In this document: piece by piece, positions 1 through 45,143 of the stretch | How the letters are laid out: every line of letters starts with the position of its first letter | Numbering within the stretch: the stretch's first letter is position 1 | From: a virus | Reading direction: 5' to 3' (one strand) | Virus record (IMG/VR): IMGVR_UViG_3300031566_000089 | Coordinates: 1-45,143 of that record | DNA length: 45,143 nucleotides | Notes under the pieces: model-generated | Database searches by the model: none | What the model saw: only the letters and a program-made list of their open reading frames with translations | What the model was told of the DNA's origin: nothing | Translations under genes and position numbers: made by a program

Positions 1-2051
1 TCAAGATCGTCCTCGTAGGCACGAATTTCCCAGGCGTACAGCGGGTCAAAGAAGTCTACCGCTGGCACTAGGGTGAATTTACCGCCCGCAGGACTTCCAG
101 TGTGGTCGCCTGTTATAGCTACCGAGCCTGCGGTAGTATTGGCTATCCCGACTACAAGGTACGCTGCGTCTATTACGACGCCGTGTGATCCCGTCTTCTC
201 GGTAATGTGGTCAACGGCGAGCGACTTCGCTGCGTCAACCGACACGTCGCCCGCTAGAACAAGCGTAGCCTCTGCCTCGACTGCGGCTATCGCCTCGGCG
301 TTCGTGTACTTCGTGTGGTGGGCACTCGGTATCGCCGTAGCGTCTGTAGCGTGGATAAGGTGGTAGTCCCCCCCTGCGCCATCGTCCGTAGCCGTGAGTC
401 CCGCACCTGGGGCGAACACTCTCTCCACAGTCAGGTCGCTATCAGCGGCGAGGACGAGATATTGAGCGTCATTCGGTGCGACTAGACTCCCACCGGCGGT
501 TGCTTGCCCATAGAGAAGGTTGCCGTAGGAAGTGTGTGAGACATACCAAGTACCAACAGTCACAATCTCGACGATCTTCTTGTGGGGTGTCGCGGGCCAG
601 CCCGTCGTCGAGATCGTAACTGTCCCGTCCTGGCTTGCGTAGATGTCGCTTGTGCCTGTGTTGACTAGAACCGTACCAGCCGAGTTCGCAGCGTAGGCCA
701 CTACGGTTCCGCTCCAGTCAATCGAGAACGCAGTCCAGGCAACGGTGAGCGGAGCGTCGTCGGTGAAGTACACGATGTCCGCTGTTGGGCCAGGGCCGAT
801 ACCACCCTCGACCATCTGCGTGCTGCCCCAGTTGCCGCCCGCTGCTGGTTGGATTGTGTTATTCCAGTAGTGGTTTGTTGGGTGGTTCCCGCCACTCCTG
901 AAGGCCGTCACCGTCCCAGTGTTTGCCCAGAAGTGGTTGTCGTGGCACATGACATTCTTTATGCAGTACGCACCACCGTTCCCGGCTGCGTTGTTCAGGA
1001 CAATGGGCGTGGAACTGGAGTTGAGGCGTCCGTGATTCCCCGATATGACGAAGTTTCGGCAGCCTGTCCCCGTCATGCTGCTCCAGTCGATGAAGGTCGT
1101 AAGTAGGTTAACTTCATTATCTGTGACGTTGATGTCGATTGCCCCTCCAGCGGAAGAGCAGAAAGTCGTGCAAGCTATAGCGTAGTTACCGATGATGCGG
1201 ATGCTGTTTGCCACGTCCGCAACGGAGACGCAAAGGGCACACTGGGCAAACCAGTTGCCCGTTATTAGTACATCTTCGCCAACCAGGATTCCCGTACCCG
1301 CACCCGTGAAGTGGCAACCCCGGACTACGGCGCTATCGGTGGTTCCCGCCCCAGTAGTGATCCCGATGGCGCTAGTGGTGAGGTAAAAGTAGCAGTCAAA
1401 GATTTGGTCTGTCATACCGAGGGCGTTGACGAGATCAATGGCCGTTTGGCCTGCTACCGGCTGGAACCCACAGTTTTGAACCCGACCTAACTGCCCAGCA
1501 TTGGCGCAGTCGATAATCGGCGCGGTCTGACTTGTCTTCCCGGTGAAGAGGATGCCAGTGAAACTGCACCGACCACTACCACCTGTGATGGTGAGGGCAG
1601 GCGTTGCACCACCGGTCGCCCCAGTCAGAGACACGGGCCAATCGTTCGTCGCACTCGAAGCAACCGCAGGACCGGTCAGGGCAACAACGTGAACGGTGAT
1701 ATTGGTGACGGTGGCCACGTCCTCGACATAGGCACCCGGACACACGCCGATGGTATCATTGTCGACTGCGGCAGAAATCGCGCCCTGCCATGTGCTCCAT
1801 ATCCTTGTCCCCGTGTAGGTGTTGATGATGGTGCCTTCGGCAAGGCCCGTCTTGGCCCAGTCGTCGTCGACGATATGGTCATAGAGGGGCCAGCCGTTGC
1901 CGAAGTCGCCGTGATAGGAGCGGATGTGCTTGTTAATCCATTCGGCTATACGGCCGTACTGCTTGGGGATGATGACAGAACGCGAAGTGCCCTTGCCTAC
2001 GCCGGGTTGGTGGCCCGTCACCCAGGCTGGAGGTCTATGTTCGCTCGTCAT
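1..2051 (-). CDS. Tail spike / fibre with parallel beta-helix repeats (3' end outside window)
   Basis: Open from an ATG at 2051 to the left edge, 683 codons without a stop, so the C terminus is missing. The ATG overlaps the stop of the upstream gene (ATGA), implying coupled translation. Residues about 85-400 carry right-handed beta-helix-like rungs (for example VVRGCHFTG, VLITGNWFAQC, IRIIGNYAIAC, FVISGNHG, NVMCHDNHFW), as in phage tailspikes and pectate-lyase-like folds. A later segment has the HHTKYTNAEA pattern common in tail-fibre stalks. By family analogy it should bind or cleave a host surface glycan. No catalytic residues can be assigned by eye. Tail-fibre role likely; enzymatic activity not shown. 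Confidence 0.85.
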   Translation of the reverse strand, partial: MTSEHRPPAWVTGHQPGVGKGTSRSVIIPKQYGRIAEWINKHIRSYHGDFGNGWPLYDHIVDDDWAKTGLAEGTIINTYTGTRIWSTWQGAISAAVDNDTIGVCPGAYVEDVATVTNITVHVVALTGPAVASSATNDWPVSLTGATGGATPALTITGGSGRCSFTGILFTGKTSQTAPIIDCANAGQLGRVQNCGFQPVAGQTAIDLVNALGMTDQIFDCYFYLTTSAIGITTGAGTTDSAVVRGCHFTGAGTGILVGEDVLITGNWFAQCALCVSVADVANSIRIIGNYAIACTTFCSSAGGAIDINVTDNEVNLLTTFIDWSSMTGTGCRNFVISGNHGRLNSSSTPIVLNNAAGNGGAYCIKNVMCHDNHFWANTGTVTAFRSGGNHPTNHYWNNTIQPAAGGNWGSTQMVEGGIGPGPTADIVYFTDDAPLTVAWTAFSIDWSGTVVAYAANSAGTVLVNTGTSDIYASQDGTVTISTTGWPATPHKKIVEIVTVGTWYVSHTSYGNLLYGQATAGGSLVAPNDAQYLVLAADSDLTVERVFAPGAGLTATDDGAGGDYHLIHATDATAIPSAHHTKYTNAEAIAAVEAEATLVLAGDVSVDAAKSLAVDHITEKTGSHGVVIDAAYLVVGIANTTAGSVAITGDHTGSPAGGKFTLVPAVDFFDPLYAWEIRAYEDDL

Positions 2052-3907
2052 GTTGCGGTTGTGACCCCTTGCTCAACAGCCGAGAACTGTATCTCAGACT
2101 CCGTGTCGGACGCATGTTCGTCGCGGCTGGGAATCTCCACTAAGGGCGGCAGGATCACCACGTCGAAACTGTTGCCGATGAAGTCTTCCAGCGTCAGCTT
2201 CGCGCCGGTTGTCCGGGCGGTCTGGAGACGCGACCGGATGGTGTCGCCCTTGAGGGCGTGTTTCCCCCCGTTACGGAGAGTGATCCCGTCAGCGACGCGG
2301 GCCGAAATCCGCACCCGCTTGCGGAAGGACTGATTCATGGTGGCGACAACGCGCACCGATCTCAGGTTGATGTACTTGGTGCTCGCCGAGGGGGTGTTGG
2401 TTACCTTGATCTGAATAGTGTTGGCCTCGGTTCCCGATGGCATCTCCAGCAATGTCTTGCCGGTTGATGTGATAGAAGTACCCAGAGAGCTAAAGCTGGT
2501 TGACCCGTCGATGGCGTAGGCCGCCTGGACGTTCGGCGTAACGCCGCCGAAGTCGAGTTCGACGTATTGCTCCATCTTGCGTTCGCCGGGCCTGTCATGG
2601 TCGATGAGGGGCGAGACGTATATGGACGGCTCTGTCGTACAGGTGAGGCTGCTTATGGCGTCGTAGTCGTCTGTCCTACGCGCCCGCACGTAACCCATCT
2701 TCGTTGCCGTATCCGACCCGCCGATGTAGACGGGGTAGGAGTAGCGGTTTGAGGAGTCGAGGAGTCTGTGCCCGGAGACAACACATCCCGCGAGCGTCGC
2801 CAGGTCGTCGTCGTAGTAGAGGCTTTCCCAGGCTTCCGCTACCAGTCCGCCGGTATTGGTGCGGAACTGAGACCACTGCCAGATGCCCTTTGTCGAGCAG
2901 ACGAACAGTTTGTCGAACGACTTGTCTATACCACCGCCGACAACCGCCCCGCCGATGTAGAGGTTGCCTTCCACACACTGTTTGAAATGCAGGTTACGCA
3001 AGTTGCCGGAGAAGATGTCGTACTCGTAGATGTCGCTATGGGAGTCGTAGAAGTAGACCTTTGAGGTCCAGTCCGTCACCGCCGCCCTGATGGGCCGCTG
3101 CGTGACGACCTTCTCGATATTCCCCCCGTCGTCGATGCAGTAGACGCCCCCCGTCTTGACGATGATCAGAATCTGGGAGATGAAGAAGCCCGCGATCATG
3201 CTCTCGTTCGTGTCGTCCTCACCGATGTAGATAAGGCCCGACCAGTCCCCCGTCGTATTCTTGGGGTCGGTACACCAGCGCAGCTCGTTGGTGCCGTTCA
3301 GTCCCCAGAGAACGTCGCCGCCGGGGATGAAGTACGTCTGCACGCCACCAGTTGTAAGGGTCGATTGGGTGAATGTCGCGCCGTCGTCTGTCGAGTAGTA
3401 GTATTTCTGTGGGCTGTCCACCGCCGCCAGGACGTATCCTTGCCAGGAGGCGACGGAGTGGGCGTTCAGGCTCGTGGGCGCGAGGGCCTGAGTGAAGCTC
3501 GTGCCCAAGCCGCCCGCGTCGGAGACGTACACGTCGCCGTTGTTGACGAGGTATATCTGGACAGCGGAGGTCGCGTCGTGGGCACAACCACCCACGATGG
3601 CGAGGTCGGCCGAGGCTACGCTTGTTGCTTCCTGAAAGTTGGGGCCGGAGAAGAGATGCCCAGAACGGGGTTCCGCGATGAAGTTGCGGCCGGAGGAATA
3701 CTGGTTGGTGTTGGTCTGGAGAACCCTGTCGCCCACCATGCCGCCGCGAAAGTCGCGCTGTACCCACTCGACCTCTTCGCCCGAGTCGACTTCCGTGATG
3801 ACGTACTGCTTCCCCTCGTCTTTCGGCTTGACCAGCATCAAGCCGATCTCGACAGGGGTTCCGGAGGGGTCTTGCGTTAGCTTGACATCGTAGGGGTTGG
3901 CTGCCAT
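2048..3907 (-). CDS. Tail protein, beta-propeller-like (putative tail nozzle/hub)
   Basis: A 619-residue protein with a strong AGGAGGT site ahead of the ATG. Repeated blade-like motifs (ASWQGYVLAAVDS, YYSTDDGATF, IPGGDVLWGLNG, KVYFYDSHSDIYEYD, KLFVCSTKGIWQWS) resemble the six-bladed propellers of podovirus tail nozzle proteins; the C-terminal third (about 400-600) looks like a beta-sandwich. It lies between the neck-like gene and the tail spike, the expected place for a distal tail tube protein that carries the spikes. The assignment rests on repeat pattern and position, not on a recognised family motif. It could also be a baseplate-type hub. Confidence 0.65.
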   Translation of the reverse strand: MAANPYDVKLTQDPSGTPVEIGLMLVKPKDEGKQYVITEVDSGEEVEWVQRDFRGGMVGDRVLQTNTNQYSSGRNFIAEPRSGHLFSGPNFQEATSVASADLAIVGGCAHDATSAVQIYLVNNGDVYVSDAGGLGTSFTQALAPTSLNAHSVASWQGYVLAAVDSPQKYYYSTDDGATFTQSTLTTGGVQTYFIPGGDVLWGLNGTNELRWCTDPKNTTGDWSGLIYIGEDDTNESMIAGFFISQILIIVKTGGVYCIDDGGNIEKVVTQRPIRAAVTDWTSKVYFYDSHSDIYEYDIFSGNLRNLHFKQCVEGNLYIGGAVVGGGIDKSFDKLFVCSTKGIWQWSQFRTNTGGLVAEAWESLYYDDDLATLAGCVVSGHRLLDSSNRYSYPVYIGGSDTATKMGYVRARRTDDYDAISSLTCTTEPSIYVSPLIDHDRPGERKMEQYVELDFGGVTPNVQAAYAIDGSTSFSSLGTSITSTGKTLLEMPSGTEANTIQIKVTNTPSASTKYINLRSVRVVATMNQSFRKRVRISARVADGITLRNGGKHALKGDTIRSRLQTARTTGAKLTLEDFIGNSFDVVILPPLVEIPSRDEHASDTESEIQFSAVEQGVTTAT

Positions 3908-3916
3908 GTGTACCTC

Positions 3917-5014
3917 CTACGACGTGCCCGGCGTGTCGTTAGCCGCCAGGTAGTACAACTCGCCGCCGCTCGGCATTCCCATGCCCGTTGCCCAGATGCG
4001 CTTCGGCGATGTCCTGGATTTCCTCCGCCCTATCTCGTGTTCCCAGAGACCGTAGTAGTAGGCCGCCCGCTTCTCGTAGAAGTCCCTGTCCTGGCTCGCC
4101 GACATGGACGGCGTGCGCTGGAACAGGTGGTGGGCGGCGAGGTAGTAGAGTGCCTTTACATACGGCTCCCCTATCTCCGTCGTGCTGGTAGTCGTCGTTG
4201 TGAACTGCGTCAGCGGCCCTCGCCCCACTATCCGAAGCGCACTATCTGGCGGCGGGTAGGCGCGGAGCTGAACCGTTATGACGCCGTTGTGCTCACGGGT
4301 GTCAAACGGGATGGGGACGTATGGCCGCGTCGTGACCGTCGAGTCCGGCTGGTACAACACGTCGAACACTTCCCTGATTGGATGGACAATCTGGTAGGCC
4401 GCAACGGTTGACGGGGTGCTCGGACTCCATGAGGTGACGGTGAGGGCCGTCGCCGTGTTGGAGGCGATTGTGCCGCTGTTACCGCCCGACTGGCATACGA
4501 GGCTAGCGAACTGGTTAGTCTGCCAGGACTTGCCGCTGTCCGTTAGGGAAACGGTGCTCGACCCCGTAGCGGTCCCGTAGTCGCCCAATGAATACGACCA
4601 GGTGTCCGCTACCGTATCCAGGGTCTCGTCGACGAACTGCTTGGCGATCCACGGGTAGGCATCGACAATGGAGCGGTTCAGGGCGCGGCGGTAGTCACCG
4701 GCCGTCCAGAGAGAGAAGATGAGATACGTCGACTCGTCAGGGACTTGGGCCGTGAACGCCTCATAGGGCGTTACGGTCCCTGCCTTGGCGAAGTCCTTGA
4801 TGATGCGTTCGTCGCCCGCAACACTTGTACCCGCCGTGATGTAGATATTCTGGTTATTGAAATAGTCGTCGGTGTCGCGGCTCTTATCCTGTAGGCGGGT
4901 ATCAATCAGCGTCGCGCCTGCCGCGCCGCCTATAGAGGTACAGGTTCCCGAGAGGTAGTCGCCCGTAAGGTCCGCGACCGCCTCTATTGCGGTTGCTAGG
5001 GTTGTTAGTGCCAT
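3917..5014 (-). CDS. Neck / head-tail adaptor-like structural protein
   Basis: A 365-residue protein starting MALTTLATAIEAVADLTGDY, preceded by AGGAG nine bases from the ATG. The N-terminal half describes a short tandem beta unit (GGNSGTIASNTATALTVTSW-type segment near 155-185), and the C-terminal part (about 275-345) is alpha-helical with YVKALYYLAAHHLFQ and aromatic-rich segments, as in podovirus adaptor proteins that gate the portal. Position between the capsid cassette and the tail nozzle-like gene supports a head-tail joining role. The family was not recognised with certainty. Confidence 0.55.
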   Translation of the reverse strand: MALTTLATAIEAVADLTGDYLSGTCTSIGGAAGATLIDTRLQDKSRDTDDYFNNQNIYITAGTSVAGDERIIKDFAKAGTVTPYEAFTAQVPDESTYLIFSLWTAGDYRRALNRSIVDAYPWIAKQFVDETLDTVADTWSYSLGDYGTATGSSTVSLTDSGKSWQTNQFASLVCQSGGNSGTIASNTATALTVTSWSPSTPSTVAAYQIVHPIREVFDVLYQPDSTVTTRPYVPIPFDTREHNGVITVQLRAYPPPDSALRIVGRGPLTQFTTTTTSTTEIGEPYVKALYYLAAHHLFQRTPSMSASQDRDFYEKRAAYYYGLWEHEIGRRKSRTSPKRIWATGMGMPSGGELYYLAANDTPGTS

Positions 5015-5023
5015 CCGCCGCTC

Positions 5024-5308
5024 CTAGTCGCGGTATACGCGACCCTGTGTTCGGTGCGGCGTCCATCCTCTCGGTTTGTATGTTCCCCTCCTGCCGACTC
5101 CGCTTCCGGGCACCCTCTCTAGAACGTGATCGTGTACCCGTTCGTCGTGGGTGAAGACGTAGCCGCACTCACACTGGAGGCGGAGCTTCCGTATCAGGTT
5201 GTTGACCCATCTGTCCTGAATGACCCGCATGTACTTCCACCTGTCGCAGATGGGACAGTGGGCCTGAACGCTATGGTAGGTCTCCTGCCAGTTCTCCAAC
5301 CGGCGCAT
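5024..5308 (-). CDS. Small zinc-ribbon protein
   Basis: Contains one CPIC and one CECG knuckle about 26 residues apart, a classic four-cysteine zinc ribbon, followed by a basic tail rich in R, H and G. I place the start at ATG 5308, which leaves a 38-base overlap with the upstream gene. An upstream TTG at 5380 with an AAGGAG site ten bases ahead is a credible alternative and would add 24 residues (MNYWQKYGPRGK...). Nucleic-acid binding is a guess from the fold and charge. It sits between the glycosyltransferase cassette and the neck gene. Confidence 0.6.
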   Translation of the reverse strand: MRRLENWQETYHSVQAHCPICDRWKYMRVIQDRWVNNLIRKLRLQCECGYVFTHDERVHDHVLERVPGSGVGRRGTYKPRGWTPHRTQGRVYRD

Positions 5309-5591
5309 AGGGGTCGACTGTCCCCGCGTCGGACGGGGTGTCGTTTTCCCCCTCGGCCCGTACTTCTGCCAGTAGTTCAATCTCCACGATCTCCTTAACG
5401 TCGGCCCTCTCGATAAAGTGGACTTCTCCCCCTTTGCAGTCCCAGAACTGCACCCAGTCGGTGCCCCACGAGACCGTCTTTGCCTCGACGGTTAAACATG
5501 AGTCATCCGCCAGGAGTGCACAGAAACCAAACGGGGGCGGACAGGGCTTAACCTCTGGTCGGGCCTTTGGTGGTCGGCCTCTCTTTTTCAT
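5271..5591 (-). CDS. Hypothetical protein with basic RGRPPK N terminus
   Basis: 106 residues beginning MKKRGRPPKARPEVK; RGRPPK resembles an AT-hook, a minor-groove DNA-binding motif. The middle (about 20-75) is a compact mixed segment with TDWVQFWDCKGGEVHFIE, and the C terminus is acidic. The ATG overlaps the stop of the glycosyltransferase (ATGA). It shares 3' sequence with the next zinc-ribbon gene in another frame. Family not recognised. Confidence 0.65.
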   Translation of the reverse strand: MKKRGRPPKARPEVKPCPPPFGFCALLADDSCLTVEAKTVSWGTDWVQFWDCKGGEVHFIERADVKEIVEIELLAEVRAEGENDTPSDAGTVDPYAPVGELAGDLP

Positions 5592-6835
5592 GCGGTTGCC
5601 AACACTTTCTTTGACCGGATACCTTCCTCAACACCTTCGAGGAACGGTAGCCAGCGGTTCTCTACGATGTCTGTCCAGTCGTACTTGGCGGCGTGACGCA
5701 CCGCCTTCTCCTTCAACTGTGTATCCTTGGACCCGCGCATGGCCGTCTCCATCGCCCTTACGAGGGCTGGTAAGTCGGGTTCCGCAATGAAGGTGTCCGT
5801 CGCGGGCGCGAAATAGCGCCGGTACATCGGTATCTGCCAACCTACCGGCGCGACTTCGGGCTGGCATCCCACATCCGTCACGATTGAGGGCACGCCGCAC
5901 GCTGCCGCCTCTAGGGATGTCAGCCCAAAGCCTTCCCATTGAGAGGGGTTCACAAAACAGTCCATTGCGTTATACAGGCTCGCCATCTTCCCGTCGGGGA
6001 ACCCAGTTGCGTGCGGGCCAAGGTACATCTGCTCCGGTGGTGGAAAGAGGACATGGCGGTTAACCCTGTCGTCTTGGTAGGCGCGGCTATAAGCATTGAG
6101 CATTTTCACCAGATCGGGACCGCCATGTCCCCCGTCCATCAGGGAGTGCATATAGACGATGAAGTCCTTGTGACCCGCCTTGAGTAACTGCGCCACCGCA
6201 TCCATAACGAGGTCGTGCCCCTTGCGGCAGGGATACGTGCCGTTCCTCGCCACCATGCCGAAGATGAAGCAGTCGTCGGTCAGGTATTTCGCACCCTGCT
6301 TGCGGGCCGTGCCGATCATGGCCTGCCGCTGGGCCTTCCGAGTCGCCTCATCGACCTTGTAGATATTGGTGTCGATTCCCAGGGGAATGTATTCAGTCTG
6401 TCTCACCCCCTCGTCCTTCAGCATCCTCGTGCCCCACTCGGTCGGGGCGACGACCTTGTGCGCCATCTTGAGATTCCTGACGAGGTTCTTGCCGAGGGGC
6501 TTGTGGTCGGGGAAGGCTATAGGCACCCACTTAAACCGTTTCCATGTCTCGGTGCGCCAAATCCAGTGGTCGGTCACGGAGACAACGATGTCGGCCTCGA
6601 ACTGTCTGGCCCAGCGTTCAATGACGTTCTCGCCCATGTCACCGCTGACGATGGGGTAGTAGGTAACGTTGTCGTGTTCCCAGCAGGCGTGCCCCGCCAA
6701 CCCCGCAGGCAACCAAGCTAAAGCGGACATGACCTCCGGGTGCTTCTGGAGACGCGAGGTTATCTGGTCGGCCAACCGACCGTAGCCGGTCGCCATCCAG
6801 GGAGCTGCACCGTGCCAGAGGATTCGCAAGCTCAT
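5588..6835 (-). CDS. GT4-family glycosyltransferase (GT-B fold)
   Basis: 415 residues from ATG 6835 (MSLRILWHGAAPWMATGYG), which overlaps the stop of the preceding gene as ATGA. An N-terminal Rossmann half carries a glycine-rich GYGR loop near 17-20. The C-terminal half has RNGTYPCRKGHD (about 197-208), QWEGFGLTSLEAAACGVPSI (about 299-318) with the E-x7-E signature of retaining GT4 enzymes (E301/E309), and a VTDVGCQPE segment. It should move a sugar from a nucleotide donor to a protein or glycan. It is embedded in the virion operon directly after a glycosyltransferase-methyltransferase fusion, so virion proteins are the likely acceptors; this last step is inference. Confidence 0.85.
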   Translation of the reverse strand: MSLRILWHGAAPWMATGYGRLADQITSRLQKHPEVMSALAWLPAGLAGHACWEHDNVTYYPIVSGDMGENVIERWARQFEADIVVSVTDHWIWRTETWKRFKWVPIAFPDHKPLGKNLVRNLKMAHKVVAPTEWGTRMLKDEGVRQTEYIPLGIDTNIYKVDEATRKAQRQAMIGTARKQGAKYLTDDCFIFGMVARNGTYPCRKGHDLVMDAVAQLLKAGHKDFIVYMHSLMDGGHGGPDLVKMLNAYSRAYQDDRVNRHVLFPPPEQMYLGPHATGFPDGKMASLYNAMDCFVNPSQWEGFGLTSLEAAACGVPSIVTDVGCQPEVAPVGWQIPMYRRYFAPATDTFIAEPDLPALVRAMETAMRGSKDTQLKEKAVRHAAKYDWTDIVENRWLPFLEGVEEGIRSKKVLATA

Positions 6836-8109
6836 GGTTTTGGCTTTTTGGCTTTCGGCTTGTGGGCCTCGACGCCCATCATGCCCTTGCCGTAACTGGT
6901 CACAACGATGTCCTTCATGCCCAACTTGTCCAGGCGGTAGGCAATGTCTTTGGGGGTGAAGCCCGTCAGGTGAATGCCGATGTCCTGGTGGGCATTGAAG
7001 AACTTGCTCTGCTGATCGCCGTAGATAGTGCCAAGAATCATCGGCCCCATAGATCGGTCTTTCTTCTCGTCCCGCAGTATCTTCTCCGCCGCCGACTTGA
7101 GGTCGGGCAGGCCCAGTCTCAGGATTCCGCCCGGCTTGAGAATGCGTATCCATTCTTCAAGGGTCTCGTTGCTCTCTTCCCAGCGGATGTGTTCGAGGAC
7201 GTGGTTGGCCTTCACCTCGTCGAACGTCCCTTCCCACTCGGTCGGTAGACAGCGCACGTCGCAGCGGAAGTCGGGGTGAGACTCTTCGTTGAGGTCGACG
7301 CGCACAATGAAGGCTTCGGGAGAGGCTTCTTGCGAACCGTTGTGAAAGACTCTACCGCAGCCTAGATTGCATACCTTGTACTTCTGCCTCATCGGGTCGG
7401 GCTTCTTGGCCGTGCTGTTGGTCACGTTGATACTGAACAGTTGGTCGACTCCCATATCGTAGTGCTTGCAGATCGTGTGCATGCTCGCGTCCACATACCA
7501 CTTGAGACCAGCCTTCTCAATGGCCTGGGCGAAGGGCACGTCCTCCGTCCATGCGGTTATCCCGCCGTCTTCCTTCATAGTCTTGCCAGTGTGGAAATAC
7601 TTTTTCACCGGGACTTCCTCGCCCTCGACGTTGACGAGGTACTCTTCTAGTCCCTTTATCTTCTCCAGGTCGGCAACGCGGATGATCGACATCCCCAGCG
7701 CGCCCATCTTTACCTGGAAGAGTTCGCCGACCTTCCAGTTCCAGCAAGTCCCCTCAGCCCAGTCCTTGTAAACAAGCGGCATAGGGGGGTGGGACTTCGT
7801 TGAGTAGATGCCCGAGAGAACGGAAAACTGAGGGTTCATCTCCATGAGGGTGTAAAGGTGGTGAACACAGAACCGTGGCGCAATCACGTCGTCGTCCCAG
7901 AAGAGGAGATAGCGGTACTTGTACTGCTTCGCCATCCAGACAAGTTGATTCCGGGCATCCTCCGTTGTCTGACCCGCTATGGTCATCCAAGAGAACTTGG
8001 TCATAGCAGGCCACGTCTGGCTCATCGCCGAGTCGAGAAGGTGATGAGAAATCTTCCCCAGTGTGGGGAAGCCGATCATGATGCTCGCCCTGAGTTCATT
8101 TGGGTTCAC
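6832..8109 (-). CDS. GT-A glycosyltransferase fused to SAM-dependent methyltransferase
   Basis: 425 residues from GTG 8109, chosen because AATAAGGAG lies nine bases upstream; the frame stays open to an unsupported GTG at 8157. Residues about 8-220 look like a GT2-type domain: SIMIGFPT, then LLFWDDDVIAP with a DDD metal-binding triad near 72-74, and a late ICKHYD. Residues about 245-400 are a class I methyltransferase: motif I NLGCG (248-252), VLEHI near 304, and LKPGGILRLGLPD near 324. The stop overlaps the GT4 gene. Such a fusion suggests transfer and methylation of a sugar, possibly on virion proteins. The domain calls are firm, the acceptor is unknown. Confidence 0.8.
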   Translation of the reverse strand: MNPNELRASIMIGFPTLGKISHHLLDSAMSQTWPAMTKFSWMTIAGQTTEDARNQLVWMAKQYKYRYLLFWDDDVIAPRFCVHHLYTLMEMNPQFSVLSGIYSTKSHPPMPLVYKDWAEGTCWNWKVGELFQVKMGALGMSIIRVADLEKIKGLEEYLVNVEGEEVPVKKYFHTGKTMKEDGGITAWTEDVPFAQAIEKAGLKWYVDASMHTICKHYDMGVDQLFSINVTNSTAKKPDPMRQKYKVCNLGCGRVFHNGSQEASPEAFIVRVDLNEESHPDFRCDVRCLPTEWEGTFDEVKANHVLEHIRWEESNETLEEWIRILKPGGILRLGLPDLKSAAEKILRDEKKDRSMGPMILGTIYGDQQSKFFNAHQDIGIHLTGFTPKDIAYRLDKLGMKDIVVTSYGKGMMGVEAHKPKAKKPKP

Positions 8110-8167
8110 GCCTGCGGTCTCCTTATTGTGTGTGAGGGCGGTTGCCCGCCCCCACACGCTATTTGCC

Positions 8168-8470
8168 TTACCACGACCCGCCTTTTTGCCCGCTAACCGG
8201 GGCTTTCATAACTACAACGCCGACAGTCTGGGACAGGGCACTTCCGGCTCCGGCAGCCCCCGCTGGGTGGAACATGAGAATGTTCGCAGCGGAGACGCCC
8301 GCCGTGATGGCGGCACCCCCTGTAACAGCCAGGTCGTCGTTGTACAGAGTCAGGACGTAATCGTTCGTGGTTAAGCCCGTGAACGTCGCCGTCTTCGTGG
8401 CGTTGGAAGCGCACGCGGCTACGGCGAAGGTCTGGAACTTGCAGTTTTCTGAGTTAAACAGTCTTGGCAT
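8168..8470 (-). CDS. Small virion protein, tandem copy 3 (putative capsid decoration)
   Basis: 100 residues, third in transcription order of three tandem paralogs that all begin MPRLFNSENC and end GGSW. The body has the shared pattern SxNASxTATxTGLTTxDYV, then a segment xxVSAADxxxFxPAGxxGAGSAxxQTVG. The size, beta-rich small-residue composition and place right after the major capsid gene suggest a head decoration or head-fibre protein. TAGGAGGA lies ahead of the ATG and overlaps the end of the previous copy. No family recognised. Confidence 0.75.
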   Translation of the reverse strand: MPRLFNSENCKFQTFAVAACASNATKTATFTGLTTNDYVLTLYNDDLAVTGGAAITAGVSAANILMFHPAGAAGAGSALSQTVGVVVMKAPVSGQKGGSW

Positions 8471-8479
8471 ACTTTCCTC

Positions 8480-8782
8480 CTACCACGATCCGCCGTCTTG
8501 ACCGCTGGTTGGAGCCACCAGTGCCAGTATCCCGACTGTCTGGGCTACCGCAGTACCGGCCCCCGAGCACCCCGTCGGTGTAAACACCAACGTGTCGGCA
8601 GCGGAGACAGCCAGGTTAAACCCCGACTGAGTTGTCAGAATCGAGTCGTTGTTGTACAGGATCGCCACGTAATCGTTCGTGGTTAAGCCTGTCATCGTGG
8701 CTGTCTGGCTTGCATCGGAGTCCAGCGATGTCAAGGCAAGGGTCTGGAATAGGCAGTTTTCTGAGTTAAAGAGTCTTGGCAT
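8480..8782 (-). CDS. Small virion protein, tandem copy 2 (putative capsid decoration)
   Basis: 100 residues, middle paralog of the tandem triplet. Relative to the other copies it differs mainly at about 20-27, 42-62 and 70-80, while the first 10 and last 30 residues are nearly fixed. Ten bases separate it from each neighbour, leaving only a strong Shine-Dalgarno site in the gap. The fixed ends and diverged middle would suit proteins that share one capsid-binding surface but show different exposed loops (inference). Confidence 0.75.
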   Translation of the reverse strand: MPRLFNSENCLFQTLALTSLDSDASQTATMTGLTTNDYVAILYNNDSILTTQSGFNLAVSAADTLVFTPTGCSGAGTAVAQTVGILALVAPTSGQDGGSW

Positions 8783-8791
8783 ACTTCCCTC

Positions 8792-9094
8792 CTACCATGA
8801 CCCGCCGTCTTGTCCAGTCGTCGGGGCCTTCATCGCCATGATTCCGACTGTCTGGGCGACCGCACTAGCGCCACCAAACGCTCCCGCCGGGGTGAACATC
8901 ACGGTGTCGGCAGCGCTGATTGCTACTTGCACGTTGTCTTCCGTCGTGGCAGCCAACCCCGTGTTCATCAGGATGAAGCAGTAGTCGGCCGTAGTCAGGC
9001 CCGTAAACGTGGCAGTCTTCGAGGCGTTAGAGGTCATCGACGCTACGGCGAAGGTCTGGAACTTGCAGTTTTCTGAGTTAAACAGTCTTGGCAT
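8792..9094 (-). CDS. Small virion protein, tandem copy 1 (putative capsid decoration)
   Basis: 100 residues, first of the triplet to be transcribed, ten bases after the major capsid gene. Its N-terminal LFNSENCKFQTFAVASMTSN closely matches copy 3. A stoichiometric virion role is suggested by its strong ribosome binding site and its place beside the capsid gene. It could instead be a minor tail protein; no tube-protein motif is visible. Confidence 0.75.
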   Translation of the reverse strand: MPRLFNSENCKFQTFAVASMTSNASKTATFTGLTTADYCFILMNTGLAATTEDNVQVAISAADTVMFTPAGAFGGASAVAQTVGIMAMKAPTTGQDGGSW

Positions 9095-9104
9095 TCTGCC
9101 CTCC

Positions 9105-10382
9105 TTACGTGCCGTAGGCCATGATGGCCTTGTTGTTCAGGGCAATCTCCCCACGGACAAGCCAGGTGGGAATCGTGTCGTGGTAGCCCCCAAACCACAG
9201 CCATCCGTAGTTCTTGAACCGCCCCAACTTGTCGAACGGGCCGGTCTCGATCAGGCTTGGTTTCGGCCCATACAGGGTCGAGTACGCCTTCATCACGCTC
9301 ATCCCGCCGAAGACGGGAATAGCGCCGACGAAGGTGGCCTCGGTCGCGGGAGTGGCCGTAGCGTGGGCGTAACGCAGGCCGCCGTCAGGGCCAGCCCCAA
9401 CGATGGTGGCGATTGTCGACGCAACGCTCGTAACCAGTACCGTCTCTAGGGTCGTTACCTCGCTTGTGGTCGTCTCCAGCGTCCCGACAGTCCAGTGGTC
9501 TCCGGCCGTACAGCCGGTGGCGGCCACTAGGTCGAGGGATGTCTGGCCGACGGTGTGGGCATTCGTCAGCGAGGTCGCGGCCTGAGCCACGGTTCCCGCC
9601 GACTGGTAGACCTTACCCAGTGGGGACTCGATGATGCGGATACCGGCTATCCGGCCGAACTCGCCGTTGTACATTTGCTGCCGCGCTTCGGGGGCAACGA
9701 CGTACTGAACGGGGGTGAAGCCGTTGAGACCGAGAAACTCGCCGGTCACGAGGTCGTGGATTACCGTGCCGTAGTCGACCGTTCCCGGCTCGGCGTTACC
9801 CTGCGTTCGCCCCGCGCTCTCGGAACCTGAACTCAGGCCGGGGGCACCGGCAGCTCGAAGTTGAGCGGCCAGACCGTAGAGGAAGGCGTATCCCGCTGCC
9901 TCCAGGTCGTCGGCTACAACGTCAAGGTCGGCACGAGTGTCCGATGTCGTTGGTCGGCGACATATCTTGCCGTTGATGTAGGGCGCTCTCGCAATCACGT
10001 CCTGGGAGAGTCCGGCGTTGCGGCCGATCAACTCCTGAAAGGCGGACGGGATGTCCGTGCGGCCAATGGCCCGTAGTCTCTTCGTGTCCTGGGCGGCGTT
10101 GCCGTACTCACCCATTGACACCGCAATGCTGGTGTCGGAGAGCTGGACGCCTTCAATGTCGATGGACTCCGAGATAGTCGAACTTATCAGCGGCAGGTTC
10201 TTGTAGACGGTGAGCTGGACGCTCGTTGCCGTCCCGTCCGTACCAGGCGCTACAGCCCCGCCATCGGGAACGAAGGGAAACTGGTCCCAGCGTTCCTCCG
10301 CCGAAGTCGCGACGAGGAAATCTGTTTGTAGATGTGCGGCAACAACTGAATTGCTTAGTGTTGCAGAAGTGGTTACAGCCAC
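9105..10382 (-). CDS. Major capsid protein, N4 gp56-like (HK97 fold)
   Basis: 425 residues from GTG 10382, with GGAGG seven bases ahead. The segment IEGVQLSDTSIAVSMGEYGNA (about 74-94) followed by a long helix (RAIGRTDIPSAFQELIGRNAG...) is typical of the N4-gp56 family of HK97-fold capsid proteins, as is the PVQYVVAPEARQQMY segment near 222. A Thr/Val-rich block at about 275-345 (TSLTNAHTVG...) looks like an inserted surface domain. It follows the scaffold gene and precedes the small decoration-like triplet. It assembles the capsid shell. Confidence 0.85.
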   Translation of the reverse strand: MAVTTSATLSNSVVAAHLQTDFLVATSAEERWDQFPFVPDGGAVAPGTDGTATSVQLTVYKNLPLISSTISESIDIEGVQLSDTSIAVSMGEYGNAAQDTKRLRAIGRTDIPSAFQELIGRNAGLSQDVIARAPYINGKICRRPTTSDTRADLDVVADDLEAAGYAFLYGLAAQLRAAGAPGLSSGSESAGRTQGNAEPGTVDYGTVIHDLVTGEFLGLNGFTPVQYVVAPEARQQMYNGEFGRIAGIRIIESPLGKVYQSAGTVAQAATSLTNAHTVGQTSLDLVAATGCTAGDHWTVGTLETTTSEVTTLETVLVTSVASTIATIVGAGPDGGLRYAHATATPATEATFVGAIPVFGGMSVMKAYSTLYGPKPSLIETGPFDKLGRFKNYGWLWFGGYHDTIPTWLVRGEIALNNKAIMAYGT

Positions 10383-10398
10383 TTAAAACCTCCGTGCT

Positions 10399-11193
10399 TT
10401 AGAACACGGCACCGGCGGCAATCGCCTCGTCTCTCAGCTTTTTCAAGTCTGCATAGACGTACTTGTTAGGCTTCACCGCGCCGGAGTTGATGTCGGCATT
10501 CAATTTCTCGAACGCCCGCACCTTCGCCTCGGCGTCGGGCTTGCCGGGAGTGCCGGTTGGCTCTTGTCGATCAACCCTGGCCGCACTCCGGTCGGGTGCT
10601 CTCTGCGCCGCCACTGGTGCTTGGGCAACTGTCTTGCTCCGCACCCATTTGAGGCTCTGTCTAAAGCGCCTCATTCTGTCCGTGGCATCCGCCGATGACC
10701 CGTCACCGTAGTCTAGGTCTGAGTCGTTGGGGTCGACACCGGTGTCCGTCGCCAGCTCGTGCATTTCCGTTGTCAGGCGATCCGCATAGTCCTTGGCCCT
10801 CCGCGCCTCTTCTCTCCGGCCGTCCTCTTCGACGCGGGCCTGGAGATTCAGTTGAGAGCGGTATGCTTCGGCATAGGCGTTCGCCAGTTCACGGGCCTGC
10901 GCTTCGTCACCACCTGCCTGGACTTTGGCCGTGTAGACCTGATTCCAGTAGGATTGGACGGCGGCCTGAACGGGGTCGTACCCCCCCTGTGTTTGGGCTT
11001 GTGGCCGCTGACGTAGTTCGCCGAGTTCCTTCCGCGTCGTTTCCAATTCGTCCTGAGTCTTTTGAAGGCTTCTTTGCAGCCCCTTGTACTCAGGCGACGG
11101 CTCCGGCGGTTGGACTGGCTCGACTACTTCCGGCTGTTCCACAAGGTCTCCCTCAGGGATAACTTGGGTAGGCTCTTCGTTGTCGCTTGTCAC
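10399..11193 (-). CDS. Capsid scaffolding protein
   Basis: 264 residues from GTG 11193, chosen because TAAGGAGG sits six bases ahead; the frame extends to ATG 11232 without support. Highly charged and helical: an acidic, proline-rich N terminus, a heptad-like segment GLQRSLQKTQDELETTRKEL, then A/R/E-rich helices, and a basic C-terminal region (VRAFEKLNADINSG... KKLRDEAIAAGAVF) like capsid-binding tails of scaffolds. Position immediately before the major capsid gene fits. No protease domain is visible, so it is probably released intact rather than self-cleaved. Confidence 0.75.
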   Translation of the reverse strand: MTSDNEEPTQVIPEGDLVEQPEVVEPVQPPEPSPEYKGLQRSLQKTQDELETTRKELGELRQRPQAQTQGGYDPVQAAVQSYWNQVYTAKVQAGGDEAQARELANAYAEAYRSQLNLQARVEEDGRREEARRAKDYADRLTTEMHELATDTGVDPNDSDLDYGDGSSADATDRMRRFRQSLKWVRSKTVAQAPVAAQRAPDRSAARVDRQEPTGTPGKPDAEAKVRAFEKLNADINSGAVKPNKYVYADLKKLRDEAIAAGAVF

Positions 11194-11219
11194 GTTTGCC
11201 CTCCTTACAGGCAAATAGA

Positions 11220-11247
11220 AAGACGCCGACATAGCGTGCGGCGTCTT
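11220..11247 (-). terminator. Hairpin with T-rich tail, in leader of scaffold-capsid operon
   Basis: Perfect 9-bp stem (AAGACGCCG / CGGCGTCTT) with a 10-base loop. On the minus strand it is followed by TTTCTATTT, so it has intrinsic-terminator form. It lies downstream of the minus promoter at 11277-11306 and just ahead of the scaffold ribosome binding site, so it may attenuate this operon as well as stop transcripts from the upstream 1219-aa gene. Its loop sequence recurs in the hairpin at 21822-21847. Confidence 0.6.
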
Positions 11248-11276
11248 CCAATTTCGATATTAAGTTGTTTGTGCTT

Positions 11277-11306
11277 ACTCTACTTGTTTTATTACCCCTT
11301 TGTCAA
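11277..11306 (-). promoter_or_regulatory. Sigma70-like promoter for scaffold-capsid operon
   Basis: Minus strand TTGACA (11301-11306), 18-base spacer, TAGAGT (11277-11282). The -35 box is one arm of a 9-bp inverted repeat (11299-11321), the other arm holding the -35 box of the divergent plus-strand promoter, so the two promoters face away from a shared potential operator. Confidence 0.55.
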
Positions 11307-11321
11307 GTCGTGCTTGACAAA
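11299..11321. repeat. 9-bp perfect inverted repeat joining two divergent -35 boxes
   Basis: TTTGTCAAG, five bases, CTTGACAAA. Each arm contains a perfect TTGACA for one of two divergent promoters. It could be an operator for a dimeric regulator or simply back-to-back promoters. Confidence 0.6.
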
Positions 11322-11342
11322 CCCCGAAAACGGGAGTAAGGT
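11314..11342 (+). promoter_or_regulatory. Candidate promoter for the isolated plus-strand membrane gene
   Basis: TTGACA (11314-11319), 17 bases, TAAGGT (11337-11342). The -10 box is poor, but the spacing and perfect -35 box lead directly into the only gene on this strand for over 20 kb. Confidence 0.45.
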
Positions 11343-11367
11343 GAACTTCCCGCCGAGGAGGTGCGCG

Positions 11368-11517
11368 ATGCGGTTCATCCGTTTCCTCGTCACACATGAG
11401 AATGTTCAGCTCGTGTTAGGCGCTGTGATTTTCACCGCCCTCGTCGTTCTCGGCGTCTATTTTAACTGGGGCGGTAGCCCCTGCGATTGGGATATGGACG
11501 TTTGGGTCTGCCACTAG
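11368..11517 (+). CDS. Small single-pass membrane protein (moron-like)
   Basis: 49 residues, MRFIRFLVTHENVQ then a hydrophobic helix LVLGAVIFTALVVLGVYF (about 15-33) and a short C-terminal tail with two cysteines (CDW, VCH). GAGGAGGTGCGCG precedes the ATG. It is the only gene on the plus strand inside a leftward virion block and has its own candidate promoter, the arrangement of a moron expressed independently of the lytic programme. It ends on a CTAG whose two strands supply its stop and that of the convergent 1219-aa gene. Function unknown; superinfection exclusion or an envelope effect are only guesses. Confidence 0.7.
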   Translation: MRFIRFLVTHENVQLVLGAVIFTALVVLGVYFNWGGSPCDWDMDVWVCH

Positions 11518-14500
11518 GGAATCACCCCTTCGTCTAGTGCCGCCTGAATCTCCGCCCTCATCTCATTCTCTAGGGGCAGAACCTTCGGTATCATCTCGTC
11601 CCTGGCATTCGTCCGCATACCCCATACCAGCATGGTCGCCAGCAGTTCCGGCACCTGCTCCTCAATCTTCTGGCGGTACGCCGTAATGGTCTTGTCTACC
11701 GCCTTGACGACGGGACTGCGCTGCAACACGTCGCCGGTAGAGGGGGCAGTGGGGTTCTTAGCGATTAACTGTCGCTTGAACTCGTCATAACTAATATCGC
11801 CGAGAGAAGGCCAGTTGGAATCCCGCATCTTTTCCCAGATGACATCGGACATATCAAAGTAACTCACCTTACCCTCTACGCCCGGGAGTGTAATCTTGGG
11901 TTCGTCAAGTAGTGCTAGGGCTTGGCGGCGCAGGGCCATGACGGGACTGTCCTTCGCGCCAAAGTTCTTCTGTAGTTGGCCGTACTGTTCATCCGTCAAC
12001 TTGGACTCGAAGGCGTCGATGTCAACATACATCTGTTCTCGTTTGGCGGGATCAATCTCGCCGGTCTCGGCGTCGGTGTTCTGTCGATACAGCGACATCT
12101 CAAAGTCAAGGACTTCTTGCGGATTCCACTGGTCAGTCGGTTTGGTCGACGGCCTGTAGTCCGCCCACTTCTTCGCCGTCTCAGGGAACCCCTTTTCAAT
12201 GTTGAAGATAGCGGCCTGCCGGTCTTCCTTTGCCTGCCGTATCATAGAGTTTGCACGGCCGGGGTCAGTGAGGAACATCGGTTCCGCCTGACGAAGAGTC
12301 GCATTGTAGGTCTCGGTCGCCACCCCGATGAGATCGTAGGCGTTCGGGTTCTTCGCCCACCGTTGCTTTTCCTTCTCAACTTCCGCCTGGGCAGCAACAA
12401 CGGCGGCATCCGCACTCACAATGCGGTTGGCCTCGGGTTTGCCCTCTCGTGTTGCCAGATCGTCAAAAGACTTAGCCCCGGCCACCTGAGCCGCCTTGTC
12501 CTTTGCGGTAAGAAGGTTCTCAAAGGCAGTCTCATACGTCAGGGTGCCAGTGCCGAAGAAACCAGAAGAAACCAGTAGTGCGCCCTTTGGTCCCCATTCC
12601 CTCACGGCGTCAGTCACATCCTGAATGAACATCGGGGCGAGTCTGTTGAATGCCTGCGCCTTGAGTTGCCCCGGCGCGGCAGATAGTTCCTCGCCTGTGA
12701 ATGTTGATCCGCGCAGTAGGTCCGCAATGAAGCCAGCGGCAGGCGACAACTTGCCCTGGAAGAAACGGCTAAGGACGGTCAGTCTATCGGCCGAGTAGAT
12801 GCTACCAAGTACGGTATCCTTGCGTTGCCCAGTGGCGATTTGGGCAACCGTGCGGGCGATCTGTTGGAAGCCGCCCCACGAGTCGATACGAGTCGGGCCG
12901 ACCTTAATCTTGCCAAAGTCTGTCGACCGTGGATCGAGTTCCACGTCAGCGGCACCCGTGAACTTCAGAACCGATAACAGGCCAAGGTTTGTCCCGATAA
13001 AGGCCGCGAGGTCTCGCGCCACCATCTTTCGGACTAGCGGGGTCGATGTCACCAACGTCGGTAGTGTCTCTAGGCGGGCAGCGAGTAGTCTTGGCGAGAA
13101 GATTCCCGCCGCTAGTTCTGGTGCCGCTCGCTCGAACTTGCCCAACTTCCCGCGTCCAGATGCGACGTTGAGCCAGTTACAAAGGTCTTTCACGTCCTCC
13201 TCAGTAAACTGGATGCCGCGCTTCTGCCAACTTTCTATCGTTGTCTTGCCCACATCGAACCGTAGTTTGTTCAGGAACGCTTCATAGGCCCGTTGCGATT
13301 GGCGAATGCCGGGTATCTTCTCTATAAGCCCAGCCACGCGACCCTTGCCCAAGCCCATAAAGGCTTCCTCGCGTCCCACCATTTCCGCCGCGTTCGGCGC
13401 AGCGACAAACAGCCCGCCTGGTTCTAGATACTGTTCGTAGATCGGGTGCGCGATGATGTTGTCGTAGATGGCTTGGGCGTTCTTCTCCCGAGCCGCCGCC
13501 TTCACCATCGGAATGAGGTCTGATAGGAACTCCTTTGGGTGTCCCGGCCCGAGCAATGCACCCTGCCGAAGAGGAGCCGAGAGGTCGTAGGAAGCGAGTA
13601 CGGCACGCGGTATGTTCGCCGCTTCGACGAATTCGCGCCATAGTTTGCCGCCAAGCGGACGCCACGCCTCAACCGCCTTCGTTATGCCTGGGAACTCTCG
13701 TTCCAAAAGGACTAACTCACCCGGCGTTGGCAATTCCCCGAGAGCGAGCGTGTCAAGTGCGGTGCGAGCATTCCGCCACTCAAACGGCTTGTACTTGGGC
13801 GAATCCCTGAGAATCTGCCGCCACTCGGCGACCTGTTCGGGAGTTACATTTGCTTCGATGGTCGGCTTTACCAACTTGCCCTTTGTCTGGGCCATCGCCA
13901 TTTGGAACGCCTTTTCCTCGGCATACTTCGGACTTCCCCGGATACCAGCGATAGCCCCAGCCTGCCCGACTCGTTTGGCGTGAAGTTCTGCGGCGACTTG
14001 CGGCTGCGCCTCTCTAGCGCCAGCGATCAAGTCCACAAGCCCTGCACGGGGGTTAGGCGGGACCGCCTCCTCCGCTGCCTTTGCCACAGTTTCCCCCGCC
14101 TTCGGCGCTTCCTCTGGCACCTTGCCGATAGCACCGCGCTCACTAGAAAGCCGACCAGTGGTCAACTCTCTCGCCGCGACCTTTCCAGCTTTCCCCGCGA
14201 GGGGCATAAGAAGGGGGCCGGTAAGACCACCGGCAATCTGCCCTATGGTCTCACCCTTCTCGCCACCGACTCGTCTCCCGATTAGTCCGCCTGCGAGTTC
14301 GCCGCCTGCAAATTGGGCTGTCAACTTTGCGGCCCCACCTAGACCGCCACCCGCGCCCATCGCCCAGATGCCAGGAGCTGTGGCCGTCTCTAGCGGCCGG
14401 CGCGCAACAGAGGGTATTTTCTCTTCGCCCGGAATCAGCGTAATCGGTGAAGCAGTCACTATTTCCGCCGTACCGAGGGCTGAACGCAGACCCGCCTGTA

Positions 14501-15173
14501 CCGGCGTGGGGTAAGGCATCCGGTTCGCCTTCTCGCGCTGGTAGCCCAGCCATTCGTCATGAGCCCGTTGGAAAGAGTAATAGTCAGGGAAATCCATCTC
14601 CTTCGGCTCTGGATACCCACTCTCTAGGGGGGCTTCCCCCGCGTACTGCCGTATGGTCTCCGGCGTAACCATGCCCGCCATAGCCTTCTGATAGGCTATG
14701 TCCTGCGCTGACATCCCCGGCGGAATGTAGCCACCCGCCCCCGGTGCCGCCATCGGATTCGCATTCGGCATACCAGCTATAAATCCAAGCAACTGCATAT
14801 TAGCCAGAGTGTTGAGCCTCGGCGGCCCTAGCTCTTGCCCGTAACCCATCGGAAGCGGGCGGTAGGGCGATGGCTGGGACGGAACCTGTGTGAGCAACTG
14901 TTTTAGATTACCCGTGGGCTGAGGTGGCCCATACGGCGCAGGTGTGGCCGGAGCCATTGGTGGCGGCGTAAACGGTGGTATCACACGCGGGGCCGCAGGC
15001 GCATACGATGGCGGAGATGGCGCGGGTGAGTACACCGGCGGCGGCATTGGTGCGGGAGTGTACGGAACCTTAGCTGCCTGAACGGCCTTCGACGCCTGCG
15101 AGAGCCGCGCAACTATCTGGTCCGGCGTCAGGTTGCCACCGGCAGCGTCTATGAGTTCCTGTAGGGTCGCCAC
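11514..15173 (-). CDS. Large internal virion (polyvalent-type) protein
   Basis: 1219 residues from GTG 15173 with GTAGGAG ahead. A proline-rich stretch spans about 35-110 (PPPVYSPAPSPPSYAPAAP). Residues about 490-830 include ASYDLSAPLRQGALLGPGHP, SQRAYEAFLNKLRFD and SPRLLAARLETLP, features of the large polyvalent-protein-associated domain found in phage proteins packaged in the head and injected with DNA. The C-terminal 300 residues are charged and helical. Located between the scaffold and portal genes, it fits an inner-core or ejection protein of a podovirus. No protease, transglycosylase or nuclease motif was visible by eye. Confidence 0.7.
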   Translation of the reverse strand: MATLQELIDAAGGNLTPDQIVARLSQASKAVQAAKVPYTPAPMPPPVYSPAPSPPSYAPAAPRVIPPFTPPPMAPATPAPYGPPQPTGNLKQLLTQVPSQPSPYRPLPMGYGQELGPPRLNTLANMQLLGFIAGMPNANPMAAPGAGGYIPPGMSAQDIAYQKAMAGMVTPETIRQYAGEAPLESGYPEPKEMDFPDYYSFQRAHDEWLGYQREKANRMPYPTPVQAGLRSALGTAEIVTASPITLIPGEEKIPSVARRPLETATAPGIWAMGAGGGLGGAAKLTAQFAGGELAGGLIGRRVGGEKGETIGQIAGGLTGPLLMPLAGKAGKVAARELTTGRLSSERGAIGKVPEEAPKAGETVAKAAEEAVPPNPRAGLVDLIAGAREAQPQVAAELHAKRVGQAGAIAGIRGSPKYAEEKAFQMAMAQTKGKLVKPTIEANVTPEQVAEWRQILRDSPKYKPFEWRNARTALDTLALGELPTPGELVLLEREFPGITKAVEAWRPLGGKLWREFVEAANIPRAVLASYDLSAPLRQGALLGPGHPKEFLSDLIPMVKAAAREKNAQAIYDNIIAHPIYEQYLEPGGLFVAAPNAAEMVGREEAFMGLGKGRVAGLIEKIPGIRQSQRAYEAFLNKLRFDVGKTTIESWQKRGIQFTEEDVKDLCNWLNVASGRGKLGKFERAAPELAAGIFSPRLLAARLETLPTLVTSTPLVRKMVARDLAAFIGTNLGLLSVLKFTGAADVELDPRSTDFGKIKVGPTRIDSWGGFQQIARTVAQIATGQRKDTVLGSIYSADRLTVLSRFFQGKLSPAAGFIADLLRGSTFTGEELSAAPGQLKAQAFNRLAPMFIQDVTDAVREWGPKGALLVSSGFFGTGTLTYETAFENLLTAKDKAAQVAGAKSFDDLATREGKPEANRIVSADAAVVAAQAEVEKEKQRWAKNPNAYDLIGVATETYNATLRQAEPMFLTDPGRANSMIRQAKEDRQAAIFNIEKGFPETAKKWADYRPSTKPTDQWNPQEVLDFEMSLYRQNTDAETGEIDPAKREQMYVDIDAFESKLTDEQYGQLQKNFGAKDSPVMALRRQALALLDEPKITLPGVEGKVSYFDMSDVIWEKMRDSNWPSLGDISYDEFKRQLIAKNPTAPSTGDVLQRSPVVKAVDKTITAYRQKIEEQVPELLATMLVWGMRTNARDEMIPKVLPLENEMRAEIQAALDEGVIP

Positions 15174-15182
15174 AAAGCTCTC

Positions 15183-16340
15183 CTACTGAAGTCGTTGTAG
15201 TGCTGGCGTCGCACTCCGAAGGTTGTTAAACCCGTATCGGCTGGACGCTACCACGTCTTCGGGACTGATCCCGAAGAGAGTGTTATACATACTGAATAGA
15301 CCCTGTTGTTCGGAAGGTAGCATTCGGTTGAGTGATTGGAGGCTCGGTGTAGGCATACCGTGTGCCGCCTGACTCATGTTTGGATACTGAAGTCCCTGCC
15401 CCTGACCGAGTTGCGTCAGCCACGGGAACTGTGGGCCGCCCCTATCGTAAAAGTCCTGTATCGGCGCGGGAAAGGGCGGCAACGGTGTCGAACCATAGGG
15501 GCCAGGGGGAATTGAGAAGGCAGTCCCGCCCTCTGCGAACGATGGCACCTGCGGCGTAATCTTGACCTTCTCTGTCTGCTGGGGCGCGTTCTCGTTGAAG
15601 GTGAACAACGGCTGCCCCGAGTTCATGCCGATGGCGACGGTGGGTTCGGCGGGAATAAACGTGCCGCCCTTTGCCGCAGTGGGTATTGCCTGCGGGGCCT
15701 GCGGCGTCGGAATGTTCGGCGGCAGTGGTGTTTGCCCCATGTCGGGCATGGCACCGAACCACGGATTGCCCCCATTGGGAATATTAAGAATGTTCGCCAA
15801 CTGTGAGTTGTACGGGGGAACCTGCCCGCGTGCCTGGAACCAGGAGGCAAAGACGTTGGCAGGGTTTGAGAGAACGTCGTTGAGTTGTCCAACGCGATTA
15901 TAGCCTGCCGTTAGATTCGCCTGTCGAATGGACTCTTGCAACTGCGCCGCCTGAAGTTGCTGAGAGAACGGGTCGTACTGCATGTAGGACGGGCCGCCGC
16001 CCCCTCCGCCACCCATCAGACTCGGGTAGTTAAACTGTGGCGTCGAGGGCATCTGAACAGGTTGCCATTGTCGCCCCGTCTGATACTCGGGGTAGACTGA
16101 CTTACCCTGATTCACGTACCAGTCGGGGGTATGGTAGAAGGGCTGGTTAGGAATCTGTTGGCCGTATTGGATGTCGGTCCCGCCGGGGGTATAGCCCGTG
16201 GGCACGGGAGTGTAGAACCACTGCCCGGTCGCAGGGTCTTGCTGAAGCATCCACGGGATGCCGTCGATCATCCTAATATTCGGATCATCAGTCGTTGGGT
16301 CGTCGCCAGTATCGATTGACCAGGGGTCTCCGTCGGCCAT
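15183..16340 (-). CDS. Pro/Gly/Gln-rich virion-associated protein
   Basis: 385 residues, MADGDPWSIDTGDDPT start with GGGGAG ahead of the ATG. Composition is dominated by P, G, Q, N and aromatic residues, with a polyglycine run near 108-114, and appears largely unstructured. A short helical segment (QLQAAQLQESIRQANLTAGYN) lies near 128-148 and a possible folded C terminus near 330-385. It lies between the portal side and the polyvalent protein, so it is probably packaged or assists head assembly. Family not recognised. Confidence 0.6.
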   Translation of the reverse strand: MADGDPWSIDTGDDPTTDDPNIRMIDGIPWMLQQDPATGQWFYTPVPTGYTPGGTDIQYGQQIPNQPFYHTPDWYVNQGKSVYPEYQTGRQWQPVQMPSTPQFNYPSLMGGGGGGGPSYMQYDPFSQQLQAAQLQESIRQANLTAGYNRVGQLNDVLSNPANVFASWFQARGQVPPYNSQLANILNIPNGGNPWFGAMPDMGQTPLPPNIPTPQAPQAIPTAAKGGTFIPAEPTVAIGMNSGQPLFTFNENAPQQTEKVKITPQVPSFAEGGTAFSIPPGPYGSTPLPPFPAPIQDFYDRGGPQFPWLTQLGQGQGLQYPNMSQAAHGMPTPSLQSLNRMLPSEQQGLFSMYNTLFGISPEDVVASSRYGFNNLRSATPALQRLQ

Positions 16341-16341
16341 C

Positions 16342-16593
16342 TTACTTACTCCCCAGGAACTTGCAGGCAGCGCACGGTCTCTGCTCGCCGTCCTGATGCT
16401 TCGCGGCGGCGTACATTTCCTCGACTAAGGGCATGGCCTCCACCTCGTCGAGGTTCAACAGGTGCGCGTGTAGTTTGTTACGCTGACGCGGCCCCAAGAC
16501 GTTTCGCCCCGACTTTAGGGACTGGGCATAGCCCTTTATGTCCCCCTTGTAGCCCTCGAAGTCCCTAGACAGGAGTTCTCTGAGGTCTGGCAA
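16342..16593 (-). CDS. Small hypothetical protein overlapping portal 3' end
   Basis: 83 residues from TTG 16593, sharing 29 bases with the portal gene. Helical and charged (MPDLRELLSRDFEGYKGDIKGYAQ) with a C-terminal CAAC pair in RPCAACKFLGSK. No strong Shine-Dalgarno site is visible, so translation is probably coupled to the portal. Its place after the portal gene suggests a minor head or assembly factor. Family not recognised. Confidence 0.55.
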   Translation of the reverse strand: MPDLRELLSRDFEGYKGDIKGYAQSLKSGRNVLGPRQRNKLHAHLLNLDEVEAMPLVEEMYAAAKHQDGEQRPCAACKFLGSK

Positions 16594-18445
16594 TCTGTTG
16601 CATCCCCTGTGCGGCTCTTGCGGTCTCTTCGGGGCTCCCCGGCATGGCAGGCACCTGTCCCTGCATCGCGCCGATTCCCATCGGTGCCGCTGCCTGGTTC
16701 ATCCCCTGTCCTTGGCCCATTCCTTGCGACTGCAACCCCTGTTGTTTGTAGAGCTGCATCAGCATTTCCTCGAACTCCATCTGCTCGACGGGTTCGCCCG
16801 TGTATTCCTCAACGAAGTCTCTCCCAAGGTGATTGACGACCAAAGGTGACGCCATCACCTTGTCGCGCATAACGCGCATCTTCATGTCCGCCGTGTTCTG
16901 AATCCCCGACCGCTCCATTGACTCCTCCAGGTCGATGATGCCTGCCTGGTAGAGCTGGGCGGCTACAAGGGCTTCTCTGCTTACCGCGCTGGGGCTCATG
17001 TCCCTCAACTCGATGCGGTGATAGAACGGAGACGGTATTTCGTTCTTTTTGAGCGTCGGCGGAGCCTGCAAGGTGTCGTCCGTCATGGGGACGGTCAATT
17101 CGTCCTTGTCGTCACGTAATAGGACGTTTCTAGCCAGGATCAGGACTTTCTCGTTGACCTCGCGTATCCCGTCCTCAACGGCCCGTTTCGCCGACCTGAA
17201 GCGAAGTTCAGCCTGCGCGGAGAGGATCGCGTGCTCGGCGGCGCTTCGGGTTCCTGGTTGCTTTTCACCAGACACGACGGAGCCGAATGTACCACGTTCA
17301 ATACCCGCCTGTATCTGTCCAATGGTGGCTAAAAGTGCAGCGTGGGGCTGCGGGATAACGGGAGACTGTGGCAGATCACAGTTTGGTGGAATGAAGTTAA
17401 GGAAGCCAGGTGCCCACGTGAAGTTCCACTCGGAGGCTTCGCCCTTAGCAAAGAGAACGGGCGTAGCATAGAAGGCTGTAATGGCATCGAGTTGAGTTAG
17501 CCTGCGGCCCTCTGCCTCCAAAAGCGACCGGACGGGGTGAAGGATTCCCCTGGCCTTCTTCTCGTGATGCCCGTCTCTCGACTCCCTTCCGCCGCCGCCG
17601 TACTTGACGACCCACGGTAGGGGGTAGCCGGGGAGAAACTTCGGGCCAAGGGCTTCAATGCGATCCGCCAGCACGGCGCGCCAGCAACCGTATATCTTCT
17701 CACCCTTGGTCTCCGCGAAGCCGTCCTTTACGTCCTCGGCGTCGGCTTCCTTCGTCCCTTCCTGCCAGTAGTCGATGATGTCCGCCCTGTTGGGATCGAG
17801 GGCGTCATCGCCCGTGCGCGGGTTCGACCAGTCTTCATAAAGTTCCTGTACCTCGTCAACGTCTTTAGAGTAGAACTCCATGCCCCACTTCTTACGTCCA
17901 ATGGTGGGGTCGTCGATGAACCATCGTGGAGAGATGGACTGGCAGACAATCGGGAAGTCCATAGCACGGATGTCCCGAATCTCGGCCATGATCTCGTCTT
18001 TTTCTTTCCTGGTCATTCCCTGAGTGATCTCTGGCTCCGGCCAGGCGTCGAAGTCGATCAGGACGCGGAATACGGCCTTGTTGCCGAGAAAGAGGTTCTT
18101 GGTGAAGTCTCTGGGCGGGGGAATGTCTTCGGCGTGGCTCGACCAGTAGTTCCACACCCCCTGAATGAATCCCTTGATCTTTCCCGCCTCTTGTTCTGAT
18201 TTCCCCTTCTTCCCTATCGTCGGGACGTGGGGCGTGATGTGCTCGGTGTCGATATGGTCGGTCGCCTCTTCGATAATCGCGGACGCGGTTGCGGGGGTGG
18301 TCTTCGGGAACCCCTCGGGGCCGCTCGGCTCCCAGTCCCCCTCGTAGAACATCTCCGCTTCGTCGAAGGCGTCGAAGAACTTCTGGAGCCTTGCCTGCCC
18401 CTTCTCATGGCGTTTCAGGATTAGTTCTCTAGTCGGTTCGGGCAA
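16565..18445 (-). CDS. Portal protein
   Basis: 626 residues from TTG 18445, supported by AAGGAG ten bases ahead inside the terminase gene; the two genes overlap by 17 bases. The N terminus is helical with FYEGDWEPSGPEGFPK, the middle has ISPRWFIDDPTIG and a wing-like region, about 400-450 a long helix (RSAAEHAILSAQAELRFRSA), and the C terminus is Q/M/G/P-rich (about 565-626). Order (large terminase, then portal, then scaffold and capsid), length and helix pattern all fit a podovirus-type portal. It forms the dodecameric DNA channel at one capsid vertex. Confidence 0.85.
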   Translation of the reverse strand: MPEPTRELILKRHEKGQARLQKFFDAFDEAEMFYEGDWEPSGPEGFPKTTPATASAIIEEATDHIDTEHITPHVPTIGKKGKSEQEAGKIKGFIQGVWNYWSSHAEDIPPPRDFTKNLFLGNKAVFRVLIDFDAWPEPEITQGMTRKEKDEIMAEIRDIRAMDFPIVCQSISPRWFIDDPTIGRKKWGMEFYSKDVDEVQELYEDWSNPRTGDDALDPNRADIIDYWQEGTKEADAEDVKDGFAETKGEKIYGCWRAVLADRIEALGPKFLPGYPLPWVVKYGGGGRESRDGHHEKKARGILHPVRSLLEAEGRRLTQLDAITAFYATPVLFAKGEASEWNFTWAPGFLNFIPPNCDLPQSPVIPQPHAALLATIGQIQAGIERGTFGSVVSGEKQPGTRSAAEHAILSAQAELRFRSAKRAVEDGIREVNEKVLILARNVLLRDDKDELTVPMTDDTLQAPPTLKKNEIPSPFYHRIELRDMSPSAVSREALVAAQLYQAGIIDLEESMERSGIQNTADMKMRVMRDKVMASPLVVNHLGRDFVEEYTGEPVEQMEFEEMLMQLYKQQGLQSQGMGQGQGMNQAAAPMGIGAMQGQVPAMPGSPEETARAAQGMQQIARPQRTPV

Positions 18446-19847
18446 TTCTCATCGGCTCCTTTTTCCAGTCCGTGTACTGCGTCGGCGTGTACGGCATGTA
18501 CTGGGCTGGCCGGTAGTCTCGAAGGCGTGGGGCATATCCGAAGTGACGGATCAGGCCGTACCCTATCGCCATCCACGCATCTCTATTCCCCTCGGTGGAG
18601 TTGTGGTCGAAGATTGCGCCGTCGTGGTCGACCTTGTGCTTCCAGGCGCGGTGTCCCTGCCACGGCGGGTCGCCAGAGTCCGCTTCGGCGAGTGCCCCGA
18701 CTTGCCTGGGCGAGATGAACACTTCACCGGCGTTGATTTTCGTCAGGATGCGTTCCGCCATGTCTTTAACCAGGATGGGCTTGCCCAGGTCGGCCAATCT
18801 GAGGTGCGCGTATTCCCACCACTGCTCCTGCACGCTCTTCCCTGCCTGGTGCTGACGGGCCGCGAAGTCCACGGTGGCGATCTTCTTGCACTGCCACCAG
18901 GGACGCTTTTTGCAGATGTTGATCATGTCCTCAGTCGTCAGGTTGTGTTCGTAGACCTCATCAATCCCGTAAGCGGTGTTCCCCTCGATCTGGAAGACCT
19001 CAACCGCGTAGGCGGCATCGTATCCAGGGTCGACCCAGATGTAGACCGGTTTATTCGGGTCAAGTTCCGTATCTTTGACGTGATGCGGCTTGAAGGCCCT
19101 GAGAACGAGGCCGTGGGGAGCGATGGGCTCCGCCTCGATGCGCTCTTGCCAGTATTCGTCGTCGTATATCCGGCGCATCTCCTTGATAACGCTATTGTCA
19201 ACTCCGCCGGGGTAGTTAAACTCATTGGCGTAGGTGGGAATGGCGAGGCTCTCTAATCTCATGTCATTAGGGCGCTGGCCGATCTTGTACCATTGCTGAT
19301 ACCATCGCTCAGACTGCTCGAACGTCCCCGACATGAACCAGAAGGCGTCCCTCGCGGAGCCGCGCCCCTGAAGCCTCTTTACGGCGGGCCACGAGACTTT
19401 GCCCGCCTCGACGACGAATATGCCGTCCGGCTTCCAGGTTCTAATGTTCATGGCGTCTTCCAGCGTCTTAGACTCGACGATGTTGCCGACGCCGGTTATC
19501 ATTCGCCAGCTACCCTCTCTAGGGGTAGAGGGTTTGCCCTCCAGGGCACCCATTTCCTTCAGGTCGTCCATGAGGTAGCCGAACTCCATGCGCGGCTCCT
19601 CGTAGGTCGGCCCGGCGATGGCGAAGTACCTAGGCCGGACTATCCTCCCGCCCCTCATCTCCGGGGGATAAAGGACGTGCGGCCCCGCTTCCTTCGCCGT
19701 TATGTACGACTTTCCGCTGTCTTCGCCGCCCGCTAGGAGGAACCGGTGCGCTGTCGAGTAATGGACTTTCAGCGCTTGCGGTCCCGTCGGCCGGTATCCC
19801 ACTTGGCGGAAGTAGTCGACCTTCTGTTCCCACTTCAATCGCAGCAT
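18429..19847 (-). CDS. terL: Terminase large subunit (packaging ATPase/nuclease)
   Basis: 472 residues. The N terminus has the expected adenine-binding and Walker A region: RFLLAGGEDSGKSYIT (about 35-50). Walker B is GIFVVEAG near 142-149. The nuclease half shows acidic motifs VYIWVDPGYDAAYAVE (about 278), KIATVDFAARQH (about 323) and DHNSTEGNRDAWMAIGY (about 427-443). It packages DNA into the prohead and cuts it. Its first 218 bases overlap the small-subunit frame. The start at ATG 19847 is preferred because the Walker A lies at the normal distance from the N terminus. Confidence 0.9.
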   Translation of the reverse strand: MLRLKWEQKVDYFRQVGYRPTGPQALKVHYSTAHRFLLAGGEDSGKSYITAKEAGPHVLYPPEMRGGRIVRPRYFAIAGPTYEEPRMEFGYLMDDLKEMGALEGKPSTPREGSWRMITGVGNIVESKTLEDAMNIRTWKPDGIFVVEAGKVSWPAVKRLQGRGSARDAFWFMSGTFEQSERWYQQWYKIGQRPNDMRLESLAIPTYANEFNYPGGVDNSVIKEMRRIYDDEYWQERIEAEPIAPHGLVLRAFKPHHVKDTELDPNKPVYIWVDPGYDAAYAVEVFQIEGNTAYGIDEVYEHNLTTEDMINICKKRPWWQCKKIATVDFAARQHQAGKSVQEQWWEYAHLRLADLGKPILVKDMAERILTKINAGEVFISPRQVGALAEADSGDPPWQGHRAWKHKVDHDGAIFDHNSTEGNRDAWMAIGYGLIRHFGYAPRLRDYRPAQYMPYTPTQYTDWKKEPMRIARTD

Positions 19848-20322
19848 TTGCCTCTACGCCGTTGACGATGTTCTGAATCAAGACCTGGAAGCGGTTGTCG
19901 TCCGCCCCAGTCCCTGTACCTATCTGTCCTGTTTCCCGCGCAATTAACTCCAGGCCGTTCAGCAGGTCGCGTACCTGGTACTTCGGACGGCCCGAGAAGT
20001 CACTACCCCCATCCCAGACAGCTTCGGCAAGGGCCTGAACAAGAGCTATCTCCGCTTGCAGGCGTGTGTCCTTATGGGCCAAGCCTTCTTTCCACATACT
20101 GGCTTGCCAGGACTCACGAAGGGCCGCTATCTCGTTCCCGTACCGCTGTCGAAGGTTCCAGAGAAGTTTGCGTTCGGGTTTCCCCCAACCGTGCTCCTCA
20201 CACAGAACCTCGATGCGGTGATAGGGCAGAGCCTCGGCAAGCCAGTGCAATAACTGATCGCGGCCTTCGGCAGACTCCAGCGCCACACACCCCGTAGACT
20301 CCAGGGCTACGCTTTCAACCAT
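19630..20322 (-). CDS. Putative terminase small subunit
   Basis: 230 residues. The N-terminal part LHWLAEALPYHRIEVLCEEHGWGKPERKLLWNLRQRYGNEI (described here by its ends, about 25-65) reads as helix-turn-helix, followed by long helices (about 80-130), as in phage small terminases that bind the packaging site. It directly precedes the large terminase. The last 70 residues are read over the large-subunit gene in another frame and are S/P/G/R-rich; they may be a tail or an overprint. The ATG abuts the previous stop with no clear Shine-Dalgarno site, implying coupled translation. Confidence 0.65.
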   Translation of the reverse strand: MVESVALESTGCVALESAEGRDQLLHWLAEALPYHRIEVLCEEHGWGKPERKLLWNLRQRYGNEIAALRESWQASMWKEGLAHKDTRLQAEIALVQALAEAVWDGGSDFSGRPKYQVRDLLNGLELIARETGQIGTGTGADDNRFQVLIQNIVNGVEANAAIEVGTEGRLLPPSGIPADGTASAESPLLDSAPVPPSGRRRQRKVVHNGEGSGAARPLSPGDEGREDSPA

Positions 20323-20964
20323 CTATAGAACCAGGTTCAAGGGCTCCTCGTACCAGGACAAACCAGAGCAGAACGTGGAGGTCGTGGCCTCTGCTACGAC
20401 CTGAAGCGAGATTGCGCCCGTCGGCGGGACGATCAACCTGCCCTCAATCGGGACACAGATACCAGCCCCAGGGAGAACGCCCGTGGGTTCTGGGTCAACG
20501 GACGAACTCACGGGATACCAGCCGTTGTCCGTGCAAGACTTGGCTAGTTCGACGATTGCGTTGCCGCTGTAGGTCCGGCCCGACATGCCGGTAAGGTTGA
20601 CGGCGCTGGCAGCGATTTCGGAGGTACAGGCCGCCAAGCCCGCCGGGTGGATACAGGCCCAGATCATAAAGCGGCCCTCAGCACCCGTGGACACGAGGCA
20701 GTGGGTGAAAATCCTGTCTACGATGTAGGACTTCCCGCCCGTGCTTTCGCCGTTCCAAAGGGTTATCGCTGCGGTGGTGGACGGCCTCGTCTTGATACCG
20801 GCGGTAGCCGCAACCTGGATGACCTGGAAGCCAAAGCCCCTGCGGGTCATCTCGGTATAAGCGGGCAACCCCTGGGCGACCATGACATCCTTAATCTCGT
20901 TAGATTCAACATGCGCCTCTTTACTCGGATCGTGCCTAGAGGCGGCGTTAATCAGTTCGGTCAT
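20323..20964 (-). CDS. Virion-surface-like protein, paralog 2
   Basis: 213 residues, clearly paralogous to the next gene upstream: shared blocks GLPxYTEMTRRGxGxQV (about 34-49), LWNGExTxGKSYIVDRIFxH (about 69-88), WACxHPxG, NLTGMSGxxYSG, NGWYPVSSSV and GLSWYEE near the end. It lacks transmembrane or signal segments and is beta-rich with an N-terminal polar region. Such beta-sandwich paralogs often form head fibres or decoration proteins, but position upstream of the terminases is unusual. The sequence GKS is not in a Walker A context. Confidence 0.65.
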   Translation of the reverse strand: MTELINAASRHDPSKEAHVESNEIKDVMVAQGLPAYTEMTRRGFGFQVIQVAATAGIKTRPSTTAAITLWNGESTGGKSYIVDRIFTHCLVSTGAEGRFMIWACIHPAGLAACTSEIAASAVNLTGMSGRTYSGNAIVELAKSCTDNGWYPVSSSVDPEPTGVLPGAGICVPIEGRLIVPPTGAISLQVVAEATTSTFCSGLSWYEEPLNLVL

Positions 20965-20977
20965 TCTTTGTTCCTTT

Positions 20978-21622
20978 CTACAGAACGAGGTTTATCTTCT
21001 CCTCGTACCAGGAGAGCCCCACAACGGGTGTCGACTCATCAGCATCGGACGACACGACCTGGACGGATATGCCGCCCTGCGGCGGGATAATCAATCGGCC
21101 CTCGATGTTGGCGACGATACCGGCACCGGGGAGAGTCCCCGTGGGCTCGTAACTCACCGAGGAGCTGACTGGATACCAGCCGTTATCAACGACGGTGGCG
21201 TCAACGTCCACGACGGCCATGCCGCTGTAGTAGAGGCCGCTCATTCCCGTCAGGTTGGTTGCGGCGCGGGCGATGTCGGCGGTGGGCTTGGTCATCCCTT
21301 GGGGGTGGACACAGGCCCAGAGTTGGAACCGACCCGCCGTGTTGTCCGAGGCAAGCATGTGAGCGAAGATGCGGTCGACGATGTAAGACTTGCCGTTTGT
21401 GCCTTCCCCGTTCCAGAGGGTGATGAGGGCTACGGTGTCGGGCCTGACAACAAGGCTGGCTGCGGCGGAGGTGGTGACAACCTGCCATCCATGCCCGCGT
21501 CTCGTCATCTCCGTATACGGAGGGAGACCCTGCGCGATCTGCACGTCGCCGATGTCGTTCAGGTCGGCGTGTTCGCGCTCGTGGGTGTAACGATTACTGG
21601 TATTAACCAGCGTTCCTTCCAT
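20978..21622 (-). CDS. Virion-surface-like protein, paralog 1
   Basis: 214 residues, paralog of the following gene with similarity along the whole length. GGAAAGGAAAG precedes the ATG, which overlaps the previous stop (TAATG). Both paralogs end in LVL preceded by SWYEE(K/P)(I/L)N. Expression at the front of the virion operon suggests an abundant structural protein (inference). Confidence 0.65.
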   Translation of the reverse strand: MEGTLVNTSNRYTHEREHADLNDIGDVQIAQGLPPYTEMTRRGHGWQVVTTSAAASLVVRPDTVALITLWNGEGTNGKSYIVDRIFAHMLASDNTAGRFQLWACVHPQGMTKPTADIARAATNLTGMSGLYYSGMAVVDVDATVVDNGWYPVSSSVSYEPTGTLPGAGIVANIEGRLIIPPQGGISVQVVSSDADESTPVVGLSWYEEKINLVL

Positions 21623-21801
21623 TACTTCTTTCCTTTCCTCATTTTGCCAAGCGTGAGGGCGAGGCGAGCCCTTTTGCCGGTTTTGCCCTTAGCCCCCTTC
21701 TTCTTGCGGGCAAAGGCCATCGGACTCATGCCAGCGACCTTCGCCTGTTTGGTGAGAGCGCCGGGCTTCTTAATCGCTCCGGCAATCCAGTTCTTTGCCA
21801 C
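21622..21801 (-). CDS. Very basic small protein (virion/DNA-associated)
   Basis: 59 residues from GTG 21801, chosen over GTG 21807 because AGGAG then sits six bases ahead instead of touching the codon. Sequence pattern AKNWIAGAIKKPGAL followed by a K/R-rich tail (ARKKKGAKGKTGKRARLAL) is a recurring type in environmental phages near virion genes. Net charge is strongly positive. It may condense or bind DNA, or bind the capsid interior. No domain is recognised. Confidence 0.6.
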   Translation of the reverse strand: MAKNWIAGAIKKPGALTKQAKVAGMSPMAFARKKKGAKGKTGKRARLALTLGKMRKGKK

Positions 21802-21821
21802 TGGCACCTCCTAAACACAAA

Positions 21822-21847
21822 GACGCCACACGATAGCGTGCAGCGTC
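21822..21847 (-). terminator. Hairpin with T-rich tail between zinc-ribbon and virion genes
   Basis: Stem GACGC/GCGTC plus CACG/CGTG with a 2x2 mismatch and a 4-base loop; on the minus strand it is followed by TTTGTGTTT and then AGGAG. The apical CGATAGCGTG closely matches the loop of the hairpin at 11220-11247 (ACATAGCGTG). Partial terminator or leader structure. Confidence 0.5.
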
Positions 21848-21873
21848 GTTGACGAGTCTGCGGCCGTTACTTC

Positions 21874-22077
21874 TTACGGTTCCTCGTAGTTCCTTGGGAA
21901 TACGGGGACCAATCGCCAGTATTTGTCATCAAGGGCGTGTGTGCCCGCGAGAGAGAACCGCTTGCCACAACTAGGGCAGTCGAACCCCGCCGCGTACTCC
22001 GAGTGGTTGCGCTGTGATTCGGGGTCGTAAACGACTTCGGCCCCGCAGTCGCAGAATAGTCGCTTGTTAAGAACCAT
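21874..22077 (-). CDS. Zinc-ribbon protein
   Basis: 67 residues from ATG 22077 (GAGAGG ahead); a GTG at 22083 that overlaps the previous stop is an alternative. Two knuckles, FCDCGAE and DCPSCGKRFS, about 28 residues apart form a four-cysteine ribbon; the C-terminal third (HALDDKYWRLVPVFPRNYEEP) is aromatic. Role unknown, possibly nucleic-acid binding. It lies in the leftward transcript that continues into the virion genes. Confidence 0.65.
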   Translation of the reverse strand: MVLNKRLFCDCGAEVVYDPESQRNHSEYAAGFDCPSCGKRFSLAGTHALDDKYWRLVPVFPRNYEEP

Positions 22078-22079
22078 CC

Positions 22080-22310
22080 TCACCTCTCGGCTTTATCGCA
22101 TAGGGCATCGGGGTTGACCTCAAACCTACAGCCGTCAAAGTGAAGGTCGTGGGCCTCTGGCGGGATGTTGAGTTGCTCCGTGAACACTTGGGCGTGGACA
22201 TCCACCTGATCGTTCTCCGCCGCAGCGTTCACAGCCCCCTGAATCGAGGAGAACATGCGGACAGGCTCGCCTTCAACACCAAACCACCCCTGGTCAACAA
22301 CTAGTCTCAT
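22080..22310 (-). CDS. Small hypothetical protein
   Basis: 76 residues from ATG 22310 with TTGGAGG six bases ahead. Begins MRLVVDQGWFGVEGEPVRMFSSIQGAVNAA; the SSIQGAVNAA segment followed by short beta repeats (DVHAQVFTEQL, HDLHFDGCRFEV) looks like one or two coils of a parallel beta-helix, similar to the start of pectate-lyase-like domains. It overlaps both neighbours. Function not known. Confidence 0.6.
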   Translation of the reverse strand: MRLVVDQGWFGVEGEPVRMFSSIQGAVNAAAENDQVDVHAQVFTEQLNIPPEAHDLHFDGCRFEVNPDALCDKAER

Positions 22311-22494
22311 TTCTACCTCCAACCTGGTTCTCCAATCGGGTACACGTCTCCCCGATGACTATTGGGGGAGGGGAGGGAACGGTGAGTCTCTTTGCTGGTT
22401 GACCACAGACGGGGCAGATGATTAGATCAGTAGACACATCAACCCTACATTCCGTCGTATCACCGTTCTCGCAGCGGAAGTCGTATCTCGGCAT
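22294..22494 (-). CDS. FmdB-like zinc-ribbon protein
   Basis: 66 residues. MPRYDFRCENGD followed by a second knuckle ICPVCGQPAKRLTVPSPP matches the FmdB-type putative regulatory zinc ribbon (normally MPxYxYxCxxC... CPxCG). The first knuckle here lacks its second cysteine in the usual place, with C16 (TTECRV) possibly replacing it. It is the first gene of the leftward transcript after the promoter and hairpin at 22562-22628. Confidence 0.65.
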   Translation of the reverse strand: MPRYDFRCENGDTTECRVDVSTDLIICPVCGQPAKRLTVPSPPPIVIGETCTRLENQVGGRNETSC

Positions 22495-22561
22495 ATCTCT
22501 ACGGGTTTCCCCGGTGTCTTACCATGCGCCCCAGGACGCCGCACACGACTGGAGCGCAGAA

Positions 22562-22593
22562 AAAGGCCCCACACTCAGGCGTGCGGAGCCTTT
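22562..22593 (-). terminator. Intrinsic terminator-like hairpin
   Basis: Minus-strand stem AAAGGC / GCCTTT with further GG/CC and GTG/CAC pairs, followed by TTTTT. It stands between the stop of the upstream gene (22630) and the next start (22494). The promoter at 22600-22628 lies immediately ahead of it, so a transcript from that promoter would begin with this hairpin. Confidence 0.65.
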
Positions 22594-22599
22594 GTTCAC

Positions 22600-22628
22600 T
22601 TCATACACTATTTACTTCGTTTTGTCAA
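22600..22628 (-). promoter_or_regulatory. Sigma70-like promoter, leftward
   Basis: TTGACA (22623-22628), 17-base spacer, TATGAA (22600-22605). The -35 box begins right after the stop codon of the 74-aa gene. Predicted transcription start near 22593, at the base of the terminator-like hairpin. Confidence 0.55.
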
Positions 22629-22629
22629 G

Positions 22630-22854
22630 TCACCCGAATGCCAGCCAAGATCGGGCTTCATCTCCCATCAGCCAGACCATGACCGAATCACAGAGGACAT
22701 GGAAGCCGTGGTATGTCGGCACGCGACTCTTCAGCCGCCCCTTTCGGGCGATCCGCAATAACGTGTAGTTGACCCTTGTATTCGGACTAGAGACGGTACA
22801 GATACCCATTTTGGGCAGAGCCAGCATAGCCGTTGATTTGTCACCCCAGGTCAT
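22630..22854 (-). CDS. Small hypothetical protein
   Basis: 74 residues, MTWGDKSTAMLALPKMGIC start, central basic segment LLRIARKGRLKSRVPTYHG, and hydrophobic end VMVWLMGDEARSWLAFG. Its ATG overlaps the preceding stop by one base (TGATG). Last gene of a four-gene leftward operon that starts at 23596. Family not recognised. Confidence 0.6.
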   Translation of the reverse strand: MTWGDKSTAMLALPKMGICTVSSPNTRVNYTLLRIARKGRLKSRVPTYHGFHVLCDSVMVWLMGDEARSWLAFG

Positions 22855-23093
22855 CAGTCCGCCAGGGGGTCCGTGACGGTTCGCGCTATGTACTCCAATG
22901 CTCGCTCACGGGTGATGTCTTTTTCACCACCGGTAACACCCAGGTCGCGGGAGAAACGGAAATACCCCACCACACAAACGACCCTCAAGGTCACGGTGCC
23001 GTTCCACGCCTCTTTGCAGGGCAGGGGGACACTAACGCTGCAAAAGTCATGGGCGGCCGCCTCAAGGATTTCTAAGCGTTCTTCGGGGCTCAT
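22854..23093 (-). CDS. Small hypothetical protein
   Basis: 79 residues: MSPEERLEILEAAAHDFCSV, a beta-rich middle (TVTLRVVCVVGYFRFS), and a helical end (ITRERALEYIARTVTDPLAD). It overlaps the gene before by four bases and the gene after by one, so the three are probably co-translated. Family not recognised. Confidence 0.6.
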   Translation of the reverse strand: MSPEERLEILEAAAHDFCSVSVPLPCKEAWNGTVTLRVVCVVGYFRFSRDLGVTGGEKDITRERALEYIARTVTDPLAD

Positions 23094-23302
23094 CGCGCCA
23101 GGCTCTTTGCCCTCTTCGCAATCACGGCTTCTGCGGGCATCCCCACGAATAGTCTTCCAAGGGCTTTGTGCCCTAATCTCCCGTAATGCTTTCTCCAGAC
23201 CTCGCGCAGCTCGTCAGGCGTCTTGCAGGCCGCCATCGCAGCCTCACACTCATTGACCTCTTGTGCAAAGTCTTCCGGGCTTAACGATCCTCTAGGTGGC
23301 AT
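23090..23302 (-). CDS. Small helical hypothetical protein
   Basis: 70 residues with AGGAGGGATC ahead of the ATG. Composition and pattern (PEDFAQEVNECEAAMAACKTPDELREVWRKHYGRLG) indicate two amphipathic helices. It lies in the operon from 23596. It resembles small phage proteins of unknown function, without a named family. Confidence 0.6.
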   Translation of the reverse strand: MPPRGSLSPEDFAQEVNECEAAMAACKTPDELREVWRKHYGRLGHKALGRLFVGMPAEAVIAKRAKSLAR

Positions 23303-23311
23303 GATCCCTCC

Positions 23312-23596
23312 TTACTGCATGAACGAACCACCGTGGGTGGATAACTGTTCAATCACAACGCTTCCCTTTGCTTCTGGGTGCTTGGCGAGGTAAAGGCGAG
23401 TAAGTCCGGCTGCCTCGTATGCGCTCTCATGCACCAAGTCGAGTTTCGCGCCGAACTGCCCCGTCATATCTTGGAGGAAGTGCAGAATCTCGACCTCCCT
23501 CCTCTCCGCGTCCCGTTCACTCAGGCCGTGCAGAAAGATGGCCAGCAGTGCAATGAACGCAAGGGCGGCGATGTTGATGACGGCTAGAGTTATCAC
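23312..23596 (-). CDS. Membrane-anchored coiled-coil small protein
   Basis: 94 residues from GTG 23596 with AAAAGGAGG ahead. One N-terminal transmembrane helix (about 3-24, ITLAVINIAALAFIALLAIF), then a charged helix (LSERDAERREVEILHFLQDM). First gene of a four-gene operon driven by an extended -10 promoter. Function unknown. Confidence 0.65.
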   Translation of the reverse strand: MITLAVINIAALAFIALLAIFLHGLSERDAERREVEILHFLQDMTGQFGAKLDLVHESAYEAAGLTRLYLAKHPEAKGSVVIEQLSTHGGSFMQ

Positions 23597-23614
23597 GGCG
23601 TCCTCCTTTTCCCC

Positions 23615-23647
23615 ATTATACCATAACCTTTACGTAAGGTGTAGAAT
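23615..23647. promoter_or_regulatory. Divergent promoter pair
   Basis: Minus strand: extended -10 TGGTATAAT (TATAAT at 23615-23620), leading to the operon at 23596. Plus strand: TAGAAT (23642-23647), leading to the gene at 23666. Between them is a TTACGTAA palindrome (about 23630-23637). Neither has a clear TTGACA box. Confidence 0.5.
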
Positions 23648-23665
23648 AGGCGTGGAGGTACGCGC

Positions 23666-23854
23666 ATGAAAGTGACAATCTCCGACGAGGAGTGGTATCC
23701 CGTCTATGTCATCGAGGCGAGGCCCGAGAGAATGTGGCACCCGGTTGAGATTGATGAGGCCACAGTCGAGCGGGTTCGGAAGGCTGAAGAGGAGTTTGAC
23801 GAGTGCCAGGAAATCCTCAAGAAGTTGCGTGAGACCGTGTGCCGCAAACTGTGA
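23666..23854 (+). CDS. Small hypothetical protein
   Basis: 62 residues, MKVTISDEEWYPVYVIEARP then a strongly helical charged C-terminal half (EIDEATVERVRKAEEEFDECQEILKKL, 27 residues by extent) like a short coiled coil. GGAGGTACGCGC precedes the ATG. First gene of a small rightward pair inside a leftward region, with its own promoter. Family not recognised, though this type (helical EFxxxQxxL) is common in phage accessory regions. Confidence 0.65.
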   Translation: MKVTISDEEWYPVYVIEARPERMWHPVEIDEATVERVRKAEEEFDECQEILKKLRETVCRKL

Positions 23855-24036
23855 GGACGTGCAGGGCTGACTGTCGGCGTAGGGCGGTGTTTACGCTGGC
23901 TTTCAGGTGGGAAGGCGGGAAGGGGTTCTGGTATCCCTGTAACCCCTTAAGGGGAGAGCCGCCGTACTACTGCCTGGAACACGCCACGGAGAGGTCAATG
24001 GAACTCAACGAGGGGAAAGAAGAGGCGAAGGTATGA
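23851..24036 (+). CDS. Small cysteine-rich protein
   Basis: 61 residues from GTG 23851, which overlaps the previous stop (GTGA). Cysteines at CRADC near the start and at YPC and YYC further on suggest a zinc-binding fold; FRWEGGKGFWYPC and PPYYCLEHA are its most characteristic parts. An ATG overlapping its stop begins a 14-codon frame (24033-24077) too short to judge. Confidence 0.6.
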   Translation: MRTCRADCRRRAVFTLAFRWEGGKGFWYPCNPLRGEPPYYCLEHATERSMELNEGKEEAKV

Positions 24037-24073
24037 GCGGAACAAGGGATATGGTTGAGATTGGCTCGGGGGA

Positions 24074-24370
24074 CTAGAACCCTAGTTTCCGCACGACTTC
24101 CTCGGAATATTCCTCTTGTAGTGCCCAAAGACGGTCGTGCTCTTTGTGCGCTTTGAGCATCTGCTCGAAGGTCACGGCAGAAAGTAACCCCTCGTTTGCT
24201 TTCCCCATCTCGACGCCGTGATCATGGAGAAAGGCGGTACGCCCTAAATGCGGCGCAAGCGGGAATAGGGTATCAGCTCCGTAGGAAGCGGCAATCGCAT
24301 CGCGGGGGTGCATGACCGTGAAGACAGTAACGGTATCCTCGGACTTTTCAACTATTAGGTGATCCATCAT
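24074..24370 (-). CDS. Small hypothetical protein
   Basis: 98 residues. MMDHLIVEKSEDTVTVFTVMHPRDAIAASYG then a helical C terminus (AVTFEQMLKAHKEHDRLWALQEEYSEEVVRKLG, about 66-97). Start overlaps the preceding stop (ATGATGA context). Last of a leftward cluster. Family not recognised. Confidence 0.6.
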   Translation of the reverse strand: MMDHLIVEKSEDTVTVFTVMHPRDAIAASYGADTLFPLAPHLGRTAFLHDHGVEMGKANEGLLSAVTFEQMLKAHKEHDRLWALQEEYSEEVVRKLGF

Positions 24371-24660
24371 TCTCCTCGCTTCCTTGCCCCCTTGGGTCTA
24401 CCGAAGAACCGCCGATTAACCTCATCTTCCAGGTTAAGGTGGTCGGCGAGGAAGGCCCTGAGATCATAGAGGTCGTTGCCCCGGTATTCGTACATAGTCC
24501 AACCCGGCGACACCATCTCCCTGAAAGCAGCGGTCTGCTCACGAGTCCCCAAGGCGTAACCCTCGCCAATCTTCGTGCCTTTATCCAGGACAAGGCCATG
24601 CTTGGGAATCTTGCGCCCAATAAAGAGGGTGGTGCCGATCTCAAGCTCGTCAGCCTGCAT
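24367..24660 (-). CDS. Small hypothetical protein
   Basis: 97 residues from ATG 24660 (TGATG overlap with the preceding stop). MQADELEIGTTLFIGRKIPKHGLVLDKG suggests a small beta domain of binding type, the C terminus (DEVNRRFFGRPKGARKRGE) is basic. Family not recognised. Confidence 0.6.
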   Translation of the reverse strand: MQADELEIGTTLFIGRKIPKHGLVLDKGTKIGEGYALGTREQTAAFREMVSPGWTMYEYRGNDLYDLRAFLADHLNLEDEVNRRFFGRPKGARKRGE

Positions 24661-24896
24661 CACTCTTCTCCTGCCTGTATATGCTCAACGTCGGGAAGAT
24701 TGCCACCATCCCATGTGATCTTGTCGGGTTCCTTGTAGGGACGGAGTGCGTCGAAAATCGGTTTACCCTTCCTCTCGTCGTCCTTCCTCTCCCTGTAGGC
24801 GTACACCTTACACTTAGGGCCGCAATACTGCGCCCTGATGGTGCCCTTAAAAACGACGCCACAGCGTTTGCAGATGCGGTCCTGCCATCCTCTCAT
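24660..24896 (-). CDS. Zinc-finger protein
   Basis: 78 residues from ATG 24896, overlapping the previous stop as ATGA. ICKRCGVVFKGTIRAQYCGPKCKVYAYRER is a treble-clef-like finger of the kind seen in small phage and toxin-antitoxin proteins (described by its ends, about 8-37). The C-terminal half is acidic and polar. Probably binds nucleic acid; not shown. Confidence 0.65.
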   Translation of the reverse strand: MRGWQDRICKRCGVVFKGTIRAQYCGPKCKVYAYRERKDDERKGKPIFDALRPYKEPDKITWDGGNLPDVEHIQAGEE

Positions 24897-24994
24897 GACC
24901 AACCCCCTACTAGGAGAATGATGACAGTAAGGCTTAAGCCGAGGCCAACTAATCCAAGGGCGAAACTAAATCCGTCTAGAAAATCTCCATACAT
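24893..24994 (-). CDS. Very small membrane protein
   Basis: 33 residues, MYGDFLDGFSFALGLVGLGL and a hydrophobic helix to the C terminus (LIVGGWS type end). TTAAGGGGG lies five bases ahead of the ATG at 24994. The same frame stays open to GTG 25108, but the candidate promoter at 25035-25063 lies inside that extension, so the short form is preferred. Confidence 0.55.
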   Translation of the reverse strand: MYGDFLDGFSFALGLVGLGLSLTVIILLVGGWS

Positions 24995-25034
24995 GTAGGC
25001 CCCCTTAAGAGTAACACTCAAGATCACTACGGTA

Positions 25035-25063
25035 ATTGTAGCAGAACAAAAGGGGAACAGCAA
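25035..25063 (-). promoter_or_regulatory. Candidate leftward promoter
   Basis: TTGCTG (25058-25063), 17 bases, TACAAT (25035-25040). It would transcribe 24994 and the following small zinc-finger genes. The -10 box is good, the -35 box weak. Confidence 0.45.
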
Positions 25064-25126
25064 GGCCAACGCACGAGTTTTAAAATAGCGGAGGGTAGAT
25101 AGCCCCACTCACAGAGACGCCAGCCC

Positions 25127-25184
25127 CATACCCCCTCCCCCTGGGGGCGATTATATATGTCTGCATACAGGGGTAGGGGGTGTG
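25127..25184. repeat. Large inverted repeat in noncoding stretch (candidate origin or operator)
   Basis: Arms of 17 bases (25127-25143 and 25168-25184) pair with one G-T and one mismatch; each arm is a C-run/G-run separated by a single T or A. The 24-base loop contains ATTATATAT. The surrounding 24995-25416 carries no gene that I can support. Within 25210-25331 there are five CTAG tetramers, two of them as CTAGCTAG. Confidence 0.6.
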
Positions 25185-25416
25185 TTTGAGAGCTGGTAGC
25201 AACCCCCATCTAGCTAGAGCAGGCTACAGATGACCAACGTATCTAGATGATCGCACTATAGTACATATGTAGAGTAATCCACTCCTAGAGCGTAGACTGC
25301 TAACTATTAGGGGGCTACTGTCTGTATCTAGGGCTGTTGTGTGTGTAGGGGAACCAAGGGGCTGTAGATTGGGGCTATGGCATTAGATGATAACAACCCT
25401 GACGTTGACGTAAAGG

Positions 25417-25596
25417 TTAGGCGCGGGAGTGTCGGCGGTGCCGAAGGGACTCTACTTGTGGAGTTAGGCCCTCTGATGGCATCTCTACGCTCCCTGTGAG
25501 CCGTTCAGCGGGATCGCAGCCGTAGGTCTGATGATACCAGCGCAGATTCTGCCGTATACTCCACCAACGGCGGGCAACCATCATTATATGCTTCAT
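25417..25596 (-). CDS. Small protein with WYHQTYGCDP motif
   Basis: 59 residues from ATG 25596, which overlaps the stop of the preceding gene (ATGA). MKHIMMVARRWWSIRQNLRW, then YHQTYGCDPAERLTG, and a polar R/H-rich C terminus. The RWYHQTYGCD segment is the kind of aromatic helix with cysteine seen in short phage proteins; function unknown. The four-base overlap and uninterrupted frame are the main support. Confidence 0.55.
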   Translation of the reverse strand: MKHIMMVARRWWSIRQNLRWYHQTYGCDPAERLTGSVEMPSEGLTPQVESLRHRRHSRA

Positions 25597-25934
25597 CTAT
25601 CGTCTACCTTAACGTGTACGTAAGGGTTAGCCTCTGATTCTGGCACATTGTCCCACCAATAGGCTACTTCTACCTCTTGATGGCACCTAGGGCATACAGC
25701 GGGTAACTCTACATGGGAACCTATCAAGTAGAATCGATAGCCGCACTTACAGTCGTAGTTAGCCTGTACGTAAGGGTTAGGGTTCCTATCTGGCATTACC
25801 CAGCCGCCACCTATCTCTACGGGCACCCGCGTTCTATTGGCCTTATCCTTAGCTTCCTGCCACTTCTGGGAGTCCATACAGACTTGCGGTGCTACTTGCC
25901 ATAGGTATTCTAGTTCAGCTTGAGTGAGTGTCAT
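25593..25934 (-). CDS. Zinc-ribbon protein
   Basis: 113 residues. The N-terminal half is helical (MTLTQAELEYLWQVAPQVC), followed by YDCKCGYRFYLIGSHVELPAVCPRCHQEV, a four-cysteine ribbon (about 60-90, given by its ends). NPYV occurs twice, before the ribbon and near the C terminus, written with an identical 16-base DNA repeat. GAGAGAG precedes the ATG. Role unknown. Confidence 0.65.
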   Translation of the reverse strand: MTLTQAELEYLWQVAPQVCMDSQKWQEAKDKANRTRVPVEIGGGWVMPDRNPNPYVQANYDCKCGYRFYLIGSHVELPAVCPRCHQEVEVAYWWDNVPESEANPYVHVKVDDR

Positions 25935-25970
25935 TGTACTCTCTCGCGTGTGTGTGCGATTCCATCATCC

Positions 25971-26198
25971 CTACAGTCTCTTGGGCTCGCTACGCTTGTT
26001 GAATACTGCGTTGTGCGGGTCGTCCAGCGCTTCGCCTATCTCTACGGAGAGCGCGCTCCTAATCGGCCTTACTGTCAGTCGGTCCAGGGCGTCCACAATC
26101 GCCCTTGTACGTGCGCACTCGGGGGAGCAGTAGCCGTTCAGAGACCACTTCTCGCCACAACCATCACTCTTACCGCAGAGGAGACAGGGTTTAGTCAT
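25971..26198 (-). CDS. Small zinc-finger protein
   Basis: 75 residues: KPCLLCGKSDGCGEKW then YCSPECARTRAIVDALDRL, a compact four- or five-cysteine finger, and an acidic-basic C terminus. It is the first leftward gene of the divergent switch region. Its promoter -10 box is only six bases from the ATG, so the mRNA may be leaderless. A regulatory role is conceivable from its position alone. Confidence 0.6.
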   Translation of the reverse strand: MTKPCLLCGKSDGCGEKWSLNGYCSPECARTRAIVDALDRLTVRPIRSALSVEIGEALDDPHNAVFNKRSEPKRL

Positions 26199-26204
26199 GC
26201 CCTC

Positions 26205-26234
26205 ATTCTACTCTCTCGCCTACGTGCGCGTCAA
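26205..26234 (-). promoter_or_regulatory. Leftward promoter of the divergent switch region
   Basis: TTGACG (26229-26234), 18 bases, TAGAAT (26205-26210). Start site would fall at or next to the ATG of the 75-aa gene (26198). Confidence 0.5.
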
Positions 26235-26240
26235 TCTCTA

Positions 26241-26258
26241 CAAAATAGTCACAAAATA
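26241..26258. repeat. Direct repeats CAAAATA, one helical turn apart
   Basis: CAAAATA at 26241-26247 and 26252-26258 with an 11-base period, lying between the divergent promoters. Typical geometry for a regulator binding one DNA face. Confidence 0.5.
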
Positions 26259-26272
26259 ATTGTCCTGGGGTA

Positions 26273-26300
26273 TTGACATTGGGGGAATGTGTGGTATTCT
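26273..26300 (+). promoter_or_regulatory. Promoter of the rightward small-gene operon
   Basis: TTGACA (26273-26278), 16 bases, TATTCT (26295-26300) preceded by TGG, an extended -10. Start site predicted near 26307. Confidence 0.6.
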
Positions 26301-26306
26301 GAGTCT

Positions 26307-26386
26307 GAGGAGCGAGCAATGGACAAGCGGATTTCGTCTATATGGCCCCAAGCACCGGAAGCAGACCGCTCGTCGGCTTGCTCCTC
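26307..26386 (+). ncRNA. 5'-terminal stem-loop leader of rightward operon
   Basis: GAGGAGCGAGC (26307-26317) pairs with GCTTGCTCCTC (26376-26386) over 11 bases with one G-T pair; inside, GCGG (26326-26329) can pair with CCGC (26367-26370). The outer left arm contains a Shine-Dalgarno-like GAGGAG ahead of ATG 26319, whose frame looks noncoding. The structure would sit at the very 5' end of the operon mRNA. It may stabilise the message or control initiation. Confidence 0.5.
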
Positions 26387-26421
26387 AACCGGTGTAAGGG
26401 GCCTTTCTAATGGAGGGAATG

Positions 26422-26604
26422 ATGGCGAACAAGCGAATTATGACAGACTACCGATGTATCGGGGGCCATGTACACCCGATAGCGCCGGGCAATCTTCGCG
26501 GGATGCTCGCGGCGGCGAAACGCGGCGACTTCGGGCCAGAAGCGAAGACGGACGTAGCAGCGGGCAAGCCCTTTATCCTTTGCCCGTGGCGCAAGGTCGA
26601 ATAG
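26422..26604 (+). CDS. Small hypothetical protein, first gene of rightward operon
   Basis: 60 residues from ATG 26422, with GGAGGG ahead (ATG 26419 is possible too). MANKRIMTDYRCIGGHVHPIAPGNLRGM, a helical AAAKRGDFGPE middle, and a CPW near the end. Two cysteines and three histidines could bind metal. Nine small genes follow each other here, the pattern of early accessory genes. Family not recognised. Confidence 0.6.
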   Translation: MANKRIMTDYRCIGGHVHPIAPGNLRGMLAAAKRGDFGPEAKTDVAAGKPFILCPWRKVE

Positions 26605-26619
26605 TAAGCCTGTCACCGA

Positions 26620-26675
26620 GAACTCAAGCCCTATTTGAGTTCCAAGAGACATGCCCGCCACTCATTCAAGCGGGC
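26620..26675 (+). repeat. Two short hairpins in the gap after the first rightward gene
   Basis: Hairpin 1: GAACTCAA (26620-26627) with TTGAGTTC (26635-26642), perfect 8 bp, 7-base loop. Hairpin 2: GCCCGC (26653-26658) with GCGGGC (26670-26675), perfect 6 bp. Neither has a T-tract, so these are probably mRNA structures, not terminators. Confidence 0.6.
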
Positions 26676-26713
26676 CTAGAGTCGGGCAATAGTTCTATAG
26701 GAGGAGAGACAAA

Positions 26714-26902
26714 ATGAGATTCGAGGAAGCGGTAGCGAAGTTCACGGCATGGTGCGATCACCATATCAACATCGACAGTTGGGCAGAACTGAACGCCGCA
26801 GTTCGTGGCGTGGCAAAGGAGGCTGCAATAATGGCCGATGAAGGAGGCGGCGATATTGCAGAGGCCGAAATCGACCGACTCTTGCCACCCACAGCTGACT
26901 AG
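26714..26902 (+). CDS. Small acidic hypothetical protein
   Basis: 62 residues, strongly acidic and helical (MRFEEAVAKFTAWCDHHINID, then WAELNAAVRGVAKEAAIMADEGGGDIAEAE). ATAGGAGGAGAGACAAA precedes the ATG. Acidic DNA-mimic or inhibitor functions are known among proteins like this, but nothing here proves one. Confidence 0.65.
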   Translation: MRFEEAVAKFTAWCDHHINIDSWAELNAAVRGVAKEAAIMADEGGGDIAEAEIDRLLPPTAD

Positions 26903-26908
26903 TCCCTT

Positions 26909-26942
26909 CCCATCCTTGGGCCTCACGGGGTCCAGGGACGGG
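26909..26942 (+). repeat. Intergenic hairpin element, copy 1
   Basis: 14-base arms (26909-26922 and 26929-26942) with one A-C mismatch and loop TCACGG. It is followed by a purine-rich stretch with GAGGAG and the next ATG. From 26918 to the ATG (26967-26969), 52 bases are identical to copy 2. Confidence 0.75.
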
Positions 26943-26966
26943 CAGAGAAGAGTAGAGGAGAGAACG

Positions 26967-27194
26967 ATGCGCCGACACCGGCACGATTACAAGGGCGCAA
27001 GCGAGTTACAGGCAGCAACAGCCGCCTTTGATGAGGAAGCAGCAAGCAGGTCCCTAGACGAACATCGACACGAGCTTGCGATCCTCCGTGCCGAGTTCCG
27101 CGAAGCCGAAGGATTGCCCAATGTTCAGGCAATGGTGTTACAGCGGTACAGCCAGAAGAAAAGGATCGTTGAGTACCTAGAGGAGAGAGAATGA
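26967..27194 (+). CDS. Small helical protein
   Basis: 75 residues from ATG 26967. Starts MRRHRHDYKGASELQAATAAF and continues as one long charged helix to EYLEERE. Histidines and arginines dominate the N terminus. Followed with a four-base overlap by the next gene. Family not recognised; could be a DNA- or RNA-binding helix bundle. Confidence 0.65.
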   Translation: MRRHRHDYKGASELQAATAAFDEEAASRSLDEHRHELAILRAEFREAEGLPNVQAMVLQRYSQKKRIVEYLEERE

Positions 27195-27421
27195 TGACAC
27201 GCGCACAGGAAACGGCAGCAGTCAAAGCAGCGGTTAGCGCCGCCGGTTACAAGGTTCGCAACGTGGAGCACGGAAGGGGAACGGCGTACTGTTGGATTCA
27301 CGTCAATCTAGCGCAGCCAGCTCCTTATCCCATGCTTCTGGAAGTCGAGCAGATCGCAGCACAAGCAGCCGGACGTGAGACATGGGGAAACAACTGCATT
27401 GGTGTCAGTGGAACTATCTAG
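27191..27421 (+). CDS. Small hypothetical protein
   Basis: 76 residues, ATG overlapping the previous stop. MMTRAQETAAVKAAVSAAGYKVRNVEHGRGTAYCWIHV looks like an alpha-beta fold with a conserved-looking HGRGTAYCWI turn, followed by VEQIAAQAAGRETWGNNC. The pattern (helix, beta hairpin, helix) resembles small RNA-binding folds, but no family is assigned. Confidence 0.65.
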   Translation: MMTRAQETAAVKAAVSAAGYKVRNVEHGRGTAYCWIHVNLAQPAPYPMLLEVEQIAAQAAGRETWGNNCIGVSGTI

Positions 27422-27432
27422 CCGTTTCCCTT

Positions 27433-27466
27433 CCCATGCCTGGGCCTCACGGGGTCCAGGGACGGG
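27433..27466 (+). repeat. Intergenic hairpin element, copy 2
   Basis: Arms 27433-27446 and 27453-27466, loop TCACGG. Compared with copy 1, three bases of the left arm differ at the start of the helix while the other arm is kept. Followed by the same purine-rich ribosome binding stretch and ATG 27491. Confidence 0.75.
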
Positions 27467-27490
27467 CAGAGAAGAGTAGAGGAGAGAACG

Positions 27491-27715
27491 ATGAAATACC
27501 TAGTTTATCGGAAAGGCGGCGATGAGTATCTTGGCGACGGTTACGCACTCGCTGAGGCTAAGAGGCTGGTCAACAGCCCCTACGCGCTCATCGGACACCG
27601 CTATTGGGACAATCAGAAGGACGGTGTACTAGTGGGCTTTGACGAGATGCCCGACAGTGCGGAAATCACCCGAAGGCGCGCCAATGGCCTACTCGGGGCG
27701 CGGCTGATGAAGTAG
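27491..27715 (+). CDS. Small hypothetical protein
   Basis: 74 residues: MKYLVYRKGGDEYLGDGYALAEAKRLVNSPYALIGHRYWDNQKDGVLVGF in outline (beta hairpin, helix, beta). The end is basic (EITRRRANGLLGARLMK). Good ribosome binding site. Family not recognised. Confidence 0.65.
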   Translation: MKYLVYRKGGDEYLGDGYALAEAKRLVNSPYALIGHRYWDNQKDGVLVGFDEMPDSAEITRRRANGLLGARLMK

Positions 27716-27736
27716 CTTTGCGCCTAGCCTTCCCTT

Positions 27737-27770
27737 CCCATGGCCGGGGGTCGCAGCTCCCGGCGACGGG
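27737..27770 (+). repeat. Intergenic hairpin element, copy 3 (compensatory changes)
   Basis: Arms 27737-27750 and 27757-27770, loop TCGCAG. The stem sequence differs from copies 1 and 2 at most central positions, yet pairing is kept (C-G to G-C, T-A to C-G), and the A-C mismatch at the fourth pair is conserved. Confidence 0.75.
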
Positions 27771-27796
27771 TAGAGAAGATAGCAGGAGAGAGAATG

Positions 27797-27994
27797 ATGG
27801 GGCCAACAGAGTTGCTTCGGGCAATCGACGAAGCCGAACAGATAGCACCTGGCTTCCTCCAGCAACTCATCTGCGATACGTGGCTCCGGCGTGCTGGCCT
27901 TCCCGCCCAGTGGTTTCTGCGAACTGCGGGTGGTGGCAGTCACACGGTGGCCGAACTTCGAGCCGCTATTGTAAGCGAATTTGGCGACGAATAG
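27797..27994 (+). CDS. Small helical hypothetical protein
   Basis: 65 residues from ATG 27797, chosen over the adjacent ATG 27794 because alignment of the repeated ribosome binding sites (GGAGAGAACGATG in other genes) puts the start at the second ATG. MGPTELLRAIDEAEQIAPGFLQQLI and a C-terminal helix TVAELRAAIVSEFGDE. Family not recognised. Confidence 0.65.
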   Translation: MGPTELLRAIDEAEQIAPGFLQQLICDTWLRRAGLPAQWFLRTAGGGSHTVAELRAAIVSEFGDE

Positions 27995-27999
27995 CACTC

Positions 28000-28011
28000 G
28001 CGGGCAACCGC
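28000..28011 (+). repeat. Small GNRA-type hairpin before next start
   Basis: GCGG (28000-28003), loop GCAA, CCGC (28008-28011), a GNRA tetraloop, directly ahead of AAAGGAGGAG and the ATG at 28030. It takes the place of the longer hairpin found in the other gaps. Confidence 0.5.
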
Positions 28012-28029
28012 AAAGGAGGAGAGAGAACG

Positions 28030-28224
28030 ATGGAATGGAAGGTTACATACAGAAACGAGGGACGGCCAGAAAAGGGCTTCTATGACTCAGAGGGCGAAGC
28101 CACAAAGGGCGCTGACTTCCTACGCTTCCAAGGCGCCACGGCGATCAGGGTCACAAGGGCTACAGCCCAAGAAGAAGCGAAGAGGGCGTATTGGGCGGCA
28201 TACTGGGCCAACCTAGAGAAGTAA
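28030..28224 (+). CDS. Small hypothetical protein
   Basis: 64 residues. MEWKVTYRNEGRPEKGFYDSEGEA forms a beta hairpin pattern, then a helix (TKGADFLRFQGATAIRV) and an A/E/K-rich end with WAAYWANLEK. GGAGGAGAGAGAACG ahead of the ATG. Family not recognised. Confidence 0.65.
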   Translation: MEWKVTYRNEGRPEKGFYDSEGEATKGADFLRFQGATAIRVTRATAQEEAKRAYWAAYWANLEK

Positions 28225-28236
28225 CAGGAGAGAATG

Positions 28237-28482
28237 ATGATTGACTACAAGCAGGCACAACAGAAGGTAGCACTCGGACAGATGCGGGAGGAACGAATAA
28301 TGACCGCCTACAGCCTACACCCAACCGATACCGGCCCAGACTACCGCGACGAAGACGGTTCGCCCCCAACCCTAGTAAAGTGTCCAGATTGCGGGCAAAT
28401 GGAGTGGTGGACTGAGGCGGAAATGATGGACCACGGTCGCTGTCGCACTGGTCAATACCCCTGTGCTTGCGATGACAGGTAG
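28237..28482 (+). CDS. Small zinc-ribbon-like protein
   Basis: 81 residues from ATG 28237 (second of two adjacent ATGs). KCPDCGQMEWWTEAEM and the end HGRCRTGQYPCACDDR carry up to six cysteines. An internal ATG at 28300 (MTAYSLHPTDT) with GGGAGGAACGAATA ahead is a possible shorter start that leaves the cysteine-rich part intact. Role unknown. Confidence 0.6.
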   Translation: MIDYKQAQQKVALGQMREERIMTAYSLHPTDTGPDYRDEDGSPPTLVKCPDCGQMEWWTEAEMMDHGRCRTGQYPCACDDR

Positions 28483-28486
28483 CCGC

Positions 28487-28538
28487 CTTCCCCGGCGGCC
28501 CGGAGGCGGTGACAGCGCCCCCGGTCGGCAAGGGGAAG
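28487..28538 (+). repeat. Intergenic hairpin element, copy 4 (divergent)
   Basis: Outer stem CTTCCCC (28487-28493) with GGGGAAG (28532-28538), inner GC-rich stem around a GTGACAG loop. Sequence differs from copies 1-3 but position and following purine-rich binding site match. Confidence 0.65.
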
Positions 28539-28554
28539 AGTAGGAGAGAGAATG

Positions 28555-28857
28555 ATGGGACACACACCGGGACCGAGCGACGAACGCTCTTGGGGAGAAG
28601 CAGTGCCGGGGGTCAAGGGGCCGGATGTCTACGATTGCGGCTGCTACCTGAATTGCCCGCTGCACAAAGCCGCGCCGGAGCTTCTGGCGGCGCTGGGGGC
28701 GGTCGAGTGGGTGCCCTTTGAGGATCGTGAGTGGAGTGTAACCGATTACCATTGCCCTTCATGTGGCGGGACTGAACCGGGAACCGCCAGTGACGATCCT
28801 GGGGGTCATAAACCAGACTGCCAGCTTGCCAACGCGCTCGCTAAGGCGAAGCAATAG
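28555..28857 (+). CDS. Zinc-binding protein, last rightward gene
   Basis: 100 residues from ATG 28555. A GPDVYDCGCYLNCPLH segment (about 22-38), then AAPELLAALGAVEWVPF, and the pattern CPSCGG...GHKPDCQLANALAKAKQ at the end. The C-terminal pattern (AVEW, CPxC, GHxPxCQLA, LAKAKQ) recurs in the leftward gene at 36429-36710, so the two are paralogs in part. Function unknown. Confidence 0.65.
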   Translation: MGHTPGPSDERSWGEAVPGVKGPDVYDCGCYLNCPLHKAAPELLAALGAVEWVPFEDREWSVTDYHCPSCGGTEPGTASDDPGGHKPDCQLANALAKAKQ

Positions 28858-28871
28858 TCCGTTCTCTCCTC

Positions 28872-29228
28872 CTATGCATTGGCGGCTCCTTCGGGGGTCG
28901 CCTTTGCATTCAGCAGCGCCTCGGCGTCGGCACGGGTGATCTCCTCGCGCTTTCCGTTCAGATAGCGTGGGGTCGCTTCTCTGGCCCGCACCCAGAGAAA
29001 GATGTGGCCCATTCCGTTGTACATCGCAATCTCTTCCTTGGTAGTCGTGGCGACCCGCTCCAGCAGCCCCAGCGTGTCGGCAGCGTCTACACAGGCTTGG
29101 GCGTAGGCACGGGCAGCGTCTTTGACGAACTCTCTGCGACGGTCGGTGTATTCTTCATGCGCCCATTCAGCAAGGCCGTAGTCCTGCAACTTGACCTGAA
29201 ACTTACCCCATGCTTCTTCTTGCATCAT
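28872..29228 (-). CDS. Small hypothetical protein
   Basis: 118 residues from ATG 29228, overlapping the previous stop (ATGA). MMQEEAWGKFQVKLQDYGLAEWAHEEY, a long amphipathic helix (RREFVKDAARAYAQACVDAADTLGLLE) and a C-terminal ITRADAEALLNAKATPEGA. Convergent with the rightward operon. Family not recognised; resembles short all-alpha phage proteins. Confidence 0.6.
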   Translation of the reverse strand: MMQEEAWGKFQVKLQDYGLAEWAHEEYTDRRREFVKDAARAYAQACVDAADTLGLLERVATTTKEEIAMYNGMGHIFLWVRAREATPRYLNGKREEITRADAEALLNAKATPEGAANA

Positions 29229-29449
29229 GCTTCCCCCTTCATCCTGGCGTAGCGTTTCGCTGCCTCCGAAATGGGCACCCATGTTGGATAGATTCTTGTA
29301 GCGCCGCAGAGCTTACAGACGGCGTGCCGGTGGGCCTCGCCCTCACAGCGACAGACGGACTCCGAAGGGTCAATGCGCCAGTGGTGGCGACAACGAAGAT
29401 CAAGGGTTGGCTGTACACACTTCTCGCACACATCCGCACAGATCGCCAT
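29225..29449 (-). CDS. Cysteine-rich zinc-binding protein
   Basis: 74 residues from ATG 29449, chosen because AAGGGG lies seven bases ahead; the frame continues upstream to 29527 without support. CADVCEKCVQP, LRCRHHW, CRCEGEAHRHAVCKLCGATR give eight or more metal ligands. Ends in a helix AAKRYARMKGEA. Probably a two-zinc fold, possibly DNA-binding. It lies downstream of the replication ATPase. Confidence 0.6.
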   Translation of the reverse strand: MAICADVCEKCVQPTLDLRCRHHWRIDPSESVCRCEGEAHRHAVCKLCGATRIYPTWVPISEAAKRYARMKGEA

Positions 29450-29487
29450 TGTCTTACCCCTTCCTAGATACGCCGATGGCCTGAAAC

Positions 29488-29563
29488 GTGTGGTGTGGCA
29501 TGTGTGCGTGCTTCTCCATTGCACCAACCCCTAATGTGTGGTGTGTTTTAACACACATAGGGG
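29488..29563. repeat. Direct repeat and inverted repeat next to replication gene
   Basis: GTGTGGTGTG occurs at 29488-29497 and 29536-29545. The second lies in an inverted repeat CCCCTA-TGTGTG / CACACA-TAGGGG (29528-29563, one bulged A). The 29450-29584 gap has no gene. It could be an origin, an operator or an mRNA structure. Confidence 0.55.
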
Positions 29564-29584
29564 TGCACACATACATATCCCCAC

Positions 29585-30823
29585 TCATTCACCAGTGTTC
29601 GCCTCGTAAAGAACGTCTCGCCCATCCTTCCGTGCAACCCGAAAGCGGGGGTCATTAGCCAACAGGCGCGACAGGTTGGAGCGGTCACACCCCAGCTCGT
29701 GCGCTATGTCCGTCGCCGTCATGGGGCCAGTGCCGAGTAGGAAGTCCTCGATGGTATCTATCAAATCAACCTTTGCAGTCGCCAGTGAGGGGAACTCCCT
29801 TGCGGAAGACTTCCGCGCCCCGGCTAGGTGGAAGCCCTCAAAGTCCAACGCCATGATCTCCATCGGTATGTCCGGGAGATCGTTTGCGTCGAGTGCCTCC
29901 AGTGAGACGCCGAGCGTGCCCGGCCGTGTCATGGAACGCTTCGAGTTCACGCGAATCCCTATATCTTGACCAGCGTTGAACATAATGGAGCCGAACGAGT
30001 GAGAGGGGTCTGCTCGTGGGGTGTGCCCTATCGCCTCCCACGTTGGGCAAAGGGCATTAAGAGCGTTGACCATCTGATTTGCTACTTCGTCGTCGCTTAG
30101 TTTCCCGTAACCTGAGCGGGATATGCTGTCCAGCATCAGCACTTCGATCCCATCGGCCTGGACTGCGTTCGCTATGCTGTCGTAGATGTAGTCAAGCCTA
30201 CTGCCCTTCTTTTGTATCACCTTGATTCGGCGGTTGGCGTCCAACCCCAGTGTCTGATTGACGTACCACAAGCGCCTGTTGACAGAATCCTTGGAGCGTT
30301 CGAGGTTTACGATCATGACGCGGCGCTTGTCCGCCCGCCATAGCTTCTGGCAACCAGAGTCAATCGAAGCGGCCATGAGATAGAGCAGGTAACTCTTGCC
30401 CGCCTTCGGTAGTGCGAACATAATGGAGCCGCCGCCGTCCATGACGTAGGGATAGAGCGGGAAGGTCGGATCGGGCGGCTCTTCGTCGGCCCCCGCCTCC
30501 TCTATTGTGATGCCAGCCTTTGTGAACTCCGACCAGATTTTGAGGCTGAAACGCCAGATGGCATCTTGGAAGAAGTCGAGAGGATACTGCTTCTTCTCAT
30601 CGCCACCTAGTTTTGCCCATGCCTTCCGCCCCAGTTTCTCGCGCCCGTCCATGCGTTCGAAGTTGAACAGATCACCGGCCAAGTCATGTCCGTCAATAGA
30701 GACAGTAACGGTGGCGTGCTTGCCCGTGTGGGCGTTGCGAATACCCTCAGCGCGAAGACTGAGCCGCCCGTTACGCGCCGACACTACGCCGTCTTTGGTG
30801 GCCCAGACCCATTCAGCGGGCAT
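29585..30823 (-). CDS. RepA/DnaB-like replicative ATPase with winged-helix C terminus
   Basis: 412 residues from ATG 30823 (AGAGGT ahead); GTG 30844 is an alternative. A mixed N-terminal domain is followed by Walker A SIMFALPKAGKSYLL (about 133-147), a VMIVNLERSKDSVNRR segment, and Walker B IEVLMLDS (about 226-233). The last 60 residues (TATDIAHELGCDRSNLSRLLANDPRF) are a winged helix-turn-helix. This matches RepA-type hexameric helicases of the AAA_25/RecA-like group that load at phage origins. It follows the prim-pol gene, giving a primase-helicase pair. Confidence 0.8.
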   Translation of the reverse strand: MPAEWVWATKDGVVSARNGRLSLRAEGIRNAHTGKHATVTVSIDGHDLAGDLFNFERMDGREKLGRKAWAKLGGDEKKQYPLDFFQDAIWRFSLKIWSEFTKAGITIEEAGADEEPPDPTFPLYPYVMDGGGSIMFALPKAGKSYLLYLMAASIDSGCQKLWRADKRRVMIVNLERSKDSVNRRLWYVNQTLGLDANRRIKVIQKKGSRLDYIYDSIANAVQADGIEVLMLDSISRSGYGKLSDDEVANQMVNALNALCPTWEAIGHTPRADPSHSFGSIMFNAGQDIGIRVNSKRSMTRPGTLGVSLEALDANDLPDIPMEIMALDFEGFHLAGARKSSAREFPSLATAKVDLIDTIEDFLLGTGPMTATDIAHELGCDRSNLSRLLANDPRFRVARKDGRDVLYEANTGE

Positions 30824-31025
30824 CCAATACCTCTGCCGCCTCACGGAATCGCTTGGCTAGGCACTGGGGACATAGCTCGGCAGGCCCGCACGGCTTGTTT
30901 GGCGCGTCTATGTCCGGCACAGTGAAGGTCAGTGAGCCCGTCTTCCCGAATGACACTCCTACCGTCTTGGGGGCCAGGTGCGCGTGCAATCCCCCGCACT
31001 CATCGCAGCGATATGCACTACTCAT
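30813..31025 (-). CDS. Small zinc-ribbon protein
   Basis: 70 residues. YRCDECGGLHAHLAPKT and ELCPQCLAKRFREAAEVLD provide a four-cysteine ribbon about 45 residues apart, with a beta-rich middle (GVSFGKTGSLTFTVPD). Its 3' end overlaps the ATPase start by 11 bases. Its place between the prim-pol and ATPase genes suggests a replication accessory role (inference). Confidence 0.65.
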   Translation of the reverse strand: MSSAYRCDECGGLHAHLAPKTVGVSFGKTGSLTFTVPDIDAPNKPCGPAELCPQCLAKRFREAAEVLDAR

Positions 31026-31037
31026 GGTCTTGTCCTC

Positions 31038-31820
31038 CTACAGTCCTGCGAGTCGCTCATCGCGCTCCCTACGTCTCTGGTCTATTGGTAGCCCCTTACC
31101 CGGCTGGTAGCGCTTCTCAACATCGTGCGCCATCTCGTAGACTTCCCTCTCTGTCATGGGCGGGTCACAGTGATAAGAGTTCACCGCCATCAGGCATTCC
31201 GCCATTGCGACTTCACACAACCCTCTCTCCCTGAGCCAGCCAGCGAACTTCAACAGCCCGTAGTGCCGCCCACCTTCGCGTAAGACGTAATGGCCGTTGC
31301 CCTCGAAAGTTGGTCTCTCTACCTTTGCGAGCTTCACTAACCACTCAGGGACAGGGGCCAAGGGCGTGTCCGGCCCGCGTTTGGGGTTCCACTGGTAACG
31401 CTGACCCGATTCGTGGACAGACGGCGGCGCGGTAAACCAGTTGATGAACTCCAGCCCCGGCCCAATCGGCCCGCGCTTCACCGCCGCGTTGTATTGGAAA
31501 AGGACGTGCATTCCCCCGCCGCCGGTGTGAGAGATGGGTGTCATGGGGAAAACGCCGTGAGGGGCAGCCAGGGCGTTCAGGGACGCCTTCCCGTTATCCC
31601 TGTGCATGTCCACGTCCAAGACGGTTAAGCCTGACGTTTCACCTGCCATAATGACTACGTTGGCGCGAGGGTGCGCTTGCCACCAACCGTTGATAATCTC
31701 AGGCTTGGTTGTGGCGTCCAGCGAGCCGTGCGTGTCCTTGTACGGAACCTTCCCGTCCACATGGTAGACGGGCCAGCCACGGGCGGCGTATTTTAAGGCA
31801 TCGGATAGGCAGCTGGTCAC
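31038..31820 (-). CDS. Bifunctional primase-polymerase (AEP superfamily)
   Basis: 260 residues from GTG 31820 (GTGA overlap, GGAGCC ahead). The catalytic DxD motif is LTVLDVDMHRDNG (D69, D71); the second motif SHTGGGGMHVLF (about 97-108) and the segment APPSVHESGQRYQW (about 131-144) are characteristic of prim-pol domains. The C-terminal 80 residues (RHYGLLKFAGWLRERGL...) look like a PriCT-type helical domain. It should make primers and possibly extend DNA. No separate family A, B or C DNA polymerase gene is visible in this window. Confidence 0.85.
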   Translation of the reverse strand: MTSCLSDALKYAARGWPVYHVDGKVPYKDTHGSLDATTKPEIINGWWQAHPRANVVIMAGETSGLTVLDVDMHRDNGKASLNALAAPHGVFPMTPISHTGGGGMHVLFQYNAAVKRGPIGPGLEFINWFTAPPSVHESGQRYQWNPKRGPDTPLAPVPEWLVKLAKVERPTFEGNGHYVLREGGRHYGLLKFAGWLRERGLCEVAMAECLMAVNSYHCDPPMTEREVYEMAHDVEKRYQPGKGLPIDQRRRERDERLAGL

Positions 31821-32125
31821 TTCGGCTCCTCCAGCACCTTCCCGAAGCCCCGGTTGATTTCGGCCTTCGCACGACAGGCTGAGCAGTTCGCCTCATCGTG
31901 CTTTCCGGCAAGCGTGTCCTCGATGCCTTGTTCTGTTAGTGGATTGCGCGGCTTGTGTCCTACTGTCTCGACTGCCGCCAGCCCGAAGTCGCACACGGCG
32001 GCACGGATGGCGTCGACCTTGGGTTGCCATAGCACCGTGATATCAAGGATGCCCCTCGCAACCATCGGCGCTTCCGCCAGTTCTACGTCCAATTGCGCCA
32101 CAGATTCTGCGAGCGTCATGGTCAT
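31817..32125 (-). CDS. Small hypothetical protein
   Basis: 102 residues from ATG 32125 with AGGGGT ahead (a second ATG at 32119 is possible). Helical N terminus (AESVAQLDVELAEAPMVARG), later CSACRAKAEINRGF, a single CxxC. Coupled to the prim-pol gene by overlap. Family not recognised. Confidence 0.6.
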   Translation of the reverse strand: MTMTLAESVAQLDVELAEAPMVARGILDITVLWQPKVDAIRAAVCDFGLAAVETVGHKPRNPLTEQGIEDTLAGKHDEANCSACRAKAEINRGFGKVLEEPK

Positions 32126-32271
32126 TTCTCACACCCCTGATTGTAGATAGCAGATGCCATCAGGCTAACTCCGCAGATAGCGAAGCCATCTGCCCAACGC
32201 CCAAGAACCATCATTGCTAGGCCCGCAAGGTAGCAGGCGGTAAAACCAGCAGTGAATATCAACCTAGTCAT
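32122..32271 (-). CDS. Small two-helix membrane protein
   Basis: 49 residues: MTRLIFTAGFTACYLAGLAMMVLG and a second hydrophobic stretch FAICGVSLMASAIYN. Its ATG overlaps the stop of the gene before (ATGA), and its own stop overlaps the ATG of the gene after in the same manner, which is strong support for a real gene despite its size. Function unknown. Confidence 0.6.
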   Translation of the reverse strand: MTRLIFTAGFTACYLAGLAMMVLGRWADGFAICGVSLMASAIYNQGCEK

Positions 32272-32561
32272 GCGTCCGGTCCTTTCAGCGCGGCGGCAGC
32301 ATCTTCTATTTCGTCAGCGATTTCCCATTCGTTGAAACCGCCGCTTCTCAGGTCTGTGGCGGCATCTTTGCAACGTTTCAGCGCCGCCTCTAGCTCCGCG
32401 ATGCGGGTAGCGGCCACGGATACCTCAGTTTCGCGGTAGGTTAGCATTTCGGCGTTGGCTGTTAAGACCCCCTGTAGCCGCTCGTTCTCTGCGGTTAGGG
32501 CAGCGATGCAGTCTGCTTGTCCCTTGTGGAAGGCATCTGCTATCTCTTTTCGTGTACTCAT
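32268..32561 (-). CDS. Coiled-coil protein
   Basis: 97 residues, almost entirely helical with heptad pattern (ALTAENERLQGVLTANAEML... AATRIAELEAALKRCK). The C terminus is acidic. Typical of short phage coiled-coil proteins without known function. Overlaps the next gene by four bases. Confidence 0.65.
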   Translation of the reverse strand: MSTRKEIADAFHKGQADCIAALTAENERLQGVLTANAEMLTYRETEVSVAATRIAELEAALKRCKDAATDLRSGGFNEWEIADEIEDAAAALKGPDA

Positions 32562-32580
32562 TCGCTCACCTCCGGCCCGC

Positions 32581-32805
32581 TCAACACTTCACTAGCTCGC
32601 AGACGACGACTGGATCGTAGTAGTCAGTCGTGTAGATCACATCCGCTCGCTTGTACTTCTCCGTTGCGAAGGCCCTGGTCATGTCATAGAGCGCCTTCTT
32701 GTATGAGCCGGTAGGCTTTCCAACCAACTCGTATTTGCGTTCGCATTCCCGTCTCGCCCGCGCTAGGTAGCGAGGGTTGGTGCCGCTACAGATAGAGCCA
32801 GTCAT
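32581..32805 (-). CDS. Small hypothetical protein
   Basis: 74 residues with GAGGAGATGAA ahead of ATG 32805. MTGSICSGTNPRYLARARRECERKYELVGKP, then a helix and DVIYTTDYYDPVVVCELVKC with paired cysteines at the end. Family not recognised. Confidence 0.6.
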   Translation of the reverse strand: MTGSICSGTNPRYLARARRECERKYELVGKPTGSYKKALYDMTRAFATEKYKRADVIYTTDYYDPVVVCELVKC

Positions 32806-32879
32806 TTCATCTCCTCTACCGTCACGTCACACGGCCCCGTGCGCTCGCCGCAAAGGGCGGCACTTACCAGCATGACCAT
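32802..32879 (-). CDS. Possible 25-residue ORF
   Basis: ATG 32879, MVMLVSAALCGERTGPCDVT, stop overlapping the next ATG. It fills the gap between the transglycosylase stop and the 74-aa gene and overlaps both. Size is too small to be sure; it may only serve to couple translation. Confidence 0.3.
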   Translation of the reverse strand: MVMLVSAALCGERTGPCDVTVEEMK

Positions 32880-33226
32880 TGTTCGCTCGGCACCGTCATC
32901 TTCGCCCACGTTGCCACGTTCATTCCCTGACAGTAGGGGTCCGTCCAGTCTGTGCAGCTCGTGATGGCGCTCGCTTGCTGCCAAGATTGCGGGGAGAACT
33001 GCGCGAGTCCGAGGTGCCCCGCTGAACTAACGGCGTTGGTTTGCCATCGAGACTCACATGGGATAACGACTTCGACGAAGTGTCGCTCCCACTCAGCGAG
33101 TCCGCCTGCGTCTCGGTATCCGGCGAGGAATCGGTCGATGGTGTAGCCGCTTCCAGTTTGTGCAGGCGGTCTTCCTGGGTATTCAGGCGCTCGTTCACGT
33201 AGGCCGGAAACGTCTCTTTTGTCCAC
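32864..33226 (-). CDS. Lytic transglycosylase-like domain (start uncertain)
   Basis: The frame downstream of about 33165 encodes TIDRFLAGYRDAGGLAEWE, then VVIPCESRWQTNAVSS (catalytic-type Glu), AGHLGLAQFSPQSW and WTDPYCQGMNVATWAK, a goose-lysozyme/soluble-transglycosylase-like pattern (E, then GxxGLxQF, then W). It would cut peptidoglycan glycan strands. The first in-frame start inside the overlap is GTG 33226, directly preceded by GGAGGA, too close for a normal site. The frame also stays open up to GTG 33643, but that extra part looks noncoding. It may be translated by frameshifting from the overlapping membrane gene. Confidence 0.55.
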   Translation of the reverse strand: MDKRDVSGLRERAPEYPGRPPAQTGSGYTIDRFLAGYRDAGGLAEWERHFVEVVIPCESRWQTNAVSSAGHLGLAQFSPQSWQQASAITSCTDWTDPYCQGMNVATWAKMTVPSEQWSCW

Positions 33227-33510
33227 TCCTCCAGCGCCGACACCCGCTGCCCCAAGTCCTCCCGCCAGTCGTTCAGCTTGTCGCAGATGTTGTATAGCCC
33301 ACGGATCGAATCGACTAGATTTCGCCAATCCTTGCTGTCCGGCAGGCTCGATGCCAACCGCCCTGCGTCTGGCCTGTCCTTCGCAAACCGGCGGTCGAGG
33401 GTCGAGGCAAAGCGGCCCGCCGTCTCCTGCCGCCACGCCCACCACAGGATCAAGGCGAGGACCAACGCAAACGGCAAGACCACTATCAAGTCGAGTATTA
33501 TTGGGTTCAT
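32920..33510 (-). CDS. Membrane-anchored coiled-coil protein (overlaps transglycosylase frame)
   Basis: 196 residues, GAGGGAGCAT ahead of ATG 33510. N-terminal transmembrane helix (about 3-26, PIILDLIVVLPFALVLALIL), then a coiled coil (LVDSIRGLYNICDKLNDWREDLGQRVSALEEW type, about 60-115). After about residue 120 the sequence turns S/T/P-rich and reads like an overprint. The transglycosylase domain begins here in the frame one base back. TM plus coiled coil ahead of a muralytic domain would make one sensible membrane-anchored enzyme if the frames were joined. Confidence 0.55.
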   Translation of the reverse strand: MNPIILDLIVVLPFALVLALILWWAWRQETAGRFASTLDRRFAKDRPDAGRLASSLPDSKDWRNLVDSIRGLYNICDKLNDWREDLGQRVSALEEWTKETFPAYVNERLNTQEDRLHKLEAATPSTDSSPDTETQADSLSGSDTSSKSLSHVSLDGKPTPLVQRGTSDSRSSPRNLGSKRAPSRAAQTGRTPTVRE

Positions 33511-33582
33511 ATGCTCCCTCTCTTCCGTTCACTGCCCCGCTCGCCAACAAGATGACCAAGAGGCAGGCGAGGCATAGCCATC

Positions 33583-33834
33583 TCAGGCTGACTCCTTTTC
33601 GCTGAGGAGCAGACTCTTCAGTGGGTCGTCTCCTCGCTGCCACACAACCTGAACGTCTTCCTCAATCAACTGGATCATCTTTATGACACCGAGAAGAGGC
33701 CGAAACTTCGGCCCACCGTAGCGCTGTTCATCCTTCAGCGTGGCGTGGATGACATTCTTGGCCTCTTCCGCGCTTTCTGCCTCAACGGCTACTTGGTCAT
33801 AAGCTGTGAGTTCTACTAGGCCCACATATTTCAT
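33583..33834 (-). CDS. Small hypothetical protein
   Basis: 83 residues from ATG 33834 with AAAGGAG eight bases ahead. MKYVGLVELTAYDQVAVEAESAEEAKNVIHATLKDEQ is a beta-alpha pattern as in small phage 'DpnD/PcfM-like' proteins (V/T-rich strand, then helix), which often act in stress or host takeover; the match is by pattern only. Followed by QLIEEDVQVVWQRGDD. Confidence 0.6.
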   Translation of the reverse strand: MKYVGLVELTAYDQVAVEAESAEEAKNVIHATLKDEQRYGGPKFRPLLGVIKMIQLIEEDVQVVWQRGDDPLKSLLLSEKESA

Positions 33835-33848
33835 CTCTTGTGCTCCTT

Positions 33849-34031
33849 TCAGCGTCCCTTCTCCCACAGTCTCTTTGCGGCCCGCTCTGCCGACGCCTTG
33901 CCGTCAAATGGAGCAACGGCCGCAGACTCGGTTCGGGCATACCATATTCCGTACACCTGTTCTGCCCAGTAAGGCTCCTGTTGGGCATCTGGTGGCCTCT
34001 CAGGGGCCTTCTGTGATCGTGCGTGCTTCAT
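33849..34031 (-). CDS. Small hypothetical protein
   Basis: 60 residues, basic N terminus (MKHARSQKAPERPPDAQQEPYW) and a beta-helix unit YGIWYARTESAAVAPFDGKASAERAAKRLWEKG. ATG overlaps the previous stop. Family not recognised. Confidence 0.55.
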   Translation of the reverse strand: MKHARSQKAPERPPDAQQEPYWAEQVYGIWYARTESAAVAPFDGKASAERAAKRLWEKGR

Positions 34032-34228
34032 TTCAGCAAACTCTCCGCGACTACCCAGCCGTGCTTGTCCCTATAGCCACAGGCACAGGTGGCGGTGATA
34101 GTCCAGAAGGGCGGCCCGCCCAGCCAGCCGTCATTGCGTTGCCCCAATATGGGCGCGATGTGTCGCCTCAGCCGGTGGCACTTGTGGCACCAAAGGGGGT
34201 TAGCGTTTACGAAGTGGGCGAGTGTCAT
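34028..34228 (-). CDS. Small zinc-ribbon protein
   Basis: 66 residues. LWCHKCHRLRRHIAP and TATCACGYRDKHG give the four cysteines of a ribbon; the two histidines next to the first knuckle may contribute. Overlaps both neighbours by four bases. Role unknown. Confidence 0.6.
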   Translation of the reverse strand: MTLAHFVNANPLWCHKCHRLRRHIAPILGQRNDGWLGGPPFWTITATCACGYRDKHGWVVAESLLK

Positions 34229-34578
34229 GCTAACTGCAACTCAATCTCACCTGACAACAGGTCGGACGGTCGCCAGACGCGGATCAAGACGGAAAGCAAG
34301 TAGGTTCCCTCTGCGACAAGGCCGAGATCGTCAAGCCACGCCTGCTGTTTCTCGGATGGTTTTTGCTTTTCTCGCTTCAACTCGGCGAAGATCAGCCGAC
34401 CATCTCGGACGAGCACCATGTCGGGGAAGCCCTTGCGCCTCTTGTTGACCGCTGCCCAGGTCGGGAAGTAGGCGACGCGCCAGCTGTAAGCTTCAGCGAG
34501 TTCTATCACGCTGTTTGCGAGTTCGCTTTCCTTCATGGCCAAGGTGACTGTGCGTTGTGCAGTGGTAAGTTCAAGCAT
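34225..34578 (-). CDS. VRR-NUC type nuclease (PD-(D/E)xK fold)
   Basis: 117 residues from ATG 34578 (GGAAGGAG ahead). Helical N terminus, then FPTWAAVNKRRKGFPDMVLVRDG (GFPD, D53) and RLIFAELKREKQKPSEKQQAWLDDL with the catalytic ExK at E66/K68 and the downstream Q79. This is the compact VRR-NUC domain seen in phage nucleases that act on branched DNA or in replication-associated cleavage. Sits among small nucleic-acid-related genes. High confidence in the fold, substrate unknown. Confidence 0.85.
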   Translation of the reverse strand: MLELTTAQRTVTLAMKESELANSVIELAEAYSWRVAYFPTWAAVNKRRKGFPDMVLVRDGRLIFAELKREKQKPSEKQQAWLDDLGLVAEGTYLLSVLIRVWRPSDLLSGEIELQLA

Positions 34579-34651
34579 CCTTGCTCCTTCCCGCCCCCGC
34601 CGCTCAGGACCGCACGTCAACAATCCTCAGCAGCGGGCGCGGACAGAGCCG

Positions 34652-34870
34652 CTAATCGTCGTAGACCTCATGTCTCCACTTGCGGCGAAACCCACTCGGC
34701 TCGTAGCCTGCGCTGATGCCAGGTGTATTCAGCAGAATGCGGGTCAACTGATCAGGCTGCCAGCCAATGATCGCCAGCCGGATGTCCTCCGTGGCATGCC
34801 ACCCAGGATGCGTGCGGAGCCAGTTGAGTACCTTTATCCGAAAGTTATGTAGGTCTTGTATGTGATCCAT
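34652..34870 (-). CDS. Small HTH-like protein
   Basis: 72 residues from ATG 34870 (TGATG overlap; AAGGGAG ahead). MDHIQDLHNFRIKVLNWLRTHPG then HATEDIRLAIIGWQPDQLTRILLN, a helix-turn-helix-like run, ending with a basic GFRRKWRHEVYDD. A small transcriptional regulator is possible; no family confirmed. The 73 bases after its stop contain nothing I can name. Confidence 0.55.
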   Translation of the reverse strand: MDHIQDLHNFRIKVLNWLRTHPGWHATEDIRLAIIGWQPDQLTRILLNTPGISAGYEPSGFRRKWRHEVYDD

Positions 34871-35238
34871 CACGCGCTCCCTTCTTGCTTGCCGGAACCC
34901 TTGCACGCTGGGCATACGTCAGGGACGGGGGTGAGGTTCTCCTCCCGATGCCACACCAGTCCGAGTATGGGATTCCTCGTTGCGTAACTAACGGCCATGG
35001 CCTCGATTGGCACAGCCTCTCCCTTGCCATGGATTTTCACGACCTGCCCGACCTCGTACAGCGGCGTCAGCGGCTGCGGCTCGATGCGAACGAGTTCAGA
35101 AACCGGAACGATTTGTCCCGAACCCTCGTAGTAGATAGGCTTTACCCATGCCTCTGAACCGTGAACTGCGACTAGGGTGTGGGGCGTTGAATCGCTATGG
35201 AGTCCCCACTGCACCCTGTCCCCAGCCTTGATTGTCAT
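34870..35238 (-). CDS. KOW-like small beta protein with DnaJ-type zinc knuckle
   Basis: 122 residues, MTIKAGDRVQWGLHSDSTPHTLVAV followed by beta strands with EVGQVVKIHGKGEAVPIEAMAV (KOW/SH3-barrel like), ending in CPACKGSGKQEG, half of a DnaJ-type zinc finger. Could bind nucleic acid or protein; function unknown. Confidence 0.6.
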   Translation of the reverse strand: MTIKAGDRVQWGLHSDSTPHTLVAVHGSEAWVKPIYYEGSGQIVPVSELVRIEPQPLTPLYEVGQVVKIHGKGEAVPIEAMAVSYATRNPILGLVWHREENLTPVPDVCPACKGSGKQEGSA

Positions 35239-35435
35239 CTTGTCCTCCTGTACGTGATCGTCACGTCGAACCTTAGATTCCCCTCATGCCGGTCGTGGTG
35301 ACATTGGCGACAGAGGGCAATCAGGGTGCCGCGCCACTTCTTCGACCCGCCTTGGCCGCGCCGAGGTTCATGGTGGATGTCATCAGCGGGTGCCTTACAC
35401 ACGAAACAGGGCTCATACTGGTGGTCAACTATCAT
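35235..35435 (-). CDS. Small HNH-type nuclease-like protein
   Basis: 66 residues. EPCFVCKAPADDIHHEPRRGQGG and LIALCRQCHHDRHEGN fit the minimal HNH layout: CxxC, DDIHH, then LCxxCHxxxH. Full-length HNH proteins are larger, so this may be a minimal nuclease. Activity not proven. Overlaps its neighbours by four bases. Confidence 0.7.
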   Translation of the reverse strand: MIVDHQYEPCFVCKAPADDIHHEPRRGQGGSKKWRGTLIALCRQCHHDRHEGNLRFDVTITYRRTR

Positions 35436-35908
35436 TCAAACGGGAGGTCTTCGGGCTCTTCGGGTGGGTGTTCGTCCCTGGTCATCGACCAGTGCTTGAC
35501 CAGTTTCCCGTCTTCAACATTGAACTTGTGGTCTGTGTTGTTCTTGCAGGTGAAGTCAGACGAGCCCTCTTTGTACTCGCCCGACTTCTTTTTTGCGCGG
35601 TTGTCCCACATATCGCCCTTGCACATGGGGCAGGTCTGACCCGACTTAGCAGGCGGGCGACTGTGGCCCGACCCGCCGCCGGACTTGCCCGCGAACCCCT
35701 CATGCGGGACGTACCCCTTCTCCTTGAGGTGCTTACGGAGGCTTTCCAAGTTCGTGAGCGCAGCCCCAGGCGTTGCACTTACAATCTCTATGTGGATGGG
35801 GGCTTGTGTGTCGGGGTCACGCACGAAGGCGCGGATGGTGCTGCCGATCTCCTTTGTCTTCTTGATCGCCGCCGCCAGTGCGTCAATCTCCTCTTGCGTT
35901 ATTGGCAT
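35432..35908 (-). CDS. Zinc-ribbon protein, probable nucleic-acid binding
   Basis: 158 residues from ATG 35908 (AAGGAGG ahead; frame extends to 36007 without support). N-terminal helix and a small alpha-beta domain (ITQEEIDALAAAIKKTKEIG, then IHIEIVSATPGA), then a G/S linker (GKSGGGSGHSR) and the zinc ribbon CPMCKGDMWDNRAKKK...DFTCKN. This CPxCxGxMWDNR...DFxC pattern is common in phage proteins near replication genes. ssDNA binding is plausible. Confidence 0.65.
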   Translation of the reverse strand: MPITQEEIDALAAAIKKTKEIGSTIRAFVRDPDTQAPIHIEIVSATPGAALTNLESLRKHLKEKGYVPHEGFAGKSGGGSGHSRPPAKSGQTCPMCKGDMWDNRAKKKSGEYKEGSSDFTCKNNTDHKFNVEDGKLVKHWSMTRDEHPPEEPEDLPFE

Positions 35909-36170
35909 CCTTGGCCTCCTTGTCGGCTCGGATGATGCTACGGACGCCAATCCTAGGGTAAACGGCGGCAACGTGGCACCGGGGATAATAAGCGGTGGAC
36001 TCGACAACCCGTGCCCGTAGCCCTAGGAATCCGTAGCGGTCTATGGCCGTTGTGCGGCACTCGGACTGAGTGGTGTAGGACAGTTCGTAGTCGAAGGGCA
36101 GCACACTCAAGCCCTCGGCCTCCACCGCCTCTGTCCCGCCGTTGTTGAACTCGACGATCCATTTAGCCAT
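35883..36170 (-). CDS. Small hypothetical protein
   Basis: 95 residues. MAKWIVEFNNGGTEAVEAEGLSVLPFDYELSYTT suggests a beta-rich N terminus. Its last 26 bases overlap the next gene in another frame. Family not recognised. Confidence 0.6.
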   Translation of the reverse strand: MAKWIVEFNNGGTEAVEAEGLSVLPFDYELSYTTQSECRTTAIDRYGFLGLRARVVESTAYYPRCHVAAVYPRIGVRSIIRADKEAKDANNARGD

Positions 36171-36432
36171 GATTTTCCTCCCATATTCTTCGCGCTTCTT
36201 CGCGCAAGTCTTCCGGCATGTGTTCCTTCTTCACCTTGAAGAAGCAGTTGGACGCCAGCAAGTACCATCGCTTACCGATGGCGTCGAATACCTTGAACAG
36301 CATCCCCGCCGCCCTCATGGTGTCGCAGGCATGGCAGCGATGCTTGGCAGCGGCGTCGACCTCATACTCGAAGTCCTTCCAGTCGACTACTAGGTGCTTG
36401 TCACGCTGGAAGAGGTCTGTGCGGTAGCTCAT
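36163..36432 (-). CDS. Small CxxC protein
   Basis: 89 residues: LVVDWKDFEYEVDAAAKHRCHACDTMRAAGMLFKV and a beta unit RWYLLASNCFFKVKKEHMPEDLR. One CxxC plus a further cysteine. ATG overlaps the previous stop. Family not recognised. Confidence 0.6.
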   Translation of the reverse strand: MSYRTDLFQRDKHLVVDWKDFEYEVDAAAKHRCHACDTMRAAGMLFKVFDAIGKRWYLLASNCFFKVKKEHMPEDLREEARRIWEENHG

Positions 36433-36710
36433 TGCTTCGCCTTAGCGAGCGAGGCGGCAAGCTGGCAGGTGGGGTCATGGCCTGCGGAACGATAGTGTCG
36501 GCACCAAGGACATACGGCGAAGTTGGAGGTTTCTATGTTGGCGTTTCCCTGCCACTCGACCGCCTCCAGTGCCGCTACCAGCTCGTCGAACAGCGGGGCG
36601 ACCTCCTCCACTATGGCCTCCCCAAGTACAACATCCATTTCCTTGCTGCTGGTATCTTCGTGAGTCCAGCCCCTAGCCACCGCTTCCAGAATCGCTGTGT
36701 GTTCGCTCAT
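36429..36710 (-). CDS. Zinc-binding protein, partial paralog of last rightward gene
   Basis: 93 residues from ATG 36710 (GGAGGACTGGCG ahead). Helical N terminus (MSEHTAILEAVARGWTHED), then PLFDELVAALEAVEWQGN and CPWCRHYRSAGHDPTCQLAASLAKAKQ. The C-terminal half matches that of the gene at 28555-28857. The pattern (CPxCxx, GHDPxCxLA) is a known small phage zinc finger. Function unknown. Confidence 0.65.
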   Translation of the reverse strand: MSEHTAILEAVARGWTHEDTSSKEMDVVLGEAIVEEVAPLFDELVAALEAVEWQGNANIETSNFAVCPWCRHYRSAGHDPTCQLAASLAKAKQ

Positions 36711-36817
36711 CGCCAGTCCTCCTCGTCCTCCGGCACAGGGATGCCCCATGCAATCAGCCAGCCGTCAAGGAAGCGCGGCCAGTAGGCACGGATAGCTTCT
36801 AGTATTCGTCGCATCAT
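36707..36817 (-). CDS. 36-residue tryptophan-rich ORF
   Basis: MMRRILEAIRAYWPRFLDG, then WLIAWGIPVPEDEEDWR. Start overlaps the previous stop and its stop overlaps the next ATG (ATGA). It fills the 100-base gap between neighbours exactly. Possibly an amphipathic membrane helix. Small, but well tiled. Confidence 0.5.
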   Translation of the reverse strand: MMRRILEAIRAYWPRFLDGWLIAWGIPVPEDEEDWR

Positions 36818-37098
36818 TCCCCCATCTTCAGCCAGAAGAAGACCGTATCGCCTCGCTGTGTCGCTTGGAGTCCGGGGAAGCGGTCGACGTAGCGGGTTCG
36901 GCGGCTAGGAAGGCGTGAGTTATAGAGGGCCATCCGGCAGAGAATGGCCCTAGTCGGGTTCTCTAATTGGACTGGAATAGCCTGACCCTCGGCCTTGGCT
37001 AGCCGTTGGGAAAGCTCGCTAAAGAGTAGGTGCCATGTTTCACGCGACCCGACTGCCGGAATTTCTGTTGGTTCGCCGATTGTGTATTCAGCCATCAT
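36814..37098 (-). CDS. Small hypothetical protein
   Basis: 94 residues from ATG 37098 (overlapping stop). MMAEYTIGEPTEIPAVGSRETWHLLFSELSQRLAKAEG, a beta-strand rich second half (QAIPVQLENPTRAILCRMA, DTVFFWLKMGE). Reads like a small DNA-associated alpha-beta protein, not recognised. Confidence 0.6.
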   Translation of the reverse strand: MMAEYTIGEPTEIPAVGSRETWHLLFSELSQRLAKAEGQAIPVQLENPTRAILCRMALYNSRLPSRRTRYVDRFPGLQATQRGDTVFFWLKMGE

Positions 37099-37361
37099 TC
37101 CCCCATTTCACTGAGCCAGTCCTGCAAGCAGGCCCGCTCACGCTGCGCGGCATGTCCCTCAATCGCAAGGGCCAAGTCGCGCATGAGTCGATAATTCTTG
37201 GCGCGGAATGCGCCGCCAGCGGCGGCGGCAATCAGTACGGCTCCTGGGTCAAGCCCGTGTTCCTCGCCCCATTTGTAGAGCCTGCCCACTCCAGCGTTGA
37301 ACTTGCGTTCATATACGCTCGTCCGCCGCTCTCGACTTGGGAAGTGAAGGATTGCTACCAT
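37095..37361 (-). CDS. Small hypothetical protein, first gene of the leftward block
   Basis: 88 residues from ATG 37361, with TTTAAGGAGG ahead. MVAILHFPSRERRTSVYERKFNAG, a helix with AVLIAAAAGGAFRAKN, and a helical end ACLQDWLSEMGE. Upstream (37382-37438) is a strong hairpin. Function unknown. Confidence 0.65.
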   Translation of the reverse strand: MVAILHFPSRERRTSVYERKFNAGVGRLYKWGEEHGLDPGAVLIAAAAGGAFRAKNYRLMRDLALAIEGHAAQRERACLQDWLSEMGE

Positions 37362-37381
37362 CAAAGCCTCCTTAAATAAGT

Positions 37382-37438
37382 GGCCCCGGCCGCTGCTTGA
37401 CAGGTGGCATGAGGAGAGACAGTACAGCGACCGGGGCC
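37382..37438 (-). repeat. Strong leader hairpin upstream of 37361
   Basis: GGCCCCGG (37382-37389) with CCGGGGCC (37431-37438), and GCTG (37392-37395) with CAGC (37425-37428), around a 29-base loop. On the minus strand it is followed by ACTTATTTAAGGAGG. It would end any transcript poorly (no T-run) but can protect the 5' end or block ribosomes from upstream. Confidence 0.6.
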
Positions 37439-37470
37439 GAGCCAGAGGGGAACCCCTGTACCCGCTGCCG

Positions 37471-37494
37471 AGACTGGACGGGACTCGAACCCGC
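37471..37494 (-). other. tRNA T-arm-like piece (candidate attP identity block)
   Basis: On the minus strand GCGGG-TTCGAGT-CCCGT is a perfect T-stem and canonical T-loop (37478-37494), followed by CCAGTCT as a potential acceptor 3' strand. A convincing D-arm and anticodon arm are missing upstream, so this is not a complete tRNA. A tRNA 3' end about 500 bp from an integrase gene is the usual setting of an attP core. Whether a host tRNA has this end cannot be checked here. Confidence 0.4.
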
Positions 37495-37737
37495 AACTCC
37501 TGAGCACCACCACAGGCGTTCTCCCATCGGCGGTGAAACCTTCTTGAACTACCAGCGCTCAGCGGCAGATACAGAGGAGACAGCGACGGCCCCGGCATCC
37601 CTGCCGGAGCCGCCCTGTCCAAAGGTAAAGCGATCCCAAGGCCCGAAGATGGTAGAATCTGGCGGGAAGCCTTAGATCGCAATCCTTGCGTCGGGTCTGT
37701 CGTGGAGAATCCATCTACCATCTCAGAAGCAACGTAG

Positions 37738-37743
37738 TATAAT
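37738..37743 (+). promoter_or_regulatory. Perfect -10 box upstream of integrase
   Basis: TATAAT preceded by GTAG, with no good TTGACA box at 17 bases. A second candidate, TTGACA at 37903-37908, lies nearer the gene with weak -10 options (TGGTATTCT at 37930-37938). Neither is decisive. Confidence 0.35.
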
Positions 37744-37797
37744 CTCGGGAGTACGTCAAGCCCCTTTTCAAGATATTTTCCCCCGTTGCCACATCCA

Positions 37798-37863
37798 AGA
37801 CATTTGTACAAGACACTTGTTCTTTTCGGGCCAGGCCGACATAAGAGCCTAGTACAAATGTCT
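37798..37863. repeat. 12-bp perfect in inverted orientation upstream of integrase
   Basis: AGACATTTGTAC (37798-37809) and GTACAAATGTCT (37852-37863), centres 54 bases apart, about five helical turns. A smaller palindrome ACAAG-ACA-CTTGT sits next to the first arm. Suitable for arm-type integrase sites or a looping repressor. Confidence 0.6.
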
Positions 37864-37962
37864 CGACGGGGGATAAAGTTGGCGAAAAGGTTCCCGAACC
37901 ACTTGACAGGTTATGCTTGGCAGGTGTTATGGTATTCTCTGCCGCAGGGAAGTGGCGGGGTC

Positions 37963-37981
37963 TGTCGGCTAGGAGCCGACA
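37963..37981 (+). promoter_or_regulatory. Hairpin covering the integrase ribosome binding site
   Basis: TGTCGGCT, loop AGG, AGCCGACA: a perfect 8-bp stem whose right arm ends one base before the GTG start. The AGGAG sequence lies in the loop and the first pairs, so the folded form would hide it and reduce integrase translation. Confidence 0.6.
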
Positions 37982-38815
37982 GTGACGGTGGCAGCGGCGG
38001 TAGCCGCGTACATACAAATGCTCCAGGCTACGGGGCGGAGTCCCCACACCCTCCATTCGGCAGTGTCTTGCCTTCATTCCTTCATAACCTTCACCGGCAA
38101 TATCGACACCCCCGACGCGGCTCAACAGGCCGTGGCCTTCCTCGCGCACAGGGCCGAGACCCTCAAGATCAATAGTCTCCGCGCCATTTTCTCCCATTTG
38201 AAATGCTTCCAGTCCTTCTGTGTGGACCAGGGCTGGCTCGACCGCAACCCGCTGGAGAGAATGCACAGTCCGCGAGCGGAGATCGTCGTCACCATGCCGC
38301 TGAGCGACGTGGAGATATTCGCCATCCTCAAGGAATCTGGGCCGTGGGAGAGGGCGATGGTGATCCTATTGTTGGGAACGGGTATGCGGATCGGCGAGCT
38401 GGCGAAGCTGACGTGGCCGGACGTGGGCGAGGGTGTCTTGTTATTGAGGGGCAAGGGGAACAAACAGCGGACGGTGGCTCCCGGCGTGACCGCCATGCGG
38501 GAACTCATGCGCCTGCCGAGAGGGGCGAAGGTGTTTCCCTTCACCCGTGAGGCCATGATCGCCCGCCTGCACCGGGTCTCCGTACACTCAGGCGTGCTGT
38601 TTCACGCACACCAGTTCCGCCACACCTACGCCCACAGGTTCCTAGAGCATGGCAATATCGAGGACCTGGCGGAAATCTTGGGGCACAATTCTATCGAGAC
38701 GACGCGGACGTACCTTCGCGCCCACAACAGGGAGCGGATGCTGGAGGCGATGCAGCAGTACAACCCGGCGGACATTCTGTTGGACAAAGGGCTACGCGCC
38801 GCGAGTCTGGGCTAG
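37982..38815 (+). CDS. int: Tyrosine recombinase / integrase
   Basis: 277 residues from GTG 37982. N-terminal SAM-like core-binding domain (about 1-95), catalytic domain with R136 (GTGMRIGEL), K158 (RGKGNKQR), H210 and R213 (HAHQFRHTYAHRF), H235 (ILGHNS) and the nucleophile Y244 (TTRTYLRAHN). All six conserved residues are present, so the enzyme looks intact. Its size is like Xer-type recombinases. It runs opposite to its neighbours and is flanked by long noncoding DNA, which fits a temperate phage with attP close by. Confidence 0.9.
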   Translation: MTVAAAVAAYIQMLQATGRSPHTLHSAVSCLHSFITFTGNIDTPDAAQQAVAFLAHRAETLKINSLRAIFSHLKCFQSFCVDQGWLDRNPLERMHSPRAEIVVTMPLSDVEIFAILKESGPWERAMVILLLGTGMRIGELAKLTWPDVGEGVLLLRGKGNKQRTVAPGVTAMRELMRLPRGAKVFPFTREAMIARLHRVSVHSGVLFHAHQFRHTYAHRFLEHGNIEDLAEILGHNSIETTRTYLRAHNRERMLEAMQQYNPADILLDKGLRAASLG

Positions 38816-38847
38816 ATAGGACATTCTTGTGGACATTTCGGTGGACA

Positions 38848-38913
38848 GGCTGTGTAAAATCTATGTAGGAATGTTACCAAAACTGTCCTTTTCCTACAGT
38901 AATTTTACACGCC
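38848..38913. repeat. Nested inverted repeat after integrase (candidate recombination site)
   Basis: Outer arms GGC-GTGTAAAAT (38848-38860, one bulged T) and ATTTTACAC-GCC (38902-38913); inner arms TGTAGGAA (38864-38871) and TTCCTACA (38891-38898), with a 3x3 internal loop and a 19-base apical loop. It begins about 30 bases after the integrase stop. TGGACA-type short repeats precede it at 38829-38847. Confidence 0.6.
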
Positions 38914-38927
38914 TTCAGAAAGCCCAA

Positions 38928-38943
38928 CACCCCCGAAGGGGTG
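38928..38943 (-). terminator. UUCG-tetraloop hairpin, leftward
   Basis: On the minus strand CACCCC-TTCG-GGGGTG, followed by TTGGGCTTTC. The C(UUCG)G loop is very stable. T-tract is weak, so it may be a terminator of limited strength or the end of a structured RNA. It could serve leftward transcripts from the HNH gene or from the promoter-like repeats at 39050 and 39186. Confidence 0.5.
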
Positions 38944-39049
38944 CTGCGCCGTTCGCGGGATTCCGCTAACCATTATTTTAGTGCAGCCTCACCCACCCTA
39001 ACTGCGTGTCCCTGCCTGCCTAAACGCATAGTCAGGGCTTCCCAATAAC

Positions 39050-39205
39050 ATTCTACCACAGCCGTCAAGAGATGAGAACACCGCTACGTTGCTGGCTTTC
39101 GGTCTAGGCCCTATTCACCAGACGGGCGGTGTTCTCCCCGTCGCCGCATTGCTCCTTGCGGGGCGCGGCACGGGTTCGCATTAGTATTCTACCACAGACT
39201 GTCAA
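39050..39205 (-). promoter_or_regulatory. Two copies of a promoter-like element 136 bp apart
   Basis: ATTCTACCACAG occurs at 39050-39061 and 39186-39197; each is followed two or three bases on by GTCAA. Read on the minus strand each copy is TTGAC, a short gap, then CTGTGGTAGAAT, with TGG-TAGAAT having the form of an extended -10. The 8-base gap is too short for a -35 and -10 pair, so the TTGAC part is probably separate. Confidence 0.5.
39074..39136. repeat. 11-bp perfect inverted repeat between the two elements
   Basis: GAGAACACCGC (39074-39084) and GCGGTGTTCTC (39126-39136), 41 bases apart. It lies in 38816-39264, a 450-base stretch without a gene that I can support. The region looks like structured noncoding RNA or regulatory DNA. 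Confidence 0.55.
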
Positions 39206-39264
39206 CTACTGCGTGACGGTCATCTCTAAGACAGGCTGGCCCTCGATCCCCCCGCGTTTGGGCT

Positions 39265-39816
39265 TTAGGGCCAAGCCTCACCCCTTAGAATACGCGCAGC
39301 CTGTGATTCACTCAGGCCGTATTGCTGGGCCAATGACCGATGGGTAAGACAGGGTTGGTCAATCCACTGACCCCTGATATAGCAGCGATGGCCCTGACTT
39401 AGCCAGCGTACCCGCATCTCGTCCGCGATGGCCTGTGTTATTTTCGCATTCGCGTAGGTGGCTAATACCTCGCCATGCGGGAAGCGGCCCTTGGCTATGC
39501 AGTCAGCAGTGTTGTCTTTTGCTGTACCTAGCATAAGGTGGTCAGGATTGACACAGCATCGGTTGTCGCAACGGTGGTTCACCTGAAAACCCACTGGAAT
39601 CGGGCCGTAGTGAAGTTCGTAGGAGAAGCGATGGACGTAGACGTGGCGGCGGGAATCGTCGGTTAGGCTGCCGACACGGAATGTCCCATAACCCCTACCG
39701 TTTTTGGCAGCCATCCAATCCCAGCAACCATCGGGGGCTTTGTTGACCTTGGCCCAGAAACGATCTTCGGGTAGGGTTGGCTTGAGACCGGGTGGGGATT
39801 TATACTGACGATGCAT
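39265..39816 (-). CDS. Freestanding HNH homing-type endonuclease
   Basis: 183 residues. Core at about 50-115: RRHVYVHRFSYELHYGPIP, VNHRCDNRCCVNPDHLMLGTAKDN (H-N-H type with CC pair), typical of group I intron or freestanding HNH endonucleases of phages. The C terminus (LAQQYGLSESQAARILRGE) is a helix-turn-helix for target binding. It has its own strong promoter (39877-39905) and a 5' hairpin, i.e. it is an independent unit. No intron is apparent around it. Confidence 0.8.
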   Translation of the reverse strand: MHRQYKSPPGLKPTLPEDRFWAKVNKAPDGCWDWMAAKNGRGYGTFRVGSLTDDSRRHVYVHRFSYELHYGPIPVGFQVNHRCDNRCCVNPDHLMLGTAKDNTADCIAKGRFPHGEVLATYANAKITQAIADEMRVRWLSQGHRCYIRGQWIDQPCLTHRSLAQQYGLSESQAARILRGEAWP

Positions 39817-39841
39817 CGGGAAGTTCCTTTCTCGGTGTCAT

Positions 39842-39872
39842 GCAGCGGGGCAGTCCACACTGTCGCCGCTGC
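39842..39872 (-). repeat. 5' leader hairpin of the HNH gene
   Basis: GCAGCGG (39842-39848) and CCGCTGC (39866-39872), with inner CAGT/ACTG pairs. It starts within a few bases of the predicted transcription start (about 39870), so the mRNA would begin with it. Confidence 0.55.
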
Positions 39873-39876
39873 CTCT

Positions 39877-39905
39877 ATTATAGTCTATCGGTACAACCAA
39901 ATCAA
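39877..39905 (-). promoter_or_regulatory. Promoter of the HNH gene
   Basis: TTGATT (39900-39905), 17 bases, TATAAT (39877-39882) with TATAAT perfect. The -35 box overlaps the stop of the metallophosphoesterase gene. Confidence 0.6.
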
Positions 39906-40870
39906 TAGCGATACGTTCGCCCCTCGACGGTGAAGATACGGTCGAAGACGTTGACCTTCGTGAAGTGGACTTTGCCGTTGATGATGCGGGAGTAGCCGAA
40001 CCCCTGCTGCCAATCGGGGTAGGGGAGCCAGTCGGGGTCGAGGGTACAGGTGCAGCCAATGACGTAGAACGCCTGCGGCTGTCCCTCGTCGCCTGCCCAA
40101 CCGTAGTCTTGGCACCTGTGGTAGTGACCGCAGACTCCCGACGAGCGGATGTACTCGCTCATCCACTTGGCACAGGTCTTCGCCGAGCCGCCCTTTTTCG
40201 GGCCGTGGGTGATAACGAACCCACGGTAGTCAATTCGGCTAGGGAAGGGGAGGTAATGGACCCCACGTTCGGCAAGATTGAGGTAGGAGGGGATGCTGTT
40301 GATCGGCGCACCGGTCTTTTCATTCTTCATACCGTAAAGCGCTCCGGCAGTACGCCAGAGGTATCGCCTGAGCCTGTCTTCGTGGTTGCCGTCCTCCCAA
40401 TACTGCTCCATGTCAGGGGAAGCGTTCTTGTGCTTGTCTAGCAGGACTCGCGTTTCGCTGCACTCAGCGTCCATGTCCTTGCGCCGCGTCGGGTTACGGT
40501 CGAACATACTGATGTCGTACATGTCCTGTACGTCGCCGACGATAAACTCGCGTCTCGGTTGGAAGTCCTCGATGACTCTCCCAATCGCCTTCATAAGCGG
40601 CCAGTCGGTGTAGGGAATGTGCGAGTCGCACCAGTAGATAGCGAACTCGCCTTCCTCAACGTCCTTGATGTGATGGGTGAAGGGGGATTCGCGGCGGGTA
40701 AAGAGTTTGTCGGAGGTAGGCGGTGGGGTCTCGTGCCGTAGTCCCCGGTAGGAGCGTTTACGATTGTTTGTGAACTGCCCGCACGCTACGCAGCAGAACT
40801 TCTGCGTCTTGCGGCGCTTCTCGGGCAGCGGGTTCTCGCAGCCTTCGCGGGCGCACTTCAACTCGTCCAT
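39902..40870 (-). CDS. Metallophosphoesterase with N-terminal zinc finger
   Basis: 322 residues. An N-terminal finger (KCAREGCENPLP... FCCVACGQ, about 5-32) is followed by calcineurin-like motifs: CDSHIPY (D-x-H, about 81-87), FIVGDVQDMYD (GDxxD, about 109-119), EDGNHEDRLRR (GNHE), ITHGPKKGG (H-G) and VCGHYHR (GHxH). All five metal-binding motifs are visible. Members act as phosphatases, phosphodiesterases or nucleases such as SbcD/Mre11; the finger makes a nucleic-acid substrate more likely. GGAGG precedes the ATG. Confidence 0.8.
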   Translation of the reverse strand: MDELKCAREGCENPLPEKRRKTQKFCCVACGQFTNNRKRSYRGLRHETPPPTSDKLFTRRESPFTHHIKDVEEGEFAIYWCDSHIPYTDWPLMKAIGRVIEDFQPRREFIVGDVQDMYDISMFDRNPTRRKDMDAECSETRVLLDKHKNASPDMEQYWEDGNHEDRLRRYLWRTAGALYGMKNEKTGAPINSIPSYLNLAERGVHYLPFPSRIDYRGFVITHGPKKGGSAKTCAKWMSEYIRSSGVCGHYHRCQDYGWAGDEGQPQAFYVIGCTCTLDPDWLPYPDWQQGFGYSRIINGKVHFTKVNVFDRIFTVEGRTYRY

Positions 40871-40976
40871 GATCCTCCAGGGGGCCTACATCCCAACAGG
40901 TATCGTCGTGGCCCCAGTAGGTTCCGGCATAGGTGCCGAGGTTGGGCAAGTCCATCAGGTTCCTAGTCTTCTGCAT
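40758..40976 (-). CDS. Possible small ORF overlapping metallophosphoesterase start
   Basis: 72 residues from ATG 40976, MQKTRNLMDLPNLGTYAGTY, then WGHDDTCWDVGPLEDHG. The first 35 residues fill the 93-base gap between the flanking genes and look protein-like; the rest is read over the metallophosphoesterase in another frame and looks like overprint. Only weak support. Confidence 0.3.
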   Translation of the reverse strand: MQKTRNLMDLPNLGTYAGTYWGHDDTCWDVGPLEDHGRVEVRPRRLREPAAREAPQDAEVLLRSVRAVHKQS

Positions 40977-41361
40977 CTACCTTCTCTACTGACTTCCACA
41001 GAGCTACGGCCATCCTGTCGATGGTTTCCTCCAGGCGGTGCATCAGTCGCCGCCGAACCTCGCTGTCAAACCCGAATAGTTCACAAATCTCATCCTCAAG
41101 CGGGGCAGCGATGACATGCAGCCACTCGTGCAAACAGTTCTGATCGACGGTATCGGGGTGAAGTTCAAACGTGTGAGGCAGGACACCGAAGCTGGCCCAG
41201 TGATAAGGCGCTTCCCGCGTGACGTGCATGGCAAGGTCTGGCCTGTCCGGTGGCTGCGTCTTCTCATACTTGATCTGTCCTTGCCAGTCTTCGAGGCAGA
41301 GGATTCGCTGCCACTTCTGAAGGTATCTCTCGATAGCCTCGCGCTTCTGGCGCTTGTTCAC
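40963..41361 (-). CDS. HExxH metallopeptidase-like protein
   Basis: 132 residues. The centre NCLHEWLHVIAAPLEDE (about 79-95) has an HExxH zinc-binding motif (H82, E83, H86), with E93 a possible third ligand. N terminus is helical and charged (MNKRQKREAIERYLQKWQRIL). Small zinc peptidases of this type are found in phages, often unassigned. It lies between the endolysin and the metallophosphoesterase genes. Substrate unknown. Confidence 0.65.
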   Translation of the reverse strand: MNKRQKREAIERYLQKWQRILCLEDWQGQIKYEKTQPPDRPDLAMHVTREAPYHWASFGVLPHTFELHPDTVDQNCLHEWLHVIAAPLEDEICELFGFDSEVRRRLMHRLEETIDRMAVALWKSVEKVDAED

Positions 41362-41900
41362 GGATACCTCTTCGCGTTGAACTCAGCAAAGGTCAGTATC
41401 TTCGGGATGCTGTCGATGAGCTTCTGGCCGGGGCACCCCGTCGACTGGTGGGGCCATTGCCCATGCCCACGCACAACCCTCAGCCCGCCGCACCATCGCC
41501 AGAGGGCTATTAGACCGAGCGAGAGGGCGCAGAGCATGGCGTCGGGCGGTGTCTCAAACCGCCAGTCCCCCATCGCGCAGATGCCTAGGAGCCTGTCGTT
41601 CAGGCCCGCCGTGTGGCAGCCCCACGTATCTAGGGGACGCGTTTGGAACAGGCGGCCAGAGGGCGAGGCCATCAACTGATAGCCGATACCGCCGAAGTGC
41701 GCTACGTCCCACTCGTAACACCTTTGGGCGTAGAGTAGGTCGTCGCGGAGGGTTGTGCCCTGGTACTTCACGCCGCCGTGATGTAGAGAGACGCCGATGA
41801 TCGCTTCCGGTGCATGAGTATAACTGGCGCTCGCCCCATGCGCGTCGGGGAACTGGGTAGTCAGGTCGCAGAGTTCAATCCCGTGGACTAGGGTTCTCAC
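41358..41900 (-). CDS. N-acetylmuramoyl-L-alanine amidase (endolysin)
   Basis: 180 residues from GTG 41900 (AGGAAGG ahead). Amidase_2/PGRP features: IIGVSLHHGG (zinc His near 40-41), YQLMASPSGRLFQTRP, TWGCHTAGLNDRLLGICAMGD (about 92-112), and RGHGQWPHQSTGCPG (about 144-158) with the distal His/Cys ligands. It cleaves the amide bond between muramic acid and the stem peptide during lysis. No signal peptide or cell-wall-binding domain is visible. The nearby membrane proteins probably provide export. Confidence 0.85.
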   Translation of the reverse strand: MRTLVHGIELCDLTTQFPDAHGASASYTHAPEAIIGVSLHHGGVKYQGTTLRDDLLYAQRCYEWDVAHFGGIGYQLMASPSGRLFQTRPLDTWGCHTAGLNDRLLGICAMGDWRFETPPDAMLCALSLGLIALWRWCGGLRVVRGHGQWPHQSTGCPGQKLIDSIPKILTFAEFNAKRYP

Positions 41901-42048
41901 GTTCCTTCCTCACATTCTTGAGGCCGCAGCGCTTTAGCCGGACAATGAGACCTACCGCCTCTTCAAGCGTCAGCAGTTGCTTGCTACGCATTCTGACGGG
42001 CTTCTCGCCGCCCGTGTCTGCGCGAACTCGGTAGAGGTCGTTCCCCAC
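41875..42048 (-). CDS. Small protein between DUF3307-like gene and endolysin
   Basis: 57 residues from GTG 42048: MGNDLYRVRADTGGEKPVRMRS then a helical QLLTLEEAVGLIVRLKRCGLK and basic end. It fills a 150-base gap and overlaps the endolysin start by 26 bases. No clear Shine-Dalgarno site ahead of the GTG; ATG 41991 (MRSKQLLTLEEA) is a possible start. Family not recognised. Confidence 0.45.
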   Translation of the reverse strand: MGNDLYRVRADTGGEKPVRMRSKQLLTLEEAVGLIVRLKRCGLKNVRKERENPSPRD

Positions 42049-42054
42049 AGTCCA

Positions 42055-42369
42055 TCAGGGCCGCCTCCATTTCCGGTCTGCATACAGCAGTTGCAGTAGG
42101 ATCGCGTGTAGCGCCTGATCCTGCCATATCTGCTTTACGATTCCCGCCCGACATTTCAGGGCATCGGTTACAAAGTGGGCGACAGCTAGGATGCCGAGCC
42201 TCCGCCATGATGTTTCGCCGATCAGGCGGAAGGCGGCGGCGTAGGTAAGCGCGTGGTAGGCCAAGACTTCCCAGCTTTGGCCCTTCTCCCGTGCCATCCA
42301 CTCATTCTGAAAGGCGAAGTCTCCGATGAAGTGACCAGCGAAGGCGTCCTTGATCGTCGGCTTGTTCAT
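42055..42369 (-). CDS. DUF3307-like membrane-associated protein
   Basis: 104 residues from ATG 42369 (GGGAGGG ahead). GHFIGDFAFQNEWMAREKG, LAYHALTYAAAF, VAHFVTDALKCR and IWQDQALHAI match the DUF3307 pattern (HxxGDFxxQxxWM, H at mid, HFxxDxxK, DQxxH). The family is found in phages and bacterial chromosomes, function unknown, sometimes near lysis genes. Conserved H and D residues suggest metal binding. Confidence 0.75.
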   Translation of the reverse strand: MNKPTIKDAFAGHFIGDFAFQNEWMAREKGQSWEVLAYHALTYAAAFRLIGETSWRRLGILAVAHFVTDALKCRAGIVKQIWQDQALHAILLQLLYADRKWRRP

Positions 42370-42370
42370 A

Positions 42371-42577
42371 TCACGCCCTCCCAAAGAACAGGTGTAGAAT
42401 GGCCCACACTGCTAGACCCGCCGCCATCCACCAGATGAACGGGTGGCCGAGAAGCGGGCGGATTTGCTCGGAGAGGGTATCGCCAGGAGCCCTGCGAAGC
42501 CACACAGCCCACACCTCGACAGCGAGTCCGATGCTGACCCAAGTCGCCCAGAAGATGCGAAAGTACAGACTCGACAT
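42371..42577 (-). CDS. Small membrane protein, holin-like
   Basis: 68 residues with two hydrophobic helices (about 7-26, FRIFWATWVSIGLAVEVWAV; about 46-66, PFIWWMAAGLAVWAILHLFF) and a short polar loop. Position directly before the DUF3307-like and endolysin genes and after an XhlA-like gene suggests a holin or holin partner. ATG adjoins the previous stop (TAGATG). Confidence 0.65.
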   Translation of the reverse strand: MSSLYFRIFWATWVSIGLAVEVWAVWLRRAPGDTLSEQIRPLLGHPFIWWMAAGLAVWAILHLFFGRA

Positions 42578-42799
42578 CTATGCCCCCACGAGCAGCGCGA
42601 CCAGCACGCCGACGATAACCGGCGTACCGAAGCCCAGCACCGCAGCGCCGCCCATCAGTTTGTTGCGCCAGCCGTTCAGCCGGTCGAGCCGTCGTAAGCA
42701 CTCCTCAAATCGTTCGTCGCTGCGCTCGCAATAGGGGAGAAACACATCCCGCGTCCACCTGTCCAGTACCACTTCCATCCGTTCCTGTGCTGTCGCCAT
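42578..42799 (-). CDS. XhlA-like membrane protein (lysis accessory)
   Basis: 73 residues from ATG 42799. Charged N terminus with RSDERFEECLRRLDRLNGWRNK (heptad coiled coil), then a C-terminal membrane helix (GGAAVLGFGTPVIVGVLVALLVG). This layout matches the haemolysin XhlA group that works with holins in lysis. First gene of the lysis cassette, 20 bases from its promoter. Confidence 0.7.
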   Translation of the reverse strand: MATAQERMEVVLDRWTRDVFLPYCERSDERFEECLRRLDRLNGWRNKLMGGAAVLGFGTPVIVGVLVALLVGA

Positions 42800-42820
42800 T
42801 CTTCTCACCTTCACGTAAAC

Positions 42821-42849
42821 GTAATAGCACTCCCGTAGTGCTTTGTCAA
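42821..42849 (-). promoter_or_regulatory. Lysis-cassette promoter with internal palindrome
   Basis: TTGACA (42844-42849), 17 bases, TATTAC (42821-42826). The spacer contains AGCACT-CCCGT-AGTGCT (42826-42842), a perfect 6-bp inverted repeat that fills it, a likely operator. Confidence 0.6.
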
Positions 42850-42865
42850 CTATCTACTCGGGTTA

Positions 42866-44077
42866 TCAAATAATGCTCCCCTGCGTGATCATGGGTGCCG
42901 GTGTCAGCGGCAGAGACCCCTCGCTGATGAGCCATTGCAGCATGACGAGGGTTATGGAGAAGTCCAGCGCCATGCTCCCTGCTCCCGTCGCTGCGCCTGC
43001 CGTGATGGTGCCCGCGTCCGCCCGCGCCCAACTCCCGCTTGTCTTGGTGAGGCTGTGTAGGTCGCCGACCCAAGTAGTGCCCGGTAGGAGCACATTTTCG
43101 TCGTTGGCAAGGTTGCAGTGAGTGTTGGCGAGCCACTTCTCTTCCCCGTCAGCGCTAGATTTAATGACGCCGCTCCAGACGGGGGCCCTCAGCACAGCCG
43201 CGCTCTCGCCCCAGCCAAGTGTCGCCAGGGATTCCATTGCGCTGTCCTGTACCTGGGAGACCTCAAAGCCTCCCAGGTATGTCGTGTTGCCGTCATTGCC
43301 CGTGGCGTCGTCCCAGTCTTCGTATCTTTCCTCGCCTGAACCTGGAACTGCTAACCAGTCCGCGTGGTCGCCCGCGCCCGCTGGATGCTGCGCGTCAACG
43401 GTGCCGATGGGGACGGCGGTAAGATGCGGCGCGTCAGCCTTACTTGTGCTGGTGGCGGCGCACACGTCGTCGATGCGGAGGTCTACGCCGATGTCTATTC
43501 CCCCCGTGCCCAGGTAGATATATGCGTTTTCGCCGGGGTTCATACCGTTCGGCGCAACGCCACAGTCCCACAATATCTGAGGCACCTGATCAATCAGGAC
43601 GGTATGCCAGACGTGGTTCGTTCCCAGAGTTAAGGGGTCAATGAACCAGACAAGGTGCGTGTAAGCGCCGTTACCCAACGTCCCCACCGACCAGGGGGAC
43701 AGGGGAACGAGGCGGTGGTAGGTGCCATCATGGTCGACAATACGGACTCTGCGGTCTGTGCCGACCTGTAGCGCATAGGCACGCTTGGGGCTCTCAGAGC
43801 TCATCCAGAATATCGCCCCTGCCGCCGTCGGGTTGCCGTCGTAATTAACCCATGCCTGCACACAGGTTATGCAAGTGTTGAGAGCACCTTCGAGGATTGT
43901 CGCGTTGCCGACGCTCCCGCTGGGGATTTGTAGTGCGCCGGTGCCGTACTTGACAGGCGTGGAAATGACGGTGATGCCGCCAGTGCCTGATATGGGGTTT
44001 ATACCGGTGCAGTCGACGCCATCAATCAGGTCGTCCAGCGACTCGCCGCCAGCACCGCCCTGCCATTCCCACTCCAT
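42866..44077 (-). CDS. Tail appendage protein with LamG/concanavalin-like domain
   Basis: 403 residues. Residues about 45-215 read as a jelly-roll lectin-like domain: YGTGALQIPSGS, TCVQAWVNYDG, AGAIFWMSSES, YALQVGTDRRVRI, THLVWFIDP, IYLGTGGIDIGVDLRIDDV. The rest (about 250-400) is beta-rich with tryptophans, perhaps a trimer-forming tail region. It follows a tail-fibre gene and is just upstream of the lysis cassette, the usual place of carbohydrate-binding tail proteins. Sugar binding is inferred. Confidence 0.7.
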   Translation of the reverse strand: MEWEWQGGAGGESLDDLIDGVDCTGINPISGTGGITVISTPVKYGTGALQIPSGSVGNATILEGALNTCITCVQAWVNYDGNPTAAGAIFWMSSESPKRAYALQVGTDRRVRIVDHDGTYHRLVPLSPWSVGTLGNGAYTHLVWFIDPLTLGTNHVWHTVLIDQVPQILWDCGVAPNGMNPGENAYIYLGTGGIDIGVDLRIDDVCAATSTSKADAPHLTAVPIGTVDAQHPAGAGDHADWLAVPGSGEERYEDWDDATGNDGNTTYLGGFEVSQVQDSAMESLATLGWGESAAVLRAPVWSGVIKSSADGEEKWLANTHCNLANDENVLLPGTTWVGDLHSLTKTSGSWARADAGTITAGAATGAGSMALDFSITLVMLQWLISEGSLPLTPAPMITQGSII

Positions 44078-44613
44078 TACGGCTTCTCCAGCGCGGACAG
44101 CACGGCCTTAGATTTCACGTCCAGCCTGTCACGCCTGATCCAGTATTGCTTGCCGCCACCGGCCACCTCGATATAGCCGTCTTCCTTGTCGGAAGTCGTC
44201 GGCTCGAACTGGTAGGTCGTCTCCATGTACTCCCTGATCGGCCCCGTCCACATGGTCGTGATTATCCGGCACTTCGCGGGGTCGATCTGTGGCCGCCGCC
44301 TGGTCTCCTCTTCCTCGATGGCAAGGCCCATCTCGACCATGCCCTTTAGCCAGACCTTGTGCCGTTCCGCAGGGTCGACGATGGTCTTTGCGGGAAGGTA
44401 GTCTCCCGGCCCCAGGAAGGCGATGCCACTCTTCTCATACACGGAGAGCGCGTGGTAGAAGCCGTCCGGCTTCCCCTTGTCGTCAAGGTGGAGAACCATA
44501 ATGTGGGGGTCGTAGATCGCTGCGAGTATGACGGGCTTCCGCCAGCGCTGCTCCATGCCGGAGAGCATCTCGTCGAGAATGTCTACGTCCTTCTCAGTCG
44601 CCAGCCTTATCAT
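44077..44613 (-). CDS. GNAT-like or assembly-associated protein
   Basis: 178 residues. MIRLATEKDVDILDEMLSGMEQRW followed by AAIYDPHIMVLHLDDKGKPDGFYHALSV resembles the start of a GNAT acetyltransferase fold, but the acetyl-CoA pyrophosphate loop (R/Q-x-x-G-x-G/A) is not seen, so activity is doubtful. It lies between tail genes, and similar proteins there may help fibre assembly. Start overlaps the stop of the upstream gene (ATGA context). Confidence 0.45.
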   Translation of the reverse strand: MIRLATEKDVDILDEMLSGMEQRWRKPVILAAIYDPHIMVLHLDDKGKPDGFYHALSVYEKSGIAFLGPGDYLPAKTIVDPAERHKVWLKGMVEMGLAIEEEETRRRPQIDPAKCRIITTMWTGPIREYMETTYQFEPTTSDKEDGYIEVAGGGKQYWIRRDRLDVKSKAVLSALEKP

Positions 44614-45143
44614 GTCGGCGTCACCTCAAGGCCGATGTCGAGCGCCACTATCCCCGAGTCGTCCACGTCCAGGAAGAAATCTAGCCAATCGCCTTTTGCG
44701 AAGGTCGACACCTCAAAGGTGTCGGTGTGACCTGCATAGTGCGTGGCCGCGATAGTCGGGCGGTTGGTCTGCGTGGTGAAGACGGTCGTTGATGTATTGC
44801 TATCCTCATTCGCTGCCGTTCGCTTGTGCATGTCTACGCGGATCGCACTCTCCGCCGCAACCGCGTAGGAACTGATCGTCAGCCTGACGAACGTACCGGC
44901 AAAGGGCATCGGGCCTCTTCTGAGCTTGGGGACGCTGGTGCTTTCCGGCACAGCGTAGAACGAGCCAGTGATCATATGGACGTTGGCACCGGGCAGGTCG
45001 CCGTTTACCACTGTATTCCAGGCCGGTGCCGCGCTCGCCGCGCCGTCCCCCGTCTGGGTATAGAACTTCTTGGTGGTAGTAGTGTTTCCGGCGACTTTCC
45101 CGCCCGTATCCGCGCCCGTACCGTAAGCGGTGTCGCCGAGCGC
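44610..45143 (-). CDS. Tail-fibre protein, C-terminal part (5' end outside window)
   Basis: The frame is open from the right edge for 177 codons: ALGDTAYGTGADTGGKVAGN, TTTTKKFYTQTGDGAASAAP, then a compact beta-rich C-terminal domain (GSFYAVPESTSVPKLRR, SAIRVDMHKRTAAN, KGDWLDFFLDVDDSG). The N-terminal part is a typical repeat of tail-fibre stalks. It may be the missing C terminus of the spike gene at the left edge if the molecule is circular. Family not recognised. Confidence 0.7.
   Translation of the reverse strand, partial: ALGDTAYGTGADTGGKVAGNTTTTKKFYTQTGDGAASAAPAWNTVVNGDLPGANVHMITGSFYAVPESTSVPKLRRGPMPFAGTFVRLTISSYAVAAESAIRVDMHKRTAANEDSNTSTTVFTTQTNRPTIAATHYAGHTDTFEVSTFAKGDWLDFFLDVDDSGIVALDIGLEVTPT

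Follow-up and report, generated by a model that had tools for sequence, protein, structure and literature searches.

A covarying hairpin repeated before start codons of a phage small-gene operon, a probable RNA control or processing signal

Introduction

A rightward operon of small genes, located at about 26.3–28.9 kb of a 45,143-base virus record in IMG/VR (the whole stretch analysed here, referred to as the window), carries similar hairpins in several of its intergenic gaps, each followed by a purine-rich tract and the next start codon. This raises the question of whether these hairpins act as folded RNA and, if so, what might recognise them. A first-pass annotation, made from the sequence alone, had proposed selection on RNA structure. 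We analysed the anatomy of the repeated unit, its occurrence in other records, the covariation of its arms and its likeness to junction elements described in other phages.

Results and discussion

Hairpins in the gaps of the operon

The gaps of the operon measure 109, 64, 69, 78, 35, 9 and 69 nt, and there is one overlap. The hairpin is present in 4 of the 5 gaps of at least 60 nt, as three copies (w1 to w3) and a diverged, longer fourth (w4) (Table 1). The sole long gap lacking the element (26605–26713) contains two other hairpins, GAACTCAA/TTGAGTTC and GCCCGC/GCGGGC. No known family was found for the genes downstream of the hairpins, the proteins of the operon gave no convincing family match, and none was identified as a candidate for binding the hairpin. 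The label "early genes" for this operon is a guess from its position.

Table 1. Positions of the repeated hairpins, their purine-rich tracts and neighbouring features in the window
Feature	Position	Strand	Remarks
Sigma-70-like promoter match, TTGACA-16-TATTCT, TG before second hexamer	26273..26300	+	Consensus match only; precedes rightward operon
Hairpin copy 1 (w1), loop UCACGG	26906..26949	+	Stop TAG of upstream gene at 26900-26902
Purine-rich tract with Shine-Dalgarno (AGGAGAG), before ATG 26967	26950..26966	+	
Small gene, 75 aa	26967..27194	+	Downstream of copy 1; without known family
Small gene, 76 aa	27191..27421	+	Overlaps preceding gene (ATGA); no hairpin in front
Hairpin copy 2 (w2), loop UCACGG	27430..27473	+	
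Purine-rich tract with Shine-Dalgarno, before ATG 27491	27474..27490	+	Identical to copy 1 tract
Small gene, 74 aa	27491..27715	+	Downstream of copy 2
Hairpin copy 3 (w3), loop UCGCAG	27734..27777	+	Different stem, compensatory changes
Purine-rich tract with Shine-Dalgarno, before ATG 27794	27778..27793	+	
Small gene, 66 aa	27794..27994	+	Downstream of copy 3
Hairpin copy 4 (w4), diverged and longer, loop GUGACAG, CUUCCCC/GGGGAAG basal clamp	28492..28536	+	
Purine-rich tract with Shine-Dalgarno, before ATG 28552	28537..28551	+	
Small gene, 101 aa	28552..28857	+	Downstream of copy 4

The four hairpins reported in the first-pass annotation are all present, with bounds slightly wider than it gave. 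The near-identity it had noted between copies 1 and 2 amounts to 97% across 67 nt, ATG included. Copies 1 to 3 have the flanks CUUCCCAU...GACGGGnAGAGAA exactly in common, a pattern with exactly 3 matches in the window versus 0.01 expected from shuffles. Copy 3 had been said to combine a different, compensated stem with a retained A-C mismatch, and it does keep both flanks, mismatch included, around a stem that has been re-paired. The predicted stem energy of these three copies is about -23 to -25 kcal/mol. Taken singly, the copies have folding energies that stand out only modestly (z -1.2 to -2.8), so it is repetition and covariation, and not energy, that carry the evidence for the hairpin. 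Against the covariance model R1, copy 4, which was part of the training set, scored 19 bits (E 0.004), and the model found no other good copy in the window. The earlier judgement that these are unlikely to be terminators also holds: the + strand of the four gaps has no terminator-like site, and a purine tract, not a T-run, follows the stem, so intrinsic termination was rejected.

Anatomy of the unit

The unit consists, in order, of a stop codon (TAG), CUUCCCAUG, a variable stem of 8 positions, a short loop, the other arm, GACGGGnAGAGAA, a purine-rich Shine-Dalgarno tract and a start codon. It is always in the sense orientation, between the end of one gene and the Shine-Dalgarno tract of the next. 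The hairpin has about 14 pairs with three interruptions, and its mismatches are conserved. The loop takes one of two forms in 9 of the 10 copies known, U-N-R-C-R-G (w1, w2, w3 and L014a) or GUGACAG (w4, L014b, L070a, L070b and L071a), the exception being L071b. Judged from the letters, UYRC of one loop type is complementary to GUGA of the other, and copies might thus kiss. The 5' arms of different stem families have a mean of only 3.4 of 8 letters in common. The base of the hairpin retains the A-C mismatch, and usually also a G-G mismatch, as sequence; in L014b and L070b it is re-paired in a shifted register. The stems of w1, w2 and w3 contain G-U pairs, which point to RNA rather than DNA. In 8 of the 10 copies the TAG stop of the upstream gene lies 18–38 nt before the loop, but as TAG is the usual stop elsewhere in the operon too, no weight is given to this codon.

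Relatives in other records

In the search for relatives among 2.9 million viral contigs, the patterns left the stem open and specified either the flanks or the flanks together with the loop; true copies were kept after each match had been read. A search of other phage contigs, which the first-pass annotation had recommended, thus yielded three further virus records, in each of which two copies occupy gene junctions: L014 (IMGVR_UViG_3300035659_001346), L070 (3300031952_002110) and L071 (3300032516_001418). Two of the four records in the set are fragments of about 16 kb and one is of 6.5 kb. The arms matched in every pattern hit located at a gene junction with a Shine-Dalgarno tract. L071 has three additional hairpins before start codons, two of which were found by the model without training on them (6468–6515, E 0.0023; 5413–5444, E 0.077). 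Because exact-pattern scans miss diverged copies, the known spread of the element is a lower bound.

Rfam (release 15) gave no family above the gathering threshold for the element, only tRNAs in L071, and membership of a known RNA family was therefore rejected. No relatives were found in the viral contigs with the primase or terminase protein as query, and DNA comparison with named phages and plasmids gave nothing or short chance matches only. In bacterial genome contigs there were 30 flank-pattern matches, with the full unit in none among the best folds listed. The model, run over 397 genomes of the phylum of Pseudarthrobacter with only 16 candidates scored per genome, gave two weak matches in which the unit was absent, and when 400 genomes of the phylum of L103 were scanned by pattern, only the hit already known was returned. 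Two window proteins (36429–36749 and 28872–29282, -), for neither of which a family was found, have relatives in L070 (E 1e-13 and 4e-5, respectively); these two matches suggest that the window phage and L070 are distantly related.

Covariation and pairing

The ten copies from the four records were registered by hand, omitting the bulged G of the GUGACAG loop and two inner pairs of L071b and entering unalignable bases as N. In this alignment, the register of which was picked with the structure in mind and leans towards it, paired cells amounted to 93.2% (70.2% when shuffled) and dropped to 40–53% when the structure was slid, double-change cells numbered 24 versus 6.5 expected from shuffles, and the covariation score was 0.587 versus 0.172. 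An arm-swap test, which is independent of the hand alignment, gave a corresponding result: over seven stem families the true arms pair at 54 of 56 positions, beating every swapped pairing, and 39 of 200,000 random arm assignments reached this value, roughly as often as the identity arrangement itself comes up. The related phages thus supplied the further compensatory pairs that the first-pass annotation had named as the check on its proposal, and it is well supported that the hairpin is under selection at the RNA level. Since letters change among related viruses and the fold is kept, the RNA fold itself probably serves as a common signal for control or processing.

Comparison with SAS/ESAS

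The Start-Associated Sequence and Extended SAS (SAS/ESAS) are carried by cluster K mycobacteriophages and by Microbacterium phages of cluster EF (Krampusvirus) (PMC7302621; PMC3203893). Like them, the element is a repeated inverted-repeat unit directly before a Shine-Dalgarno-type motif and start codon, in the gap just before the start of a gene that is taken as non-structural from its position. However, whereas ESAS have conserved 17-bp inverted repeats upstream of SAS, the stem letters here vary freely and the pairing is kept. The 13-bp SAS consensus of cluster K (GGGATAGGAGCCC) or EF (GGGAAAGGACCCC) gave one hit each in the window, at 2 mismatches, which is chance level, and outside the operon. 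The probable terminase of the window (472 aa) matches Microbacterium phages such as Anakin, among the nearest named relatives, with 23–28% identity; Anakin and the EF phage AnnaSerena both belong to Krampusvirus. In Anakin, the sequence before the SAS sites is a motif different from the window element. With the consensus absent and this motif different, SAS/ESAS membership was rejected; despite the similar place, the element is not filed as ESAS because the SAS consensus is absent and the authors of the ESAS study found little support for mRNA pairing of ESAS (PMC3203893). Several SAS sites of Anakin (L123; 16633, 29138, 15666 and 27150) are immediately preceded by a strong hairpin whose stem differs from site to site, and it may be worthwhile to test the ESAS/SAS of cluster EF separately for pairing.

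Possible function and alternatives

Conserved loop letters on a stem of free sequence, a pattern expected of a protein-binding translational operator, were found in 9 of the 10 copies. This conservation of loop and mismatched base leads us to infer that recognition by a protein or an RNase is favoured, although loop conservation may partly reflect common descent, since the copies known number only about ten and come from four records. We propose, at about an even chance of being right, that the element is a cis-acting RNA, a stop–hairpin–Shine-Dalgarno–start junction unit repeated in the polycistronic small-gene mRNA of largely uncharacterised phages and presumably read by one shared factor. 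Such a factor could be an RNA-binding protein of phage or host origin or an RNase that reads structure; by recognising the loop and the mismatched base at every copy, it would coordinate the downstream cistrons in their translation, processing or stability. Processing of another kind, in which an RNase III-type or other endonuclease would cut in or beside the hairpin and leave the polycistronic mRNA as pieces with structured ends, as happens in the early region of T7, seems to us rather unlikely. R1.1, which lies between T7 genes 1.0 and 1.1, is an RNase III site with an internal loop in a 60-nt RNA (PMC6121014), and the hairpins here resemble it as irregular duplexes with conserved internal mismatches, located between small genes just before the Shine-Dalgarno sequence and start of the next. 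Their helix of 14 pairs is short compared with the R1.1 RNA, however, and a plain double-strand cutter is not expected to conserve the sequence of the loop and base, as is the case here. T4 RegB cleaves GGAG in early Shine-Dalgarno sequences (PMC3014915), and GGAG is likewise present in these small-gene gaps; but RegB recognises GGAG when A-rich sequence lies on its 3' side, and secondary structure inhibits the enzyme (PMC3014915), whereas the conserved feature here is a hairpin upstream of GGAG.

The hairpin may instead need no factor, guarding the downstream mRNA from decay or insulating the start region by its fold only. The strong stems of copies 1 to 3 and the prediction that over half of the Shine-Dalgarno tract is unpaired in the window copies are in line with this. 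We nevertheless regard it as unlikely, as it leaves the conserved loop and base sequence unexplained and as in silico deletion of the hairpin or shuffling of its letters had no consistent effect on Shine-Dalgarno accessibility; the latter result also led us to reject masking and unmasking of the Shine-Dalgarno sequence by the hairpin. We consider it very unlikely that the element works at the DNA level, whether as an operator, recombination site or mobile junction cassette, and that the hairpin merely follows from the DNA being palindromic. In favour of this reading, copies 1 and 2 scarcely differ, nearly the same stem occurs before unrelated genes in L014b/L070b and in L070a/L071a, which suggests recombinational exchange of units between phages, and a DNA-binding role was preferred for the cluster K ESAS (PMC3203893). 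An operator would, however, need conserved arm sequences, whereas the pairing and not the arm letters is conserved here; moreover, G-U pairs occur, and the sense orientation is locked to stop and start codons.

Other features of the window

The leader before the first gene of the operon (window 26302–26425; L014 5772–5905) has two helices in pseudoknot order, which are kept in both phages with letters changed. In the window the helices are formed by 26307–26317 with 26376–26386 and by 26344–26358 with 26389–26403; GGCCCCAAG and GGGGCCUUUCUAnUGGAGG are common to both leaders. A long open frame (26289–26717, +) shares sequence with the leader and the first small gene, and its end forms an ATGA with the gene at 26714. 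An SD-like GAGGAG precedes an ATG in frame with it in the leader, where a leader peptide is a candidate only. Elsewhere in the window, three consecutive leftward ORFs of 100 aa each (8168–8470, 8480–8782 and 8792–9094, -), 312 nt from start to start, represent a possible tandem gene duplication.

Implications

It is possible, though doubtful, that an undescribed RNA-binding protein or RNase common to this phage group reads the loop and mismatched base at every junction and would run the small-gene operon as one post-transcriptional regulon, and that phages pass the unit to one another as a ready-made cassette for the control of new small genes. SAS/ESAS have been known in actinophages since 2011 without a demonstrated mechanism, and RNA pairing is not supported there. 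As the similarly placed element described here shows clear RNA covariation, a post-transcriptional mechanism becomes directly testable. The element also provides a search model for small-gene operons in uncultured phages.
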